A stretch of DNA of 64,000 nucleotides from Thermococcus eurythermalis (GTDB taxonomy: Archaea > Methanobacteriota_B > Thermococci > Thermococcales > Thermococcaceae): contig NZ_CP008887.1 of assembly GCF_000769655.1 (NCBI RefSeq), positions 806,001 through 870,000 of the forward strand, read 5' to 3'. Under the pieces are notes generated by a model. That model saw only the letters and a program-made list of their open reading frames with translations. It was not told the origin of the DNA and did no database searches. The position numbers and the translations under genes were made by a program. This document shows positions 1-64,000 of this stretch, in pieces; the stretch's first letter is position 1; each line of letters begins with the position of its first letter.

Positions 1-249
1 TACCTGAACTTTGCATATGGGCATGTAACTGATGGGATTGAAGCTCTCTGGCCCGAACTTAGGGAGGCTTGGAAACAGAATCCAGTCCTATTAACAGTAT
101 CCTCATATTTAAAGACGGAGAAAGACTTTGTGAAATTAAATAACGTTGGATTGACTCGAAAAAATGGGAGGGGGTATATAGATTTGAGTAGAATTTCCAC
201 AGATCAACAGTTAGAGCTTTCTAGAAAAATAAGGAGCGTGTTAATATGA
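1..249 (+). CDS. C-terminal end of unidentified protein (partial)
   Basis: An open frame runs in from the left edge and gives 82 residues before a TGA at 247-249. Its stop overlaps the ATG of the next gene (ATGA at 246-249), so the two are translationally coupled. The visible tail is mixed hydrophilic and hydrophobic, starts YLNFAYGHVTDG and contains LLTVSSYLKTEKDF. I do not recognise a family. By position, directly ahead of a PqqD-like protein and an ABC exporter, it could be the maturation enzyme of a modified-peptide pathway, but that is inference; the part carrying any catalytic motif lies outside the window. Confidence 0.7.
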   Translation, partial: YLNFAYGHVTDGIEALWPELREAWKQNPVLLTVSSYLKTEKDFVKLNNVGLTRKNGRGYIDLSRISTDQQLELSRKIRSVLI

Positions 250-665
250 AAGAGGAAGAGATCTATGTGGATCCACAAATTGTGAAAAATATAGCAGAGA
301 CGCTAAAAAACATCCAAAAAATGAAAGTAAAACAAGACAAAAGAGTAAAATGGAGAAGAGAAAATGACGGACGGATTATAACATTCAATCCAATTACTGG
401 GAAAATATGTGTAATGAATCCAACTCTCGCCGAAATATACGTTATGACCAAAAATCCCAAGGGGTGTACCTTCGAGACTTTAATAAGGGCCCTCAAGCAG
501 AGATTCCCCACTATCGATGAAAAACAGCTGAGGAGTGATACCCTAAGGGCAGTGACATGGCTTTTCATAAATGGATTTGTTTACCTTGAAGATACCAGCA
601 AGAAGATACATATAGTGGATGTTATTATGGAGGTCTCCAATCAGAAGAGGGGGCTGCGCCAATGA
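246..665 (+). CDS. PqqD-like peptide-binding (RRE) protein
   Basis: The 139-residue protein has a PqqD-like winged-helix fold pattern. A strand segment around residues 48-65 (GKICVMNPTLAEIYVM) is followed by helices with the spacing of PqqD (LIRALKQRFP, then LRSDTLRAVTWLFINGFV). In known systems PqqD or RRE domains bind a precursor peptide and present it to a radical SAM or other modifying enzyme. The N-terminal 40 residues are Lys-rich and not part of the domain. It overlaps both neighbours by 4 bp, so it belongs to a tight operon with a downstream ABC exporter. The gene is clearly AT-richer than the genes after 2900 and uses many AAA and ATA codons, which hints at transfer. The assignment to PqqD is by pattern only. 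Confidence 0.65.
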   Translation: MKEEEIYVDPQIVKNIAETLKNIQKMKVKQDKRVKWRRENDGRIITFNPITGKICVMNPTLAEIYVMTKNPKGCTFETLIRALKQRFPTIDEKQLRSDTLRAVTWLFINGFVYLEDTSKKIHIVDVIMEVSNQKRGLRQ

Positions 666-1144
666 AGGCTTCAAGACTCGTGACGATGATAGTTCTAGGT
701 ACCTGTCTTTTCTTCATTGTAGGAATTCTCATAATTTTGAATGGGGGCCTTTCGGCTTTGGATCTTCCGCTTTTTGTAGCGTTAATAGTACTGGTGCTTT
801 GGATGTTAAAAGTTGTTGTTTCGTGTCCCCTATCTGTTAATGTCTTAGACGAGCATAATATTGTAATTAAGACCTTGCTCGGAAACAAGAAGGTAAGGGC
901 CTCTAAAATGGACGTTGTCGATGTAAATGCATTCCTCATCGAAAGGACATACGGAGTTGGTATAGACACTAAGGACATCAAAGTTGGAACCTTCAGGACA
1001 GTAAGGGGAGATAACGTCTGGGCATGTTGTGTTGGTACAAAGGGGGTGCTTATTGAAACAAACAACGGCAAAAAGATACTGGTGGGGCTTGATGAGGTGA
1101 GAGGTACAATAAGCCTTCGGGGGCATGTGTATGACAAAGGTTAA
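662..1144 (+). CDS. Small membrane protein with PH-like (bPH2) domain
   Basis: A 160-residue protein with two adjacent membrane segments near the N terminus (about residues 7-28 and 34-53), followed by a soluble all-beta looking region that ends in KGVLIETNNGKKILVGLDE. Such an arrangement resembles bacterial PH-like membrane proteins of the YdbS type, but the match is weak. ATG at 662 overlaps the PqqD stop, and its own stop lies inside the start of the permease gene, so it is part of the same operon. A role as an accessory or immunity-like part of the exporter is possible and unproven. Confidence 0.6.
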   Translation: MKASRLVTMIVLGTCLFFIVGILIILNGGLSALDLPLFVALIVLVLWMLKVVVSCPLSVNVLDEHNIVIKTLLGNKKVRASKMDVVDVNAFLIERTYGVGIDTKDIKVGTFRTVRGDNVWACCVGTKGVLIETNNGKKILVGLDEVRGTISLRGHVYDKG

Positions 1145-1937
1145 AACAGTAATATCAAAAGAGTTCTGGACATATTTTGGAAGCAGAGAGACCCTTTACT
1201 CTATTATTCTTCCCGCGGTTTCAATGGTATTTGTGCTGAGCTTTGTAATTGTTACTAGATCACAGTATATCACGCCTCAATCAAGGGCCCTTGCATACAA
1301 ACAGATAACTTCCAATCCCCAGCTGTTTGGAATAACAGAAAGCCTGCTTCAAGTTCTGGGGGACGACGCTATAACAATTGCCACCCTCATAGTCCAGATA
1401 CCAATGGTTATCCAGATATTTTCGTTTATTTCGACATATAACGCTATAGTGGCATCCTTTGCTTTCGAAAGGATAAATAAGACAATGGAAGTACTTTTCG
1501 CTTCTCCCTTAAGTGAGAGTGAGATAATCCTAGGAAAGATCATCGCAAGTATCATTGCTGGAACCCTCACAATGCTATCAGGGATTTTAATTAATGTTGC
1601 CGCAATCCAGTATGTTTTCATACAACATGTGGGAAGGTTATGGACGCCTACACTGGGCTATATGTTTTTGACGGTCGCTATGTCAATATCAATGCTTCTT
1701 TTTGCTATACCTATTGGCCTCACCCTTAGTGTGAGGGCTAAAAACGCAACTCAGATTAAGCTGGGGGGATTAGTCGGTATTATGCCATTATTGCTCTTTT
1801 TATTGGCAAGTAAGGTTCCACCGCAGACGTTTTTTTCCATTGTGCAGATAATTGGGCTAACCAGCCTGGTAGTTTCAATAATCCTGGTGTGCTTGTCTAG
1901 AAGGCTCATAAATCGCTTTTCATTCATAATAAACTAA
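1131..1937 (+). CDS. ABC-2 type transporter permease
   Basis: About 268 residues with six predicted membrane spans: one near residues 20-40, then clusters around 85-110, 140-165, 180-205, 215-235 and 240-260. The region FASPLSESEIILGKIIASII is typical of ABC-2 permeases, where the first cytoplasmic loop contacts the ATPase. ATG codons at 1125 and 1131 are both possible; I chose 1131 because the protein then begins MTKVKTVISKEFW, as is usual in the family, and the G-rich stretch upstream sits at a better distance. It overlaps the preceding gene and is followed 11 bp later by the ATPase gene, so together they form one exporter. Confidence 0.85.
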   Translation: MTKVKTVISKEFWTYFGSRETLYSIILPAVSMVFVLSFVIVTRSQYITPQSRALAYKQITSNPQLFGITESLLQVLGDDAITIATLIVQIPMVIQIFSFISTYNAIVASFAFERINKTMEVLFASPLSESEIILGKIIASIIAGTLTMLSGILINVAAIQYVFIQHVGRLWTPTLGYMFLTVAMSISMLLFAIPIGLTLSVRAKNATQIKLGGLVGIMPLLLFLLASKVPPQTFFSIVQIIGLTSLVVSIILVCLSRRLINRFSFIIN

Positions 1938-1948
1938 AGGTGGTTCCT

Positions 1949-2851
1949 ATGCTCGAAGTTGAAAATATCTCTGCAGGCTATGGGAAGGAGAATGTAATAA
2001 ACGACATAAGCTTTACTATAAAAAAAGGAGAACTCTATGTGCTACTTGGCCCTAATGGTTCAGGAAAAACCACCACTTTTAGAGCTATCTCAGGGATCAT
2101 CCCGCTTTCCAAAGGGAGAGTCATTATAGAGGGCATTGACCTGGAGAGAGAGCCAGAACTGGCAAAAAGGAAGCTGGGTTATTTGCCAGAGGGTGAGAGG
2201 GTATATCCCAATATTAGTGTGTATAAAAACCTTCTATTCTTTGCGGAGATCTACGATGTGGACAGGGGGAAGATTGATGTGGTCTTAAAAGAATTTGGAC
2301 TTGAAAAATACAAAAACAGCCCAGCAGGTTACCTAAGCAGAGGAATGAGAAAGAAACTTGCGCTTGCCAGGGCACTTCTCCATGACCCGGAAGTTATCAT
2401 TCTTGATGAGCCCTTCAGCAACTTGGACATGTCCACAGTCTTGAGATTGAGGGACGAAATAAAGAAAATGATTGAGAACGATAGAATTATCCTTTTTTCT
2501 ACCCATATCTTAAGTGAACTTCAGTACTTCGAAGATGTAAACTGTAGGGTTGCATTTATCAACGAAGGAAGGATTATACTGGAAAGAGAACTTGAAGAAC
2601 TCGCTGGAAGCGTCAATAACATCCTTGTGGTGTTTAGAGTAAATGACAAGACGAGAGCAAGGGAAGTGCTCACCAGTCTGGGATATGATGTCAGCATTGA
2701 ACAGTCTGGGGTAGTAGTTAGAGTTTCCAACTACCACAAAGAGGTTCCTGCAATCCTAAAGGTTCTACTTACGCATGATATTACCGTGTACGAGGCAAGG
2801 CCAAAGGAGTCCCCCGTAGAAAGGTTCTATAGAGATTTTGTTGATATTTGA
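1949..2851 (+). CDS. ABC transporter ATP-binding protein
   Basis: A 300-residue ATPase. Walker A is GPNGSGKT near residue 34, the signature is LSRGMRKKLALARAL, and Walker B is VIILDEPFSNLD followed by a switch His in LFSTHI. The roughly 80-residue C-terminal extension is typical of ATPases that pair with ABC-2 permeases. ATG at 1949 is preferred over GTG at 1940 because AGGTGG at 1938-1943 lies five bases ahead of it. With the upstream permease it should export a product across the cytoplasmic membrane; next to a PqqD-like gene a modified peptide is the likeliest cargo. It ends the AT-rich operon. Confidence 0.93.
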   Translation: MLEVENISAGYGKENVINDISFTIKKGELYVLLGPNGSGKTTTFRAISGIIPLSKGRVIIEGIDLEREPELAKRKLGYLPEGERVYPNISVYKNLLFFAEIYDVDRGKIDVVLKEFGLEKYKNSPAGYLSRGMRKKLALARALLHDPEVIILDEPFSNLDMSTVLRLRDEIKKMIENDRIILFSTHILSELQYFEDVNCRVAFINEGRIILERELEELAGSVNNILVVFRVNDKTRAREVLTSLGYDVSIEQSGVVVRVSNYHKEVPAILKVLLTHDITVYEARPKESPVERFYRDFVDI

Positions 2852-2907
2852 TATTAGCTCCCCAAATATTTAAAACCCCCTCTTCTCCACCCGGTGGGGT
2901 GGTGGGA

Positions 2908-3684
2908 ATGTACACGGAAGAAGAACTCCTGAGAGAGATTAGGGAACTCCTTGACGATGACAAGCTCTTCGAGGCCTACGAGAAGGCCTTTAGGGAATAC
3001 CACTACTACTTCGACACGGCCAACTACATAGTGCTCAACGTCTACCAGTTCAACGACCACGGGCCAGTGCACGTGCTCCTGACAACGAGGAGGGCTCTGG
3101 AACTGCTGAGGATTATCAAGAAGTTCGGAATTCAGACGACGGCGGAGAAGCTCGGTAAACCCCTGTGGTGGAGCAAGTTCATAGTCGCTTTCGGCGCGCT
3201 CTTCCACGACATCGGCAACATGATACACAGGATTAACCACTACGAGTTCAGCGTTTTCCTGGCCGAGCCCATAATTGAAAAGCTCGTCAATGAGTTCGAG
3301 AAGCGCGATCCCCTGCTGCTGAAGGCCCTTACGCTCAACGCTATTTACACCCATGACGAGCACGTGCCGTGCACCACCATAGAGGGCTCCCTCATCACGA
3401 TAGCCGACGGTTGCGACATGGAGGCCGGCAGGAGCAGGCTCGTCCACAAAAAGGACAAGGTTGACATCCACGCGGTCTCGGCGATGGCCATAGACAGGGT
3501 GGAAATCCGCGAGGGCGACGAGAACCAGCCAATACTAATCGAGATATGGATGAAGCACCCGGCAGGGATATTTCAGGTGGACGAAATCCTGACGAAGAAG
3601 GTCAGGAGCTCCCTGCTCACTGGAAATATTCGGCTGAGGATTCACACGGGCAAGGGCGGCGAAGTCCTCGAAAAGGTTATTTGA
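2908..3684 (+). CDS. HD domain phosphohydrolase
   Basis: A 258-residue protein with the HD metal-binding pattern: His51 in DHGPVH, the His100-Asp101 pair in LFHDIGNM, a later THDEH, and a final Asp in TIADGCDME. HD proteins hydrolyse phosphate esters, often nucleotides; the substrate here cannot be read from sequence. ATG at 2908 follows GGTGGTGGGA and a TATA-like AAATATTTAAAA at about 2864-2875. GC content rises sharply at this gene compared with the operon before it. The DUF434 gene follows 20 bp downstream. Confidence 0.85.
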   Translation: MYTEEELLREIRELLDDDKLFEAYEKAFREYHYYFDTANYIVLNVYQFNDHGPVHVLLTTRRALELLRIIKKFGIQTTAEKLGKPLWWSKFIVAFGALFHDIGNMIHRINHYEFSVFLAEPIIEKLVNEFEKRDPLLLKALTLNAIYTHDEHVPCTTIEGSLITIADGCDMEAGRSRLVHKKDKVDIHAVSAMAIDRVEIREGDENQPILIEIWMKHPAGIFQVDEILTKKVRSSLLTGNIRLRIHTGKGGEVLEKVI

Positions 3685-3704
3685 GCCTTTTTCTATTTTT
3701 CAAC

Positions 3705-4361
3705 ATGCTCATCGAGGCCTACCGCGACATTAAATACCTCCTGAACAGGGGCTACCGGAAGAGCGTCGCCCTTAACTTCGTGGCAAACCACTACAGGCTG
3801 GGGAAAGAGGAGAGACACCTCCTCGCGAGGTGCGTATTCTCTGACTCGTGGATTGAGGAAGTTAGGCGGAAGCTCCTTTCTCCGGAGGAGGTTATGGGTA
3901 AAGTTCTCGGAATAGACGGCTTCAACGTCCTCATAACCCTTGAGTCCCTTCTTGAAGGGAGGGCCATTCTCTGCGAGGACGGGCTCGTGCGGGACTTAAA
4001 GTACCAGGGAAAGTATCGGGTAAGCGGAAGAACCCCAGAACTTCTAGCCGAAATTGCAACGGCCCTGGGAGAACTGGGTGTGGAAAAGGCCGTCGTTTTT
4101 TACGGCAAGAGCACGCCAAGAAGCGGGGAAGTCAAAAGGCTCACGGAAGAGAAATTGAAAGAAGCAGGTGTTTTTGGGGAGGTTAGGCTTGTGAAGAGCC
4201 CCGACTTTGAGCTTAAAACGTTCGAGATAGTGGCCACTGCAGACACTGGCGTAATCGCAAAGACGATTGGAGTGTTTGACCTGCCCGCGTACATTGGAAA
4301 GAAACTTGGGAAGACCCCTCCGACGTTTGTGGAAGTGCTGAGACGGTGGGAGCCGAGCTAA
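3705..4361 (+). CDS. DUF434 domain protein
   Basis: A 218-residue soluble protein. An N-terminal helical region (LLNRGYRKSVALNFVANHY) is followed by a core with GIDGFNVLITLES and a C-terminal half ending FVEVLRRW. The length and the GIDGFNVLITLES motif fit DUF434, a family of unknown biochemical function seen in archaea and some bacteria. The start at 3705 is 20 bases after the HD-hydrolase stop with no obvious ribosome site (a T-rich CTTTTTCTATTTTTCAAC precedes it), so its own leaderless transcript is possible. No catalytic residues can be named. Confidence 0.75.
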   Translation: MLIEAYRDIKYLLNRGYRKSVALNFVANHYRLGKEERHLLARCVFSDSWIEEVRRKLLSPEEVMGKVLGIDGFNVLITLESLLEGRAILCEDGLVRDLKYQGKYRVSGRTPELLAEIATALGELGVEKAVVFYGKSTPRSGEVKRLTEEKLKEAGVFGEVRLVKSPDFELKTFEIVATADTGVIAKTIGVFDLPAYIGKKLGKTPPTFVEVLRRWEPS

Positions 4362-4515
4362 TGGCTGGCTAAACATTTAGATATTTTTGAATTAATGCAA
4401 ATTGTTGGGGGTATTTTGGAACTTTAGAAAGCCTTTAATATACTTGTGTCCATAATATTACCATAGATTTAACTACCCGCTTTTTCTGTTCTTGGCGGGC
4501 TTTGGAGGGATTAAC

Positions 4516-6375
4516 ATGAAAGGTGGTCTCTTGGCATTGTTTTTGGTTCTTGTTATTCTGATGGGGGTAGTGGCCAGCGGCTGTCTCGGTGGTGATGAGA
4601 CAACATCACCCATCGAAACGTATCAGGAGAACACCAACGAGGGTAGTGGTTCACCGAGTTCCTCACCTTCCAGTGGAGAAGAGACCCAAACCGCAACCTG
4701 GCAGACTCCCTGGGACGCCTACAATCCCGTCCAGATTGGGGGTCGGGATTACTATATAACTTACACAACGTACACCTTCACTGTCAAGAGCTCCGGTGAA
4801 GGAGAACGCTCCTATGAAGTCATCAAGCAGAGAGGCTACGTGAAAGCGCACATATACTCCGACGACAACGGGAAGAAAGATTTGGGGGAGTACAACCTCT
4901 TCGCCTACTACGGAAAGATAATCCCGGTAAACGACCCCGAAATGAATGGGCCTCTCGAGTACCTCATACTGATAAAGGATAGAACTAAAGACACCGACTC
5001 TTACTTCCTCACACCTTTCCCGGACTTTGGGGCTATGATGTCCGGGACGACTGCCGTTATCGAGATGTCGTACGGGGGCAACTACTTCTACTGGAGCAAC
5101 CCTGCGGCGGTGGGAGAGTACTCGGAGCTTCCGTACCAGGAGGGAGATTTCGAGGCCGTAATGGAGGGAATACCCTCCGCAACCATTCAGGCATGGGGGG
5201 TGATGGTCACATCGGGTGTCTGGAGCGGACTCGAGGAGCACGACCTCTCAAAACCGGACGAGTACAGCTTCTCATTTATGGGCCTCGGATACAACTACAA
5301 AATTGACCCTGATGGAACCGTGAGCTTCGGAGGGAAGAGCTTCAAGGCGAGCAAAGTTGAGTGGAGCTGGACCTTTGGAAACGTTAAAGGGCAGGGAAAG
5401 GCAACGATAGCTCCGGAGCTGCCGATACCGGTGGAGACCGAGGGAACCTTCAGCCAGATGGGAGAAGGGAGCTACTACTCAAAGCTGAAGCTGGAAGACC
5501 TGAAATTATCAAAGGAGTTTGAGGGAATAGACGTCCAGATAAAACAGGGCACTTCACAGGGAGAAAGCGAAACCCCCACGGAAACCCAAACCGAAACCTC
5601 TACCCCAACGGAAATCCCGAGTGGGGGCTTATCGGGCAACTGGCAGCTGGGATGGGACGCCAGCGAGCCGATAACCATTGATGGCGAGGATTACGTTGTT
5701 AAAGAGGTAACCTTCGAGGCCGACTACCGCGTCTCCGGCGGCTCAACTGTCCACATGACCATCAGAAAGGGCTACTACGAAACCCGGCTCAACGGGGAGG
5801 ACGTTTATGCACTCTACGCCATCCTCGACATCGGCGGGGAGACCTACAACTACACGGTCTACGTTGAGTACCCCAACGAATACATCTCGGGGATTCTCTG
5901 GGTGCCCCAGGTCTATGACATGGTCAACGGCCCAAGCTTCGTCAAAATTGAGATTACGGGGCCGAGCTGTCACTACGTGATGGACGAAGCAGGAAACATG
6001 GAGGGTGACTACACCTGCGGCTACATAAGTGAAAGCTTCCAGCAGTACAACATGATATGGAGCTATCCAACGGGCTTTTACGGAGGTATCTACGGGGATG
6101 TGCTCAGCTATGTGGCTCTGACGGAGAATGGGGATGGTTACACGGTTGAGCCGGGAGACGATGTATCCTTAGCGGGCATGGACTTCAAGACGTACAAAGT
6201 AACCTGGAGTGGCCTCGTCCAAGATGGGCTGACCCAGGCCAACGGGGAAACGGTTGTAGTTCCGGAGCTCCCGTTCCCGGTTGAAGTGACTGCATCGCTC
6301 GCAATGCCCGGAAGCGGGAGTATTTACGTCCACGCGAAGCTCGTTGATGTAAAGCTTGAGGAGACTGGCCAGTAG
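4516..6375 (+). CDS. Large lipoprotein with duplicated domain
   Basis: A 619-residue exported protein. Residues 4-19 form the hydrophobic signal core and the lipobox is VVASGC with lipidated Cys23. A Ser/Thr/Glu-rich linker comes next. The mature part is two tandem copies of one domain of about 270 residues. The first begins TWQTPWDAYNPVQIGGRDYY and the second WQLGWDASEPITIDGEDYVV. Each ends with a parallel 'APELPIPVE' or 'VPELPFPVE' segment. The copies are joined by a TETQTETSTPTE linker. ATG at 4516 is chosen because GGAGGG at 4504-4509 precedes it; an upstream TTG lacks support. A TATA-like TTTAATATAC lies near 4433. Function unknown; it probably sits on the outer face of the membrane. Confidence 0.85.
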   Translation: MKGGLLALFLVLVILMGVVASGCLGGDETTSPIETYQENTNEGSGSPSSSPSSGEETQTATWQTPWDAYNPVQIGGRDYYITYTTYTFTVKSSGEGERSYEVIKQRGYVKAHIYSDDNGKKDLGEYNLFAYYGKIIPVNDPEMNGPLEYLILIKDRTKDTDSYFLTPFPDFGAMMSGTTAVIEMSYGGNYFYWSNPAAVGEYSELPYQEGDFEAVMEGIPSATIQAWGVMVTSGVWSGLEEHDLSKPDEYSFSFMGLGYNYKIDPDGTVSFGGKSFKASKVEWSWTFGNVKGQGKATIAPELPIPVETEGTFSQMGEGSYYSKLKLEDLKLSKEFEGIDVQIKQGTSQGESETPTETQTETSTPTEIPSGGLSGNWQLGWDASEPITIDGEDYVVKEVTFEADYRVSGGSTVHMTIRKGYYETRLNGEDVYALYAILDIGGETYNYTVYVEYPNEYISGILWVPQVYDMVNGPSFVKIEITGPSCHYVMDEAGNMEGDYTCGYISESFQQYNMIWSYPTGFYGGIYGDVLSYVALTENGDGYTVEPGDDVSLAGMDFKTYKVTWSGLVQDGLTQANGETVVVPELPFPVEVTASLAMPGSGSIYVHAKLVDVKLEETGQ

Positions 6376-6409
6376 GCAAACTTTAAATCTTTTTTACCTA
6401 TTTTTAACC

Positions 6410-7051
6410 ATGTTCGGCGAGCACGAGCTGAAAACCCAGTTCATCAGGGTCGGCGACAAAAAAATCCACCTTCTCGAGGAGAGCGAGGGCCTGGTTAGAT
6501 ACCGGCGAGACAATGTTGAGAGGATACTCAAGAACAACGGGGAAAAGCTCAGGGTTCTCCCCGCCCCGGCAACAGGTTACGGCGTAAAGCTCCTAATGGT
6601 GCGCTTTAAGGAGTCCCTTGTTGTTCCTCCCCACGACTCTATAACTGGCTTCATTGAGGCCCCGGTAGAGGTGGACGTCAAGATAGGCGGGCTTGTTGTG
6701 GACCACTTCATTCTGGGCAGGGAGAAATATGCCCTCTACGGCACTCTGGAAGCCGGTGTAATCTGCCGTTACCACGTCGGTTCCTTCTACCCCGAAGAAC
6801 CAGAGTCTATAGGGATTGCAAAGCTCATAGTCTCAAACCCAACCCCTGAGTGGAAGGCCCTTGAGAGGGTGGTGATCCCGATATGGAAGACCCCAATGTA
6901 CTATGAAAGTTCAAGGGCTTACTACCCCCTCCTCATAGTCACGATAAGAGACAACGTTCCCTACGTGAGCAACACCGGAAAGCCTCCCAAAGACGGACTG
7001 AATGCGGTTGGAGAAGGCCTGTCCCTTCCAAACTTCCTGATGAGGTGGTGA
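6410..7051 (+). CDS. DUF432 family protein
   Basis: A 213-residue soluble protein with many beta strands (IKLHLLEES-like N terminus, VPPHDSITGFIEAPVEVDVK, FILGREKYALYGTLEAGVICRY). The pattern and its place directly ahead of a MscS channel fit DUF432, an archaeal family that recurs next to such channels. The ATG at 6410 is about 25 bases after a TATA box (AACTTTAAATC, about 6379-6389) and has no ribosome site, so the message is probably leaderless. Its stop overlaps the ribosome site of the channel gene. A regulatory role for the channel is inferred from linkage only. Confidence 0.75.
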   Translation: MFGEHELKTQFIRVGDKKIHLLEESEGLVRYRRDNVERILKNNGEKLRVLPAPATGYGVKLLMVRFKESLVVPPHDSITGFIEAPVEVDVKIGGLVVDHFILGREKYALYGTLEAGVICRYHVGSFYPEEPESIGIAKLIVSNPTPEWKALERVVIPIWKTPMYYESSRAYYPLLIVTIRDNVPYVSNTGKPPKDGLNAVGEGLSLPNFLMRW

Positions 7052-7053
7052 GC

Positions 7054-8127
7054 ATGAACACGACAGCTTCATTCTGGGAGCAGGGGCTCCTCGGGAAGGA
7101 GCTTTTCCTCACGCTGACCCTTGGGGCGGTAGTGAAGGCCCTCCTGATTCTCGTGTTGGGCGCCATCGTGGCTAGGCTCGTCAGGAGGTACCTCCTCAAC
7201 CTTTCGAGGAGCACGAGATACGTGTGGATAATCAACGAGGACACCGCTTCGACGCTCTACAACCTGATAGTCGTTATAGCGGTCGTCTACAGCTTCCACG
7301 CGCTTGGTGTCCTGTCCTACGAAATCGCCGGGACGAGCATAAGCAACTTGCTGACAGCTGTCCTGGTCTTTTACTTCTCCTACGTCCTTGCCAAGAAGAC
7401 GAAGGACTACATGATAATGAGCTCTCCCCAGCAGAGGCTCCCCGAGGTGCAACTCAAAGCCAAGCTCTTCTACTACCTTGTAGTCACGCTGGCGTTCTTC
7501 ATAGCGCTCAACATAGCGGGCTTCACGGGCAGGCTGAGCACGCTCATCGCCGCCGCGGGGATAACAGGCATCGTCCTCGGTTTTGCCTCCCAGACGGTCG
7601 TTTCAAACTTCATCTCGGGCATATTCATGTACTTTGACAAGCCCCTCAAGATAGGCGACCCCGTGGAGGTTGCCGGCTACTCCGGAATCGTCCACGACAT
7701 CAGGATTCTCTCCACGAGGATAAGAACGTGGGACGGCCTCCTCGTCAGGATTCCAAATGAAAAGCTCTTCAACAGCGAGATAAAGAACCTCCAGAAGTAT
7801 CCGGCTAGGAGGGTTGACATAACAGTGGGCATAGCATACACGGAAGACGCCGGGAGGGCCATCGAGGTCATAAAAAAGACCCTCGACGAGATGCCCTATG
7901 TCCTTGCAGAGCCCGAGCCGGCCGTCTTTGTGAGCAACCTCGGAGACAACAGCGTCAACATAGCCATCAGGGCGTGGGCGCCGAGCGAGAAGTGGTTTGA
8001 CGTCAGGACTCAGATAGTCAAGAGGGTAAAAGAAGCCCTTGACGAGGCCGGGATTGAGATACCGTTCCCGCAGAGGGTCAACTGGTTCGCGGAGGAGCTG
8101 AGGGTGAGGGTAGAGAAAGAGGGATGA
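7054..8127 (+). CDS. Mechanosensitive ion channel, MscS family
   Basis: A 357-residue membrane protein. There are four N-terminal hydrophobic spans (about 22-42, 65-85, 93-112 and 138-158). The pore-lining helix follows in LSTLIAAAGITGIVLGFASQ, and the family hallmark FISGIFMYFDKPLKIGD comes just after. The cytoplasmic beta/alpha domain is about residues 190-345. MscS channels open on membrane tension and release solutes during osmotic downshock. ATG at 7054 has GAGGTG at 7042-7047, which overlaps the stop of the DUF432 gene; GTG at 7045 lies within that site and is rejected. The two genes are almost certainly cotranscribed. Confidence 0.93.
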   Translation: MNTTASFWEQGLLGKELFLTLTLGAVVKALLILVLGAIVARLVRRYLLNLSRSTRYVWIINEDTASTLYNLIVVIAVVYSFHALGVLSYEIAGTSISNLLTAVLVFYFSYVLAKKTKDYMIMSSPQQRLPEVQLKAKLFYYLVVTLAFFIALNIAGFTGRLSTLIAAAGITGIVLGFASQTVVSNFISGIFMYFDKPLKIGDPVEVAGYSGIVHDIRILSTRIRTWDGLLVRIPNEKLFNSEIKNLQKYPARRVDITVGIAYTEDAGRAIEVIKKTLDEMPYVLAEPEPAVFVSNLGDNSVNIAIRAWAPSEKWFDVRTQIVKRVKEALDEAGIEIPFPQRVNWFAEELRVRVEKEG

Positions 8128-8132
8128 GTCCA

Positions 8133-9458
8133 TTATCTTTTCTTTTCTATCAGCGCGTAGAAGAAGCCGATCGTCCCCTGCCTGTGGGGCCAGGCCCTCA
8201 TTGTCCCCTCCAGAAAGCCGGGGTCGTAGGGGCCGTTGAGGGGAACGAGCTTCGCGTCATCGTGTCTCTCAAGGAACCATTTCACAACCCCTTCGTTTTC
8301 CTCGGGGAGCATCGAACAGGTAGAGTAAAGAAGCCTTCCGCCGGGCTTCAGGAGCTTCCAGGCGCTTTCTATCAGCTCCTTCTGGAGGGCCACGACCTTC
8401 GGGATGTTCTTTTCCTGGAGGCGCCACCTCAGCTCTGGGTTCTTTGCTATCGTCCCGTCGCTCGTGCAGGGAGCATCGAGGAGGACTCTGTCCGCTATTT
8501 CCTCGCCGAGGACTTCTGGAGCTTTTCTGCCGTCCAGCTTTCTGATTTCTGCAATCTCGACTCCGGCCCACCTGAGGACGTCTTTCATGCGCTTAATCCT
8601 CGCGGGGTCAACGTCAAAGGCGTAGATTTTGCCCTTGTTTTTCATCAGCTCGGCCATGTGGGCAGTCTTACCACCCGGAGCGGCGGCAAGGTCAACAACT
8701 GTCTCGCCGGGTTTCGGGTCAAGGACGAGGGACGCGACGGCGGAGGCCTCCTCCTGAGGCAGGGCGAGGCCCTGCTCCATGAGCTTTCCAGGGTTGAAGG
8801 GGTCTAATACCCGGATAACAGTCTCGACTTTTTCGCTCCTCTCGAAGCGCAGGTTCTTGGAGCGGAGGTATGCTTCTACTTCCTCAACGCTCGTCTTGAG
8901 GCGGTTGACGCGGAGACTGACGGGGAGCGTCTCGTTGAGGGCCTTAAGGAGCTCCTCGGCTTCACTGCCAATGAGTGCCCTCATCCTTACTATGAACCAC
9001 TCCGGAAAGAGGTACTCCCACTTCAGCCTTTTCTCCTCTGAGTCGAGCTTTGGAACGTAGCTGATAATCCTCGGTAGGAGTTCGTAGTAATAATAGCCGA
9101 CGTAGGGGTGGGTTCTGCCTGAGAGGAACTTGGCGAGCCCCTTGAGGTGCTGGAGCGTTTTTTCATTGGGGTCTCTGAAAACGGCGACCTCAACGGCCAC
9201 CCTCAGCGTAGCCCTCAGCCAGGGGTCGAGGATTAGGGGAGAGACTCCAACGAGCTCGGTAATTATTTCATCTATCAGGCCAAGCCTGCGCTGGATGGAG
9301 TAGAAAATGCCCGTAAGCTTGGAGTTTTCCCAGCCCTCGATTTTATACTTTGAGAACGCCTTCCTCTTGGCCTGCTGGCTGGGCTTGACTACCTCGCCCA
9401 GTTTAACTGCCTCGATGAGCGCGTAGAGCTGCCTGTCGGATAGTTTTAGCTTTGCCAT
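8133..9458 (-). CDS. RsmB/NOP-family RNA cytosine-5 methyltransferase
   Basis: A 441-residue protein with a NusB-like RNA-binding N terminus (about 1-140) and a Rossmann methyltransferase domain. The SAM site is DLAAAPGGKT at 257-266. The two cysteines of m5C RNA methyltransferases are Cys331 in DAPCT and Cys381 in STCS. These enzymes methylate cytosine-5 in rRNA or tRNA; the target cannot be decided here. Its start codon overlaps the stop of the HEAT-repeat gene (positions 9456-9460), so the pair is coupled. It converges on the MscS gene with only 5 bp between. Confidence 0.92.
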   Translation of the reverse strand: MAKLKLSDRQLYALIEAVKLGEVVKPSQQAKRKAFSKYKIEGWENSKLTGIFYSIQRRLGLIDEIITELVGVSPLILDPWLRATLRVAVEVAVFRDPNEKTLQHLKGLAKFLSGRTHPYVGYYYYELLPRIISYVPKLDSEEKRLKWEYLFPEWFIVRMRALIGSEAEELLKALNETLPVSLRVNRLKTSVEEVEAYLRSKNLRFERSEKVETVIRVLDPFNPGKLMEQGLALPQEEASAVASLVLDPKPGETVVDLAAAPGGKTAHMAELMKNKGKIYAFDVDPARIKRMKDVLRWAGVEIAEIRKLDGRKAPEVLGEEIADRVLLDAPCTSDGTIAKNPELRWRLQEKNIPKVVALQKELIESAWKLLKPGGRLLYSTCSMLPEENEGVVKWFLERHDDAKLVPLNGPYDPGFLEGTMRAWPHRQGTIGFFYALIEKKR

Positions 9459-10378
9459 CAGAGCCTACCCCTGCCCCTGTACGTTGCCCAGGAAGACGCT
9501 AGGGTTGTCCCGGCTGCTGAGGAGATTAGGAGTGCCTCGTCCACAAGGCCGAGACTCATGAGTTCTTCAGCGGCCCTCTGGGCCTCCCTGGGTCTGACCC
9601 TGTAGTAGCGGACGAGTGTCTCCCTAAGCCTGTCAAAGGCCTCAATGGTCCTAGCCTTCCTTATCTGGTCGTTGCAGTCGGCGATCAGCTTTCTAAGCGC
9701 TGGGAAGAGCTCCTTTATCAGGATATCCATGGGGTAAACCGGTGGAAGCTTTGAAATTTTTACGGATGCAACCAGGCCGGCATCTACCAGAACCGGCTCC
9801 CCGCTGAGCAGGGCTTCGGCCACGTTTTCCACGATGACTGTCCAGTGGTTCTTGTCTATTGCCCCCGTTTCGAGGAGTATTTCCGCGACTATTATCGCTT
9901 CTCTGCGCGTTCCTCTCTGCAGGATATTTCTTAACTCCTCTGCCGTCTCGTTGTCTATGTACGGGGCCATTACATTGTCCACGACCTTGAGAATTCCGTC
10001 CCAGATGAGGACGTTCTCCGTTTCTGAGAGTGGCATCAGGGCCCTCACGAGCTTTAGGAGCCTGGCACCGCTGAGGGGGTTGTTCTTGAGGAGTGTGGCG
10101 AGTATCTCAAGGGTTCTCCAGATGACGCCCGGGTCGTCGGTCGAGAGGGCATCAACGAGGACATCGAAGCCGAGTTCAAGAATTCTCTTCCTCTCGCGCC
10201 AGTTGGCCCCTCGGACGACATCCAGGAGTGCCGAGAGCGATGCGAGTCTGAGGTTGGGGTCATCTGAGGTGGCTGCCCGGAGAATTTCTCTTAGAGCATC
10301 GTCTCTATCCTTTGCGAGCTTAATTAGATTCATTATTTCCCATTTTTTGAGCACTGAGTCAATTCTGCTCTTGGACAT
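9458..10378 (-). CDS. HEAT-repeat protein (307 aa)
   Basis: An all-helical protein made of repeated helix pairs such as LRLASLSALLDVVRG and VIWRTLEILATLLKN, typical of HEAT/ARM repeats that serve as protein-binding scaffolds. No enzyme motif is seen. The start is the ATG at 10378, because GGTGG lies just ahead of it; the GTG at 10387 is inside that site. Translation is coupled to the downstream RNA methyltransferase by a start/stop overlap. A second, larger HEAT protein lies at 13090-14868, so the locus holds two scaffold proteins around a KaiC-like ATPase. Confidence 0.8.
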   Translation of the reverse strand: MSKSRIDSVLKKWEIMNLIKLAKDRDDALREILRAATSDDPNLRLASLSALLDVVRGANWRERKRILELGFDVLVDALSTDDPGVIWRTLEILATLLKNNPLSGARLLKLVRALMPLSETENVLIWDGILKVVDNVMAPYIDNETAEELRNILQRGTRREAIIVAEILLETGAIDKNHWTVIVENVAEALLSGEPVLVDAGLVASVKISKLPPVYPMDILIKELFPALRKLIADCNDQIRKARTIEAFDRLRETLVRYYRVRPREAQRAAEELMSLGLVDEALLISSAAGTTLASSWATYRGRGRL

Positions 10379-10414
10379 ATACGCCACCGGTGGTGATTAT
10401 ATCTGCATTGGGTT

Positions 10415-11074
10415 TTACTCAGTGCCCAATATATTTTTTTCGGCCGGGCTTCCCCGCAAAACGGCTACCCTTTCAAAGCGGTATATGTCAACGAGGATTC
10501 TCTCCAGCCTTTTTCTGTGGAAGGAGAACTGGGCGGGAATCTCAAAGGGAACGGTCTTCAGTTTTGTTGCCCTGAACCCCCAGTCTGCTGAGAATTTTTC
10601 AATAAAGTTCCTGACTTCCGGCTTCGCGAGGTGGATTGAGTAGACCACGTCGGCAACCTCGAAGGCCTTCATCAAAAAAGGCCTGTCTGCATGCTTCTTC
10701 TGGCTCCCGAAGGGCGGGTTCATTACAACGGTATCAACGCGCCCGCTAAACTCGGAGACGTCGGCGTTTATGAACTCGATTTTCTCTTCTATCCCGAGCG
10801 AGGTTGCGTTTCTCTTCGCCGCTTCGAGGGCTTTTTTATCGGCTTCAACCGCGTAGACTTTTTCTGCCCCGAGTAAAGCTGCCCCAATGCTCAGAACACC
10901 CGTTCCTGCCCCAAGGTCGGCCACGGTTTTTCCAGCCATGTCGCCGAAGGAATGAGCCAACCAGAGCAGTTCCGCCGCTACATCTCCAGGAGTTCTGTAC
11001 TGTTCGAGCTCGGGCTTCGGCTGGGGGAAGCCTTCGAGCCTTGATAGGAGCATCGCAAGGTGCTTCTTTCTCAT
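10415..11074 (-). CDS. METTL5-type rRNA N6-adenine methyltransferase
   Basis: A 219-residue Rossmann methyltransferase. The SAM motif is VADLGAGTGVLSIG (about 51-64) and the catalytic amino-methyltransferase motif is NPPFG at 119-123. The flanking order matches eukaryotic METTL5 closely: an N-terminal PELEQYRTP segment and a C-terminal IPAQFSFHRK before a final basic strand. In eukaryotes METTL5 places m6A on 18S rRNA, so the archaeal enzyme likely modifies the matching adenine of 16S rRNA. GGTGA precedes the ATG at 11074. The N-terminal YRTPGDVAAELLW supports target binding as in the family. Confidence 0.9.
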   Translation of the reverse strand: MRKKHLAMLLSRLEGFPQPKPELEQYRTPGDVAAELLWLAHSFGDMAGKTVADLGAGTGVLSIGAALLGAEKVYAVEADKKALEAAKRNATSLGIEEKIEFINADVSEFSGRVDTVVMNPPFGSQKKHADRPFLMKAFEVADVVYSIHLAKPEVRNFIEKFSADWGFRATKLKTVPFEIPAQFSFHRKRLERILVDIYRFERVAVLRGSPAEKNILGTE

Positions 11075-11195
11075 GTGGCTCACCGGGACAACTGTCTAAC
11101 ACTATCCCGTGGAGGTATTAAGCATTGTGGGGCCTTGGAAAATCCTACGAAATGTATTTATATTTTGGGGTGGTCTGCAAATAAGGGGGTAGTGC

Positions 11196-12545
11196 ATGGA
11201 ACTGATACCTACGGGCATACCCGGCCTCGACAAGGCTTTGTCGGGAGGCTTCTCGAGGGGGACAAGCGTTTTAATAGCTGGAAACCCTGGAACCGGAAAA
11301 ACCCATCTGGCCATTCACATTCTTGACAACAACATGAAAAGGGGCCTTAAAGGGGCGTACGTATCTTTCGCTGAGACAAAGAGGCAGTTCTATGAGAACG
11401 CACGGGAGAGTGGAGTTGATTTTGATGAGCTGGAAGCCAAAGGCCTGTTTAGGTTCTACGATATGCTCACGATGCCTGAGAACGAGATGAAGGACTTCCT
11501 TGATTTTTTAATTCAGGAGCTTGTGGAGTGGAAGCCTGATATAATTGTGTTTGACTCCGTGACGGTTCTGGGCCAAATCTTTGGGACGGCAATGCTGAGG
11601 TCTTTCCTCCACTCAATTATCGGGCGTATAGTAAACACGCTTAACGCTCTGGCCATACTGATTGATGAGATACCCTACGGGGAGAAGCGGGTAGGTTTTG
11701 GGGTTGAAGAGTTCGTTGTTGACGGCGTCATCGTGCTGGAGATGGAAAGGCAGAGAGAGGTAATCAAGCGGTATTTGACGATACCCAAGATGCGTGGGAG
11801 GAAGATAACCAAAAGCACCTATGAGTACGTCATAACGGAATACGGTATAGACGTTATAACCACTCCGGAGCTAAAGTTCACTGGAAGGGAGATAAACACA
11901 AGAGAGCGGATTAAAACTGGTATCCCTGAGTTTGACGAGCTCATAGGGGGAGGCTTCTACAGGGGGAGTATCAACCTAATAGCAGGGCCGACGGGGAGCG
12001 GCAAGACAATATTCGCCTTGACGATGGCGTCAAATATGGCGAAACAGGGATTAAACGTACTCTATGTGACCTTTGAAGAAGTGCCGGGGGCCCTCTCCGA
12101 GACCATGGAGAGGCTGGGATTGGCGGATCACTTTAGAGTGGTCTCGTTGGTTCCGGAGGCCATGACGCCTCTGCAGTATTATGCCCTCATAAAGAACCTT
12201 ATGAATGAAAACCTCTCAGACGTTCTGTTTATAGACTCCATCTCGGCAATGAAGAGCCATATGGACGAGAGGGACTTTATAAGGGCCCTGAGGTACCTGC
12301 AGCTTCTCGCCAAGGAGAAAGACATAACGTTCATAATGACATACATTCCCCAAGACCCGAATGCACTGCCCTCAGCAGGTTTCAGCACACTAATGGATAG
12401 CATAACGATTCTTGACTACGAACTCCCCAAAAAATCCGGTGATAGCATCAGACGCTACCTGTTAGTCCTTAAGTCCCGGCACTCCGAGCACAAGGCGGTT
12501 CTAAGGGAGTTCAAAATAACCCGTGGGGGGATTGAGATTGTTTGA
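11196..12545 (+). CDS. Double-domain KaiC-like RecA-superfamily ATPase
   Basis: A 449-residue protein with two tandem KaiC domains. Domain 1 has IPTGIPGLDKALSGGF and Walker A GNPGTGKT at 29-36. Domain 2 starts near residue 240 with TGIPEFDELIGGGF and Walker A GPTGSGKT at 264-271. Walker B strands are IIVFDSV and VLFIDSI. Such proteins are common in Thermococcales and are thought to act in signalling, but the circadian role of KaiC does not apply. A TATA box (TATTTATATTTT) lies at about 11154-11165 and the start follows GGGGGTAGTGC. It leads an apparent operon with two small paralogous proteins, possibly partners or outputs. Confidence 0.88.
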   Translation: MELIPTGIPGLDKALSGGFSRGTSVLIAGNPGTGKTHLAIHILDNNMKRGLKGAYVSFAETKRQFYENARESGVDFDELEAKGLFRFYDMLTMPENEMKDFLDFLIQELVEWKPDIIVFDSVTVLGQIFGTAMLRSFLHSIIGRIVNTLNALAILIDEIPYGEKRVGFGVEEFVVDGVIVLEMERQREVIKRYLTIPKMRGRKITKSTYEYVITEYGIDVITTPELKFTGREINTRERIKTGIPEFDELIGGGFYRGSINLIAGPTGSGKTIFALTMASNMAKQGLNVLYVTFEEVPGALSETMERLGLADHFRVVSLVPEAMTPLQYYALIKNLMNENLSDVLFIDSISAMKSHMDERDFIRALRYLQLLAKEKDITFIMTYIPQDPNALPSAGFSTLMDSITILDYELPKKSGDSIRRYLLVLKSRHSEHKAVLREFKITRGGIEIV

Positions 12546-12564
12546 ACCCCGTGTTGGGCCTGCT

Positions 12565-12834
12565 ATGATCAGCGCCACTGCCAGAGAAATCCTCCGGAGG
12601 CTTGGGCGCCCGTTTGAGGCAACCATAACGGCCTATCTCAACTCGAAGTACGGCAAAGGCATTGAGATAATTGAAGAAGACCCGAGAAAGTTCTACAACG
12701 CTCTCAAAGAGCTCTTCGGGGAGTTCGCAGCAAAGATCTTCATTTATGACCTAGTGGCGGAGCTACACCTCTCCGTGGAATCAACGGGTGTTGAAGACCT
12801 GTTGAAGGCCCTGGAGGAGTACCTCGGTGGTTGA
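12565..12834 (+). CDS. Small helical protein, possibly NitrOD5-like output domain
   Basis: An 89-residue acidic protein starting at ATG 12565. The middle DPRKFYNALKELFGEF and the end DLLKALEEYL align with the next gene product (NPEEIYNTLVTFLGEF), so the two are diverged paralogues. Size and helix/strand layout resemble the small NitrOD5-type domain annotated in archaeal signalling proteins; this label is tentative. It follows the KaiC-like gene by 19 bp and precedes the next gene by 1 bp. No convincing ribosome site is seen ahead of the ATG, but no better start exists. Confidence 0.65.
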   Translation: MISATAREILRRLGRPFEATITAYLNSKYGKGIEIIEEDPRKFYNALKELFGEFAAKIFIYDLVAELHLSVESTGVEDLLKALEEYLGG

Positions 12835-12835
12835 T

Positions 12836-13087
12836 ATGGCCGGGGAGCTCATGGATATGTTAAAACGGAAATATAACTTTTTGAGCATAATGCTTGAAAG
12901 TGTTGATCGGGCCATGGAGGAGCTTGAAAATGGTGAAAACCCCGAGGAGATTTACAACACGCTGGTCACGTTCCTGGGGGAATTCCCTACAAGGCGAATG
13001 CTTCAGGGTATAGCAGATGAGAAAAACATGAATATTCGAGTTAGGACGAGGGAAGACGCCATCAGGGTCATTAAGGCTCTTATGTAG
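12836..13087 (+). CDS. Small helical protein, paralogue of preceding gene
   Basis: An 83-residue protein with the same core pattern as its upstream neighbour: a P-x-x-x-YN-x-L stretch, a conserved GEF and a C-terminal helix IRVIKALM. ATG at 12836 follows GGTGG at 12826-12830, which sits inside the last codons of the preceding gene; GTG at 12827 falls within that site. Order and spacing suggest one transcript: KaiC-like ATPase, paralogue A, paralogue B. Function unknown; a regulatory adaptor for the ATPase is a reasonable guess from linkage only. Confidence 0.65.
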   Translation: MAGELMDMLKRKYNFLSIMLESVDRAMEELENGENPEEIYNTLVTFLGEFPTRRMLQGIADEKNMNIRVRTREDAIRVIKALM

Positions 13088-13089
13088 TC

Positions 13090-14868
13090 TCATCTCAGCT
13101 TTACCTTCGAAGCTATCCCCTCCAGAATCCGTATGGCAAGCTTTTGGTCCTGGTAGGGGGCGGATTTCTTCACCTCTTTGAGCACGCTGACAAACGGCAA
13201 CAGGAGTCCAGCTTTCTCCGGCGGGGCCATTCTCACGAGCCCTTCAAGCGTGAGGAGCGCATCAAAGCGGGTTTCCTCCCTTCTAAGGTAGTCTGAAAGG
13301 CGGGAGAGGACTGCCTTGGCAATGTTTTCGTCCCAGTTTCTCTCGAAATAATAGCTGAAGAACTCCAATGCCGGGACTACCCGTTTCAGGTCCCCTGAAA
13401 GGTAGTCATCGAGAAATTCCCTGACTATCCTGGCACCGTTTTTGCTCTTTGAGGCCAGGAGTGCGAGTGTCTTTGAGGCCCTCTGCCTCATCCACCTGTT
13501 TTTAGTTGAGTGGGCCACCCTTAGAAGGTCGTCCACTGCCGGCTCCAGGATAAAAACTGCCTCCGGTTCGATTTTTTCGGCGAGCTTTGAGAACGCCCAC
13601 AGGGCGTCCATCTTTTCGAACTTGTCTCCGTTTTCAAGTTTGCGGAGGAGTTCGAACACGACCTCGATTCGTTTCTTGGACAGCTCTATGAGCGTCTTTT
13701 CGTCCCCCGCCCTCAGTGCCCGTTCCAGTGTATCTTTCTCCTCTTTGGTCAGCCCCCCTCCTGACGCCAGTTCTCTGCTCAGCGTTTCTATAACGCTTTT
13801 CTTTCTCTCGATGAATTTGGATATAGTGGGGGGCCTGAGATGTCTCTGGGCTTTCTTCTCTGGAGGCACTGAAACGTACTTCGGGCCCGGTAAAATCCTT
13901 TGGTTGACTATCAGTGTCTCCTTGCCGAGTTCTTCAAGAACGTCTGCGAGCCATTTCAGGATGTAGCCGTCTCCAACGGCCAGGGCGAGGTCAATGGCCT
14001 CATAAAAGCGCTCGTTTATTAAGAGTTCGTGTATTTTTTCCTTGGCTTTCTCAGGGTTTTGGGAGTAGTACCTGCAAATGGCCAGCTCAAGTTCTTCCGC
14101 AACGGTTTTGGCTTTCTCCGCCAGCTCTGAGTTTTTCCGGAGGGCAATTTCTTTAACCGCGGTCAGCACGTGGGCAACCTCGTCCATGAACTCGTCTCTC
14201 AGCGGGTAGTGCACAACTTCAAGTATTAGGTCAAGGCAGAAATCAACCAGGGGGGCGTCTTCCCGTTCCAGGAGTGCATAATAAACCTCCGAGAAGAATG
14301 TTTTCATCACAGAGGGGTTTCCGGTGAACGAACCTGCGTTGAGGAGCAGTCTCAGCCCCATGGCCTTAAGGCGGAGATTGCTTGACTTCAGGAGCCTTGA
14401 GATGGCGTCCATGAGTTGGGGTGTGTAAGAAGTCGGCCTCATGACCTTGAGGACGGAGGGTATCTCAAGCAGAACCGCCTCGTTTTTCCTGGATTTGACA
14501 AGGTTTTTGAAGGCGTGGGCAAGTTCTACAAACTTCCCGGGCTGCAGGGGGACGCCTTCTATTAACCTACCAATGGCCCTGATTGTGTGGATTAAGACGT
14601 TGTCGTTGTCGCTCTCTAGCAGTTTTATCAGGTCGTCGAGAAACCTTTCCACGAAGATGAGCTGCTTAACGTCGGGGAGTGCTTTAAACACGTCTTCAAG
14701 CGCCGTGAGGGCGCGGATTTTGAGTTCGTCGTCTTCCTCGCGGAGGAGCCTGAAGAGCGTCAGGAGGACCTCCTCGTCCTTTAGAGCTAGTTCGACAACT
14801 TTTCCAATCTTCCATGAACTCAGGTACTCCTTCACGAGTTCGGCACTTTTATTTTTGTCAGACGACAT
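13090..14868 (-). CDS. HEAT-repeat protein (592 aa)
   Basis: A long alpha-helical repeat protein, with many helix pairs such as LKIRALTALEDVFKAL, VLIHTIRAIGRLIEGV and FDALLTLEGLVRMA. A more charged linker lies at about residues 320-390 and includes a PPTISKFIERKKS segment. No catalytic motif is visible; HEAT solenoids generally hold protein complexes together. It converges on the small paralogue gene with 2 bp between stops. A TATA-like GGTTTTAAATC (minus-strand AT-rich patch at about 14885-14895 on the plus strand: GGGGTTTTAAATCTTATATTG) lies close to the start. Confidence 0.8.
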   Translation of the reverse strand: MSSDKNKSAELVKEYLSSWKIGKVVELALKDEEVLLTLFRLLREEDDELKIRALTALEDVFKALPDVKQLIFVERFLDDLIKLLESDNDNVLIHTIRAIGRLIEGVPLQPGKFVELAHAFKNLVKSRKNEAVLLEIPSVLKVMRPTSYTPQLMDAISRLLKSSNLRLKAMGLRLLLNAGSFTGNPSVMKTFFSEVYYALLEREDAPLVDFCLDLILEVVHYPLRDEFMDEVAHVLTAVKEIALRKNSELAEKAKTVAEELELAICRYYSQNPEKAKEKIHELLINERFYEAIDLALAVGDGYILKWLADVLEELGKETLIVNQRILPGPKYVSVPPEKKAQRHLRPPTISKFIERKKSVIETLSRELASGGGLTKEEKDTLERALRAGDEKTLIELSKKRIEVVFELLRKLENGDKFEKMDALWAFSKLAEKIEPEAVFILEPAVDDLLRVAHSTKNRWMRQRASKTLALLASKSKNGARIVREFLDDYLSGDLKRVVPALEFFSYYFERNWDENIAKAVLSRLSDYLRREETRFDALLTLEGLVRMAPPEKAGLLLPFVSVLKEVKKSAPYQDQKLAIRILEGIASKVKLR

Positions 14869-15011
14869 GACGTTGGGATATGGGGTTTTAAATCTTATAT
14901 TGTTTTTGTTAAACGATGCCCGGTTGGCATATCACTTAACGTCAACTTCTCCCTTTCAAAACTGTGCGTCTATGCCAAAGATAAGCAAAAAATCGGAGTG
15001 CGAAAGCAGGG

Positions 15012-16037
15012 TCAGCGCTTCACTGAAATACCTAAAGGCTCATCTTCCCTCCGCTCTGCCCCCCTTATCTCGTCGAACTCGTAATCCTCGCGCAGGCCTA
15101 GGAGAATTTCGACTTCAGGCGGGGTCAGCACCGGTTTCCTCCAGTTCTCGTAGTCGTCTATCGGGACGCGCGGGCAGGCAACGACAACGTAAGCGTCGAA
15201 GTCGAAGCCCTCAAGAGCGGGATAGTTTATGTGATTCATGGCTATGAGCTTTGCATACTTCCCGTGCTCGCGGAGGAGCTTCACTATACGCTTCGCTTCC
15301 GCCAGGCGGAGCTGGCCCTTCTTCGTGCTCGTTATCACACCGAACTTTTTGGCGTCCATAGCCTTTGCTATCTGGGCCCAGCGCCTCCTTATCAGGCGTT
15401 CCGCTTCATTATCCATCCATATCGCATCGCCGGAGTATGGGTTTACCGCGAGGGTCGGCTTTCTGGTCGCGAGCGCAACGCCGAGCGGGTGGAAGTAGCC
15501 GGCCCCTATGAAAAGGATTCCCTCGGCGTCAACCTTAGCGGCAGAGAAGTTGCACCCGAGAACCTGCCCCGGCCAGCTCACCCTTGAGTCCCCCCTACCA
15601 ACGACTACTTCAAAGCCCGCTTTTTCCAGAAACTCCTTCGCCCGCTCAAGCTGGTGAATGTGCTGGGCCGTCGTGACGAGGGCTATCCTCCTTCCGAGCT
15701 TCCTAATCTCCCCGATGTTCTTCTCAAGCACCGGCACGACATCAACCTTAGCAAAAGCCGGAACGAATATCGTGGGAACTTCCAGCTTGAGCCTCATGTA
15801 ACTGTGGCCGAGGTGTATGAGAGCGTCGCAACCGAGCATCTTTGCCTCCCTGTCGGCGGGGTCGCAGGCGCCGTAGTTGATGTCGCCGCTTATTACCGCC
15901 TCCATTCCGTTCTCCTCAAGGAAGTCCGCCAGCGCCTGGGCCTCTCGCTTGAGGCCTTCGGGCGTCTGGATGAGCACCCTTCTGGCGTTGAGCTCTCGCA
16001 GTGTTCTCAATATCTCGCCGTTCGAAATCTCGTGCAT
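15012..16037 (-). CDS. dph2: Diphthamide biosynthesis protein Dph2
   Basis: A 341-residue enzyme of the archaeal Dph2 family. The three cluster-ligand cysteines are Cys58 (YGACD), Cys162 (LGCNF) and Cys288 (VVACPR), one per repeat of the three-domain fold. Dph2 uses a [4Fe-4S] cluster to cleave SAM at an unusual bond and transfers the 3-amino-3-carboxypropyl group to a histidine of elongation factor 2, the first step of diphthamide formation. It acts as a homodimer in archaea. The start at 16037 is preceded by GGTGATCC; a TTTTAAA box lies about 35 bp upstream. Confidence 0.95.
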   Translation of the reverse strand: MHEISNGEILRTLRELNARRVLIQTPEGLKREAQALADFLEENGMEAVISGDINYGACDPADREAKMLGCDALIHLGHSYMRLKLEVPTIFVPAFAKVDVVPVLEKNIGEIRKLGRRIALVTTAQHIHQLERAKEFLEKAGFEVVVGRGDSRVSWPGQVLGCNFSAAKVDAEGILFIGAGYFHPLGVALATRKPTLAVNPYSGDAIWMDNEAERLIRRRWAQIAKAMDAKKFGVITSTKKGQLRLAEAKRIVKLLREHGKYAKLIAMNHINYPALEGFDFDAYVVVACPRVPIDDYENWRKPVLTPPEVEILLGLREDYEFDEIRGAERREDEPLGISVKR

Positions 16038-16142
16038 TGGATCACCGCAATGTGTAGCTGGAAAGGTTTTAAATGTGCATCGGCATTAGTACCACCAAAA
16101 AAAGTTAAAAACTGGAAACCACGATATAAAACGGTGGACAAC

Positions 16143-16451
16143 ATGGTGAGGTTCATTGAGCTTCTCGGCGAGGCATGGGGAAAGTTCGAAGAAACCAAAT
16201 GGCTTCTGCCCGTTCCGATAATATTGAGCCTGATGGACTACAGCAATCTGACCAAAGTCCTCAGTTTTGAGGGCTTCCATATTGGAGTCAGGTTTCCGCT
16301 CCCGGAACCCGTGCCCGGCCTGTGGAGCTTTGTCTCCGTGCCCGCGGGTTCCCCTGGCGTGGCGTTTTCGGCCGGCTCTCTTGTCATTATGGCCCTTGCC
16401 ATCGTCCTTGGAAGCTATCTTGAGGCTGGTTACCACCCAACCGGCCTTTAG
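16143..16451 (+). pseudogene. 5' part of membrane-protein gene interrupted by TnpB element
   Basis: About 102 residues (MVRFIELLGEAWGKFEETKW at the start) with hydrophobic segments LLPVPIILSLM and SAGSLVIMALAIVLGSYLEAG. The frame then stops at a TAG at 16449-16451, exactly where the left end of the IS200/IS605-type element begins. A matching hydrophobic reading frame continues after the right end of the element at 17861-18004. I infer that one membrane-protein gene was split. The original family is not recognised. ATG at 16143 is chosen because the coding pattern starts there; further upstream the frame is the antisense of dph2. Confidence 0.6.
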
Positions 16452-17853
16452 GCAGGAAGGCAAAACTATTTTAAAGCCTAAAATTTATACCATGCCTTGA
16501 TATGAAGCGCTCAGTAACGGTAAAACTCCAGCCCTCTAAAGAACAAGCAAAAATCCTCCACCAGTTAGCCGATTCAGGAGCCAAAGCCTGGAACCGAGTA
16601 AACTACTTGAGGCGACAAGAATTCTTCCAACACAAAATCGTGGACTTCAACAGCACAGAAAAAACCGTTTACGAAGAGTTTAAACGAGAAATCGGCTCCG
16701 CCACAGTCCAACAAATTTCTCGCAAAAACGCTGAAGCGTGGCGTTCGTTCTTCTCACTCCTGAGGAAGAAGAGGAATGGAGAACTCCCCAACTGGCTCAA
16801 ACCAAAACCACCAAACTACTTGAAAGAAGAGGGAAGGAGAAAACCCTTAATCGTCCTGAGAAACGACCAATATAAGATTGAGGGCAATAAACTAATCTTA
16901 AAAGGCCTCGGCAAGTTTAAACGCCTCGAAGTCCAGTTCAAGGGTAGAGTTCACCTTAAGGGCAAGCAGGGGCGGTTAGAGATAACCTACGACCCCGTTA
17001 AGCGGAAGTGGTATGCTCACGTCAGCCTTACTGTCGGGGAAAAACTTGAGGGTGGGGAATGGATAAGCATTCCAAGAACGCCAAAAGGCAACCTCTCGGC
17101 GGGCATTGACCTGGGAGTGAACAATTTGATGGCAATCTACGTTGAGAATGGAGAAAGCTTCCTCGTGAATGGAAGGCCGCTTAAAAGCATTGACTTCTAC
17201 TGGCGAAGAAAAATTGCTGACTACCAATCAAAACTCAACAAGAGTGGAGCCAAGACGAGTAGAAGGCTTAAAAGAATGCACGTGAAGGCTAAGCTTCAAG
17301 CCAAGCACTACATCAACACGGCGGTAAGACAAACAGTTAGGAAGCTCCACGAGTTGGGAGTTTCCAAAATTGTCGTTGGCTATCCGAAGGGGATAGCTCG
17401 GAACTCTAACAAGGGCAAAAAGCAGAATTTCATTCTCTCTCACGTCTGGCGATTTAATTATGTCATTAAACGCTTGACGGAAGTTGCGGAAGAGTATGGT
17501 ATTAAAGTTGTGCTCGTTGGTGAGGCTTTCACTTCTAAGGTTTGCCCTGTCTGCGGGAAGCCTCACGAGGGGGCGAGGTTTGTTAGGGGTTTGTTTAAGT
17601 GTCCCGCAACGGGGCTTGTTTTTAACGCGGATTTAGTTGGGGCGTTTAACATTTTGAAGAAGGTTGTGAAAACCATAACCCCGAATCTGAGTGGTCTTTA
17701 CGCTCAGAGGAGGGGTAACTGGCCGGAGACCCGGCCAGAGGGGCTGAAAGCCCGTTTCGAATTGGGTTTTAATGAAGCCCCTCAAACCTCCCCGTCCGTG
17801 GCGAGGGATTAAACCGTTGGAACCCTCGCCCTTCAGGGCGGGGAGGAGGTCAG
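16447..17853 (+). mobile_element. IS200/IS605-group element carrying only tnpB
   Basis: The left end holds an inverted repeat TTTAGGC (16447-16453) and GCCTAAA (16476-16482), typical of the subterminal hairpin of these single-strand transposons. The right end holds a G/C hairpin CCTCGCCCTTCAGGGCGGGG followed by GAGGAGGTCAG ending at 17853. No tnpA (Y1 transposase) is present, so transposition would need a helper in trans. The same right-end sequence occurs alone at 28330-28374 and 60721-60765, which confirms the boundary. The element lies inside a membrane-protein gene. The exact left boundary is uncertain by a few bases. Confidence 0.8.
16502..17812 (+). CDS. tnpB: TnpB RNA-guided endonuclease (IS605 OrfB)
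   Basis: A 436-residue TnpB. The RuvC triad is Asp203 in GIDLGVNN, Glu341 in VLVGEAFTSK and Asp377 in FNADLVGAFN. An N-terminal helical and beta-barrel region (about 1-190) binds RNA and DNA in the family. The target-nucleic-acid-binding zinc motif is CPVCG (348-351) with a third Cys at 367, but the usual fourth Cys is Thr370 (KCPATG). TnpB proteins cut DNA guided by an RNA made from the 3' end of the element, with the guide taken from flanking DNA. ATG at 16502 follows a TATA-like AAATTTATACC at about 16481-16491. There is no sign of truncation. Confidence 0.95.
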   Translation: MKRSVTVKLQPSKEQAKILHQLADSGAKAWNRVNYLRRQEFFQHKIVDFNSTEKTVYEEFKREIGSATVQQISRKNAEAWRSFFSLLRKKRNGELPNWLKPKPPNYLKEEGRRKPLIVLRNDQYKIEGNKLILKGLGKFKRLEVQFKGRVHLKGKQGRLEITYDPVKRKWYAHVSLTVGEKLEGGEWISIPRTPKGNLSAGIDLGVNNLMAIYVENGESFLVNGRPLKSIDFYWRRKIADYQSKLNKSGAKTSRRLKRMHVKAKLQAKHYINTAVRQTVRKLHELGVSKIVVGYPKGIARNSNKGKKQNFILSHVWRFNYVIKRLTEVAEEYGIKVVLVGEAFTSKVCPVCGKPHEGARFVRGLFKCPATGLVFNADLVGAFNILKKVVKTITPNLSGLYAQRRGNWPETRPEGLKARFELGFNEAPQTSPSVARD

Positions 17854-17860
17854 TTTCATT

Positions 17861-18004
17861 GTGGTGAACGGAAAGGCCTTTGGTATCCTGGTTGGTCTGC
17901 TGGCATCAGCCCCCCTCTCCCTGACCCTAAGTATCGCCACGGTTCTCTTTTTCATGCGGATTAGAGGTGCGTCAACGGCCATCTCCGAAAACAGGATAAT
18001 GTAG
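17861..18004 (+). pseudogene. 3' part of membrane-protein gene interrupted by TnpB element
   Basis: Just after the right end of the element an open frame of 47 codons reads VVNGKAFGILVGLLASAPLS at its start. It has a membrane segment followed by a basic turn (FFMRIRG) and ends at TAG 18002-18004. It has no good start of its own and is hydrophobic like the upstream fragment at 16143-16451, so it is taken as the 3' remnant of the same gene. Part of the original gene may have been lost. It could in principle be translated from GTG 17861, but I see no ribosome site. Confidence 0.5.
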
Positions 18005-18121
18005 CGTTGTTTTTGTTTCTTGGCTTATTCCTTATCCCTTTTTGTCCCCCTGCAAACAAAAAACCTTTTATACTTCCTGCACCAACAATACCTCGAAGTC
18101 CGATGCATCGAGGTGATAGGT

Positions 18122-18463
18122 ATGGAGACGATTGAGGGTGTTGTGGTTGTGACTACCGAGACGGTTCCGGGCTACCGGATTGTTGAGGTCAAGGGCCTGG
18201 CCAGGGGTGGCACCGTAAAGGCTACCCACATAGGCAGGGACATAATGGCCGTCCTCAGGAACATCAAGGGTGGTGAGGTGAAGGAGTACACCCAGATGAT
18301 GGCCGAGGCGAGGGAGGAGGCCTTAAGGAGAATGGCCCTCAGCGCCAAGGAGCTGGGAGCAAACGCTGTTGTGAACGTGCGCTTTGCTACCTCAAACGTC
18401 GGCTCAAGCGTGGCCGAAGTCTACGCCTATGGCACTGCCGTGGTGATTGAGAAGGAGGAGTGA
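18122..18463 (+). CDS. YbjQ/UPF0145 family heavy-metal-binding-like protein
   Basis: A 113-residue protein of the YbjQ (UPF0145) family. It starts VVVVTTETVPGYRIVEVKG and contains the family blocks ARGGTVKATHIGRDI, AREEALRRMALSAKELGANAVVNVRF and a final YGTAVV strand. Members form pentameric rings related to dodecin-like folds; their biochemical role is unsettled. A TATA box (CCTTTTATACTTCC) lies at about 18063-18076 and GAGGTGATAGGT precedes the ATG at 18122. The YhfC-like gene starts 2 bp after its stop, so the pair is cotranscribed. Confidence 0.9.
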   Translation: METIEGVVVVTTETVPGYRIVEVKGLARGGTVKATHIGRDIMAVLRNIKGGEVKEYTQMMAEAREEALRRMALSAKELGANAVVNVRFATSNVGSSVAEVYAYGTAVVIEKEE

Positions 18464-18465
18464 GC

Positions 18466-19170
18466 ATGTACCTCCTTCCGTTCCCCATAGCTGGAGGACT
18501 GCTCGCGTGGACGACGCTCTACTTCCTCGGCTTCAAAAGGCAAAAGTGGGGAGAGCTTATCCTAGGTCTGGTGGCGTTCTTCATAGCAATCGTCGTCCAG
18601 AGTCCGATTCAGCAGCTTCCTCTCCTTGGGATTGGCATAAGGTCAAACGCCGACGTCCTGGCGAGAGGGACTGCGTTCGTCGTTGCTGTCTCAGTGTGGC
18701 TTGGTCTCATCGCTGGTGCAGTCCAGGAGGGTGTTAAGTACTTCCTCGTCAAGGACAAAAGCCCAAATGCGGGCCTCTTCATAGGACTTGGCTTCGGGAT
18801 AACTGAGGTCTTTTTTATAGTCGGAACCGCTCTGGCCACGGCCCTTGCGACCGGTGAGCCTCTCGACGTCCCCGCAAGCGCGGCGGTTCTCTCAATGGTT
18901 GAGCGCTACTTCGTCGTCCTCTTCCACGTTGGGACTGGAGTTTACCTAGCCTATGCCGCTCAGAACGGGTTTGGAAAGAAGGGCCTTATTGCGATGATAG
19001 GGCTCCACGCGCTCATTGACTCCCTTGCGGCCTACTACCAGATCATGGAAAGCGAGCCGGTTCTGTATGGGGCAGAGCTTATAACCGCTCTCGCCGCACT
19101 TGGACTGCTGTATTATACACTTCCAAAGGCAAAGAGCGAGCCCGCAGAGGAAGAGAAGGTCATCTGGTGA
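18466..19170 (+). CDS. YhfC-like intramembrane protease family protein
   Basis: A 234-residue polytopic membrane protein with about seven spans. Conserved polar motifs inside membrane segments fit the YhfC family: VQEGVKYF (with Glu), GFGITEVFF, ERYFVVLFHVGTGVYL and a last LHALIDS. YhfC proteins are considered relatives of the CAAX/glutamic intramembrane proteases. The substrate is unknown. ATG at 18466 is preferred to GTG at 18460, because GGAGGAGTGAGC immediately precedes it. A PadR-type regulator gene begins 6 bp after the stop, so the transcript may run from the YbjQ gene through to the SdpI-like genes. Confidence 0.7.
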   Translation: MYLLPFPIAGGLLAWTTLYFLGFKRQKWGELILGLVAFFIAIVVQSPIQQLPLLGIGIRSNADVLARGTAFVVAVSVWLGLIAGAVQEGVKYFLVKDKSPNAGLFIGLGFGITEVFFIVGTALATALATGEPLDVPASAAVLSMVERYFVVLFHVGTGVYLAYAAQNGFGKKGLIAMIGLHALIDSLAAYYQIMESEPVLYGAELITALAALGLLYYTLPKAKSEPAEEEKVIW

Positions 19171-19176
19171 AGCACG

Positions 19177-19539
19177 GTGCTCTCGGGGGACAGGAAGGAG
19201 AAGGCGCTGAAGAAGCTCAGGAAAGACTTCCGCTCCGGCCTTTATTCCTATTTGGTCCTCTCCCTCCTGGAGAAGGAAGGTGAACTGCACGGCTACGCGA
19301 TAAGGAAGAGGCTCGGGGAGCTCAGCGGGGGAAGGCTCGTCCCGAGCGAAGGTGCCTTATACGACATACTGAAGAGCCTGAAGAAGCTCGGCCTCGTGAG
19401 AGACAGCTGGGCCGAAATCGGAGGAAGGCCGAGGAAGTACTACTCCCTGACGGAGCTGGGTGAGGAGGTTCTGAATGAGCTGAGACAAGAATTGCAGGTA
19501 ATAGTTGAGACCCTTAAAAGGCTGGAGGGGTTGAAATGA
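19177..19539 (+). CDS. PadR-family transcriptional regulator
   Basis: A 120-residue winged-helix protein with the PadR pattern: GLYSYLVLSLLEKEGELHGY, then EGALYDILKSLKKLGLV, and the wing GGRPRKYYSLTELG. The C-terminal helix would give the dimer. PadR regulators usually repress neighbouring membrane or efflux genes. The start is GTG 19177, six bases after GGTGA at 19166-19170, which overlaps the stop of the YhfC-like gene. Its stop overlaps the ATG of the first SdpI-like gene (19536-19539), so it most likely controls these two membrane genes. Confidence 0.9.
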   Translation: MLSGDRKEKALKKLRKDFRSGLYSYLVLSLLEKEGELHGYAIRKRLGELSGGRLVPSEGALYDILKSLKKLGLVRDSWAEIGGRPRKYYSLTELGEEVLNELRQELQVIVETLKRLEGLK

Positions 19540-20342
19540 GTGAGACAGCTTTTGAGATGTTTGTTTCTCTGGTCCTGCTTTTAGGGGGTCTTCTAGCCCT
19601 GGCGTTTCGGAAGAGGAGAAACCCTCTCATAGGCTTCCGCGTGGGCTACACCTATCACTCCGAGAGGGCCTGGGAGAAGGTGAACACGTTCGCGGGAGTG
19701 TTCTCCGTGGTATATTCGCTCTTCCTGCTCGCCTTGGCCTTTTACGGTGTTTCTAGGAACATCTTTACCCTTGGAGTGGTTGGGTTTGTCATAATTCAGC
19801 TCTTCATCGGTCTGTGGATGGCAAAGCGTGAGTACGAGCTTGATGAGCTATCGGAGGAAGCCCCTGAGAAGCCCCCCGCAACGGGCAAAACTGAGGGAGC
19901 GAGCATAAAGCCCTACCTCCTCACCCAGCTCGGCTTTTTAGCGTTTTACCTCCTGCTGGTTGCCCTCCTGTGGGACAGGCTCCCCGAGAGAATTGCGACC
20001 CACTTCAACGCGAGCAGTGAGCCTGACGGCTATTCGGGCAGGTTATGGGGTGTTATTGGCGTTCCGGTTTTAGTCTGGCTTCTCCCGCTGGTCCTCACGC
20101 TTCCAGCCAAGGAGCCTGCCTTCTTCGCGAGGGCCAACTTCTACCCGAGGAACCTGGGGGCGTGGTGCCTGTTTACAACGGTTCTGAGCTGTGGTCTGGT
20201 TTCTGTCTTTACACTAACCCTCCTCTACAATGTGGGCATCGTTCCGAGCAACGTGATAAGTTACGGGGTCTACCTGTTCCTCGCCCTCCTCGTATTCGCA
20301 ATATACAGGCTCCTCACGGTGGGGGGAGATGAACGGGTATGA
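19536..20342 (+). CDS. SdpI-like membrane protein with DUF1648 domain
   Basis: A 268-residue membrane protein. An SdpI-like part (RRNPLIGFRVGYTYHSERAW, then WMAKREYELDELSEE) is joined to a DUF1648-like part (RIATHFNASSEPDGY). About seven spans are predicted. In Bacillus, SdpI gives immunity to the SdpC toxin and also signals to a repressor next to it. Here the gene is coupled to a PadR repressor and overlaps a second SdpI-like gene by 14 bp. Whether it confers immunity in this archaeon is unknown. Confidence 0.82.
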   Translation: MSETAFEMFVSLVLLLGGLLALAFRKRRNPLIGFRVGYTYHSERAWEKVNTFAGVFSVVYSLFLLALAFYGVSRNIFTLGVVGFVIIQLFIGLWMAKREYELDELSEEAPEKPPATGKTEGASIKPYLLTQLGFLAFYLLLVALLWDRLPERIATHFNASSEPDGYSGRLWGVIGVPVLVWLLPLVLTLPAKEPAFFARANFYPRNLGAWCLFTTVLSCGLVSVFTLTLLYNVGIVPSNVISYGVYLFLALLVFAIYRLLTVGGDERV

Positions 20343-21069
20343 GCTCCTGAGAATCCTCTATGGTCTGTTCCTCGGGGTTTTCCTCATAATTATGGGAGTC
20401 CTGACGTTCACGTCTAAGGGGGAGCCAGGGATAGGCTTCAGGATAGGCTACACCTACATCTCGGAGAGGGCGAGGAGAAGGGCCAACCGCGTTTCGGGGG
20501 CCGGAATTATGCTGACCGGGGTCCTCCTGATCCTCCTCTCCTTCTTCCTGCCAATGCCTTGGCTGATGGCGGTTCTTCTCTCCTGCTTTGGAGTGATTAT
20601 TCCGGTGACTTACTTGGTTGCAAAGCGCGAGTACGAGCTTGAGGAGCTATCCGAGGAGGCCCCCGAGAAGCCCGAAAGGAGAATAAGGCCGCCGCGGGTT
20701 GGGAAGTATTTGGCGCTCCAGACGGTCTTTGTAGGGCTCTCCCTGGTCCTCCTAATCAATGGGAAGCTTCCAGACCGGGAAATTTCCATACTCATCTTTG
20801 TCCAGCTCTTCATCCTGGGCCTCACGCTCCTCGCTTCAAGGCCAATAGTCTTCCAGCTGGCGCCCAAATTTAGGGGAAAAATGGCACTCGGCTTTGCAAA
20901 GGCGATGGCGGTCGTTTCGGGAATGATAAGCCTGCTCCTGGCGGTGTCTGCTTTGAAGGGTAATACGAACCCTCTGTTTGTGGTGCTCCTCCTGCTTATC
21001 TCTCTCGGCGCGGTCTTCTACGCCGCCTTCGTCGCCCTAACGAGCGCCTACGAGGAGGGTTACTATTAA
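20329..21069 (+). CDS. SdpI-like membrane protein, paralogue
   Basis: A 246-residue membrane protein that shares the blocks GIGFRIGYTYISERARRRAN and VAKREYELEELSEEAPEKP with the preceding gene, but lacks the THFNASSEPDG DUF1648 signature. About six spans are predicted. The ATG at 20329 follows GGTGGGGGGAG and lies inside the end of the upstream gene. The two genes are tandem paralogues in one transcript with PadR. The shared acidic loop (DELSEEAPEKP or EELSEEAPEKP) may be a contact site for a partner, by inference. Confidence 0.8.
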   Translation: MNGYELLRILYGLFLGVFLIIMGVLTFTSKGEPGIGFRIGYTYISERARRRANRVSGAGIMLTGVLLILLSFFLPMPWLMAVLLSCFGVIIPVTYLVAKREYELEELSEEAPEKPERRIRPPRVGKYLALQTVFVGLSLVLLINGKLPDREISILIFVQLFILGLTLLASRPIVFQLAPKFRGKMALGFAKAMAVVSGMISLLLAVSALKGNTNPLFVVLLLLISLGAVFYAAFVALTSAYEEGYY

Positions 21070-21102
21070 AAGGAACACGCACCAACCAGTGCTGGTGAGA
21101 CG

Positions 21103-21867
21103 ATGGAGGAGCTCTATCGCTACCTGAGGACGTATATGGACCCGAAGAGCGAGGTGGCCCAGAGGAGGTTCATGGGACTGCGCTCCTTCTTCAACTGGGC
21201 CGTCAAGGAGGGCCTCCTTCCGGACAGGCGGAAGCTCCGCATCCTCGACCTCTGCGCGGGGACAGGGATAGCCGGCGGTGCGCTCTACGAGACGCTCCGT
21301 GAGTGGGGCTATGAGGCGTCTCTCACCGTTGTTGACAGGAGGAAGGAGGATTTGCTACTCGTCGAGGAGTGGGTGAGCGGTGAGGTTTACGGAGCCGTTA
21401 TGGACTGCCTCGACGATCTGAGCAGGCTCGGCAAGTTCGACGTTGCCCTAATCTTCGGCCACACGATGCCCCACTTTGACCCGTTCCAGGCGGCAGAGCT
21501 CTTCAGGAACGTCGCGGGGGTTCTCGAAGGCGACGGCGTCTTCCTGCTTGAAGAGACCGACCGCTTTGGGGCGTTCTTCTACAGGAGAGCCTACCGCGAG
21601 ATTGTGCCTGAAGTTCGGGGCGAGGACTACACGGTAATCTCGCTCGATGAGGGCTACGACCCGCTCAGAGGTGTCATCAGGAGGGGCTACTACAAGTTGC
21701 CGGGCTGGAAGAGGATTGGGGAAATGGAGACGCGCTACTGGGACCTGGCGGGGCTGGCGGGCCTTGGAAAGGCCCTCTTCGAGGAGGCGAGGATAATAAG
21801 GAATGGCGAGCACGGCATCGTAAACGTCGGCGACATCATCTACCTCAGAGGGCCTCACAGGACGTAG
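21103..21867 (+). CDS. Class I SAM-dependent methyltransferase
   Basis: A 254-residue protein with a SAM-binding Rossmann start ILDLCAGTGIAGGALYETL (about residues 46-64), an acidic strand end TVVDRRKED and a LIFGHTMPHFDPF motif-IV region. No target-specific motif is visible, so small molecule, protein or RNA are all possible. ATG at 21103 follows GGTGAGACG; a TACTATTAAAAGG box at about 21061-21073 may be the promoter. Its 3' end overlaps the convergent nitrilase gene by 13 bp. Confidence 0.85.
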   Translation: MEELYRYLRTYMDPKSEVAQRRFMGLRSFFNWAVKEGLLPDRRKLRILDLCAGTGIAGGALYETLREWGYEASLTVVDRRKEDLLLVEEWVSGEVYGAVMDCLDDLSRLGKFDVALIFGHTMPHFDPFQAAELFRNVAGVLEGDGVFLLEETDRFGAFFYRRAYREIVPEVRGEDYTVISLDEGYDPLRGVIRRGYYKLPGWKRIGEMETRYWDLAGLAGLGKALFEEARIIRNGEHGIVNVGDIIYLRGPHRT

Positions 21868-22649
21868 TACTGTGGTCGTCTGTCCTTGAAGACGTCGTTG
21901 AGCTCGTTCAGCCTTTTGTCCCTCGCAAGGGAGGGGTCTATCTCCACGACCGCGACCTCTTCATTTTCCTCACTTCCCATTGCCAGAACCTCTGCCTTTG
22001 GCGAAGCTATCGTGCTCTTGCCGATGAACCTGAGCCCGCGCTCCTCGCCGACTCTGTTAGCCGTTATCGTGTAAACGCGGTTCTCCAAAGCCCTAATCGG
22101 CATCGCCCTCGGGGCGTAGGGCATGACGAGGTTGCTTGGGTGGGCTATTATCTCCGCCCCCTTCAGGGCCAAAGTCCTCGCGCTCTCCGGGAAGAACCAG
22201 TCGAAGCATATCATCACTCCGACTTTGGCCATGCCGATGTTGAAGACGTGGAAGCCGAGGTTCCCGGGCCTGAAGAAGAGCTTCTCACGGTTGAAGAGGT
22301 GCACCTTGCGGTACTTTCCTATGTATCCCCACCCCACGGGGCCAACGATAACGGCGGAGTTGTAGAGGTTCCCGCGCTCGTCCTTCTCTGCCGTTCCCGC
22401 GACTATGAAGACTTCCTTCTCCCTGGCGAGCTCGACGAGGAACTCCGTCGTCGGGCCGTCCGGTATCTGGCCGGCCACCTCCCCTACCTCGTCCCGGCTC
22501 TCGAAGTTGTAGCCGGTGTCAAAGAGCTCTGGTAAAACAACGAGCTTGGCGCCTTCCTTGACGGCCTCGCCTATGAGCTTCTCGGCCTTGGAGTAGTTCC
22601 TTTCGGGGTCAAGGAAGGCCGGTTCCATCTGGACGTACGCGACCTTCAT
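21855..22649 (-). CDS. Nitrilase-family carbon-nitrogen hydrolase
   Basis: A 264-residue enzyme with the nitrilase triad Glu41 (LVVLPELFDTGYNF), Lys115 (GKYRKVHLF) and Cys148 (VMICFDWFFPE). The family hydrolyses nitriles or amides. Length and motif spacing match characterised Pyrococcus nitrilase/amidase homologues, so an omega-amidase or nitrilase role is likely, but the substrate is not fixed by sequence. GGTACCATG context and GGGTGGTACC ahead of the ATG at 22649 give a plausible ribosome site. Confidence 0.9.
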   Translation of the reverse strand: MKVAYVQMEPAFLDPERNYSKAEKLIGEAVKEGAKLVVLPELFDTGYNFESRDEVGEVAGQIPDGPTTEFLVELAREKEVFIVAGTAEKDERGNLYNSAVIVGPVGWGYIGKYRKVHLFNREKLFFRPGNLGFHVFNIGMAKVGVMICFDWFFPESARTLALKGAEIIAHPSNLVMPYAPRAMPIRALENRVYTITANRVGEERGLRFIGKSTIASPKAEVLAMGSEENEEVAVVEIDPSLARDKRLNELNDVFKDRRPQYYVL

Positions 22650-22976
22650 GGTACCACCCCTCTAGATTGGACTGCAAAGTAGATAAGATTAGTGGGAAGC
22701 GAATACGCAGTTTAATTTTCCTCTTACGGGGATTTGACGCGTCTAGTCAGTACATTAGCAGAATGCGATAGCTTCAACAACGCAATGCCGTATTGACTGC
22801 TAAAAACTTTTCAAAATCACAAATAGGGATGTTTAAGTTGTGTACGAAATCCCCCATGAGAAAAGATTGTTCGGCCGTCCTTTGGGGGATTCACGGTAGG
22901 AGAGGGCCCTGTGCTCTTATGGGAAAAGCTTAAAAATGGGCTTGCCGAGCTGACCCCGGAGAGAAATTCAGAGGTG
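22650..22976. other. Intergenic region with a long-looped inverted repeat
   Basis: No gene is supported in these 327 bp. They hold the nitrilase promoter side and the eL41 promoter (AAAGCTTAAAAATGG at about 22925-22939). A perfect 9-bp inverted repeat, AATCCCCCA at 22848-22856 and TGGGGGATT at 22883-22891, encloses a 26-base loop. An AT-rich GTTTAAG box lies about 15-20 bases upstream of the repeat. It could be a small RNA or a leader structure. Confidence 0.4.
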
Positions 22977-22982
22977 ATGCTC

Positions 22983-23096
22983 ATGAAGAGGCGCCCAAGG
23001 AAGTGGAAGAAGAAGGGAAGGATGAGGTGGAAGTGGATCAAGAAGAGGATAAGGAGGCTCAAGAGGCAGCGCAGGAAGGAGCGCGGGCTTATCTGA
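22983..23096 (+). CDS. rpl41e: 50S ribosomal protein eL41 (L41e)
   Basis: A 37-residue, extremely basic peptide starting [18 protein letters not shown] and ending RKERGLI. This is the typical single-helix eL41 protein of Thermococcales, which sits at the subunit interface of the ribosome. GAGGTG at 22971-22976 lies six bases before ATG 22983; an ATG at 22977 is too close to that site. A TATA-like box AAAGCTTAAAAATGG is about 45-55 bp upstream. The gene is short and easily missed. The metallophosphoesterase gene follows 14 bp later. Confidence 0.92.
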
Positions 23097-23110
23097 AGCC
23101 CGGTGGTTCT

Positions 23111-23758
23111 ATGTTCCTTTTTTCGGATTTTGAGCGTTTATCCATTTTGGTTGACACCTCCCTCGGAAAGACCCTTCTGCTAGCCGACCCCCACATAGGT
23201 TTTGAGCTGTCGAGGGGCCTGAGAATCAGGACGGGCTTTGAAGAGCACCTGGCCGAGTTCGTTCTTGAAACGGGTGCCGATGCCCTTGTAATCCTTGGGG
23301 ACGTGAAAGAGCCCCTCGGCCTGAGCTTCCGCCTTAAGGAGATGCTCCTCCGGTTCTTTTCGGCGGTAAAAGATGTCAGAGTTCTCATCGCCAAGGGCAA
23401 CCACGATGGAAGGATTGAGGAGGTCGCTGAGAAGTTTCCGAACGTCGAGGTCGCTGACCACTTCGTTATCGACGGCCACCTTTTCCTGCACGGCCACACG
23501 AGACTTCCGGAAGTCGAGTTTGAAGAGGCCTTCCTCGGCCACGCCCACCCCGCCTACACGCTGAAGTACGGCGGAACTGCGCGTAAGGTCAAGGTCTTCG
23601 TTAGAACCGGGAAGTTCCTTGTTCTCCCCACAATCAACCCCTACATAGAGGGCTTTGACATCAGAGAGGGCATAAGGCTGATTCCCTTCCTGAGGGGTGT
23701 GCGGGAAGTTGAGCTGTTCCTGCCGGAGGGGCTGTACCTCGGAAGGATTGAGGTCTAA
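23111..23758 (+). CDS. Metallophosphoesterase (calcineurin-like)
   Basis: A 215-residue calcineurin-like phosphoesterase with the metal motifs in order: LADPHIGFE, LVILGDVKE, AKGNHDGRIEE, LFLHGHTRLP and GHAHPAY. Such archaeal single-domain enzymes are related to the DNA-ligase-associated phosphoesterases, but no ligase or helicase neighbour is present. ATG at 23111 is preceded by GGTGG. It is 14 bp downstream of the eL41 gene and probably shares its message. The substrate is unknown. Confidence 0.9.
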   Translation: MFLFSDFERLSILVDTSLGKTLLLADPHIGFELSRGLRIRTGFEEHLAEFVLETGADALVILGDVKEPLGLSFRLKEMLLRFFSAVKDVRVLIAKGNHDGRIEEVAEKFPNVEVADHFVIDGHLFLHGHTRLPEVEFEEAFLGHAHPAYTLKYGGTARKVKVFVRTGKFLVLPTINPYIEGFDIREGIRLIPFLRGVREVELFLPEGLYLGRIEV

Positions 23759-23823
23759 GAAAACTCTTATTAAGGTGTATGCATAAATAACTTCATAGGT
23801 GAGAAGTGCAGCGGTGAGAAAAA

Positions 23824-24156
23824 ATGAGTGAGGTTTACGAGAGGCTTGAGGCACTGCTCCGCTCCCTGGGTGTGAAGAAGACCGAGCTGAGGATATACCG
23901 CCTGCTCCTGGAGAAGAAGAGGCCGATGAGGATTACTGAGATAGTCAAGGAAGTCGGCATCAGCGAGCGTTCCGTCAGAGAGCACGTCCTCAGCCTGTAC
24001 AGAAAAGGCATGCTCCGGAGGGAGCTAATCCAGCAGGGCTGGCTCGGCTACACATACACGGCAGTTTCGCCGGCGGAGCTCCTCGAAAACATCAAGCGGA
24101 ATATACTTGAAAAAATAAGCGAACTGGAGAAGGAGTTCACGAGGGCGAAATATTGA
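23824..24156 (+). CDS. Winged-helix transcriptional regulator (TrmB-like)
   Basis: A 110-residue protein with a winged helix in residues 15-70 (ELRIYRLLLEKKRPMRITEI, then SERSVREHVLSLYRKGM) and a C-terminal helix ENIKRNILEKISELEKEFTR that may dimerise. It resembles the DNA-binding part of TrmB-type regulators without a sugar-binding domain. A promoter-like GCATAAATAAC lies at about 23780-23790 and GGTGAGAAA precedes the ATG. Its 3' end overlaps the convergent M28 peptidase gene by 20 bp. Targets are unknown. Confidence 0.82.
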   Translation: MSEVYERLEALLRSLGVKKTELRIYRLLLEKKRPMRITEIVKEVGISERSVREHVLSLYRKGMLRRELIQQGWLGYTYTAVSPAELLENIKRNILEKISELEKEFTRAKY

Positions 24157-25813
24157 CGACCCCCGTCTCCAGGAGCATCTTCACGAGCGCCTCAAGCTTT
24201 TCTTTATCCACGGCTCCATATTCCTCTTCGAGCGCCCTGAAGGCCCGTTCCTTTGGTAGCATCTCGGAGAGCATCAGGAGTTCGTGGAGCTGGTTGTAGG
24301 TCTTCCTGTCTTCTGTTAGTTTTCTGAACTCCTCTGCGTTTCCACCTTTCTTTCTGACCAGCCTCTCGTTGAGGATTCCCCTATCTTTCCACTTGAGCCA
24401 GGGTTTGCTCTCGAAGTCGTGGCCGAGCTCGAAGCCGATGAAGGCTGAATCCCTCGCGAGGCCCCTCATCACGAGCTTTTCGCTCTCCTCAGTGTCTACG
24501 TTCATGGCCGTCTCTCCGAGGACTTTCATTGCATAGCCCCTCGCAAAGCGCCTAAGCTTTTCTTTCTCCTCCATTGCAAGCGCAAGAGCAGTTGCTAGGA
24601 CGGCGTTTCCTATTATCGCGATTGACTCTAGGCTTAGCTTCTCAACGGTGTCCCCGCTTGAGTGGTAGAACTTATCGGGCCACGTTATGGGCATCGTGCC
24701 CGGAACTCCGAAGAAGTTGAAGATGTCGTGGTCGCTCCCCATCTCGTAGGGGTAAGCCTTGAAGGGCATCGCGGGGAGGTCGCTTCCTGAAAAGCTCTTT
24801 CCTTTCCGGTTTGTCTGCTCTATGAAGTGCTCCAAGAGGCCGGAAACGATGGAGAAGCGCGATAGCGGTGCCCTGACGAGCATGAGAGTTGACCCGTTCC
24901 TGTCAGAACTGCCAGCTACCATGTCGAGGTTTATGTTGACGTAGAATTCGTCCGGTTTCGCCTTCTCAAAAAAGGCCTGCGTCCCGTGGTACTCTGGAAC
25001 CCACAGGAAGGCAAACCCGAAGCGGAACGAGTCTCTGTATGCCTCATTCAGAATCCTAGCGAGCTCAATCAGCATCGCGCTCCCGCTCGCGTTGTCGTTT
25101 GCTCCGGGCTTGGGGTGACAGATGTGGGCCGAGAGGACTATGTAAGGCGGTTCCCCAACGGTTGCGTATAGCATCGGAAGCTCTTCCTTTCCGGGAGTAT
25201 CGACCTGGGCCGAGAGGCTGACCTCCACGCCGCCCTTAAGGGCTTTGGAAACCAGGTCCCTTGCTATATTCTCGGGCACGGCTAGGGCCGGGATTTTCGC
25301 CCATTCCAAATCCTCTTTCGTGAGGAAGAGGCCAATGTACGGGTAGAACTCTCCCGTTCCCTCACGATAAGCTATGAACGCTTTTGCCCCGGCTTCGTTG
25401 GCCTTCTTATAGGCGTTCCTCCAGTCCCTCCCAATGAGAACGATTTTTCCCTCGGCCTTTTCCCAGTCCTCCTCGCGGAGAATCGGGAGAAGTTCCCCCC
25501 TGGCCTCCCCTGCTGGGGAGTGGGCCATCAGTAAAAGGGGGCTCTCTTCCGTCGTTAGCATCTTTTCTCCATAAGAGAGCTCCCCGTAGACTGGGTTCCA
25601 GGCTAGGGGGGACGCTAGGGTTCCGTGCCAGGTCTCCCCGTCGTAAGAAGAACTTACGATGCGGTTTTCAATTCCTATGGCGTCGGGCTTTTCTTTGAGC
25701 ATCTCAACGCCCTGAACGAGCTCCCTTGAGCCCTGAATCCTGTGGAACTCGGCTATTTCAGAAACTTCCTTGAGAACTTTTTCGGGGTTCAGCCGGACGT
25801 CGGGCATCTTCAT
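24137..25813 (-). CDS. M28-family zinc aminopeptidase-like protein
   Basis: A 558-residue cytoplasmic protein. A PA-type insert (about residues 110-215) lies before the zinc peptidase core. Metal and catalytic residues are visible in order: His in LSAHICHP, Asp in GANDNASG, Glu in VPEYHGTQ, Asp in NLDMVAG and His in GSDHDIFN. A helical C-terminal domain follows. There is no signal peptide. ATG at 25813 follows GGTGGCCTTT; upstream in-frame ATG codons lack a ribosome site. It should remove N-terminal residues from peptides, by family inference. Confidence 0.87.
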   Translation of the reverse strand: MKMPDVRLNPEKVLKEVSEIAEFHRIQGSRELVQGVEMLKEKPDAIGIENRIVSSSYDGETWHGTLASPLAWNPVYGELSYGEKMLTTEESPLLLMAHSPAGEARGELLPILREEDWEKAEGKIVLIGRDWRNAYKKANEAGAKAFIAYREGTGEFYPYIGLFLTKEDLEWAKIPALAVPENIARDLVSKALKGGVEVSLSAQVDTPGKEELPMLYATVGEPPYIVLSAHICHPKPGANDNASGSAMLIELARILNEAYRDSFRFGFAFLWVPEYHGTQAFFEKAKPDEFYVNINLDMVAGSSDRNGSTLMLVRAPLSRFSIVSGLLEHFIEQTNRKGKSFSGSDLPAMPFKAYPYEMGSDHDIFNFFGVPGTMPITWPDKFYHSSGDTVEKLSLESIAIIGNAVLATALALAMEEKEKLRRFARGYAMKVLGETAMNVDTEESEKLVMRGLARDSAFIGFELGHDFESKPWLKWKDRGILNERLVRKKGGNAEEFRKLTEDRKTYNQLHELLMLSEMLPKERAFRALEEEYGAVDKEKLEALVKMLLETGVVNISPS

Positions 25814-25853
25814 AAAGGCCACCATAATAAGACGGGGAAAGAACCTAAAAAGG

Positions 25854-26282
25854 TTAGTCTCCCAGCCGGAGCATCTTTGGTGCCTCAAGGTGCTTTAGAG
25901 TGTCCAAAAGTTCGGGAGGCATTGTCAGCTTCGTGGTCTGAAGGAACTCCACGTACTCGTGCTCGATCTCTGTGCGCTCCTCTGCCTCTACCTCCTCGCT
26001 CTCGATTGGGGCAGCGTGCTCCGGTTTTGACTCGAGATCCTCCGGCTCGAGTTTAACCACAAGACCTTTCTGAAGTTCCTCTGCCCTGTCCCTCTGTCCA
26101 AGCTCTTTGCCCTTTCTGTATGCCTCCTTAACGGCCTCGTAGATTCCGAGATCTTCTGCCTTCTTGTACAGTTCTTCCTTCTTTTCCCTTACCCATCCAG
26201 CCCACTCGCTGTGCCCCTTGAAGCCTATGAAGTATCCGAGCTGGTATGCCTCCTTAAGGAGGGTCTTTTTCCTGTCCGTCAT
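25854..26282 (-). CDS. Uncharacterised acidic protein coupled to KaiC-like ATPase
   Basis: A 142-residue hydrophilic protein. Residues 8-70 form a helical block with repeated Gly-containing turns (AYQLGYFIGFKGHSEW, YRKGKELGQRDRAEEL). A strongly acidic linker (about 80-108) and a C-terminal helical tail end in LEAPKMLRLGD. Its ATG overlaps the stop of the RadA/KaiC-like ATPase gene (26279-26282), so the two are made together and may interact. I do not recognise the family. Confidence 0.7.
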   Translation of the reverse strand: MTDRKKTLLKEAYQLGYFIGFKGHSEWAGWVREKKEELYKKAEDLGIYEAVKEAYRKGKELGQRDRAEELQKGLVVKLEPEDLESKPEHAAPIESEEVEAEERTEIEHEYVEFLQTTKLTMPPELLDTLKHLEAPKMLRLGD

Positions 26283-26992
26283 AGCGGCGCCTCCTGGTAG
26301 ACCCTTATTCCGTCCGTCGTGAAGCGGAGCCTCTTGAGGTTGCTGTCGTGGGGAACACCCCTCATCTTGAGCACTTGCAGGGCCCTAATCATCTGGTAGT
26401 TGCGCATAAAGTGGTGGAGCACTATGACGCCGTCGGCGAGGTAATACTCGTCTGTGTATTTTTCAGAGCTCAGCATCTCCGACAGGAGAATCGTTGTGAC
26501 CTCAAGGGAGCGTAACAGTCTGACGAAGCGACCCAGGGCCTTTTTCTTTCCTGCGGGGTCACTGACGAAGGACTCGAAGAGGCTGAATGAGTCGATAACT
26601 ACCCTCTTGGCTTTTTCGCGCTTGATTATCTCTATGAGAAGTTTGAAGAGCTCTTCCCACGTGAGCTCGCGGTTGGCGCTTAGAAGAATCTCTCCCAGGT
26701 CATAGAAGACTATCCTCTTTGACTGGAAGTGGTCAAGTATCCCAAAATTGTAACGGAGCATGTCCTGGATGATAACTTCCTGTGGCTCAAAGAGCGAGAT
26801 AAACAGCCCCTTCTCGTCGTTCTTTGCACCTTCCACCAGGAACTGTATCCCAAACGTTGTCTTACCGCTTCCAGGGGGGCCTGTGACAAGGTACACCCTG
26901 CCGGGCAGGAATCCCCCTCCAACCATCCCATCGAGTCCGGGAATTCCGGTGGGTATCCTGTCAAGCCCCTTGAGCAGCTCCCCTACATACAT
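26279..26992 (-). CDS. Single-domain KaiC/RAD55-like ATPase
   Basis: A 237-residue RecA-superfamily ATPase with RIPTGIPGLDGMVGGGF, Walker A GPPGSGKT at about 36-43 and a Walker B strand RVVIDSFSLF. The family acts in archaeal signalling or recombination-linked tasks, but no specific role is set. ATG 26992 is chosen because AGGAGGTG lies eight bases ahead of it. The minus-strand TATA CTTTTATACTGG at about 27031-27043 is the probable promoter. It forms an operon with the acidic protein downstream. Confidence 0.87.
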   Translation of the reverse strand: MYVGELLKGLDRIPTGIPGLDGMVGGGFLPGRVYLVTGPPGSGKTTFGIQFLVEGAKNDEKGLFISLFEPQEVIIQDMLRYNFGILDHFQSKRIVFYDLGEILLSANRELTWEELFKLLIEIIKREKAKRVVIDSFSLFESFVSDPAGKKKALGRFVRLLRSLEVTTILLSEMLSSEKYTDEYYLADGVIVLHHFMRNYQMIRALQVLKMRGVPHDSNLKRLRFTTDGIRVYQEAPL

Positions 26993-27059
26993 TTTCTGCA
27001 CACCTCCTTGGAAAATCATAAAGAAAATCCAGTATAAAAGGTTAGTCTTTGTGGGATAT

Positions 27060-28115
27060 TCAACCCCACGTGACGTGCCTGTTGACGGCGAAGCGAACCA
27101 AGAACGATACTCCTATGCCGATTAGATTTGCCAGTAAGTAATGCAGGCCGAGCCACACGAGGGGCACGTAGATTGCCCACTGGACGAGTACACCCGTCAG
27201 CGCCGCGGCGTGGAAGCTTGCGAGCCTCTTCCATAGGGGCTTCCGCTTGAGGTCTCTAAACGTCCACAGGTCGTTCCATATGAAGTTGTTTAGTATCGCC
27301 AGCTCGGTTGCGGGGATGTTTGCGACGTACTTGCTCAGACCAAGGTGAACAAACAGCCAGAGGAAGCCCTCGTTGACGAGAATTCCTGAGAATCCGACTA
27401 TTGAGAACTTCACGAGCCTGTCCAGCTCACCCTCCCAGCGCATGAGGCGGTAGAGGTGCCTCAGGTAGTTGAGCATCGTCTTGCCGCTCAGCTTGCTCTC
27501 GCCCGCCTTCCTCAGGCCGAAGACGAATGGCACTTCAACGACTTTGCGGTAGTTGCCTTTAACCAGGATTTCCATCAGGATTTTAAAGCCGACCGGATTC
27601 AGCTCGGCCCCTTCGACGACTTCCCTCCGCAGGGCGAAGAAACCGCTCACCGGGTCTTTAACGTTCCTTATCTTCGGCAGGGCGATGCGGCCGAGCATTA
27701 TCGCGCCCTTTGAGATTAGCTTCCTGTACCAGTACCAGTTCTTGACCCCTCCACCGGGCACGTACCTGCTCGCTATTGCTATGTCGGCACCTTCCTCAAT
27801 GGCCTTCAGAAGGTTGGGGATGACCTCTGGAGGGTGCTGTAAATCTGCGTCCATCACGACAAAAACGTCGCCGGTTGCTTCCTTGAACCCTCTGATTACA
27901 GCGGAGGAGAGCCCCTTCTTGTCGGTTCGCCTGATTACCTTGACTGGGTACTTATTTGAAAGCTCTTCCGCGAGCTTCCACGTCTCATCTGGAGAGTCGT
28001 CGTCGACGATTATTATCTCGTAGTCGTAGCCTTTGAGTGAGCCCGAAATTCTCTCAAAGAGTTCCGGAAGGTTATCGCGCTCGTTGTAAGTTGGGACGAT
28101 GATGCTGACTCTCAT
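27060..28115 (-). CDS. Dolichol-phosphate mannose synthase (GT2 plus GtrA domain)
   Basis: A 351-residue enzyme with a GT-A catalytic domain at 1-230 (IIVPTYNERDNLPELF, acidic motif Asp89-Ala-Asp91 in VVMDADLQHP, and GLRKAGESKL). A C-terminal GtrA-like domain of four membrane spans covers about 235-350. This architecture matches the Pyrococcus furiosus dolichol-phosphate mannose synthase. It transfers mannose from GDP-mannose to dolichol phosphate on the cytoplasmic face, for protein and lipid glycosylation. ATG 28115 has GTGTGTAATC ahead and no strong ribosome site. Confidence 0.93.
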   Translation of the reverse strand: MRVSIIVPTYNERDNLPELFERISGSLKGYDYEIIIVDDDSPDETWKLAEELSNKYPVKVIRRTDKKGLSSAVIRGFKEATGDVFVVMDADLQHPPEVIPNLLKAIEEGADIAIASRYVPGGGVKNWYWYRKLISKGAIMLGRIALPKIRNVKDPVSGFFALRREVVEGAELNPVGFKILMEILVKGNYRKVVEVPFVFGLRKAGESKLSGKTMLNYLRHLYRLMRWEGELDRLVKFSIVGFSGILVNEGFLWLFVHLGLSKYVANIPATELAILNNFIWNDLWTFRDLKRKPLWKRLASFHAAALTGVLVQWAIYVPLVWLGLHYLLANLIGIGVSFLVRFAVNRHVTWG

Positions 28116-28182
28116 GATTACACACCCTGCCGTAGTAGGCCGTAAACTTTATAAGGCCTGCGAAGTCCTTATGAGCGGGCAT

Positions 28183-28260
<78 letters not shown>

Positions 28261-28329
28261 GTCAAACTTCTGTTTTGAACAGTTCTCGACTTCTGAAGGT
28301 TCTCTGCCGGTGTTTTTTGTGTGGTTACA

Positions 28330-28374
28330 TTTTTCTTTTGAAAGCCTCGCCCTTCAGGGCAGGGAGGAGGTCAG
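28330..28374 (+). mobile_element. Solo right end of a TnpB-type element
   Basis: The stretch has a TTTTTCTTTTGAAAG lead, the hairpin CCTCGCCCTTCAGGGCAGGG and the terminus GAGGAGGTCAG. It matches the right end of the intact element ending at 17853, and matches the solo copy at 60721-60765 over its full length apart from the hairpin. No tnpB is attached. It is either a transposition or deletion scar, or a free-standing guide-RNA unit. The following TTTCAT is shared with the sequence after the intact element. Confidence 0.75.
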
Positions 28375-28453
28375 TTTCATCTAATAGTCCAAAACCTGAA
28401 GGGGTTTAAGCAATTGCCGAAAGACTTATAATTCATTACGAGTAGTCACACGC

Positions 28454-29185
28454 ATGCTGGAGAAAGAGAAAGAAGCGCTCGCTAAAAGAATCGCTGGGGA
28501 GATAACCCTTTCCGCTGACCCTGGAAAGACTATGAGGAAATGGCGCGAGATTTTTGGCATAAGCCAGACCGAACTTGCTGATTACCTCGGCGTCTCATCT
28601 TCTGTCATCAGCGATTATGAGGGCGGAAGGAGGAAGAGCCCCGGCGCCTCGACGATAAGGAAGTTTGTTGAGGCCCTTCTTGAAATAGACGAGAAGCGCG
28701 GCGGGAACGTAATCCGCGCCTTCAGCAAGACGATAGAGGGTGAGCTTCCCACTGATGCGATACTCGACATCAGGGAGTTTGCCCTTCCCGTGACGATAAA
28801 GGACATCGTTGAAGCAGTTAAGGGAGAAGTCGTCGCCAACATGCACCTCCTCGATAGGCGCATATACGGCTACACAGTCGTTGACAGCATACGGGCAATC
28901 CTTGAAATGAGCAGTGAGGAGTTCCTCAAGCTCTACGGCTGGACTACTGAGAGGGCGCTGGTCTTCACCAAGGTAACAACCGGAAGGAGTCCAATGATAG
29001 CCGTCCGCGTCCAGGGCCTCAAGCCTGCAGTCGTCGTCCTCCATGGGGTCAAGAAGCTGGACGAGCTCGCAGTAAAGCTCGCCGAGCGCGAGAGGGTTCC
29101 GCTGGTTGTTTCCAAGGCCGGCAGTGAGACGGAACTCATTATGGGGCTTAGAAAGCTCGTGGAAAAGACCGAAAAGGAGCTTTAG
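28454..29185 (+). CDS. HTH (XRE-type) transcriptional regulator
   Basis: A 243-residue protein with an XRE helix-turn-helix at about 25-70 (FGISQTELADYLGVSSSVIS, then DYEGGRRKSPGAS). A conserved archaeal C-terminal domain follows, ending in a Rossmann-like strand pattern (PAVVVLHGVKKLDELAVKLA and PLVVSKAG). It belongs to a family of archaeal predicted regulators with a possible ligand-binding C terminus. A TATA-like GACTTATAATTC lies at about 28425-28436. ATG at 28454 has no clear ribosome site and is probably leaderless. Confidence 0.87.
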   Translation: MLEKEKEALAKRIAGEITLSADPGKTMRKWREIFGISQTELADYLGVSSSVISDYEGGRRKSPGASTIRKFVEALLEIDEKRGGNVIRAFSKTIEGELPTDAILDIREFALPVTIKDIVEAVKGEVVANMHLLDRRIYGYTVVDSIRAILEMSSEEFLKLYGWTTERALVFTKVTTGRSPMIAVRVQGLKPAVVVLHGVKKLDELAVKLAERERVPLVVSKAGSETELIMGLRKLVEKTEKEL

Positions 29186-29187
29186 GT

Positions 29188-29973
29188 TCACTCCAGCGTT
29201 TTTCTTCTCCAAATTCCTTCCTCGGCAAGCTTAGTTAGCCTGTCCCTTATGTGGATGAGCACGTCGCTCAGCGTCTTCCCGTTGTCGTACTGTTCAACGA
29301 TTTTCATGAGCTCGTCCCTGCTGTAGTCCTTCATCTCCCTTGCCAGCTCCGTCATCCTTGGGTAAGCCCTGACTATGTTGTCCACTATTGTTATGTCGGC
29401 CATTCTCGCGCTCCTTGACAGCGGGTTTAGGTCAACCGTGATGACGAACTTGCCCATCTTCACGAGCGCCTCCGTCCTGTCACCGTCCTCCAGCGGGACG
29501 ACTACGACGTCTGCCTTCCATATGCCGTTCTCATCTACTTTCCCGCGTTCGTGCTCCAGACCGGGAATCCTTTTCGTCGGGTTAATTCCGAGAAGCTCTA
29601 TCTCCGGGCCGTATTTGCGGAGCTCTTCGGCTATCGCTCTAACGCGCTCCTCCGTCCTGTAAAAGAGGTTTATCTCAAGCTTTGCGTTGAGGGCCTTGGC
29701 GAGCTCTATCGTCTCCTTCGGGACGAGTGCAGCGACGTTGCCGTTCACCGAAATGACCGGGTGCTTTGCCAAGAGCAGTTTCGCAACAGCTGCCTTCATA
29801 GCCCTCTCCGCCGGCTCTATCGTCCTCTCCCCGATGAGGTAGTCAAAGGCCTCGCCGCGGCCATGGGCAATGAGGCCGGCCTTTGCGGTCATGCCCTTCC
29901 CCATTCCCTCGATGATCTTCTCCCTGTAGTAGAGGCTCCAGTAGCGCGGGTGGCTTTCGGGTATCTTCACCAT
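29188..29973 (-). CDS. 4-phosphopantoate-beta-alanine ligase (phosphopantothenate synthetase)
   Basis: A 261-residue archaeal phosphopantothenate synthetase. Typical blocks are IPESHPRYWSLYYREKIIEG, KAGLIAHGRGEAFDYLIGE, PVISVNGNVAAL, and NPTKRIPGLEHERG. It joins 4-phosphopantoate to beta-alanine with ATP in the archaeal route to coenzyme A, replacing bacterial PanC/PanK order. ATG 29973 is preceded by CAGGTGATAGAA; the GTG at 29982 is in that site. It converges on the XRE regulator gene with 2 bp between. Confidence 0.93.
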   Translation of the reverse strand: MVKIPESHPRYWSLYYREKIIEGMGKGMTAKAGLIAHGRGEAFDYLIGERTIEPAERAMKAAVAKLLLAKHPVISVNGNVAALVPKETIELAKALNAKLEINLFYRTEERVRAIAEELRKYGPEIELLGINPTKRIPGLEHERGKVDENGIWKADVVVVPLEDGDRTEALVKMGKFVITVDLNPLSRSARMADITIVDNIVRAYPRMTELAREMKDYSRDELMKIVEQYDNGKTLSDVLIHIRDRLTKLAEEGIWRRKTLE

Positions 29974-30281
29974 TTCTATCACCTGATGAGGATTGTGAGA
30001 ACCGGATAAAAAGATTCTCTCAGATTTCTTCCGTTTGAAGCGGCATTGAAGAAAATTGTCTCTCCAGGTGGTTTAAGGCGCTGGTGTAGCCGAATGATAG
30101 TGTACTTTGATGTGTCACCCCAGTATAACATTGCGGAATGTCCCTTTCCTTTCGACGCGCGTGTTAGTCGGACATTTGTTACATTTTTACATTCTTTCTC
30201 CCCATTGACAGTGTAAATCAAATGGCTTACACGAAAAGTTTATAACCTTTGGTGTTATTGTCACTTCGCCATAATAAACGC

Positions 30282-30407
30282 ATGCATAAAATCGAGGTGC
30301 TGGAAATGATTGAGGCAAGGGTTAAGGAAGAAGATGGGAGCGAGGAAACCCTTGCAGAACCCTTTAATAAGGTTGTAGAGATTCTGAAAGAGGTTGGATT
30401 CAACTGA
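30282..30407 (+). CDS. Possible small acidic peptide
   Basis: A TATA box AGTTTATAACC at about 30237-30247 is followed by a short open frame. It can start at ATG 30282 (41 residues, leaderless) or at ATG 30306 (33 residues) after GAGGTGCTGGAA. The peptide contains KEEDGSEETLAEPFNKVVEI and ends ILKEVGFN. Promoter, ribosome site and frame are consistent, but nothing else supports translation. No family is recognised. The rest of 29974-30281 and 30408-30622 shows no gene I can support. Confidence 0.3.
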   Translation: MHKIEVLEMIEARVKEEDGSEETLAEPFNKVVEILKEVGFN

Positions 30408-30622
30408 ACTTCCTTTTCTAAGCATTTTGTGCCCGAAAGGGTTGTGTATGGGTGTGGGCAACTCTAGGCCCAAAAACGTATCTGGAACCCTTCCCTATGG
30501 AATTTACACTGCGAACGAGTTCCGAACTATGATTGGCCCTCACAAGAGAGTGCCTTTTACCAGAGTATGCGGCTGATGGACAGAGTGAAGAAGGCGGTCG
30601 TGATAGGTGCTGGAAACTTTCT

Positions 30623-31093
30623 CTACCACTCCCTTTTTCTTGAGCCGAAGATAAGGCCGTGCTTTATCTGGTCCATGAACTCGCTGTTGATGAAGGTCTT
30701 GGTGAACTCCATAGTCTCCTCAGGGGAGAGCCATTCTACGTCTTCAGGAATACCCTCGACCCACAGGTAGACCAGCTCGTTCCCCTCGCGGGCTATGAGC
30801 AAGGTGCAGATTTTAACGCCAAGCTCCTGCGCGATTTTGACTTCCCTGCAGACGAGGGACGAGAACTTCCCGAGCGGGGCAACTGCAACGAGGTATTCAG
30901 CTTCCTTAATCCTGTCGCTGGTGTCCCTCATGCCGTAGTCTGAGGGGACGAGGACGTTGTTTGAGCCCAGTTTTTCCTCGATAATCTCGAGGATTGCCTT
31001 TTCCGTCTTGGTGTGGTAGAGAAAGGTGGGCTCGGTCAGGTACACGAAGGGCCCGCGGACTTCTTTCTTCTTTCTTTTCAAAAATCCGAGCAT
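30623..31093 (-). CDS. Uncharacterised protein, possible deoxyribosyltransferase-like fold
   Basis: A 156-residue soluble protein with alternating strands and helices: GPFVYLTEPTFLYHTKTEKA, IKEAEYLVAVAPLGKF and CREVKIAQELGVKICTLLIA. The pattern of a first strand with nearby Tyr, a later 'D/E-x-x-V-x-V' strand and an 'E-x-x-x-A' helix recalls nucleoside 2-deoxyribosyltransferase-like folds, but no diagnostic motif is clear. ATG 31093 follows GAGGTGGTCTC. The 5' leader holds a candidate C/D box sRNA. Confidence 0.6.
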   Translation of the reverse strand: MLGFLKRKKKEVRGPFVYLTEPTFLYHTKTEKAILEIIEEKLGSNNVLVPSDYGMRDTSDRIKEAEYLVAVAPLGKFSSLVCREVKIAQELGVKICTLLIAREGNELVYLWVEGIPEDVEWLSPEETMEFTKTFINSEFMDQIKHGLIFGSRKREW

Positions 31094-31097
31094 GAGA

Positions 31098-31165
31098 CCA
31101 CCTCAGGTGGGGATAATGTCATCATCTCGACATCAGGAGGGATGACACTCCTCATCGGTGCATCG
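31098..31165 (-). ncRNA. Candidate C/D box sRNA
   Basis: Read on the minus strand the order is: weak C box (CCGATGA, core at 31152-31156), a 15-base guide, D' box CTGA (31133-31136), a 6-base spacer, a strong C' box GATGATGA (31119-31126), a 12-base guide, then D box CTGA (31103-31106). A TATA-like ACTTTTTAAGGG at about 31187-31197 would start transcription near 31163. The spacing fits archaeal methylation guides. The terminal C box deviates from RTGATGA, and the targets have not been checked. Confidence 0.4.
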
Positions 31166-31265
31166 ACTTGACCTAAGCGCGAGCCCTTAAAAAGTTCTCC
31201 CTAACGTATCTAAAGGCCCCCGAGACAAAACGATTAAGAAGTTTTGGTTCGAATTATAATACACC

Positions 31266-32615
31266 ATGGCGGGAAGAGGGCGTACCCTGATACTGAAGCC
31301 GGTAATCGGGGTGATGCTCATCTTTCTTCTGCTGAGCAACGTAGCCGTTACGTTTCTCCCGATTCCGGATAAAGGAAGCGGGCTCGAAAGGTTCTTCCTT
31401 GCGCCCGTCAAGCTCATTGAGTACCGGCGGAGCAACGCTGGCAACGTGACAAGGCCGTCCTTACCATCGCTGTCTGACCTGTTCGAGGAGCAGGAAAACT
31501 CTTCACAGAGGCCAGGTTACGTGTGGTTTTCACCCGAAGAGCTTGAGAAAGACCTTAACAACGATGTCCTCCGGAGGTATTTAGATGATATCATCAGCAG
31601 AAGCATTGCCTTGATAGAGGGAATGGGCGAGACCCCTACACCGGAGCTTGTGCGGGGAACCGCTTATATGTTGCTTCTTGACAGAGTGAATTACGTTCGT
31701 GATTCTAGGCTTGATCTGCCCTCTTATACTGTAGTGCATGGGGGCAAGTGCTCGGACTGGACACTCGTAAGCTACGCCCTCATGAAACGCATAAACCTCA
31801 TATACAACATCACCGCGGAGTACTTCTTCGTATCCAGCAGGCCCCCGTGTGACATAGGACACGCCTTTCTGGTGGCCCATTATCCCGACGGCCACTGGGA
31901 GCTTTACGACTGGTTTGCGACCTCGTATTTCCATATCTCCTATGGAGAGAGCAAGTTCAAGGTCTTAAGGGCCAATGAGAACACATGGGTGATAGGGTGG
32001 TTCCCGGCCGGTACGGCCAAGGCTGTCCCCTTCTCATCACTTGAGGAAATGCTGAGTGTTTACAGCATGACCGGGGGTTACCTCAGAGACGGCTACTATG
32101 TTGGAGTGTACCAGCTTCCGTCGTTTGAACTAGCATATCAAATGGCTCCATTTAAGGCCTCCGATGAGGCAGGCAGGAAGCTGGAGGAGATATACGCCGA
32201 GATGGAGCGTAGCCCTACCGGAAAGTTCCGGAACAGCTACACGGTCATGATAAAGAAAATGGGCAACGGAAACGCCGAGCTCGTTGATGCGGGTTTCAGA
32301 GACAACATGATATTGCTCCACATTAGACTAATGAACATTTCCTCTCCGGTCGAGCTGATAACTGGGGAGAGAACCACGGCGGTTCTCGTGGATATTGGAG
32401 ATGCGGGCATACAGAAATGGGAGGGCCTTAAGTATTTCGAGGGCTATCCAGCCTATAACTACATTGTTCTCAAGGGGGACGTGTCCGAGATAACAATAGG
32501 CGTGCCATACCAGGATCCAATGTACTACTTCTCGCTGGCCCCCTGGAAGGTTACGCTCAGGGAGTACCTTGGAGGCGATGGTGTCGAAGTGTTGCTTTGG
32601 GAGGGAATCGGATGA
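31266..32615 (+). CDS. Membrane-anchored transglutaminase-like protein
   Basis: A 449-residue protein with one N-terminal membrane anchor (about residues 13-31) and a long extracytoplasmic part. A transglutaminase-like Cys-His-Asp triad is visible: Cys162 in HGGKCSDWTLVSYAL, His199 in DIGHAFLVAHY and Asp215 in WELYDW. In archaea this fold is mostly seen in papain-like peptidases or hydrolases rather than true cross-linkers. The C-terminal 200 residues are beta-rich with no recognised domain. ATG 31266 lies about 11 bases after an AATTATAATAC box, so the message is nearly leaderless. Its stop overlaps the UPF0282 start. Confidence 0.7.
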   Translation: MAGRGRTLILKPVIGVMLIFLLLSNVAVTFLPIPDKGSGLERFFLAPVKLIEYRRSNAGNVTRPSLPSLSDLFEEQENSSQRPGYVWFSPEELEKDLNNDVLRRYLDDIISRSIALIEGMGETPTPELVRGTAYMLLLDRVNYVRDSRLDLPSYTVVHGGKCSDWTLVSYALMKRINLIYNITAEYFFVSSRPPCDIGHAFLVAHYPDGHWELYDWFATSYFHISYGESKFKVLRANENTWVIGWFPAGTAKAVPFSSLEEMLSVYSMTGGYLRDGYYVGVYQLPSFELAYQMAPFKASDEAGRKLEEIYAEMERSPTGKFRNSYTVMIKKMGNGNAELVDAGFRDNMILLHIRLMNISSPVELITGERTTAVLVDIGDAGIQKWEGLKYFEGYPAYNYIVLKGDVSEITIGVPYQDPMYYFSLAPWKVTLREYLGGDGVEVLLWEGIG

Positions 32616-33514
32616 GGGTCGTCCCGCTCGCCTCTGAGAGCCTCGGCGTTAGGAGTCTCGCGACCTTCGTTGAAGCCGCAGGGGTAAAAATCATCATAGA
32701 CCCAGGCGTTGCCCTTGGGCCGAAGCGCTACGGCCTCCCGCCAGCGAAAATCGAGCTTGAGGCCCTGCAGAAGATGAGAAAGAAAGTCCAGGCCTACGCG
32801 AGGAAGGCGGACGTTGTTGCAATCTCGCACTACCACTACGACCACCACACGCCGTTCTTTGAAGGCCTCTACGAGAGCTCCAGCGAGGAGTACGCGAGAG
32901 AAATCTATACCGGGAAGCTGATTTTCACCAAGCACCCCAAGGAAAACATAAACTTCAGCCAGAGGAAGAGGGCCTGGGCCTTCCTGAAGAACGCTGAGCC
33001 GATAGCGAAAAAGATCGAGTTCGCCGACGGGAGGAGCTTCGACCTCGGTGGGCTTAAGCTGGAGTTCTCGCCAGCCGTTCCTCACGGGAGCGAGGGCTCA
33101 AGGCTCGGCTTCGTGGTGATGGTTCTTATAGACGACGGCTCGAAGAGGTTAATCCACGCCAGCGACATCCAGCTCCTCAACAGGAAGGCCGTCGAGTGGA
33201 TAATTGAGAAAGTTCCAGACATCTTAATAACCGGCGGGCCGCCTACATACCTTGGAAAGCGCGCCGAGGGGAGCTGGGAGACCGGCGTTAAGAACCTTAA
33301 CGAGATAATCCGCGAGACGGGGGCAAAGATAATCCTCGACCACCACATCGTGAGGGACAAAAACTATCCGAGGTTCTTCGACGAGCTTGAGAAGAGGCCG
33401 AAGACGTTTGCTGGCTTTGTGAATGTCGGGGACAGGCCGCTTGAGGCATACCGCAGGGAGCTCCACAAAATCGAGAAGGGCGAAGAGGTAGAGCTTCCCT
33501 TCAGGTTAAGTTGA
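32612..33514 (+). CDS. UPF0282 metallo-beta-lactamase-fold hydrolase
   Basis: A 300-residue protein with the metal motif SHYHYDHHTPF (a variant HxHxDH), an AVPHGSEGSRLGF segment, HASDIQ and a final LDHHIVRD. This pattern is typical of the archaeal UPF0282 family. The reaction is unknown. ATG 32612 overlaps the upstream stop and is served by GGGAGGGAATCGG. The 3' end overlaps the convergent SDR gene by 9 bp. Confidence 0.92.
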   Translation: MRVVPLASESLGVRSLATFVEAAGVKIIIDPGVALGPKRYGLPPAKIELEALQKMRKKVQAYARKADVVAISHYHYDHHTPFFEGLYESSSEEYAREIYTGKLIFTKHPKENINFSQRKRAWAFLKNAEPIAKKIEFADGRSFDLGGLKLEFSPAVPHGSEGSRLGFVVMVLIDDGSKRLIHASDIQLLNRKAVEWIIEKVPDILITGGPPTYLGKRAEGSWETGVKNLNEIIRETGAKIILDHHIVRDKNYPRFFDELEKRPKTFAGFVNVGDRPLEAYRRELHKIEKGEEVELPFRLS

Positions 33515-34303
33515 CAGAAAGCCGCCGTCCACGGGAATTACCGCGCCGTTGACGTAGCTCGCCAGGTCGCTCGCGAGAAAGAGCATCACCCTCGCCACCT
33601 CATCGGGTTCCCCAAAGCGTCCCATGGGGAGGCGGGCGTTGAAGTGGAAGGATATTCCCATCTTTTCCACGTTAAACTTCATTATCGCTTCCTTCTTGAG
33701 TTTCTTCACTCCTTCCGTCTCTATACCGCCCGGAACCACCACGTTTGTCCTGATCTTCTTCCCGTACTCCCTCGCTATCGCCCTCGTTAAGGCGACCACA
33801 CCGAGCTTGGCCGTATCGTAGTGAACCAAACCCCTCGCAAAGGGCAGGAAGGCCTCTATGGAGCTCACGTTGATTATCACGCCGCCCCTGTCCTTCCTCG
33901 CCCGGACGAAGTGCTGACACATCCAAAAGACGGAGTGGAGGTTTATCGCCATGACTTTCTCATAAAAGTCTTCGTCAACCTCAGTGAACTCCTTGAACCA
34001 GTAGACGCCGGCGTTGTTTATGAGGATGTCCGGCTCCCTTCCCCTCAGGGCTTCCCAGAGGAGGTCAATCTCGACCTTACGCGAGAGGTCAACGCGGTGG
34101 ACGTTAACCTCGACGCCGAACTCCTCTGCGAGCTCCTTGACCCCCTTCAGCCCGAACTCGTCTACGTCCACAAGCTCAAGGTCTGCCCCGGCCTCGGCGA
34201 ACCTCAGGGACGCTGCACGGCCAATTCCCGATGCTGCGCCCGTTATCAGGGCCCTCCTTCCCTTTAGGGAGATGAGTTCGGAAATGGGTTTCATCGCGGT
34301 CAT
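33506..34303 (-). CDS. Short-chain dehydrogenase/reductase
   Basis: A 265-residue classical SDR with the cofactor motif GAASGIGRA, the NNAG motif (LINNAGVYWF), the catalytic Ser in INVSSIEAF and the Tyr-x-x-x-Lys in VHYDTAKLG, then PGGIETEG. The acidic residue after the second strand (ELVDVDE) favours NAD(H). The substrate is not evident; sugars or polyols are common in this group. The ATG at 34303 is 9 bases upstream of a second in-frame ATG and lies just after AAATATTAAACC, so the true start is uncertain. Confidence 0.88.
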   Translation of the reverse strand: MTAMKPISELISLKGRRALITGAASGIGRAASLRFAEAGADLELVDVDEFGLKGVKELAEEFGVEVNVHRVDLSRKVEIDLLWEALRGREPDILINNAGVYWFKEFTEVDEDFYEKVMAINLHSVFWMCQHFVRARKDRGGVIINVSSIEAFLPFARGLVHYDTAKLGVVALTRAIAREYGKKIRTNVVVPGGIETEGVKKLKKEAIMKFNVEKMGISFHFNARLPMGRFGEPDEVARVMLFLASDLASYVNGAVIPVDGGFLST

Positions 34304-34391
34304 GGTTTAATATTTCGACGCTTCTTCCCATAAGGTTTGCCATTGGAAACCCTTAAATCGGATTGCACGGACTCTCAATCAGGTGATCGAT

Positions 34392-35564
34392 ATGAGAGAC
34401 TTCTACATCGCCCATGAGGAGGATATCAAAGCCGGAAAGACCACTGACGTTTACTTCATCAGGACGAAGAAAATCCTCGATGCGAAGGGCATCCACAGGA
34501 AGGTCTTCGCCGATGTGACCACCACATCTCTACCAAACGGCTGGAAGTGGGGGGTTTTAGCAGGAATCGAAGAGGTAGCGAAGCTCCTTGAGGGCCTGCC
34601 CGTGAACGTCTACGCGATGAGGGAAGGCACGATATTCCACCCCTACGAGCCGGTGCTCCAGATAGAGGGCTACTACGAGGAGTTCGGAATCTACGAGACT
34701 GCCCTGCTCGGAATGCTCAGCCAGGCGAGCGGAATAGCCACCGCCGCACTCAGGACGAAGATAGCGGCGGACTTCAAGCCTGTCTACTCCTTTGGCATAA
34801 GGCACATGCACCCGGCAATAGCACCTATGATTGACCGCTCGGCCTTCATAGGCGGCTGCGACGGCGTCTCAGGTGTCCTGGGTGCTGAGATGATAGGGGA
34901 GAAGCCCGTCGGGACGATGCCCCACGCGCTGATTCTCACCGTCGGCGACCAAGTGAAGGCATGGAAGTACTTCGACGAAGTGGTTGAGCCCGAAGTCCCG
35001 AGGACGGCTTTGGTTGACACGCTCTGCGATGAAAAGTTCGAGGCACTCATGGCGGCTGAAGCACTTGGAGAGAGGCTTGCGGCGGTGAGGCTCGACACTC
35101 CCAGCTCAAGGAGGGGCAGCTTCAGGAGGATAATCGAGGAAGTCCGCTGGGAGCTCGACCTGAGGGGCTACGAGCACGTTAAGATATTCGTGAGCGGCGG
35201 CCTCGACGAGGAGAAAATAAGGGAGATAGTGGACGTTGCAGACGCCTTCGGCGTCGGTGGCTCCATAGCTTCGGCGAAGCCCGTTGACTTCTCGCTTGAC
35301 ATAGTTGAGGTCGAAGGGAAGCCCATAACCAAGCGCGGCAAGCTCAGCGGAAGGAAGCAGGTCTACCGCTGTGAGAACGGCCACTACCACCGCGTCCCGG
35401 CGGATAAAAAGCTTGAGAAGTGCCCGATCTGCGGTGCCAAGGTCGAGCCGCTCCTTAAGCCGCTCATCGAGAACGGCGAAATAGTGGCAGAGTTACCAAA
35501 GGCACGTGAAATAAGGGAGTACGTGCTTGAGCAGGCGAAGAAGTTCGGGCTGAGCCTGGAGTGA
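34392..35564 (+). CDS. Nicotinate phosphoribosyltransferase
   Basis: A 390-residue type II phosphoribosyltransferase of the archaeal NAPRTase group: VYFIRTKKIL and VFADVTTTSLP at the start, GIRHMHPAIAPMIDR, FVSGGLDEEKIREIVD and GVGGSIASAKPVDFS. A C-terminal zinc-ribbon-like tail has Cys in VYRCENGHYH and CPICG. It makes nicotinate mononucleotide for NAD salvage. ATG 34392 follows AGGTGATCGAT; GTG at 34383 is part of that site. An AAACCCTTAAATCGG promoter lies at about 34348-34362. Confidence 0.92.
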   Translation: MRDFYIAHEEDIKAGKTTDVYFIRTKKILDAKGIHRKVFADVTTTSLPNGWKWGVLAGIEEVAKLLEGLPVNVYAMREGTIFHPYEPVLQIEGYYEEFGIYETALLGMLSQASGIATAALRTKIAADFKPVYSFGIRHMHPAIAPMIDRSAFIGGCDGVSGVLGAEMIGEKPVGTMPHALILTVGDQVKAWKYFDEVVEPEVPRTALVDTLCDEKFEALMAAEALGERLAAVRLDTPSSRRGSFRRIIEEVRWELDLRGYEHVKIFVSGGLDEEKIREIVDVADAFGVGGSIASAKPVDFSLDIVEVEGKPITKRGKLSGRKQVYRCENGHYHRVPADKKLEKCPICGAKVEPLLKPLIENGEIVAELPKAREIREYVLEQAKKFGLSLE

Positions 35565-35659
35565 GCTCTTTTTCTGTTCTTAGTCCTTATCTGTTCTTTC
35601 AAACTTTTTAGAACCTCTAGAAAAGCCAGCTCAACAATGAAGAGGAAAAAGAGAGGCCT

Positions 35660-35912
<253 letters not shown>

Positions 35913-35983
35913 CGGTTCAAAACAAGAATCTGTGGAAAATGGCATGAAAGAAAGCAGAGATGGATATAAAAAGACAGAGTGGG

Positions 35984-36514
35984 TCAGTAAAGACCCAGCT
36001 TTTTCTTGTACTCGGGGCTTATCCTGTCCGGCGTCCACGGCGGGTCGAAGGTTAGCTCGATTTCGGCGTCCTTAACACCGGGGATTTCGAGAACCTTGTC
36101 CTCAACCGCGCGAAGAATCCACATCGTGAGCGGACAGCCTGGGGTAGTCATAGTCATCTTGACGTAAACCGTCCTGTCGGGCCTTACTTTTACCTCGTAT
36201 ATGAGACCCAGGTTAACGACGTCGATGCCTATCTCGGGGTCAATAACTTCCTTGAGCTTCTCAAGAACCAGCTCTTCGCTCAGCTCGACGTTCTCCTCAG
36301 CCTTTACCTCCCTCTCGCGGTTTATCGTTATCGTGCCAACCCCCTCAAGCTTTCCAAGCTCGGAGTGGAGCTTTATCAGAACGTCGTCGATGTTGGGGGT
36401 GTCCTTCGCTAGGGTGACCGTAACGTTGCCCTTTTCGTCGACCTCGATGGATTTTACGAACTTCTCGTCAACTACCTTCCTGATGACGTTTTCAACCTCT
36501 TCCTTTGTTACCAT
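35984..36514 (-). CDS. MIP18/DUF59 iron-sulfur assembly factor
   Basis: A 176-residue protein. The C-terminal part (about 75-170) is a clear DUF59 domain: VIDPEIGIDVVNLGLIYEV, the reactive-Cys motif MTTPGCPLT, and FDPPWTPDRISPEYKKKLG. The N-terminal 70 residues look like a degenerate domain of the same fold (VRNVI-type helix, then VDEKGNVTVTLAKD). Relatives (SufT, CIA2/MIP18) help deliver Fe-S clusters to proteins. GGTGGTGATT precedes ATG 36514. Nearby ferredoxin and PP-loop genes fit Fe-S or sulfur chemistry, by inference. Confidence 0.87.
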   Translation of the reverse strand: MVTKEEVENVIRKVVDEKFVKSIEVDEKGNVTVTLAKDTPNIDDVLIKLHSELGKLEGVGTITINREREVKAEENVELSEELVLEKLKEVIDPEIGIDVVNLGLIYEVKVRPDRTVYVKMTMTTPGCPLTMWILRAVEDKVLEIPGVKDAEIELTFDPPWTPDRISPEYKKKLGLY

Positions 36515-36576
36515 AATCACCACCTGTGTGAAGTTCAGGACGACAGATTTAAACCTTTTGGGCCAGAAGTGGGTAA

Positions 36577-37317
36577 TCACCTGGACAGTATGTCGAATAT
36601 AAGGGCCTCCGCTATTTCCGGGGTTATTGCCCTGGCCCTGAGCTCGCGGAGGACGCGCTGTATCGCAAAGCGCTTGACGCCCGGTGCCCTCCTGAACGTC
36701 TTCCATAGGAGGGGGCAGCCGAACTTGAAGTCGTACTTCCCACCAATCAGCTCGATTATCTCAGCTTTGTCAAGGGCAAGAAAGGCGGGAAAGTTCAGGA
36801 CTACCAGATCGTCTTTTTTGTAGATTGAGATAAGGCCGGAGCTCAGCAGGTCGCCCGTCGCGAGAATTCTTACGCCAAGTTCCTTCACCTTCCTCTCAAC
36901 GGCTTCCATAATCATTGAGTGACAGCGGCCGCATATCGGGGCGCCCTTGTTCATCTGCTCGGTTATCGCCTCAAGGTAGCCGGGGACTTCCACAAGAACC
37001 GCGCCGTGCCCCATGGCTTTCTCGATGACCTGCTCCTTCATCTGGGGGAGCTTTGCCATAATCGGAACAACCTCAAAGCCGGCCCAGCGGAGGATTTTCA
37101 GCGTGGCCGTGCTGTCCGAACCGCCGGAGAAGGCGAGGGCTATCTTAACGTCTATCGGCGAGCGGTCGAACTCCGTTCCGCAGAGGCGGTACTCTATCAG
37201 GGCCTTCATGCGGGAATAGGCTTTCTCTCCAATTTCTCCCCTAACCCGTTCAAGGGCCTCAAGGTTGTACTCAAGGCGGTAGCGCTTGACGAAGTCGTCT
37301 CCAACGGGTCTAATCAT
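36577..37317 (-). CDS. PP-loop ATPase (tRNA thiolation or ExsB-like)
   Basis: A 246-residue PP-loop pyrophosphatase with SGGSDSTATLKIL as the ATP-binding loop. Cysteines in APICGRCHSMI and FGCPLL could bind metal or carry sulfur, as in tRNA-thiolating enzymes. The exact target is not evident. The start is placed at ATG 37317, because a TATA box (AATTTAATAAACC on the minus strand) lies about 30 bp upstream, leaving room only for this start; an ATG at 37356 would lie within or before the promoter. Confidence 0.8.
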   Translation of the reverse strand: MIRPVGDDFVKRYRLEYNLEALERVRGEIGEKAYSRMKALIEYRLCGTEFDRSPIDVKIALAFSGGSDSTATLKILRWAGFEVVPIMAKLPQMKEQVIEKAMGHGAVLVEVPGYLEAITEQMNKGAPICGRCHSMIMEAVERKVKELGVRILATGDLLSSGLISIYKKDDLVVLNFPAFLALDKAEIIELIGGKYDFKFGCPLLWKTFRRAPGVKRFAIQRVLRELRARAITPEIAEALIFDILSR

Positions 37318-37426
37318 CGGAGGCGCGTAAGAGTGGTGGTTTATTAAATTTGCCACTTCTGGGAAAACCTTAAAAGAGGCCCACCCTAACCCCGTTTACG
37401 AACAAAAAATCCTTCTGGAGGGATTC

Positions 37427-38485
37427 ATGATGAGGGAGATAGTGGAGAGGGTTAAGGAGAAGACGAGCATTCCCGTTTACGAGAGGACGATTGAGAACGT
37501 TCTGAGCGCCATCATGGCGAGCGGAGACGTCTGGCGCATCGTTGACCTCAGCGAGGAGCCGCTTCCGCTCGTGGTCGCGGTCATCACCGCCCTTCACGAG
37601 CTCGGCTACGTGGCCTTCGACGGCCCGAACGTCGTTCTCACCGAGAGCGGAAAGAGTCTGGTAGAGAAGTATGGAATCGGACCGAGGAGGGACTACACCT
37701 GCTCCCACTGCCAGGGCAAGACCGTCGAGCTCTCAGCTTTCAGCGACCTCCTTGAGGAGTTCAAGGAGATAGTCAAGGACAGGCCGCAGCCCAAGCACGA
37801 CTTCGACCAGGCCTACGTCACCCCTGAGACCACCGTCGCCAGGATAGCCCTCATGCACACACGCGGCGACCTTGAGAACAAGGAGGTCTTCGTCCTGGGC
37901 GACGACGACCTCACCAGCATAGCCCTCATGCTCAGCGGCCTTCCGAAGAGGATAGCGGTCCTCGACATAGACGAGCGCCTCGTCAAGTTCATCGAGAAGA
38001 CCGCCGACGAGCTCGGCTACGAGAACATCGAGATGTTCACCTTCGACCTCCGCGAGCCGCTCCCGGACTACGCGCTCCACAAGTTCGACACCTTCATCAC
38101 CGACCCGCCCGAGACCGTCGAGGCCATAAGGGCCTTCGTTGGAAGGGGCATAGCGACGCTCAAAGGTCCCGGCTGCGCCGGTTACTTCGGCATAACCAGG
38201 AGAGAGAGCTCGCTCAACAAGTGGCGTGAGATTCAGAGGCTCCTCATTGACGAGTTCAACGTCGTCATAACCGACATCATCAGGAACTTCAACGAGTACG
38301 TCAACTGGGGCTACGAGGAAGAAACGCGCGCCTGGAAGCTCCTCCCGGTCAAGGTCAAGCCGTCCTACAACTGGTACAAGAGCTACATGTTCAGGATTCA
38401 GACCCTCGAGGGCTCAAAGGGATTCGAGGACAGGATTACCGTCGGGGACGAGCTCTACAACGACGAGGAAGCCTCGACCACCTGA
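37427..38485 (+). CDS. bpsA: N4-bis(aminopropyl)spermidine synthase
   Basis: A 352-residue branched-chain polyamine synthase. A winged-helix-like N terminus (about 1-85) is followed by CSHCQGKTVEL, the cofactor-binding VFVLGDDDLTSIAL and the catalytic ITDPPETVEAI, then a C-terminal acidic tail. The enzyme adds two aminopropyl groups to spermidine, giving the quaternary-branched polyamine needed for growth at high temperature in Thermococcus. GGAGG at 37417-37421 serves ATG 37427 or the adjacent 37430. It diverges from the PP-loop gene. Confidence 0.95.
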   Translation: MMREIVERVKEKTSIPVYERTIENVLSAIMASGDVWRIVDLSEEPLPLVVAVITALHELGYVAFDGPNVVLTESGKSLVEKYGIGPRRDYTCSHCQGKTVELSAFSDLLEEFKEIVKDRPQPKHDFDQAYVTPETTVARIALMHTRGDLENKEVFVLGDDDLTSIALMLSGLPKRIAVLDIDERLVKFIEKTADELGYENIEMFTFDLREPLPDYALHKFDTFITDPPETVEAIRAFVGRGIATLKGPGCAGYFGITRRESSLNKWREIQRLLIDEFNVVITDIIRNFNEYVNWGYEEETRAWKLLPVKVKPSYNWYKSYMFRIQTLEGSKGFEDRITVGDELYNDEEASTT

Positions 38486-38531
38486 TTTTTCCTGTTCCTT
38501 TTCTCTTAAATTGGAGAAAAAATAAGCGAAA

Positions 38532-40274
38532 TCAGCGTTTCTTCCAGACTGCCACTGCTATCAAAATCAGTACAACTGCAACGGCGACGTATGTGTAGTT
38601 TGTGCTCTTCCCATGCTCCATGGCAACTGCCTTGAATCCGCTTACCTTCTTTGCGGTTATTGAGAGCGGGTGCTGTGAAGGATATATCACGACGTAACCG
38701 TCCAGGCCGCCGACTTCCGCGCTGTCAGTTGAATTGCCGATGTACAGCGCGTCCTTCACGAGAATGAACGTCGCGTTGGCCAGCTTCACGGCGTCTCCAC
38801 TCACCTCAGGCTTCGGTATCTCGGCGTAGAGCAGGTCTCTGAGGAACTGGACGCCCTTCTCGTACATCTGGCTCTCAGTAAGCCCCGCCTCCTGGAGCGC
38901 CCAGACGGCCTTCGCCGTTGAGGTAATTCCCGCCACCGAACCCTGGGTGTATGGGAACGCCCCATTCGGGTATTGCCTCTCCTTCAGGACTTCAAGGGTC
39001 TCGTTTAGCTCATTCTCCATTCCGAATTCTTTGAAGACGATAACCGCGTAAGCGAAGTAGTAGGTGGGGGTGTTGTAGTAGACGGGGTTTCCTGTTCGGG
39101 GGTCGGCAGTGGTGAGCATCCATGTAAGGTTCTCGCTGAGGTAGCGGAGCGAAAGCTCGTAGTCGTAGCTAACGTTGAGTGTCTTAAGCACCCAGACGAC
39201 GTATTCGGTGTTATAGAAGTCCTTCCAGACTCCGTTTTTGCCCATTGAGAGGAGGTAACTGACTTCCCTGCTGTAGTCCTTCCCGAGAGCGGCCTTGACC
39301 CTCGCGAGCTCTGCCACCTGCCAGGGGAGCAGGTCGGAGATGTTTGAGGGCAACTTGGGGGTTAGGTTGCAGGTCAGGTAGTAATCCGCGAGGATGACCT
39401 TCTCCCATTCGGTTGTGGGCGTGATTTTCGAGATGTAGGGGCATGCTTCATGCTGGAGGCCATTGAAGCCCCGGATTTTAGAAACGCTGACCAGGTCGAG
39501 GGCGCGGTAGTGGAGCGTTCCCCAGAAGCCGAAGTGCTGTCTCCTGAGGAGTTCCTGCAGGTATTTTTCATCTCTCGTCGCGTAGAGGGCCATCGCCACC
39601 GCGACCGTTGAGTTGAACTCTCCACTGAGCGTGACTTTTTCCCCGAGATAAGCCAGGGCAAACGCCCTGTAGGCCTTTAGCTCTCCCTCAGCTTCCATCT
39701 CCTTCAGCTCTTTCTTCTTTCCTAGCGCCATGTAGCCGAATATCCCCTCAGCCTTGGTCTTGGGTTCTTTGTCCATAAGCCAGCCCTGAGCCCGCTCGAT
39801 GGCTTCTTCGACCTGCTCCCTGAAGCCGGGGAGCTTTTCGTCGAGGTAGCCACCCTCCAGAAACTCCTTAAGGGCAATAAGGGAAAGGGCAGTACCAGTA
39901 TAGTCCTCCCACGAGCCGTCCGGCTTCTGCTTGTAGATGAGCCAGTAGGCGGCGCTGTTCAGGGTCGCGTTGTACCTTCCCCTGGCTATCCTTTCGCCCC
40001 TCATGAGGGCCATCATCGCCATGGCGGTGTACTTGGCCTCGTGCTCCTCTCCGTACTTGTAGCCCCACGAGTCGAAGGGCGTTCTTATCGCCATCAGCCA
40101 CTCGCACCCCTCAAGGACTTCGGCGTGGTTCCCGGTCTCGTAAAGGGCAATAACAGAGAAGGCAGTGTCCGGGACGGTCGGATTGTAGAGGTACGGCTCG
40201 ATTTTAGCGCCCGCGAGGGGGATTGATGAGAGGGTGAGCATGAAGAGGAACACCGCTACAAGAACCCGCTTCAT
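38532..40274 (-). CDS. Secreted alpha/alpha-toroid repeat protein with C-terminal anchor
   Basis: A 580-residue exported protein. It has a signal peptide (about 1-24, VFLFMLTLSSIPLAGA), then repeated helix-hairpin units of the prenyltransferase/squalene-cyclase toroid type (WLIYKQKPDGSWEDYTGTAL, and ERQYPNGAFPYTQG near the end). A C-terminal membrane segment (YTYVAVAVVLILIAVAVW) ends in basic residues. Catalytic Asp motifs of squalene cyclases are absent, so it is more likely a structural or binding protein on the cell surface. ATG 40274 follows GAGGTGATACGC. Confidence 0.75.
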   Translation of the reverse strand: MKRVLVAVFLFMLTLSSIPLAGAKIEPYLYNPTVPDTAFSVIALYETGNHAEVLEGCEWLMAIRTPFDSWGYKYGEEHEAKYTAMAMMALMRGERIARGRYNATLNSAAYWLIYKQKPDGSWEDYTGTALSLIALKEFLEGGYLDEKLPGFREQVEEAIERAQGWLMDKEPKTKAEGIFGYMALGKKKELKEMEAEGELKAYRAFALAYLGEKVTLSGEFNSTVAVAMALYATRDEKYLQELLRRQHFGFWGTLHYRALDLVSVSKIRGFNGLQHEACPYISKITPTTEWEKVILADYYLTCNLTPKLPSNISDLLPWQVAELARVKAALGKDYSREVSYLLSMGKNGVWKDFYNTEYVVWVLKTLNVSYDYELSLRYLSENLTWMLTTADPRTGNPVYYNTPTYYFAYAVIVFKEFGMENELNETLEVLKERQYPNGAFPYTQGSVAGITSTAKAVWALQEAGLTESQMYEKGVQFLRDLLYAEIPKPEVSGDAVKLANATFILVKDALYIGNSTDSAEVGGLDGYVVIYPSQHPLSITAKKVSGFKAVAMEHGKSTNYTYVAVAVVLILIAVAVWKKR

Positions 40275-40313
40275 GCGTATCACCTCAAAAAAGAGAGAAT
40301 GGGGGGTTAAAAA

Positions 40314-42436
<2,123 letters not shown>

Positions 42437-42807
42437 TACATGGTTATCATTGCTCTTTATTTTGGTGGTATTGTGTGATGGGCTGTTTCCCGTCCTTGCT
42501 TTATCGTAACACATTCACTAATTTGGTAGGACTATATGCCCATGTGCTAAATATCCATTATTAGAGCGAGTATGTAACATGTTGGAAAATTTTTAGTGAT
42601 TTGGGCATGGTTCAGCAGAGCTCTTTAATTTTTCGGTCTCTCTGCAGAGCGACGACCAACAATGTCGAATTGTTTTTTGGAATTACTCCAGAAGTGGGCC
42701 CCCTGAGATGTAGCATATTCAACGGCATGACACCTTCAGTTACGGAGCCGGGGAGCGAAAGAAGAGAGCAAAACTTATAAGGCCTCAGCTGGTTATCCCC
42801 TCGGGGT

Positions 42808-42885
42808 GGGCCGGTAGCTCAGCCTGGTTAGAGCGCGGGGCTTTTAACCCCGTGGCCGCGGGTTCGAATCCCGCCCGGCCCGCCA
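42808..42885 (+). tRNA. tRNA-Lys (TTT)
   Basis: It folds with acceptor stem GGGCCGG/CCGGCCC, D arm TAGCTCAGCCTGGTTAGAGC, and anticodon stem CGGGG/CCCCG with loop CTTTTAA, giving anticodon TTT. The T loop is TTCGAAT and CCA is encoded. No intron. A TATA box (AAACTTATAAGG) lies at about 42772-42783. A long structured repeat begins a few bases after its 3' end. Confidence 0.96.
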
Positions 42886-42888
42886 TCA

Positions 42889-44245
42889 GCCCTTGCTTCG
42901 CAAGCGCTGGCGGAAGATGATGTGCCTTTTTAAGAGTGCAAGGTTTAGAGTGGGTTTTTATTAGGGTTGTTTCACTTCAGAGTGTTTCGCTCTAAGGAGG
43001 CGCCCTTTGGGCGCTGATAGGATGCTGAAACGACTTCAAGGGGTTTTATCGTAGTGTTAAACCCAGTATGAACTTGCTTTTCCATTAGTGCACGGCTGTT
43101 TTCTGTTCTTTGGTGAGAAGGACGCTCATTTCGCCAGCCTTTCTTAAAGGCTGTTGCAAAGTTTCATCAAGGTTTGTGATTCTCTTTTGAGTTGCTGTTC
43201 TTTGAGTGGATTTCTCATTGATTGCTCCTGTGGAAAGGTGAATTTCTCTAAGGGCGTCTTTTAACAAGGGGTTCAAGCTTTTAGGCGCTCCTTTGGAGCG
43301 CGGTTTAAGTAGAACTTAAGAAGAAAGTCTAAGTCATCAAGTGAATTCAGGCTTCTACCGACCAGCTTGGTTTTGAAATCATGTTACATAGGAGCTTTGA
43401 AGGGGAATCACGAGCTTTTGGTGAAGCTTTTTCCAAAAGCTTCCTGCGCAAGCGCTGGCGGAAAAGCGAGTGCCATTTTAAAATTGCTAGGCTTTTAATG
43501 TGGGTTTCTGTTTAGCCTGCTCATTTGCTAGTGTTTCACTGTAGGAAAGCGCCCTTCGGGCGCCAAAATGAATTTGAAACTGCTTGAGGGTGCTTGTTTG
43601 GAGAATAAACTCGCTTGAGAACTGCCAAAACCTATTGGTGCACAGCTGATTTTTGCTCGTTGATGAGGGGGCAATCTTTTGGTCAAGCTTTCTTAAAGCT
43701 TGTTCGCCTTCGCGAAGTTTGATCAAGGTTTGTGATTCTTTTCTGAAGTGTTCACTCTGGGAATGTTTGCACTTTCTTAGGGTTCTGGAAGTTTGGAATT
43801 CCAACGTTCAAAGACACCTGCATGAGGGTTTATCATTACTCGCGCTCCTCCGGAGCGCTTTCAAAGAGAAACCTTTTTCGAGTTATTATTGAATAAGGAA
43901 TTCTCTGCAGAAAGCCCCCTTGAAAGCGCAAACACTCGCAAGAGCCCTCTACAGGAGTCACTAACTTTGATGAAACTTTGCCTAGCAAAGTTTCAGCGCT
44001 GGCGGAAAAGTGTTGTGCTTTTTTGAAGGTTTAAAACTTAGGGGGTTTTACTCGAAGTGCTCTTTTGCGAGTGTTTCACTTCCTCACGGCGTCCTTTGGA
44101 CGCCAATAATGGGGTTGGAAACTGTTTGAGAGTGCTTGTTTAAAGAATAAACTCGCTTGAAGGTTTATGACTTTTTTAGCGCACGATTGACTTTCTGCCA
44201 GTTAGATGAGAGCTTTTCGCAAGAAAAATTTTGGGAAAGCCTTTT
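42889..44245. repeat. Three degenerate ~546-bp repeats rich in hairpins
   Basis: The motif GCGCTGGCGGAA occurs at 42904, 43452 and 43996, spaced 548 and 544 bp. Each copy is preceded by a small hairpin (CTTGC-TTC-GCAAG in copy 1, AACTTTG-CCTAG-CAAAGTT in copy 3). About 95 bp later each has a strong hairpin whose arms differ but still pair: GCGCCCTTTGGGCGC, GCGCCCTTCGGGCGC and GGCGTCCTTTGGACGCC. Copies 1 and 2 also share a TTTCTTAAAG hairpin, an AAGGTTTGTGATTCT block and a late hairpin (GGCGCTCCTTTGGAGCGC versus GCGCTCCTCCGGAGCGC). Copy 3 is cut at about 44245 by the ATPase cassette. No CRISPR-like spacing is present. Minus-strand frames exist but are not convincing genes. Confidence 0.8.
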
Positions 44246-44284
44246 AACTTGCAGGGGTGCAAGTTACTTGTGGGGGTGCAAGTT
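44246..44284. repeat. Tandem palindromes ahead of ATPase gene
   Basis: AACTTGCAGGGGTGCAAGTT at 44246-44265 is a 7+7 palindrome. A second, slightly changed copy (ACTTGTGGGGGTGCAAGTT) follows at 44266-44284 and ends one base before the ATG at 44286. A third copy lies at the 3' end of the gene at 45367-45386. Confidence 0.75.
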
Positions 44285-44285
44285 A

Positions 44286-45368
44286 ATGCTGTTCTCACCT
44301 TACCCGAAGACCAGGAGGGAAGAACTGTTTGATAGGGAGAACGAGCTAAAGGAGATTGAGGACGCGGTTAGGCGTGGAGAGAGGCTGATCCTCCTTCTTG
44401 GCCTCAGGAGATTGGGAAAAAGCTCACTCCTAAACGTTGCGCTGAGCGAACTTCCCAACCCGTCCATCAAAGTGGACGTGCGAAAAACGTACTCAGAGTT
44501 CTCCTCGGTCAACAGGTACGTAATCGGAAAAATGCTCCTGTCGGCGATGGGTGCGAAGAGAAAACTGCTCGAAGAGGCCAAAATTTTTCTCAAAAGGGTC
44601 AGGGGAATATCAATCTCTGGGTTTAGAGTGGAGATAACTTCAAAGGAATTCTCGATAACGGAGCTCCTTGAGGCCCTCAACGACTACGGAGAAAACGCCG
44701 GTCGGGTCGTAATAGCATTCGATGAGGCCCAGTATCTCCGCTTCGGCGGTGCGACAAGGTACGATGGGATCTTGGCCTACGCCGTTGACAATCTTGAGAA
44801 CCTGACGTTCATTCTCACTGGCTCTGAGGTGGGTCTGCTCTTTGACTTTCTCAAGTTCAATGACCCCGAAGCCCCCCTCTTCGGCCGCTATCACCATGAC
44901 GTGGTTCTCAACAGGTTCAGTCCAGATATGAGTGCCGAATTCTTAAGGAAAGGGTTTGAGGAAGCCAGCTTCCCAGTGACTGAAAGGGAGATAGATGATG
45001 CCGTGCGAGAGCTCGACGGAATCCCTGGCTGGTTGGCCCTCTACGGATATATAAGGGCCACAAGGAACCTCGGACACAACGAGGCAATAAACGAAGTCTT
45101 GAGGGAAGCCAAGAGCATGATCCAGACCGAACTGTCGAGACTCTTTGCGTACAGCCCAAGGTACAGGGTTATCTTGAAAGGAATAGCCCTTGGATATTCA
45201 AAGTGGAAGGATATCAAAGACTACCTCACCCTCAAGCTTGGCTACATCAACGACTCGAACTTTTCAAAGCTCCTCGAAAACCTCGTGAAGTCTGGCTACG
45301 TGGAGAAAGAAGGGGGAGAATACAAGATTCCAGACCCCGTGCTCCAGAGAATCTTTAGAGAACTTTAA
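44286..45368 (+). CDS. Archaeal STAND/MNS-type ATPase
   Basis: A 360-residue P-loop ATPase. It has REELFDRENELKEIEDAV at the start, Walker A GLRRLGKSSL at about 38-47, Walker B VVIAFDEAQYL at about 139-149 and the sensor LTGSEVG, then a helical and winged-helix C terminus (KLGYINDSNFSKLLENLV and SGYVEKEGGEYKI). This is the archaeal ATPase family that has many copies in Thermococcales. Function is generally unknown; relatives are linked to mobile elements or defence. The ATG follows two palindromes and the TAA overlaps a third, so the gene looks like a cassette. Confidence 0.87.
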   Translation: MLFSPYPKTRREELFDRENELKEIEDAVRRGERLILLLGLRRLGKSSLLNVALSELPNPSIKVDVRKTYSEFSSVNRYVIGKMLLSAMGAKRKLLEEAKIFLKRVRGISISGFRVEITSKEFSITELLEALNDYGENAGRVVIAFDEAQYLRFGGATRYDGILAYAVDNLENLTFILTGSEVGLLFDFLKFNDPEAPLFGRYHHDVVLNRFSPDMSAEFLRKGFEEASFPVTEREIDDAVRELDGIPGWLALYGYIRATRNLGHNEAINEVLREAKSMIQTELSRLFAYSPRYRVILKGIALGYSKWKDIKDYLTLKLGYINDSNFSKLLENLVKSGYVEKEGGEYKIPDPVLQRIFREL

Positions 45369-45386
45369 CTTGCAGGGGCGCAAGTT
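45367..45386. repeat. Palindrome at 3' end of ATPase gene
   Basis: AACTTGCAGGGGCGCAAGTT differs from the upstream copy at 44246-44265 by a single base in the centre. It overlaps the last two bases of the TAA stop. The three copies bracket the ATPase reading frame almost exactly. Confidence 0.75.
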
Positions 45387-45469
45387 AGGTCTCTTTAGTC
45401 CCTTCACATTTCCATATGCCCCTCAATGGTTTGATAAGAATGAAGAATGTTGGGAGACTAGAATTAACC

Positions 45470-46612
45470 TCAGTCCACAAACGCCAGCCCGTTCCAAAGC
45501 TCTCTTATCTCGCGCGTCGCGTTGGGGTAAACCCTCTTGAAGGTCACCCTCCAGTAGCCGTTCTTCAGGTCTTCTATGTCCTCTATGTGTATCTTCACGC
45601 CGAGTCTCTCGAAGTGGGTGACCATTTTGTGTGCCGTGCTTATGTTCTTCACCCTCACCGTGAAGACCTCCTCGACCTCGCCGCCGTTGGCGACCTCGTG
45701 GATGCTCTCAACGAACGGCCGGAGGAGGGCCTTGCCGAGGGCTTTCGCGTACTCGTCGAACTCTTCCCCTTTAACGTGCTTTTCGGCCAAGTAGAACGCG
45801 AGGCGTTTAATCCTCCCCATGAAGTAGCCGTGCGGCAGGTCGAAGAATATGTGCGAGCCTATTTTGATGTCGTTGATGTTGGCGTAGGGCGTCACGTACT
45901 TCGCTACCCTTTTCATATCGGGCGTCTTCATGACGATGCCCTCTCTCCTCTCCCGGCTGAGCCTCTCTATAAGCTCGTAGAGCTCATCGATTTTCGAGCG
46001 GTCGTAGATGCCGAAGGTCTCAACGTGGGGGATTCCATACTCCTCGGCCAGTGTGAGCCTTTCATCAACTGGGAGGCTTCTCCCGGTGCCTTTCTCCTGG
46101 ATATCAAAGAGGAAGAACTCAATATCTTCTTTCACGTATGGCGGCCCCTCAACGAGGTAGGGGCTCTCAGGGCCCGCCATCTCGCCCGCAAGGACGAGGT
46201 TGGGATAGTCCTTAAAGAACTCCTCGTTTATGAAGTCCAGAATCCTTTCGGTCGTAAATGGACACACAAAGCCGCCCCTTGTAAGGGCGAGAATCCTGTC
46301 CTTAACCTTGACGGCGCGGACGTTGTAGCCGTCCACCTTCTCCTCGACGTAGAAAGGCCGGCTTTTGAAGACCCTGTTTATCCCGTTCCTCAGCTGGACG
46401 ATGCGTTTTATGTGGGGGAAGCCCAGAACGACATCACCGGTCTCGAAGACAACCGTCCCCCGCCGGAAGTTTCTGGCCGAGTCCCTAAAGCGGACGTATC
46501 TGATGCCCTCAAACTCGTCCTCCGTAATCCCGCCCTTGCCCTCAAGAACCGCCAGCCTGTCCTCCGGGACGCCGAGTTTGAGAAGCATCGCCCTAAAGCC
46601 CGAACTTACCAT
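45470..46612 (-). CDS. ATP-dependent RNA ligase (Rnl3 family)
   Basis: A 380-residue homodimeric-type archaeal RNA ligase. The nucleotidyl-lysine is Lys92 in YVEEKVDGYNVRAV; later motifs include ALTRGGFVCPFT, LAGEMAG, FFLFDIQEK, REGIVMKTPD and VAKYVTP. A C-terminal helical domain (about 245-380) gives the dimer in Pyrococcus abyssi Pab1020 and MthRnl. It seals or circularises RNA. ATG 46612 follows GGTGGGACA. It lies just after the palindrome-flanked ATPase in convergent orientation. Confidence 0.94.
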   Translation of the reverse strand: MVSSGFRAMLLKLGVPEDRLAVLEGKGGITEDEFEGIRYVRFRDSARNFRRGTVVFETGDVVLGFPHIKRIVQLRNGINRVFKSRPFYVEEKVDGYNVRAVKVKDRILALTRGGFVCPFTTERILDFINEEFFKDYPNLVLAGEMAGPESPYLVEGPPYVKEDIEFFLFDIQEKGTGRSLPVDERLTLAEEYGIPHVETFGIYDRSKIDELYELIERLSRERREGIVMKTPDMKRVAKYVTPYANINDIKIGSHIFFDLPHGYFMGRIKRLAFYLAEKHVKGEEFDEYAKALGKALLRPFVESIHEVANGGEVEEVFTVRVKNISTAHKMVTHFERLGVKIHIEDIEDLKNGYWRVTFKRVYPNATREIRELWNGLAFVD

Positions 46613-46726
46613 TGTCCCACCAGCATAGAGTTGGGCGGCATTGTTAATAATTATTATGATTCCTGAGAAACACTGTACATTAGGAGCATAGCAGAAGCAA
46701 TTAGAAAATGTGAAAAACGGGGAGCT

Positions 46727-47275
46727 TCAGCGCTTCATCGTGGAGAGAACCTTGGTGGTAACGTCGTTGCCGTCCTTGTCGTAAATCCTGTAATAGGCGC
46801 TGTAGGGGAGCTTCATTTTGGCCCTGTGCATGGCGCCGAGAGCGAACTTAAGGTGCTGCTCGTTCACCCAGACGGTGAGTATCTTCTGGTCCTTCCTGAC
46901 ACGGGCGGCCAATCCAATCGGCTTTCCGAAGGGCCTGCGCATACCGTTTCCGTAACGGTCGGCCTTCCTTCCGGTAGCCATCGGGTTCTCACGGAGAACC
47001 TGGAACGGATAAACTCGGATCTTGAAGTGGTAGTTGCTCCTTCCGACGTTCTTCTGGAGGTACCTGTTAACCTGGATACGGATGGCCTCAAGGGCGTTCT
47101 GCCTTATCTGCATCGCCTGCTCAGCGTGAAGGCTGACCTCGTACTGGAACTCGGCGGAGAGGTTGCCCATGTCGAATATCGTTATCTTCGGTCCTGGGGC
47201 ACCGCGTATGTATTCCCTCCTCGTGTAAGCGGGCTTGTCAACGTCCCTATCAATCTTCGCTGGTCTGAGTCCCAT
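46727..47275 (-). CDS. rpl10e: 50S ribosomal protein L10e (uL16)
   Basis: A 182-residue protein starting [20 protein letters not shown], with [19 protein letters not shown] and the basic [18 protein letters not shown] loop of L10e/uL16. It lies near the peptidyl-transferase centre. GGAGGTGAGAGT precedes ATG 47275, and the minus-strand TATA CTTTTATAAGG at about 47328-47338 marks the promoter. The truncated toxin module of the polymorphic locus ends only about 80 bp upstream of this promoter. Confidence 0.96.
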
Positions 47276-47414
47276 ACTCTCACCTCCAAATGAGCGTAAG
47301 CTAAGCCTAAACTTAGGCGAGTTGAGTTCCTTATAAAAGTTTTGGAATGCCAACGTGGGATGATGGGTCTCGGCGCATGCTCTCCCGGTATATCCCCAGC
47401 GCCGGATAGTGAAG

Positions 47415-47492
47415 CCTCAGCTCGCGCTCGTCCCTGAAGACCTTGGGGAGCTGGATGACCCTCCCGGTTTTAGGCTCGACGATTTTCTGGCC
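47415..47492 (-). pseudogene. Truncated orphan toxin module (CT-d)
   Basis: The frame reads GQKIVEPKTGRVIQLPKVFR then DERELR, matching the start of the toxin C-terminal module (compare GQKIVVNGQAKQLPRVFRDE in CT-b). After DERELR similarity stops and the frame goes on with unrelated residues ([16 protein letters not shown]). It overlaps the end of the preceding immunity gene. No immunity gene follows; the region abuts the L10e promoter. It is the last, broken unit of the array. Confidence 0.7.
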
Positions 47493-48104
47493 TGAACTTC
47501 TTCTCGTACAGTTCCTCCACTTCCCTGTAGAGTTCCCAGAGGCTATCGTAATTATTAGGCTCTTCCCCGTGCTCAAGCCTGATTTTCTCGATGACCGGAG
47601 CATACTTCTCCAAGTACTCCCTGCTGATTTTCAAAACATCCTCAACGAACTCTTTGAGGGAAAGTTCGACGACCCCCTTGTGCTTGCCCTTGTATTCAGG
47701 ACAGTCCGTGAATTTGAGAAAATCATTCTCATAGTAAATCCTTGTAAGGTCTCTTGTAGAGCAAAAGTAATACGTTCCAGCTGCCTCTGCAACAAGAGTA
47801 GTTTGGTACACAACAACTTCATTTCTCAATTCAAATCCATGTTCTTCCGCGTTTTTTCTGCCGTATTCTGTTAAGTCCCGAACGTGCGGGTGTTCTGGCT
47901 GTAGAAAGTAATAACAGGCAGTTAACAAACTCTCAAAAACCCGTAAACGTCCACGTTGGCTCCTTCAAATTCTCCTTCCCAGCAGGCTCCCAAGAGTAAG
48001 TGCTCATCTATCATAAAAATCAAAAAGAAAGGAGAGGGAGTGTTGATATATCTCTCAAGATCCACCTTAACAGTCAAGTGTTTTCCCTTCATTGTAACCC
48101 ACAT
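47470..48104 (-). pseudogene. Immunity-like gene Imm4, frameshifted
   Basis: The first part (from ATG 48104 or 48092, GKHLTVKVDLERYINTPSPF and LLLGACWEGEFEG) runs to VDVYGF and then hits a stop. The second part resumes in another frame with ESLLTACYYFLQ and ends with GVVELSLKEFVEDVLKISRE and YEKKFRPENRRA. The break is at a run of five T on the coding strand (47935-47939); one added T would join the halves into a protein of about 210 residues, like Imm3. GAGGTG serves the start. It is an inactivated gene, a slippage site or a sequence error. Confidence 0.75.
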
Positions 48105-48114
48105 TCCCACCACC

Positions 48115-48222
48115 TCACTGCCAGCCACCCCTACCAGGAATATACGTCCCAACAGCCCAACCCTTCGTTGGGTACGCCGTCTTCAGCACGAATTCACCAT
48201 TCTCGAACTTGAACTCAAACCA
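48115..48222 (-). pseudogene. Truncated orphan toxin module (CT-c)
   Basis: This frame gives WFEFKFENGEFVLKTAYPTK, then GWAVGTYIPGRGGWQ and a stop. It is the C-terminal third of the toxin module and matches KTAYPTKGWAV of the full toxin exactly. The N-terminal part of the module is missing, and the remnant begins inside the end of the Imm3 gene. The Imm4 ribosome site lies at its stop, the same layout as at the other toxin/immunity junctions. Confidence 0.75.
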
Positions 48223-48856
48223 CATTGCCTTCAAAAATTCTCAATTCTTTTTGGTGCAACTCTTTGATTTCTCGATATAATTTCCGGAGGACATCATGAT
48301 TATATGGCTCCTCTCCCCGTTTCATCATGATTTGTTCTATTATACTTGCATAGTTTTTGAAATATTCCCCTGAAATCCTGAGCACATCTTCGACAAACTC
48401 CATAAGAGGCAATTCAACGGTGCCCTTTTGCTTCCCCTTGAATTCTGGACAGTCCGTTTCGTCAAGCAGTCTGTTGTAGTAATGCACCTTCACAGCATTC
48501 TTTGTTCTTTCGAGAAAAATGTAGACAGAGTCCGCTATGGATGTTGCGGAGTAAATTGGAGAGTCTTCTTCCATATGAAAGCCGTATTCCCTAACTGTAT
48601 CCCTCTTCACACCCACAAGCTCCCCTGGTTTTGCCCTCATAAAGAATCTGATGCTGTCAAGCAAGTCCTGCACAATCCCGTAAGGGTCCCCAGGTGCCCC
48701 AGTCAGCTTTCCAGAACTCCATTTTTCCCAGCACATACCTACAACAACGTGACCATCCAGTAACATAACAACAGGAAACGGATACGCTCCTCCGTAAAAT
48801 TTCCTTAAATCCGCTTCTACATGAAAGTGTTTGCTCGATAACTTAAGCGTGTCCAT
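48215..48856 (-). CDS. Immunity-like protein Imm3
   Basis: A 213-residue soluble protein. It starts MDTLKLSSKHFHVEADLRKF, has a strand pair VVMLLDGHVVVGMCWEKW, a helical middle (GDPYGIVQDLLDSIRFFMRA) and the conserved C-terminal block KGTVELPLMEFVEDVLRISG followed by EYFKNYASIIEQIMMKRGEE. The same blocks recur in the three related genes of the locus. GGGGGTGATAGC precedes ATG 48856. By position after a toxin module it is inferred to neutralise that module. AT-rich base use differs from the genes on either side of the locus. Confidence 0.75.
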   Translation of the reverse strand: MDTLKLSSKHFHVEADLRKFYGGAYPFPVVMLLDGHVVVGMCWEKWSSGKLTGAPGDPYGIVQDLLDSIRFFMRAKPGELVGVKRDTVREYGFHMEEDSPIYSATSIADSVYIFLERTKNAVKVHYYNRLLDETDCPEFKGKQKGTVELPLMEFVEDVLRISGEYFKNYASIIEQIMMKRGEEPYNHDVLRKLYREIKELHQKELRIFEGNVV

Positions 48857-48905
48857 GCTATCACCCCCTCACTTACTCAATAGAAAAAATGAAATTGAAA
48901 TGGGA

Positions 48906-49247
48906 TTATCCGGCCACTATCCATTCACCACTCCATTCCCTGTATTCGAGAACTTTGTTACCTCTCGTGGGATACGCCGTTTTAAGGTAGTAGTTGGAGG
49001 AGCCCTTCTTCTTCAGGAACACTAATTCGACCTCATCGATTCCTTCCACATTTATGCCGAGCTTTTTAAGGTCGACTGTCAGTACAACCTTGCCACCACC
49101 ATTGAACTTTCTCGCATAGTCAGGGTCTTTAAGCGCCCTCTTCACCACCTCATCAAGGAACTCCCTGAGCTCACGCTCATCCCTGAAGACCCTCGGCAAT
49201 TGCTTCGCCTGACCGTTCACGACAATCTTCTGACCCAACGGCCAGAA
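48906..49247 (-). pseudogene. Orphan toxin C-terminal module (CT-b), intact tip
   Basis: The frame starts FWPLGQKIVVNGQAKQLPRV and continues [35 protein letters not shown] and LKTAYPTRG, ending with GEWIVAG. It matches the last 117 residues of the full toxin along its whole length, but has no signal peptide or stem and only a TTG (49238) as a possible start. This is the orphan-tip form known from bacterial polymorphic toxin loci. It could be silent and act as a donor for recombination into the full toxin gene. Confidence 0.75.
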
Positions 49248-49253
49248 GATTTA

Positions 49254-49850
49254 TTAATGCTTAAAATCCAGCTCTGTTTTAATTTCGTGTATGAGGTTCT
49301 CTAAGTATCGCCTAAGCCGAGAAATTTCCTCTACAAACCCGTCATATTGCATGGCTTTAATCTCCATTTCTATTGGGAAGCATTTTTCAAGATACTCCTC
49401 GCTTATTTTGAGAATATCAGCGACAAAGGCCTCAAACGGTAACTCAATGGTGCCCTGAAGAGGGTTCTTTGAGGAAATGTACCTGGGAGCCTCATTTATG
49501 AAATGAAAACGCAACAATTCCCCTTTTCTTTCGAGATAATACGTGTTAAAATCAAGGTCAAGTATTGGCCCGCAGACATAACTATCAGGCAATAAATCAA
49601 AACCGTCATTCTCAGCGTTTTTCCTTTTGTTAAAACAACTTTCAGGGTACTTTAGGAGATCTCTCGTACAGAGAAGTAGATCCTGAAAGAGGGCATATAA
49701 GTCACCAAGCCATCCCTCATTGTGGTACCCACCCACTTCATGCCCAGCCACCAAAAAAAGAATGGGAAAACGACCAGGAAATGGATCTGGCTCAAAGGAT
49801 TCCAAATCTATTTCAACCTCAATGAATTCTCCACGAAGTCTGCACCTCAT
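49254..49850 (-). CDS. Immunity-like protein Imm2
   Basis: A 198-residue protein starting MRCRLRGEFIEVEIDLESFE. It has the strand pattern FPILFLVAGHEVGGYHNEGW and the conserved block GTIELPFEAFVADILKISEE, then a helical tail (LRRYLENLIHEIKTELDFKH). It is diverged from Imm3 and Imm4 but shares order and length. ATG 49850 is chosen because GGGGTGA, which also holds the stop of CT-a, lies six bases ahead; upstream ATG 49874 has no such site. Neutralising the CT-a module is inferred from order. Confidence 0.72.
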   Translation of the reverse strand: MRCRLRGEFIEVEIDLESFEPDPFPGRFPILFLVAGHEVGGYHNEGWLGDLYALFQDLLLCTRDLLKYPESCFNKRKNAENDGFDLLPDSYVCGPILDLDFNTYYLERKGELLRFHFINEAPRYISSKNPLQGTIELPFEAFVADILKISEEYLEKCFPIEMEIKAMQYDGFVEEISRLRRYLENLIHEIKTELDFKH

Positions 49851-49855
49851 TGAAG

Positions 49856-50170
49856 TCACCCCATACGTATCCATTTACCAGATTGTTTTTCTCTGTCCCA
49901 CACGTACCCTAAAACTTTCCTGCCTTTTGAGGGATACGCTGTAATGATCTCGTAGGCACCCTTAGTAGCTTGGTTGTATGAGAACTGAAACTCCACCACA
50001 TCTATTCCATCTATGTGCATGCCGAGTTCATTAAGGTTAACCCTTAGCTTCACAAAGCTCTGTCCCCTAAATTCTGTGTAGTACGTCTCCTTCTGAAGTG
50101 CCCTCTCCAGTACTTCATCAAGGAACTCTCTGAGCTCTTTCTCGTTCCTGAAAGCCTTAAAGAGCTGATA
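49856..50170 (-). pseudogene. Orphan toxin C-terminal module (CT-a)
   Basis: An open frame reads YQLFKAFRNEKELREFLDEV, then VKLRVNLNELGMHIDGIDVV, IITAYPSKGRK and GKWIRMG before the stop at 49856. It matches the toxin module from the KVFDSPKELREF position onward and lacks its first 20 or so residues. Its beginning overlaps the end of the Imm1 gene in another frame, which shows a recombination junction there. No start codon with a ribosome site is evident. Confidence 0.72.
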
Positions 50171-51365
50171 TAGCTCCAGTAAGTCTCAGATATTTCCTTA
50201 GGGTATATTTGTAGTTACTCCACAATTCATTGCACGCATATTCTTCCGGTTTTTGACCGTGACTGGCTCTGATTTTCTCCACAATGTCCATGTACCTTGT
50301 CAGGTATGCAAATACACATTTCAGCAAATCTTCAATGAATTCCTTGAGGGGAACCTCAATTGTCCCATTGGGCAACTCATCACAGTTCCTCAGCGAGTTA
50401 TGGTAGTGAATCAACAGATTATCATTTTCACGCTCAAAAACTATAGTGCTACAACAACCAAAGGAAACTAAGTAGAGTGGATTCTTATTCCCAACTGAAA
50501 AGCCGAGTTTTTGAACATATTTTCTTAATTCGCCAGCGTATAAACCCCCTTCTGAGGAGTCCGGCTCCATAATCCATGAGACCGCATAAAGAAGTTCATT
50601 GAATACATACAAAGGCTCCATTGGTATTCCCATAACCTTCTTCTCCCCGTTAGTCTCTTGGCATGCCCCTACCAAAAGATAATTGTCAAGCCAGATTGCC
50701 ACAGGAAAGGGATTAAACGTTTCGCCCACATTGAACTTATTTAGGCATATCTCAAAGTGCAGGTGGGTGGTTGTAATAGAGACTTTATCGTGAATGTCCC
50801 TCAGAGTTTCGTTATTCCATTTTCGCGAGATCCACTTATAAAATTCGAGTACCACCGAGGCCTCATTGAGATGGGAATGTAGCATATTTTCTTTTGATGC
50901 ATGTTCAATCAAATGTTTCTTTGCTATCCTGAGCAATTCATTAACAAATTTGTCGAATTCGAATTCAATCGTACCTTTGGACACTCGTGAGTTTTGGAAT
51001 TCGGCGTAGTAGTGGATCCTCAACCTCCTGCCCGAGCGTTCAAGGAACAGATTAATTCCGGCGGGTATTTTCGCGTGATATACTGAGCTTTCTTTTTGAA
51101 TTTCAAATCCAAGCTCTCTGGCTAATTCTATAGACCCCACGGGTATTTCAACGCGCTCTGACAACATTAACCAAGAAGTTCCAGTAAGCAAAACGTCAAT
51201 TATCCTTAGCAGATTTTCATACTGTTGCTTCTCAACTTTTGCTCCCTTTTTACTTAGGAGAAGAATGTTAGTATCACGCAACAAGAAGGAAAAAAAAGAA
51301 ATAAAGTCCTCACTAAGGCCTGCTTTATCGTGTTTGGATATGTCGTTAATGCTCCCCTTCTTCAT
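50157..51365 (-). CDS. Double-domain immunity-like protein Imm1
   Basis: A 402-residue protein that contains two copies of the locus-specific immunity pattern. The first half has IHYYAEFQNSRVSKGTIEFE followed by FDKFVNELLRIAKK. The second half has the N-terminal strand (THLHFEICLNKFNV), the strand pair PVAIWLDNYLLVGACQE and the block NGTIEVPLKEFIEDLLKC. The first copy lacks the starting strand pair, so the gene looks like a fusion after loss of a toxin fragment between two genes. GGGGTGATTAACTC ahead of ATG 51365 includes the toxin stop, so it is coupled to the toxin and is its likely cognate immunity. Confidence 0.72.
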   Translation of the reverse strand: MKKGSINDISKHDKAGLSEDFISFFSFLLRDTNILLLSKKGAKVEKQQYENLLRIIDVLLTGTSWLMLSERVEIPVGSIELARELGFEIQKESSVYHAKIPAGINLFLERSGRRLRIHYYAEFQNSRVSKGTIEFEFDKFVNELLRIAKKHLIEHASKENMLHSHLNEASVVLEFYKWISRKWNNETLRDIHDKVSITTTHLHFEICLNKFNVGETFNPFPVAIWLDNYLLVGACQETNGEKKVMGIPMEPLYVFNELLYAVSWIMEPDSSEGGLYAGELRKYVQKLGFSVGNKNPLYLVSFGCCSTIVFERENDNLLIHYHNSLRNCDELPNGTIEVPLKEFIEDLLKCVFAYLTRYMDIVEKIRASHGQKPEEYACNELWSNYKYTLRKYLRLTGAISAL

Positions 51366-51372
51366 GAGTTAA

Positions 51373-52791
51373 TCACCCCAGCCAAATCCATTCTCCTGTC
51401 GTGCTTCTATACTGCCAGACGGCCCACCCTTTTGTTGGGTACGCTGTTTTAGCAACGTATTTCCCGTTTTCAAGCCTGAGTTCTATGACTATCTCTTCAA
51501 TGCCATCAACATTGATACCGTATTTTTTCAGGTCAATTTTTAGGGGCACGTTACTTTTCCAAGCTCCCCATTTGTTAATTAGTTGCTCCCGTATTAAGTC
51601 TTCATCATTGCTTACACGTTTTAGAACTTCATCAATGAACTCTCTCAGTTCTTTTGGACTGTCAAAGACCTTCGGCAACTTTTTCTTTTGACCATTGACT
51701 ATTATTTCTTGACCCATCGGCCAGAAATTAGTGACCGGTTTATTAGACATGTCTTCCATAGACACTCCAAGTACGTGTCTTAGCCATGTGTGAATAAGAC
51801 CACCATCTCTTTCAGAGCCTTTCTCAAAAACAACTTCTATGCTCTTAGTAGTGCTTCCAACTCTGACTGAAAATTTCGTTTTAATTTCCTTCTCTGCAAA
51901 CTTCTCAATCCCTTCCTTCACGGCTTTTACCGTTGCCCCGTGCTTGACGGCCTCCTCAATTGCCTCCGTTGAAACTCCAGCACTGACGAGGTCGTCGAGG
52001 GCCTTCGCGGCGTCATCACCGTGCCTTACAATATCGTCGAAGATTCCAAAGAACTTCTTAACGACACGCTTTGCCCTATCTATAACCCGTGCCCTCTTGA
52101 GAACGCTGTAAATTTTCTCGGACACTCCAAACTTCTTGCCGAGCTTTGAGACAAGCCTTATCCCCTTATCACTCGCGCCAGGAATAGCAACTCCAACGAT
52201 GAGGAGCGTACTCTGAACTTTACACTCCATAGACCCTATGCCGTAATTCTTGCACGCATTGTACGCATCATAAGCATCCTTTAGAGTAGTCCCCACAATA
52301 ACTATAGTTCCTATAATCGCCGGAACGAACTGGGGCTTTATCTCTTCCCCATTGGTGGTGTCCCGCTTGGTTCCGTAGGCCTTGGGGAGAACTGGAAACT
52401 TGAAAGCCGGTTCAAGCTTTACCCACGAGCTCATGAAAACGCCGTTTCCCGAGGTAATGCGCAGCTTGACGTAAATCGGCTCTCTAACGTTGAAGAAGAC
52501 CGCAACCTTCTTGCCCCAGGGCTTCAACCGGCCAAGGCTGACGCGCTCGGTGACGCTCCTGCCGTCTTTACTTATAAGGACAGTCCCATAGCCGGAGATG
52601 CAGTTTGGTGGGACGTCCCAGGTAATGACCGCGATGTTGCCGCTTTGCTCAACCCCGCTGAGGTGAATCGGATACGCTCCGACGCTCGTCTCGAGGATTT
52701 GGGTTCCCGACCAGGGGAAAGAAAGGGCAGAGGCCCCGGGCAGTGTCAACATGAGTAGGAACACCAGAACTCCAACCCACCGGCGGTTCAA
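51373..52791 (-). CDS. Secreted polymorphic toxin with RNase-like C terminus
   Basis: A 472-residue protein. It has a signal peptide (about 5-23, VGVLVFLLMLTLPGASA), a beta-rich stem (about 25-130), two hydrophobic helices (157-170 and 194-206) and a helical linker with KHGATVKAVKEGIEKF. The C-terminal module has GLIHTWLRH near 331-339, then FWPMGQ near 356-361, KVFDSPKELREFIDEVLKRV, IDLKKYGINVDGIEEI and AKTAYPTKG near 450. A His-rich start and a terminal 'TAYP' strand are typical of BECR-fold RNase toxins; this is inference. The start is TTG 52791, six bases after GGAGGTG; GTG 52800 lies inside that site. Four related module fragments follow downstream. Confidence 0.72.
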   Translation of the reverse strand: MNRRWVGVLVFLLMLTLPGASALSFPWSGTQILETSVGAYPIHLSGVEQSGNIAVITWDVPPNCISGYGTVLISKDGRSVTERVSLGRLKPWGKKVAVFFNVREPIYVKLRITSGNGVFMSSWVKLEPAFKFPVLPKAYGTKRDTTNGEEIKPQFVPAIIGTIVIVGTTLKDAYDAYNACKNYGIGSMECKVQSTLLIVGVAIPGASDKGIRLVSKLGKKFGVSEKIYSVLKRARVIDRAKRVVKKFFGIFDDIVRHGDDAAKALDDLVSAGVSTEAIEEAVKHGATVKAVKEGIEKFAEKEIKTKFSVRVGSTTKSIEVVFEKGSERDGGLIHTWLRHVLGVSMEDMSNKPVTNFWPMGQEIIVNGQKKKLPKVFDSPKELREFIDEVLKRVSNDEDLIREQLINKWGAWKSNVPLKIDLKKYGINVDGIEEIVIELRLENGKYVAKTAYPTKGWAVWQYRSTTGEWIWLG

Positions 52792-52883
52792 CGTTACCAC
52801 CTCCGGAGGGTTTCAATTAGGCTGAATAATCCAGACTTAAAAAAGTTTCGTAAACACGAAGTTGAAAACAAAAAGTAAAACCC

Positions 52884-54041
52884 TCAGCTCTTCAGGCGGG
52901 CCCCTTCCAGGATTAACCCAATCGAAAACGGCAGGAACGCCAAAAGAGCCAGATTGAGGGTAAGAAGCGAGTGAATCTCGCCGAGGGAATACGCCACACC
53001 GAAGAGCATCCCCCCTATGAAGGTCGAGAGGTTCTGCACCGCGTTCACACCGCCTATCGCGAGCGAGGAGCGGTGGTAGCTCGCCAGCACCTTTCTGGAA
53101 ATTGGCCGGAAGCTCTGGAAGGCAAAGAGTGCCAGGAAAATCCCGAAGAAAACCGTAGGGGCAGTCTTTATTGCGGCAAGGATGGGTGAAACTGCGGCCA
53201 TCATGGAAGTCAGCTTCACCATCTTGGCCTCGCTCCTCACGTCCGCCGCCCATGAGACGAAGTAGCTCAGCAGGGAAGATAGGAAGCCCGTCCAGCCGAG
53301 GAGAACCGCAGTCCTTTCCTTGCTTATCCTCAGCGCCTCCGAGACGTAGACGTAGGTTATCTCGCCCGAGGTGAAGGCCACTATAACCGCCATCAGCGAG
53401 GCAATCGTTAGAACTCTTTTCGGGTTCAGGCTCGGCCTCTCACCGTCCGGCGTTTTCTTCCTCTTCGGTGTTATTTCGTCGTAGAGGAGGTAGTAGCTGA
53501 GGAGCATTATGAGGCCGGTCAGAACGAAGAACGCCGATGCAATCCACATCTGGCCGGCGAGGCCGAGCTTAACCGTGTAGGCGTAGACGTAGTTTCCAAG
53601 GAGGGATGCGATACTCCCAAAGAAGAAGTACACTGCCGTAACCCTCGCCCTTATCTCCCCCGGCGTCGCCACCGCAATGACGAACTGGGCCATCGGCCAG
53701 CTTATCCCGTTGAGGAAGCCGTTTAGGAGCTTTATTCCAACGACCTGAAGCCAGCTTGAGGTGAGCGGGTAGAGCTGAACAGCTACAGCGTTCCCCATCA
53801 TTGCAATGGCGCCGAGGTAGACGAGCTTCTTTCCCCTCTCAAGGACTAAACCGCCGAGGACTGAGGAGAATGCCCTTGCAAGGACAAACGACATCGAGAC
53901 GAGGGAGACCGCGAACATGCTCGCCTTGAGCACGTCCCTCGTGTAGAAAGCTATGGCAGGAGTCGCGAGGCGGAAAGCAATCGTGCCTGTAAAGGCGGAT
54001 ATTATGAGGAGTATGATTCCAATGAGCCTTCTGCGTTCCAT
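52884..54041 (-). CDS. MFS transporter
   Basis: A 385-residue membrane protein with about twelve spans in two halves. The central cytoplasmic loop is basic (LLYDEITPKRKKTPDGERPS, about 185-205). Motif-A-like GGLVLERGKKLVYLG follows the second span, and a mirrored SWAADVRSEAKMVKL lies in the second half. It fits the major facilitator superfamily; drugs, sugars or amino acids are all possible substrates. GGTGGTTCA precedes the ATG. It is next to the toxin gene on the same strand, but about 90 bp and a GC change separate them. Confidence 0.88.
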   Translation of the reverse strand: MERRRLIGIILLIISAFTGTIAFRLATPAIAFYTRDVLKASMFAVSLVSMSFVLARAFSSVLGGLVLERGKKLVYLGAIAMMGNAVAVQLYPLTSSWLQVVGIKLLNGFLNGISWPMAQFVIAVATPGEIRARVTAVYFFFGSIASLLGNYVYAYTVKLGLAGQMWIASAFFVLTGLIMLLSYYLLYDEITPKRKKTPDGERPSLNPKRVLTIASLMAVIVAFTSGEITYVYVSEALRISKERTAVLLGWTGFLSSLLSYFVSWAADVRSEAKMVKLTSMMAAVSPILAAIKTAPTVFFGIFLALFAFQSFRPISRKVLASYHRSSLAIGGVNAVQNLSTFIGGMLFGVAYSLGEIHSLLTLNLALLAFLPFSIGLILEGARLKS

Positions 54042-54203
54042 TGAACCACCTTCTGAACGCTATGCGGTCTACTTAAAAGGCTTTGTTCCCCGAAAGTCTT
54101 TCAAAAATCGAACCAACATATGCATTTAGTTTCAAATTTTTTCGAGAATTTTCGAGCGAAGGATTTATTACCTTCCACATCAACCCGCTTCGAGGTGATT
54201 GGA

Positions 54204-55358
54204 ATGGAGCTCCACTTTGACATGCAGTACGAGGACGCTTATAGGGAAGTCTACGAGATGGTGAAGCCGAAGTACAAGCTCTTCACCGCCGGCCCCGTCG
54301 CCTGCTTCCCGGAAGTCCTCGCGATAATGAGCGTCCAGATGTTCAGCCACCGCTCGGCCGAGGCAAAGGAGGTTCACGTTGACACCCTCAACAGACTCAA
54401 GGCCTTCCTTGAGGCCGACAAAGGCGAGATAATACTCTTTCCGAGCTCCGGAACCGGCTTCATGGAGGCAGCGGTTAGAAACGCCGTCCCGCACGGTGGA
54501 AAGGTTCTCGTGACCGTTATCGGGGCCTTCGGAAAGCGCTTTGCTGAAGTCGTCGAGGCCAACGGAAGGAAGGCCGTAATCCTTGAGAAGGAGCCCGGCT
54601 ATGCCATAAAGCCTGAGGAGCTCGACGACGCCCTCAGGAAGAACCCCGACGTCCACGCCGTCACGATAACCTACAACGAGACCTCAACCGGTGTGCTTAA
54701 CCCGCTCCCCGAGCTGGCCAAGGTCGTGCACGAGCACGACAAGCTCCTCTTCGTTGACGCCGTTTCAGCCATGGGCGGCGCTGACATCAAGTTCGACGAG
54801 TGGGGCATTGACCTCGTCTTTGCGAGCAGTCAGAAGGCCTTCGGCGTCCCGCCGGGACTGGCAGTCGCCGCTGTGAGCGAGCGCGTCTTCGAGATAGCCG
54901 AGAAGATGCCGGAGCGCGGCTGGTACTTCGACCTTCCGCTCTACAAGAAGTTCAATGCGAAGAAGAAGGGAACGCCCTCAACGCCTCCACTTCCGCAGAT
55001 ATTCGGTCTCAACGTCGTCCTGAGGATTATAGAAAAGATGGGCGGCAAAGAGGCCTGGCTCGACATGTACAGGAAGAGGAGCGAAATGATACGCGAGGGC
55101 GTCAGGGAGATGGGCCTTGGAATCCTTGCGGAGCCTGGCTACGAGAGCCCAACGATTACAGCCGTCGTCGTCCCCGAGGGAATGAAGGGCGTCGACGTCT
55201 ACAACGCCATGCGCGAGCGCGGCTTCGAGCTTGCCAAGGGCTACGGAAGCGTCGCCGAGAAGACCTTCAGGATTGGAAACATGGGTTACATGACCTTCGA
55301 CGACATCCGCGAGATGCTCGACAACCTCAGGGAAGTCATAGAAAAGCTTAAGGCCTGA
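54204..55358 (+). CDS. Class V aminotransferase (alanine-glyoxylate/serine type)
   Basis: A 384-residue PLP enzyme. It begins with FTAGPVACFPEVLAIM and MFSHRSAEAKEVH, and has FPSSGTGFMEAAVRN for cofactor phosphate binding, VDAVSAMGGADIKFDEWGID with the PLP Asp, and the Schiff-base Lys211 in ASSQKAFGVPPG. It fits the alanine-glyoxylate or serine-glyoxylate aminotransferase group. ATG 54204 follows GAGGTGATTGGA; a TATA box (GGATTTATTACC) lies at about 54161-54172. The amino donor is not decided by sequence. Confidence 0.92.
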   Translation: MELHFDMQYEDAYREVYEMVKPKYKLFTAGPVACFPEVLAIMSVQMFSHRSAEAKEVHVDTLNRLKAFLEADKGEIILFPSSGTGFMEAAVRNAVPHGGKVLVTVIGAFGKRFAEVVEANGRKAVILEKEPGYAIKPEELDDALRKNPDVHAVTITYNETSTGVLNPLPELAKVVHEHDKLLFVDAVSAMGGADIKFDEWGIDLVFASSQKAFGVPPGLAVAAVSERVFEIAEKMPERGWYFDLPLYKKFNAKKKGTPSTPPLPQIFGLNVVLRIIEKMGGKEAWLDMYRKRSEMIREGVREMGLGILAEPGYESPTITAVVVPEGMKGVDVYNAMRERGFELAKGYGSVAEKTFRIGNMGYMTFDDIREMLDNLREVIEKLKA

Positions 55359-55377
55359 TTTCTCTTTCTTTTCAACT

Positions 55378-56115
55378 ATGCGAAGGAGAACGGTTCTGGT
55401 AGTCCTGTGGCTCATCGGAAACGTCTTCGTCTTCTGGGCGATTGCCTTAACCGCGAGCGGTTACTCCCTGGAGGGTTACCTTCCCTGGGAGAGCTCCAAG
55501 GTTTTTACTTATTCTCCGGTTCTTCACTCCAAGCCCGGTGACGAGCCGACTGAAATCCTCTACATGGTCGGGCGGAACGGCGAGCTGTACTACTACATCG
55601 TCTGGCACGACGAGCATTTTGGCAATGCCCTCTTGGACAAGCTCTACCGCGTCATGAGGGGTTTAATCTACGGCACCACAGAGGACATAGAGGTCTTCGA
55701 GATAGACCCCGAAAACGGCTCCTTCTACTTCCAGACCTACGACCACTCGCCCGTTCACGGAAAAATATTTCCGGACGGCTCGTGCCTGTGGCTCGAACGC
55801 GGGCTGACTGTTCCCAACTGCACCGTCAACGGAACCCATGTGAAGCTCTACGTGGTCACGTGGAACCACATGCTCTCACTCCTCCCAGAGAACGGCACGG
55901 TTCGGGTTTCGCCAGAGATGAGGCACATGACCCCCGAGGACTACGTGGCCCTCGGTATGGTGAAGAGGACGAAGTACAGCATCGCGGGCATAACCTTCGG
56001 CTCGCTAACGGCTTCCCTCGTCGTTACGGTTCTCCTGAATCTCATACTCTTCGCCCTCTGGAAGAGAAAGCTTCTCCTGAGGGGAGGAAGAAGAAACGTG
56101 AGAAACCGATGGTAG
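55378..56115 (+). CDS. Uncharacterised membrane protein with extracytoplasmic domain
   Basis: A 245-residue protein with an N-terminal span (about 5-25, VLVVLWLIGNVFVFWAIAL), an outer domain of about 175 residues with many aromatic residues (NGELYYYIVWHDEHFG) and N-glycosylation-like NCT and NGT sites, and a C-terminal span (about 207-228) followed by a basic tail (WKRKLLLRGGRRNVRNRW). I do not recognise the family. It starts 19 bp after the aminotransferase gene and converges on the next gene with no gap. Confidence 0.7.
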   Translation: MRRRTVLVVLWLIGNVFVFWAIALTASGYSLEGYLPWESSKVFTYSPVLHSKPGDEPTEILYMVGRNGELYYYIVWHDEHFGNALLDKLYRVMRGLIYGTTEDIEVFEIDPENGSFYFQTYDHSPVHGKIFPDGSCLWLERGLTVPNCTVNGTHVKLYVVTWNHMLSLLPENGTVRVSPEMRHMTPEDYVALGMVKRTKYSIAGITFGSLTASLVVTVLLNLILFALWKRKLLLRGGRRNVRNRW

Positions 56116-56697
56116 CTAAACTATCGGTTCGAGCTCCCCGTTCTTAATCCTGTAAATCCTGTTTATCTTCTTCATTCCGGTTCTCCAGTCCCTGCTCAGC
56201 TCGACGAGGATATCAAAGCGGTCGAAGGTCTTCTCGTCTATTCCAAGCCAGTGCATGACTTCAGCCTTCAGGTCATTGGTCATCACAAGGGAAGTGATGA
56301 TAAAGGCGTAGTCGTCTATCAACCTGTCCAGAATTCTCGGGACGCTGACCGTGTGGAGGGTGTCTATCACCACGTAGTCCGGGTGGAGCCTTCTGAGCTC
56401 CTTGATAACCTCGTTGGTTCTCTCCTCCGTCGAGCGCTGGTCAAAGGCCGTATCAATGACCTCGATGTTAGGCTTGAAGGGCTTGAACTCGCCGTAGGCA
56501 GTTACGACCGCTATCCTCCAGTCGTCGGGGACGTAGTGGAGCAGTGCCTCGACCAGCTTCGTCTTTCCGCTCCTGCTCGTTCCGACTACGAGGATGTCCT
56601 TCTTTCCGAGAATCTTTTCCTTCAGGAGCTCCATCTGCTCGGGCCTTGCCGAGCCGTACCGTATCAAGTCCTCGGGCTTAAAGATGTAGACGCCCAT
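56116..56697 (-). CDS. P-loop ATPase, type II/IV secretion-like
   Basis: A 193-residue compact ATPase. Walker A is GTSRSGKTKLVEALLHYV (about 38-55) and Walker B-like YVVIDTLHTVSVPRILDRLI follows, as in VirB11/PilT-type motor ATPases, but only the C-terminal catalytic half of such proteins is present. A stand-alone regulatory NTPase is likelier than a motor. ATG 56697 has GGTGA five bases ahead; the ATG at 56709 includes that site. It may be cotranscribed with the DUF234 ATPase gene upstream, 32 bp away. Confidence 0.7.
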   Translation of the reverse strand: MGVYIFKPEDLIRYGSARPEQMELLKEKILGKKDILVVGTSRSGKTKLVEALLHYVPDDWRIAVVTAYGEFKPFKPNIEVIDTAFDQRSTEERTNEVIKELRRLHPDYVVIDTLHTVSVPRILDRLIDDYAFIITSLVMTNDLKAEVMHWLGIDEKTFDRFDILVELSRDWRTGMKKINRIYRIKNGELEPIV

Positions 56698-56729
56698 TCG
56701 GTTCACCATTAGGTAGTTCTCGCCGGGGG

Positions 56730-58109
56730 TTATAACGGTATCTTTTGCTGGGTCTCAAAGTCGTTTAAGTCCCAGGCAAACCAACCCTCCTTTTTCAGCT
56801 CCTCTTTCCCTTCCAGACTCTTAGCTATAAACCCGTAGTTTTTCTCCCAGCCTTCAAGCCCCACCAACTCTGCTTTCCGCTCCAAGTCCTTCAAAACTCT
56901 CTGCGCTTCCCGCTCGCTTAAGTCCTTCCACTTCACCTCGACGAAGAGCGCCTTCTTCTCCCTCTCGTTCAAAGCGACTAAATCAATCTCCTCACCCCTG
57001 CGCCACCACCTGCCGATTTTCGTGAACTTAAACGGCAACTGTCCAACCTGGTTCAGCTCGATGAGGAACTGCTTGGCAATATTCTCAAAGACCCACCCGA
57101 GGTAGCGGTTGAAGTTCCTTTCAAAGTGCTCCAGCGCCTCATCCGGCATTCCAATCTCTATCCCTTCCCTGAACGGATAAACGAACGTGTAGTAGAAGGC
57201 GAAGTAGTTGTCCCGTATGAAATACCGCGAGTTTCTTGCCCGTTTTTTCGGCTTTTCCGTAACGGAGGCTTCCCTGCCGACTATTCCTAGGTTTATGAGT
57301 ATGCTGAGGTAGCGTGTCAGCTTTGACCCGTCGAGTCCTGTAATGTTCCTCAGCTCGTTGAACGAGCGGTGGCCGTAGCTTATGGCCTCAAGAATCGTGT
57401 TGTAGGTGCTTAAATCGCGGAGCTCGTAGCGGAGCAGGTATTCTGCTTCGTCATAGAGGACGCCCCTTCCGAAGAACTCCTCCCGCGCGTTCTCCTCGGG
57501 CGAGAGTGACGGGTCGAGGCGGAGCAGGTACTCCGGGATTCCATCCACCATGCCGTAGACCTTGACGAGGTCTTCGAGGCTGTAATTCGGAAAAAACTCG
57601 CCGATGTGACGGAACTTCAGGGGTTCGACCCTGAGCGAGAGGGTTCTCCTCCCATAGATTGGACTGCCGTAGGAAACGAGCTCTTCCATCATCGAGACGC
57701 TCGAACCGCAGAGGACGATGCTCCCGCTTCCCCGGAAGTCAAGGTGCTCCTGAAGGACGCCGAGGATTCTGGGGTGATTTTTGGCCAAAATCTGGAATTC
57801 GTCAAAGATGACCACGACGTCTTCAGGCAGTCTCTCGAAGAATTCATCGAACGAGTGTACTGGATGCCTCAGCAGTGATTCATCACTTGTGAGCGAGAAG
57901 AGCTTCGCGTTGAGCGTTCTCAGGGTCTCGCTAACTTCTTCCTCCTTGCAGAGGTGGTAGAGGGTTCTGAACCCCCTGGAAGCCTCAACGAGGAGTCTCG
58001 TCTTCCCAACCCTTCTCCTACCGTAGACGATAATCAGTGCGCCCTTTTTGAAGGCCCTCCTCAGGGTCGTTAATTCTTCCTTCCTGTCAACGAACTTTTG
58101 CGTAATCAT
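56730..58109 (-). CDS. Archaeal ATPase with C-terminal DUF234 nuclease-like domain
   Basis: A 459-residue protein. It begins VDRKEELTTLRRAF with Walker A VYGRRRVGKTRLL (about 29-41), Walker B VVVIFDEFQIL (about 97-107) and sensor VLCGSSVSMM. A winged helix (about 245-285) follows, then the DUF234 region. The DUF234 part has RGEEIDLVALN and LFVEVKWK, an (E/D)-x(n)-E-x-K arrangement typical of restriction-endonuclease-like folds. This family is expanded in Thermococcales and may be linked to defence or mobile DNA. A perfect palindrome GATTATATAATC overlaps the promoter side at about 58107-58118. Confidence 0.9.
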   Translation of the reverse strand: MITQKFVDRKEELTTLRRAFKKGALIIVYGRRRVGKTRLLVEASRGFRTLYHLCKEEEVSETLRTLNAKLFSLTSDESLLRHPVHSFDEFFERLPEDVVVIFDEFQILAKNHPRILGVLQEHLDFRGSGSIVLCGSSVSMMEELVSYGSPIYGRRTLSLRVEPLKFRHIGEFFPNYSLEDLVKVYGMVDGIPEYLLRLDPSLSPEENAREEFFGRGVLYDEAEYLLRYELRDLSTYNTILEAISYGHRSFNELRNITGLDGSKLTRYLSILINLGIVGREASVTEKPKKRARNSRYFIRDNYFAFYYTFVYPFREGIEIGMPDEALEHFERNFNRYLGWVFENIAKQFLIELNQVGQLPFKFTKIGRWWRRGEEIDLVALNEREKKALFVEVKWKDLSEREAQRVLKDLERKAELVGLEGWEKNYGFIAKSLEGKEELKKEGWFAWDLNDFETQQKIPL

Positions 58110-58321
58110 GATTATATAATCGCTATTATACCACTTAAAGGTTTTCGCTCCACGCGCTGTTTTCCATGTCCTACTTTTTTCAGGATGTTAAAATTCTCTA
58201 AAAATTTGGTCCAATTTTCAAAGAATCTCAAAAATTCATGTTAAAATTTGACTTCCGTTCAAAATTTTCTGCACAAATGCAATAAACCCGAAGGCACTCT
58301 GACGAAAATTGGGTGATTGAT

Positions 58322-59224
58322 ATGAACGCTCTCCAAATCGTAAGCAGGAAAATTGACCCGATTGCAGAGGTTCAGACGAGGGCCATAACTTATCTCACAG
58401 GCGAGCTGTCGAGGAAAGGCTTCCGCTGGTTGCTACCGGTGATGCTCAGCTCGATAACCGACCCGCTCTGGCCCGAGCCTTCCTCCGAGGAGGCCCTGAG
58501 ACCGCCGGAGGTCGAGGTCTACGGGGAAAAGCTCAGGCTGATGCATAGCATGATACTCCACAAGCAGATGGCCGTCGCGATGGGGATAGATAAGCTCTTC
58601 GTCCTCTCGCCCAACATACGGCTCGAGGGCAGGGAATCAGACGACGGAAGGCACGCCTACGAGTTCACCCAGCTCGACTTCGAAATTGCCCGCGCGAGCA
58701 TGGACGACGTTATGAGTCTGATAGAGGAGCTCATCGTCGGCCTCTTCCGCGAGCTCAGACCTGTCGTCTGGGAGTCCTTCGAGAGGGAGCTTCCAAAGCC
58801 GAGGAGGCCATTCAAACGCTTCACCCTTGAGGAAATCCGCGAGGAGTTCGGGAGCGAGGAGGAGGCGAGCAGAGAAATGGGAGAGCCCTTCTGGATAACT
58901 GGAATCCCGAGGGAGTTCTACGACAGGGAAGTTGACGGAATCTGGAGAAACTGCGACCTCTATTTGCCTGAAGGTTACGGCGAGGTCTCGAGCGGTGGCG
59001 AGCGGGAGTGGGAGTACGAGAAGATACTGGCGAAAATACGCGCCTCTGGCCTGAGCGAAGAGGCCTTCAGACCGTACCTTGAGGTAGCCAAGGCCGGTCT
59101 CCTTAGGCCCAGCGCTGGCGCGGGAATCGGCGTCGAAAGGCTAATCCGCTACATCGTCGGAGCGAAGCACATAGCCGAAGTCCAGCCCTTCCCAAGGATT
59201 CCGGGTGTTCCTGCGGTTATTTAA
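58322..59224 (+). CDS. Archaeal asparagine synthetase A (AS-AR)
   Basis: A 300-residue enzyme built like the catalytic core of class II Asp/Asn-tRNA synthetases without an anticodon domain. It has GFRWLLPVMLSSITDPLWPE, the motif-2-like RLEGRESDDGRHAYEFTQLD and the motif-3-like SAGAGIGVERLIRYIVG, ending with PFPRIPGV. It makes asparagine from aspartate with ATP and ammonia, as shown for the Pyrococcus abyssi homologue. ATG 58322 follows GGGTGATTGAT; the upstream ATT or ATG-like codons lack support. The 210-bp upstream gap is AT-rich with repeated AAAATTT blocks and shows no gene. Confidence 0.93.
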   Translation: MNALQIVSRKIDPIAEVQTRAITYLTGELSRKGFRWLLPVMLSSITDPLWPEPSSEEALRPPEVEVYGEKLRLMHSMILHKQMAVAMGIDKLFVLSPNIRLEGRESDDGRHAYEFTQLDFEIARASMDDVMSLIEELIVGLFRELRPVVWESFERELPKPRRPFKRFTLEEIREEFGSEEEASREMGEPFWITGIPREFYDREVDGIWRNCDLYLPEGYGEVSSGGEREWEYEKILAKIRASGLSEEAFRPYLEVAKAGLLRPSAGAGIGVERLIRYIVGAKHIAEVQPFPRIPGVPAVI

Positions 59225-59370
59225 CCTCCGTTATTTCTTTAACGGCACCTATTAGTTCTGTGGCAGTTTTTTTGTCCTCCCTGCTGTTGTGCAGTCTTGT
59301 GCGGGTTCTTGGTAGAAATCGGTAGAAAAGGTTTTATTCTCCTCATTACAGCCCTGAATAGGGGGTTGTG

Positions 59371-60042
59371 ATGAAAGCAGAAGTTTCAGAACTCCTTGAG
59401 TTAGTAAAGCATGGAGAAATGGTAATAGTTGAACACGAGACGTCTTACGTTTCGGAGTTTTTACTCAAGCTCCTTGCGGACTACACACGGGAAAGCGGGG
59501 TTCCCTTCGTGATTGAGGATTATTTTGATAGTCTTTACACATTGCTTGTTCACAGTGATATCCTCGGTCTTGATGTTGATATCGGCCACTCTTACGTCCT
59601 GAAGGTTGGGGGCAGACATAAGGTGGGGGGCACCGTCAGGCAGGTGGAGTTCCACCCGGACCCGAGGGTTTTCCTCAGAAACTACGATGGGGCGTCTCCC
59701 CAGTTGGGGGGGATAGATGGCCCGGCTTTGCACCTGGTTCTTGGTTTTGAAAACGTCCTTTACTTCGTGCGGGACGTCCGGGACTTCTACCGTCTGCTCC
59801 TCGGTATCCAGCGCTACGTGGGCAATAACCAGAGAAAGACATTGTATCTTCTTCCATCAGGGTTCTTCGCAAACCTGCCCCGCTACATTCTCCCCGAGCT
59901 ACGGAGGATAGCCACTGGACTCTGGGCCGCTGAAACTCTCCCCATGGGTCTTTCCGTGTCGATTCGGAAGAGCTCTGACCTGACTTTAACTGGCATGAAG
60001 TTTGAGGTAGAGCTTGGGGGTGACCTCAGTGAAAGACGCTAA
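59371..60042 (+). CDS. DUF257 family protein
   Basis: A 223-residue protein of the Thermococcales-specific DUF257 family. It begins VSELLELVKHGEMVIVEHET, followed by VPFVIEDYFDSLYTLLVHSD, VLKVGGRHKVGG and LVLGFENVLYFVRDVRDFYR. The fold looks like a RecA or KaiC-like domain without a Walker A, suggesting a degenerate ATPase. A TATA box (AGGTTTTATTCTC) lies at about 59328-59340. ATG 59371 is used; GTG 59368 directly ahead is an alternative. It overlaps the second DUF257 gene by 14 bp. Confidence 0.87.
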   Translation: MKAEVSELLELVKHGEMVIVEHETSYVSEFLLKLLADYTRESGVPFVIEDYFDSLYTLLVHSDILGLDVDIGHSYVLKVGGRHKVGGTVRQVEFHPDPRVFLRNYDGASPQLGGIDGPALHLVLGFENVLYFVRDVRDFYRLLLGIQRYVGNNQRKTLYLLPSGFFANLPRYILPELRRIATGLWAAETLPMGLSVSIRKSSDLTLTGMKFEVELGGDLSERR

Positions 60043-60724
60043 ACTTGCCGTTGCAACGGCAAAGGACATCGAGAGGATCCTCGACGAAGTCAGGTTCGGG
60101 GGCTTCACGCTGGTCAAGAACTACTCAATGGTGGGTGCTGAGCTCATGCTCTACGCTCTCCTCAACTACACCTACGGGCACAGTTTGCCGGTCATTGTGG
60201 AGGACATATTCGATGCTTTTGTCGGCTACGTGAGGCACTTTGATGTCATGGGGCTTGCCCCTCCGATGGACCACGTTGGGGTTCTGAAGGTTGGCGGTAT
60301 TGATGAGGTTGGGAACGTCTTTGGTAAGCTCCAGTTTGAGGCAGACCCCTTGCTTTATATCAAGAAAAAGGAGAGGGCAGTAAAAGAGGCGATAGGGGAC
60401 GACCCCCACGTGTACATTATCACGGGATTTGAGAGACTTCTTGGGTTCCAGCGTGATATCAAGAGCGTCTATGCCATTGCCAGCCACATGCGCGAGGAGC
60501 TGGGGAACGAGAAGAGGCTGGTAATCAGCATAGTCGAGGGGCACGTTATTGAGGGCTTTCCCATGAACCCGCTTCCCCTGCTTGAAGGTGTTGCCACTTC
60601 GGTCATCGAACTCCACGACCGTGAAGACTTAGTCTGTCTTGACCTCAAAAAGTCCGTATTTAACATCCTCGGGGGGACGAACAAACTATTTATAAGGCCC
60701 GCAGACGTTGTTGGCTGGTGCTGA
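60029..60724 (+). CDS. DUF257 family protein, paralogue with IS-derived stop
   Basis: A 231-residue paralogue of the preceding protein (LPVIVEDIFDAFVGYVRHFD, VGVLKVGGIDEVGN, YIITGFERLLGFQRDIKSVY). GTG 60029 is used because GGGGGTGA lies five bases ahead. The C-terminal tail NKLFIRPADVVGWC has no counterpart in the paralogue. Its TGA at 60722-60724 lies inside the terminal CTGAC of a solo TnpB right end, and a TATA-like CTATTTATAAGG sits within the tail. The end of the gene was therefore probably changed by an insertion. Confidence 0.85.
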   Translation: MKDAKLAVATAKDIERILDEVRFGGFTLVKNYSMVGAELMLYALLNYTYGHSLPVIVEDIFDAFVGYVRHFDVMGLAPPMDHVGVLKVGGIDEVGNVFGKLQFEADPLLYIKKKERAVKEAIGDDPHVYIITGFERLLGFQRDIKSVYAIASHMREELGNEKRLVISIVEGHVIEGFPMNPLPLLEGVATSVIELHDREDLVCLDLKKSVFNILGGTNKLFIRPADVVGWC

Positions 60725-60765
60725 CCTCCTCCCCGCCGTGAACGGCGAGGCTTTCAAAAGAAAAA
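60721..60765 (-). mobile_element. Solo right end of a TnpB-type element
   Basis: On the minus strand it reads TTTTTCTTTTGAAAGCCTCG, hairpin CCGTTCACGG, then GGGGAGGAGGTCAG. It matches the copy at 28330-28374 except for the hairpin, where paired bases are swapped (CCGTTCACGG versus CCCTTCAGGG). No tnpB is attached. Its end forms the stop codon of the DUF257 gene. Confidence 0.75.
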
Positions 60766-60892
60766 AGTAAAGTCTTCTCGAGTTTTCTGTGTTGTCATAT
60801 CAATGCTTTCTTTTTCAAGTGGCCTTCAAAAAGATTCCCGGGCCTTCTTCCGGCGTTGTTGGGTTTTGAGGAGAAAAGGAAAATCAAAAGCG

Positions 60893-63745
60893 CTACAAAA
60901 AGACTTCCAGCGGCGAACGGCCCTCGCGCGCCTTCTCCACCTTCAGCTCCATTCCAAAGGCGTTGGTTACCGTCCCGCTCCTCTCGGCCCAGAGGCCGGT
61001 CGGGACTACCAGCACGTCCCCGTCGAGCTCCAGCTTTGTCCTCCCCACCACGACGTAGGCTTTGCTCTCCGGGATTCCAGTTACCCCTGCCTTTAGAAGT
61101 CCGACAGCATTGACGCCCTCGTGGAGGATTAGCGTTGGGACGTCGAGAGGTTCTCCCCCTTCGAGGATTGCAACCTCGTAGCCCTCCTCAACGATTTCCT
61201 TGCCCCTCAGGAGTATCTTGAGCAGCGGGAACTTCTTCGGGTCTGCCTTCAGGAGGACGCGCTTTGCCTTCCTGATGTCCTCAAGTGTGGCAGTGGAGAT
61301 GCCGCCGCTCACAGTCGAGCCTATTGGAATGCCCTTCTCCTCTGCAAAGGCCTTGAGCCGGGCGATTTCCTCGTTCGTCAGCTCTGGTGTCAGGATTAGG
61401 GCATAGTCGCCCTTCTCAATGAATTGCTTCGCCTCCTCCCAGCTCACCGGCTCGCCGTTGAGGAGCGGGCCGGCAAGGTCTTCGGCCCATGGCCTGGCGA
61501 AGCGGCAGTAGTCGCAGAGGTGGCCGTTCCATGAGTTCTCCACCCTCGAAGCCCTCACGAGCATGCCGTCGTAGACCTCTATCCCCATTTCACATGCGAA
61601 GGAACAACCGTTGCAGACCGTCTTTACGGTTTTTGTCTTCCACGGGCCGGGCTTGACGAAGGGGAGCTTCTCAGTTATCGCCCCGACAGGACAGAGGTCT
61701 ATCATCTCGCCGATGAACTTACCCTCCACCTCCCCAAGGCCGTCTCCAGGCGGCGGAGAGACCCTAGTCTTGAACCCGCGGTAGAGGTAGTCGAGGACTC
61801 CCTCTCCGGCTATCTCGTGGGTGAAGCGGACGCACTGGCCGCAGAGGACGCACTTGTTGTTGTCGAGCGTTACCCACGGGTGGCTCTCGTCTATCTCGAA
61901 CTTGTTCCCCTCGCCCTCGAAGGCGTCCTGCCTGGCGTTGTAGAGCGTGGCGTACTCCCTCAGCTTGCAGCGGAAGACCTCCATACAGCCGCAGCTCATA
62001 CAGCGCTTCGCTTCTTCAAGGACCTGCTCCTCGGTTAGGGCCGGCTCGACCTCCTCGAAGGTTCTCTTCCTCTTTTCCGGATCGAGGAGCTTCACCTTCG
62101 CCCTCGGCTTTCTTTCGACATGCTCATAGTCCTTCTCGGTGACCCTCTTCCAGTGGTTGTAGGGTCTAAGGTCAAAGAGAACGTTATAGAGGTCGTCGTC
62201 GCTTAGGACTTCCTCTATGTGCTTCTCGGGCTCGGTGAGAACGGCTTTGGCCTTCTCAAGCTTGCCTTTAAGATACAAGTCTATCATTATCGCGGCCCTT
62301 CTTCCGGTGGCTATGCTCTCGATAACCGTTGACGGCCCGAGGACGAGGTCGCCGCCGGCGAAGACACCGGGAACGCTCGTCTGGAGCGTCACCTCATCAA
62401 CGAGGGCCTTTCCGCGCCTCGCCTCAATGCCGAGGCTCTTCAGGAACTCCTCGTCGCAGTACTGGCCTATCGCCAGGATAACGTTGTCGGCCTTGACCCT
62501 GAACTCTGAGCCCTCTATTGGTATCGGCCTCCTCCTTCCGCTTGAATCTGGCTCGCCGAGGCGCATCTTGACTAGCTCTACCTCCTCGACCTTCCCGTCT
62601 CCGATAATCTTCACCGGATTGGTCAGGAACATGAACTCGACGCCCTCTTCCATGGCCTCCTCGACTTCCCTCTCGTTGGCGGGCATCTCTGCCTTCGAAC
62701 GGCGGTAGACGACTGTGACCTTTGCACCGAGCCTCAGAGCCGTCCTCGCAACGTCCATGGCCGTGTTTCCGCCGCCGACGACTATGACGCGCTCCCCGAG
62801 CTCGACCTTTTCGCCCATGTTAACCTTCCTGAGGAACTCTATTCCGTGCATGACACCTTCAAGCTCCTCGCCCGGAATCCCCATTTTCCTGCTTCTCCAG
62901 GCCCCGACGCCGAGGAAGACGGCATCGTACCTCTCGCGGAGCTCCTCAAGGCTTACGTCCCTTCCGAGGGCGGTGTTGGTCTTCACCTCTATGCCTGTGT
63001 TTATCACTGTCGCAATGTCCCTGTCTAAGACGTCCTTCGGGAGCCTGTAGGGCGGAATGCCGTAGCGCATCATTCCTCCAAGTTCCGGCATCGCCTCGAT
63101 TATCGTGACCTCGTGGCCCTTAAGGCGGAGGTAGTAGGCGCACGCTAATCCAGCGGGCCCTCCTCCGACGACGGCAATCCTCTTTCCGGTTGAGGGTGGA
63201 ATCTCAGGCATCCACGGGCCGTGCTCGAGGTCGTAGTCAGCGGCAAAACGCTTGAGCTGCCTTATCGCCAGCGGTTCATCAACGAGGTTCCTCCGGCAGG
63301 CGTCCTCACAGAAGGCCGGGCAGACCCTTCCGAGAACAGCCGGCAGGATGTACTTCTCCTTCATCAGCTTGACCGCCTCGTGGTACTTGCCCATCGCTAT
63401 GAGTGCGAGGTATCCCTGAACGTCGCTGTGGGCCGGACAGGCATCCTGACAGGGACCGATACAGTCGCCGTAGTGGTTGGATAAGATGAGTTCAAGCGCC
63501 GTCTTCCTCATCGAAACGACTTCATCGGTGAGTGTCTCTACCTCAAGCCCCTCCACTGGCTTGAGGGTGCACGAGGTGGTAACCCCTCTCTTAGTGGAGA
63601 TGAGGCAGAGCCTGCAGGAGCCGTAAGGGTCAAGCTCTTCATTGTAGCAGAAGCCGGGCACGTGGCCCATCTCGCGGAGGAGCTCTATGAGCGGCCTCCC
63701 TTCAGGGGCCTCGACTTCCTTTCCGTTGACCTTGATTTTGACCAT
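60893..63745 (-). CDS. NuoG/GltD-like FAD and Fe-S oxidoreductase subunit
   Basis: A 950-residue fusion. An N-terminal [2Fe-2S] domain (about 1-75) has FCYNEELDPYGSCRLCL and TSC. A NuoG-type His/Cys cluster region (NHYGDCIGPCQDACPAHSD) leads into a GltD-like part with FAD site VVGGGPAGLACAYYL (about 188-202) and NAD(P) site VVGGGNTAMDVARTA. Further Cys clusters are CMSCGCMEVFRC, CVLCGQCVRF and CNGCSFACEMG. The C terminus (about 730-950) resembles the start of a molybdopterin-type domain without a full active site. It should move electrons between NAD(P)H and ferredoxin or a partner enzyme. ATG 63745 follows GGTGAGTGAG. Confidence 0.82.
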   Translation of the reverse strand: MVKIKVNGKEVEAPEGRPLIELLREMGHVPGFCYNEELDPYGSCRLCLISTKRGVTTSCTLKPVEGLEVETLTDEVVSMRKTALELILSNHYGDCIGPCQDACPAHSDVQGYLALIAMGKYHEAVKLMKEKYILPAVLGRVCPAFCEDACRRNLVDEPLAIRQLKRFAADYDLEHGPWMPEIPPSTGKRIAVVGGGPAGLACAYYLRLKGHEVTIIEAMPELGGMMRYGIPPYRLPKDVLDRDIATVINTGIEVKTNTALGRDVSLEELRERYDAVFLGVGAWRSRKMGIPGEELEGVMHGIEFLRKVNMGEKVELGERVIVVGGGNTAMDVARTALRLGAKVTVVYRRSKAEMPANEREVEEAMEEGVEFMFLTNPVKIIGDGKVEEVELVKMRLGEPDSSGRRRPIPIEGSEFRVKADNVILAIGQYCDEEFLKSLGIEARRGKALVDEVTLQTSVPGVFAGGDLVLGPSTVIESIATGRRAAIMIDLYLKGKLEKAKAVLTEPEKHIEEVLSDDDLYNVLFDLRPYNHWKRVTEKDYEHVERKPRAKVKLLDPEKRKRTFEEVEPALTEEQVLEEAKRCMSCGCMEVFRCKLREYATLYNARQDAFEGEGNKFEIDESHPWVTLDNNKCVLCGQCVRFTHEIAGEGVLDYLYRGFKTRVSPPPGDGLGEVEGKFIGEMIDLCPVGAITEKLPFVKPGPWKTKTVKTVCNGCSFACEMGIEVYDGMLVRASRVENSWNGHLCDYCRFARPWAEDLAGPLLNGEPVSWEEAKQFIEKGDYALILTPELTNEEIARLKAFAEEKGIPIGSTVSGGISTATLEDIRKAKRVLLKADPKKFPLLKILLRGKEIVEEGYEVAILEGGEPLDVPTLILHEGVNAVGLLKAGVTGIPESKAYVVVGRTKLELDGDVLVVPTGLWAERSGTVTNAFGMELKVEKAREGRSPLEVFL

Positions 63746-63746
63746 C

Positions 63747-64000
63747 TCACTCACCCCCTGCATCGACTATCTCTATGGCGTTGAACCGGCAAACCTCGTA
63801 GCACGTCCCGCACTTGATGCACTCCTCCTGGTTGATAACGTGGGGCTTGAGCTTCTCGCCTTTGATAGCTTTCACCGGGCAGAATATGGCACATGCAGTA
63901 CAGCCGGTGCACCTGTCTGCGATGATGACGTACTTGATGAGCGGCTTACAGACCTTGGCCGGGCACTTCCCTTCGATGTGCGCCAGGTATTCGTCCCTGA
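63747..64000 (-). CDS. NuoF-like subunit, C-terminal part (partial)
   Basis: The last 83 codons of a gene that enters from the right edge. It reads RDEYLAHIEGKCPAKVCKPL, as at the end of NuoF/HydB-type subunits, then two [4Fe-4S] motifs CTGCTACAIFCPV and CIKCGTCYEVCRF, ending in VDAGGE. NuoF-like subunits bind FMN and NAD(P)H and pass electrons through Fe-S clusters. The stop is separated by one base from the start of the NuoG/GltD-like gene, so they form one complex. The rest lies outside the window. Confidence 0.85.
   Translation of the reverse strand, partial: RDEYLAHIEGKCPAKVCKPLIKYVIIADRCTGCTACAIFCPVKAIKGEKLKPHVINQEECIKCGTCYEVCRFNAIEIVDAGGE

Follow-up and report, generated by a model that had tools for sequence, protein, structure and literature searches.

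What purpose could be served by near-identical palindromes on both sides of one ATPase gene? The question is raised by a stretch of 64,000 nucleotides (the window, G000:C1:806001-870000) from a 2.13-Mb Thermococcus-like genome. A preliminary description of it had reported 20-bp palindromes bracketing a single reading frame, with a diverged second copy ending one base before the ATG and another copy over the stop codon, and all of these positions could be confirmed in the sequence (Table 1). The two upstream copies, P1 and P2, overlap by one base and form a tandem doublet with a period of 19 bp; the ATG follows at 44286. Six matches to the palindrome with up to three mismatches are found in the window, every one at P1, P2 or the downstream copy P3, and six were reached in 1 of 100 shuffles. 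In the whole genome P1, P2 and P3 are the only good copies when up to two mismatches are allowed, the fourth match being poor and due to chance.

Table 1. Features at the ATPase locus of the window and palindromes of the other ATPase subfamilies.
Feature	Positions	Strand	Remarks
Degenerate tandem repeats, ~546-549 bp	42892-44245		third copy incomplete; not part of the ATPase unit
BRE/TATA-like element GGGAAAG-CCTTTTAA (GGGAAAGCCTTTTAA)	44233-44247	+	putative promoter
P1, 20-bp palindrome AACTTGCAGGGGTGCAAGTT	44246-44265		putative upstream operator half; kept in orthologues
P2, diverged palindrome copy TACTTGTGGGGGTGCAAGTT	44265-44284		second half of the doublet, 19-bp period
ATPase gene	44286-45368	+	360 aa, subfamily A; PF01637 ATPase_2 and C-terminal winged helix
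Winged helix domain	45159-45326	+	aa 292-347; PF21100 match 290-348, predicted structure
P3, downstream palindrome AACTTGCAGGGGCGCAAGTT	45367-45386		overlaps the TAA stop codon (45366-45368)
Subfamily B palindrome AACTTACC-N4-GGTAAGT			B ~51% identical
Subfamily C palindrome CCCCCCACCAGTNACTGGTGGGGGG			one longer palindrome, not a 19-bp doublet; C ~49% identical
Subfamily D1 palindrome AGTATCG-N4-CGATACT
Subfamily D2 palindrome GTAATG..CATTAC
Subfamily E palindrome AACTTA(T/C)G..C(A/G)TAAGTT

To the left of the gene lies an array of 546-bp repeats, the third of which was said to be cut by the cassette. This third copy is indeed incomplete and ends before the cassette, but it does not restart beyond it, and a clean insertion into the repeat was rejected because no continuation exists on the right side. 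The repeat copies are only about 69-80% alike. Those at 42892-44160 hold hairpins such as TTTGATGAAACTTTGC..GCAAAGTTTC, and in other Thermococcus genomes short pieces of the 546-549-bp repeats are found again next to the ATPase locus. A tRNA-like gene (42811-42885) adjoins the array, also left of the ATPase.

The encoded protein is assigned to the ATPase_2 family PF01637 with 73.8 bits (cut-off 33.2), and its Walker A region GLRRLGKS is conserved. Its predicted structure (mean pLDDT 92) has the architecture of the crystal structures 2QEN and 2FNA including the winged helix, with a TM score of 0.89 to 2QEN over the full length. These two structures head the list of matches, followed by origin-DNA-bound Cdc6/Orc1, ORC subunits, CED-4, TnsC and RuvB. 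In the model the third helix of the winged helix (aa 323-336) is likely the recognition helix. Pfam recognised the ATPase and winged helix domains only and NCBIfam gave no match, so that no nuclease, transposase or recombinase domain was detected by these searches. PADLOC gave a weak match to the candidate defence model PDC-S27 (window 44286-45365, E 6e-9), which is probably due to the shared ATPase core, and the idea of a known defence system was set aside.

The BRE/TATA-like element directly precedes the doublet, its final AA being the first AA of P1, and an equivalent element (gaaagcctttt, aaaaggcttatt, cgaaacctatatt) is found immediately 5' of nearly all A-type doublets. Since the doublet reaches from the TATA-like box as far as the start codon, a protein bound to it would block transcription. 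Judged from the sequence, the palindromes are probably private self-recognition operators, by which the encoded ATPase would control its own transcription. The Orc1/Cdc6-like AAA+/STAND ATPase would bind its own doublet via the winged helix as two adjacent dimers and repress its own gene, probably in a nucleotide-dependent manner. From the positions of the palindromes, their privacy and subfamily specificity, their spacing, the patterns of loss and one gain described below, we infer DNA binding, the dimer stoichiometry, repression and nucleotide dependence.

P2 also includes the Shine-Dalgarno-like stretch GGGGGTG (44272-44278), which lies 7 nt 5' of the ATG and presumably serves in ribosome binding. 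The orientation of this G-rich loop is fixed in A-type genes, while the P1 loop reads GGGG in some homologous copies and CCCC in others. Such flips, seen at the loci L113, L117, L118, L123 and others, resemble the loop inversion of a quasi-palindrome. The fixed P2 loop would suit a control at the RNA level, in which the doublet hairpins in the leader mRNA mask the Shine-Dalgarno stretch and are possibly bound by the ATPase. We regard this as quite improbable, as P1 is an equally good palindrome although it is expected upstream of the transcript, between the TATA-like box and the start of transcription, and as the downstream copies lie beyond the stop codon. The flipping loop together with the expected position of P1 outside the RNA rather fits a role of P1 at the DNA level. 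The two palindromes would then differ, P1 being a DNA site only and P2 a DNA site as well as a ribosome-binding site.

If the palindromes are operators of the ATPase, it is of interest how strictly the two go together. Matches with at most one mismatch were found in 42 of 94 Thermococcaceae genomes, while a reversed control pattern gave almost none. The matches cluster at A-type ATPase genes or at the remnants of decayed or lost ones. A few others are due to chance; real sites away from intact genes consist either of a solo doublet or of a decayed copy of this ATPase gene. A scatter of palindromes without any link to ATPase genes, which would have spoken against the proposed association, was thus not seen in this set. 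Close orthologues, 67-89% identical along their entire length, have the palindrome as a 39-bp doublet with a 19-bp period, which in nearly all of them ends 0-1 nt from the start codon; two Pyrococcus-like loci have a single copy instead. A small gene family ending LYAFAIEIIKRGELERMKEIEGL, for which no Pfam match was obtained, recurs beside A-type ATPase genes (L134, right flank 83-625; L118, 101-643; L147, 810-1286).

The A-type gene is not the only one of its kind. Sixty paralogues were collected, and five further subfamily palindromes could be identified at the equivalent position between promoter and start codon (Table 1). An exact-arm palindrome is present upstream of 73 of 77 labelled genes. 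In a set of 81 related genes a doublet score of at least 11 is reached by 66, compared to 3 of 379 control genes (a B-type downstream copy is among the three); the family genes below this score belong mostly to subfamily C. The same genome also has DUF234-type PF01637 genes, at which no doublets were found (scores 6-8). The spacing is conserved despite the differing half-sites: of the 66 genes of subfamilies A, B, D and E, 53 scored best with a centre-to-centre distance of 19 bp in a free-offset scan, and this distance is kept in five of the six subfamilies. B- and D-type palindromes, too, are largely limited to their own genes or to empty loci. One D-type gene (preceded by G063:C68:14962-15036) has four tandem palindromes instead of two. 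Doublets are also found 5' of the ATPase relatives L083, L101 and L103 (AGTTCTGAGGTCAGAACTGGTTCTGATATCAGAACT in the latter two) on contigs labelled Staphylothermus, Thermotogales and Methanoculleus, which are metagenome-assembled genomes with uncertain labels.

On the tree of the 81 proteins the palindrome type changes only seven times, compared to a minimum of six and a mean of 50 for shuffled labels. Private sites that follow the protein tree in this way lend good, if indirect, support to the earlier suggestion that the palindromes are binding sites for the encoded ATPase. Only six columns in 360 are conserved within and differ between the subfamilies, and two of these, 322 and 324, lie at the N-terminal end of the putative recognition helix, where the residues read NDSN (A), NDAK (B), DDKN (C), TNAR (D1), PnSR (D2) and PePR (E). 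This is suggestive of site recognition by the winged helix. In the proposed mechanism the half-site has diverged to a private form in each subfamily, so that paralogues in one cell would not interfere with each other. Operators of archaeal transcription factors are typically palindromes which overlap the promoter, and it is conceivable on these grounds that a separate host regulator binds the doublets. That is highly improbable, since there are at least six half-sites, each of which goes with one ATPase subfamily irrespective of its location, and as many matched regulators would be needed; the simplest matched DNA-binding partner is the gene's own winged helix. Simple co-inheritance would also let palindrome and protein subfamily vary together, provided that the palindromes had some other essential role.

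For an ATPase that recognises its own operator the copies beyond the stop codon need a separate explanation. Flanking on both sides, as pointed out earlier for the window, is common without being universal: downstream palindromes are present at 10 of 26 A-type loci and thus absent from most, at all 11 B loci examined and at about 7 of 12 C loci (counts by eye), and at 0 of 15 D genes by the exact-arm count, which misses variants. A doublet or single copy at the position of P3 occurs at nine other A-type loci, and in relatives the downstream copy is mostly a doublet, too. Autoregulation alone does not account for the further palindromes that A, B and C have behind the stop codon. The additional copy there would provide a second binding site, with DNA looping or a roadblock as possible roles. 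B-type downstream palindromes (e.g. at L261, G000:C1:84885-84923) provide the stop codons of both the ATPase gene and its convergent neighbour, and they may be kept after the loss of the ATPase because the stop codon of the neighbour lies within them.

The comparison of occupied and empty sites, which the preliminary description had called for, was possible for both the A and the B subfamily. The main A-type locus lies between a methyltransferase gene on the side of the S10 operon and a Pab1020-type RNA ligase gene. Here both occupied and empty versions were found whose flanks match (G071 versus G036, G014 versus G054, G022 versus G030 and G042), and the empty versions retain exactly one doublet. 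A genome of another genus (G001) represents the empty version of the arrangement in G031, the right side being 91% identical over 1.17 kb. The left flank of L138 was considered as an inverted module and rejected; it is the same locus seen from the other side and a fourth empty site. Different stages of decay are also present, from a broken, frameshifted gene (G028) over C-terminal remnants (G069, G047, G066) and a worn solo doublet (G017) to nothing at all in others. The B subfamily shows the same pattern. At 11 occupied loci palindromes lie on either side of the gene, and nine syntenic loci are empty and have one doublet or a single palindrome; in some of these nine the remaining doublet consists of the upstream P1 joined to the downstream P2. 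Since direct doublets on both sides allow the gene to be lost by recombination between them, with one doublet left behind, such a deletion is the simplest reading of the empty loci; for the operators of the preferred reading it would be a by-product.

The A-type gene is located at different chromosomal sites in different genomes. Beside rps3ae three genomes carry the gene with its promoter and doublet, while this region is uninterrupted and free of any palindrome in G062 (91% identical flanks), in the genome of the window and in others. This site shows a gain of the gene. Neither a target duplication nor a downstream palindrome is visible there. As the gene entered palindrome-free DNA, the palindromes travel with the gene and are ruled out as transposon ends. 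No plasmid carrying the ATPase was found in PLSDB by tblastn.

The notion of a cassette moving or recombining as one unit was thus borne out only in part: the precise absences with one doublet left and the varied chromosomal sites agree with it, whereas the palindromes are dispensable as ends of a mobile element. In its strict form the doublets would be att-like recombination sites, on which either the ATPase or a recombinase of the host would act, and the gene would circularise with one doublet and enter or leave solo doublets. The doublets found on either side of the gene at occupied loci, the empty A- and B-type loci and the junctions of upstream P1 to downstream sequence fit this scheme. 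We nevertheless consider it unlikely, as the gain beside rps3ae required no pre-existing palindrome, the ATPase has no recognised nuclease or recombinase domain, the decay stages at the main site point mainly to loss, and recombination between direct repeats accounts for the empty sites without a dedicated enzyme. It is just as doubtful whether the ATPases are self-addressed one-gene elements, whose sole genomic target would be the private doublets around their own gene and which would remodel this DNA in an ATP-dependent, Orc1-like manner. Little probability is likewise given to the further idea that such elements use excision, copying or local replication to persist and spread, and that the subfamilies escape each other by changing the half-site. 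For the self-recognition operators preferred here the persistence of solo doublets after gene loss is unexpected, unless the genes were lost recently or the site has another use. The single longer palindrome of subfamily C likewise speaks against this reading.

The ATPase family is expanded in the Thermococcales, with several paralogues per genome and two crystal structures. If the proposed autoregulation is true, it would be the first testable function for a family which has structures but an unexplained role. The six predicted protein-DNA pairs with their different half-sites form a natural set for studying the recognition code of winged helices, and they are also suited for asking if DNA binding depends on ATP binding. 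They would further provide heat-stable orthogonal repressor-operator pairs for archaeal genetics.

The protein family itself is already known (PF01637; 2QEN; 2FNA). The 'Walker-type ATPase' PABY2304 from Pyrococcus abyssi (PDB 2QEN) and SSO1545 (PDB 2FNA) share the full-length fold of AAA+ core and winged helix with 43% and 35% identity, respectively. In the open-access literature searched neither a function, DNA site or operator for these two proteins nor a description of the palindromes was found. What is new in comparison to them is the presence of private palindrome doublets.

The combination of AAA+ and winged helix is likewise known from archaeal Orc1/Cdc6 initiators, which bind inverted-repeat elements (origin recognition boxes), often beside their own gene. 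The similarity to these initiators (e.g. PDB 2QBY) is a match at the level of the fold only, with about 15% identity and a TM score of about 0.5, which does not place the ATPase among the replication initiators. The ATPase subfamilies differ from them by private sites at a single locus, and nothing seen here points to the doublets as replication origins.

Integron cassettes and insertion sequences are also one-gene units beside repeats with empty sites. Here, in contrast, no transposase, recombinase or integrase and no target-site duplication were seen, terminal repeats are not present at every insertion and are not needed at the insertion site, and the single doublet kept by empty sites is equally explained by deletion. 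A further parallel is offered by autoregulated transcription factors, whose operator likewise lies between the promoter and the start codon of their own gene; as in these, the palindromic site overlaps the gene's own promoter and is specific to the protein. What distinguishes the system described here is that the putative regulator is an ATPase, that the operator would be a doublet of fixed spacing which is often repeated past the stop codon, and that many paralogues have distinct private sites.
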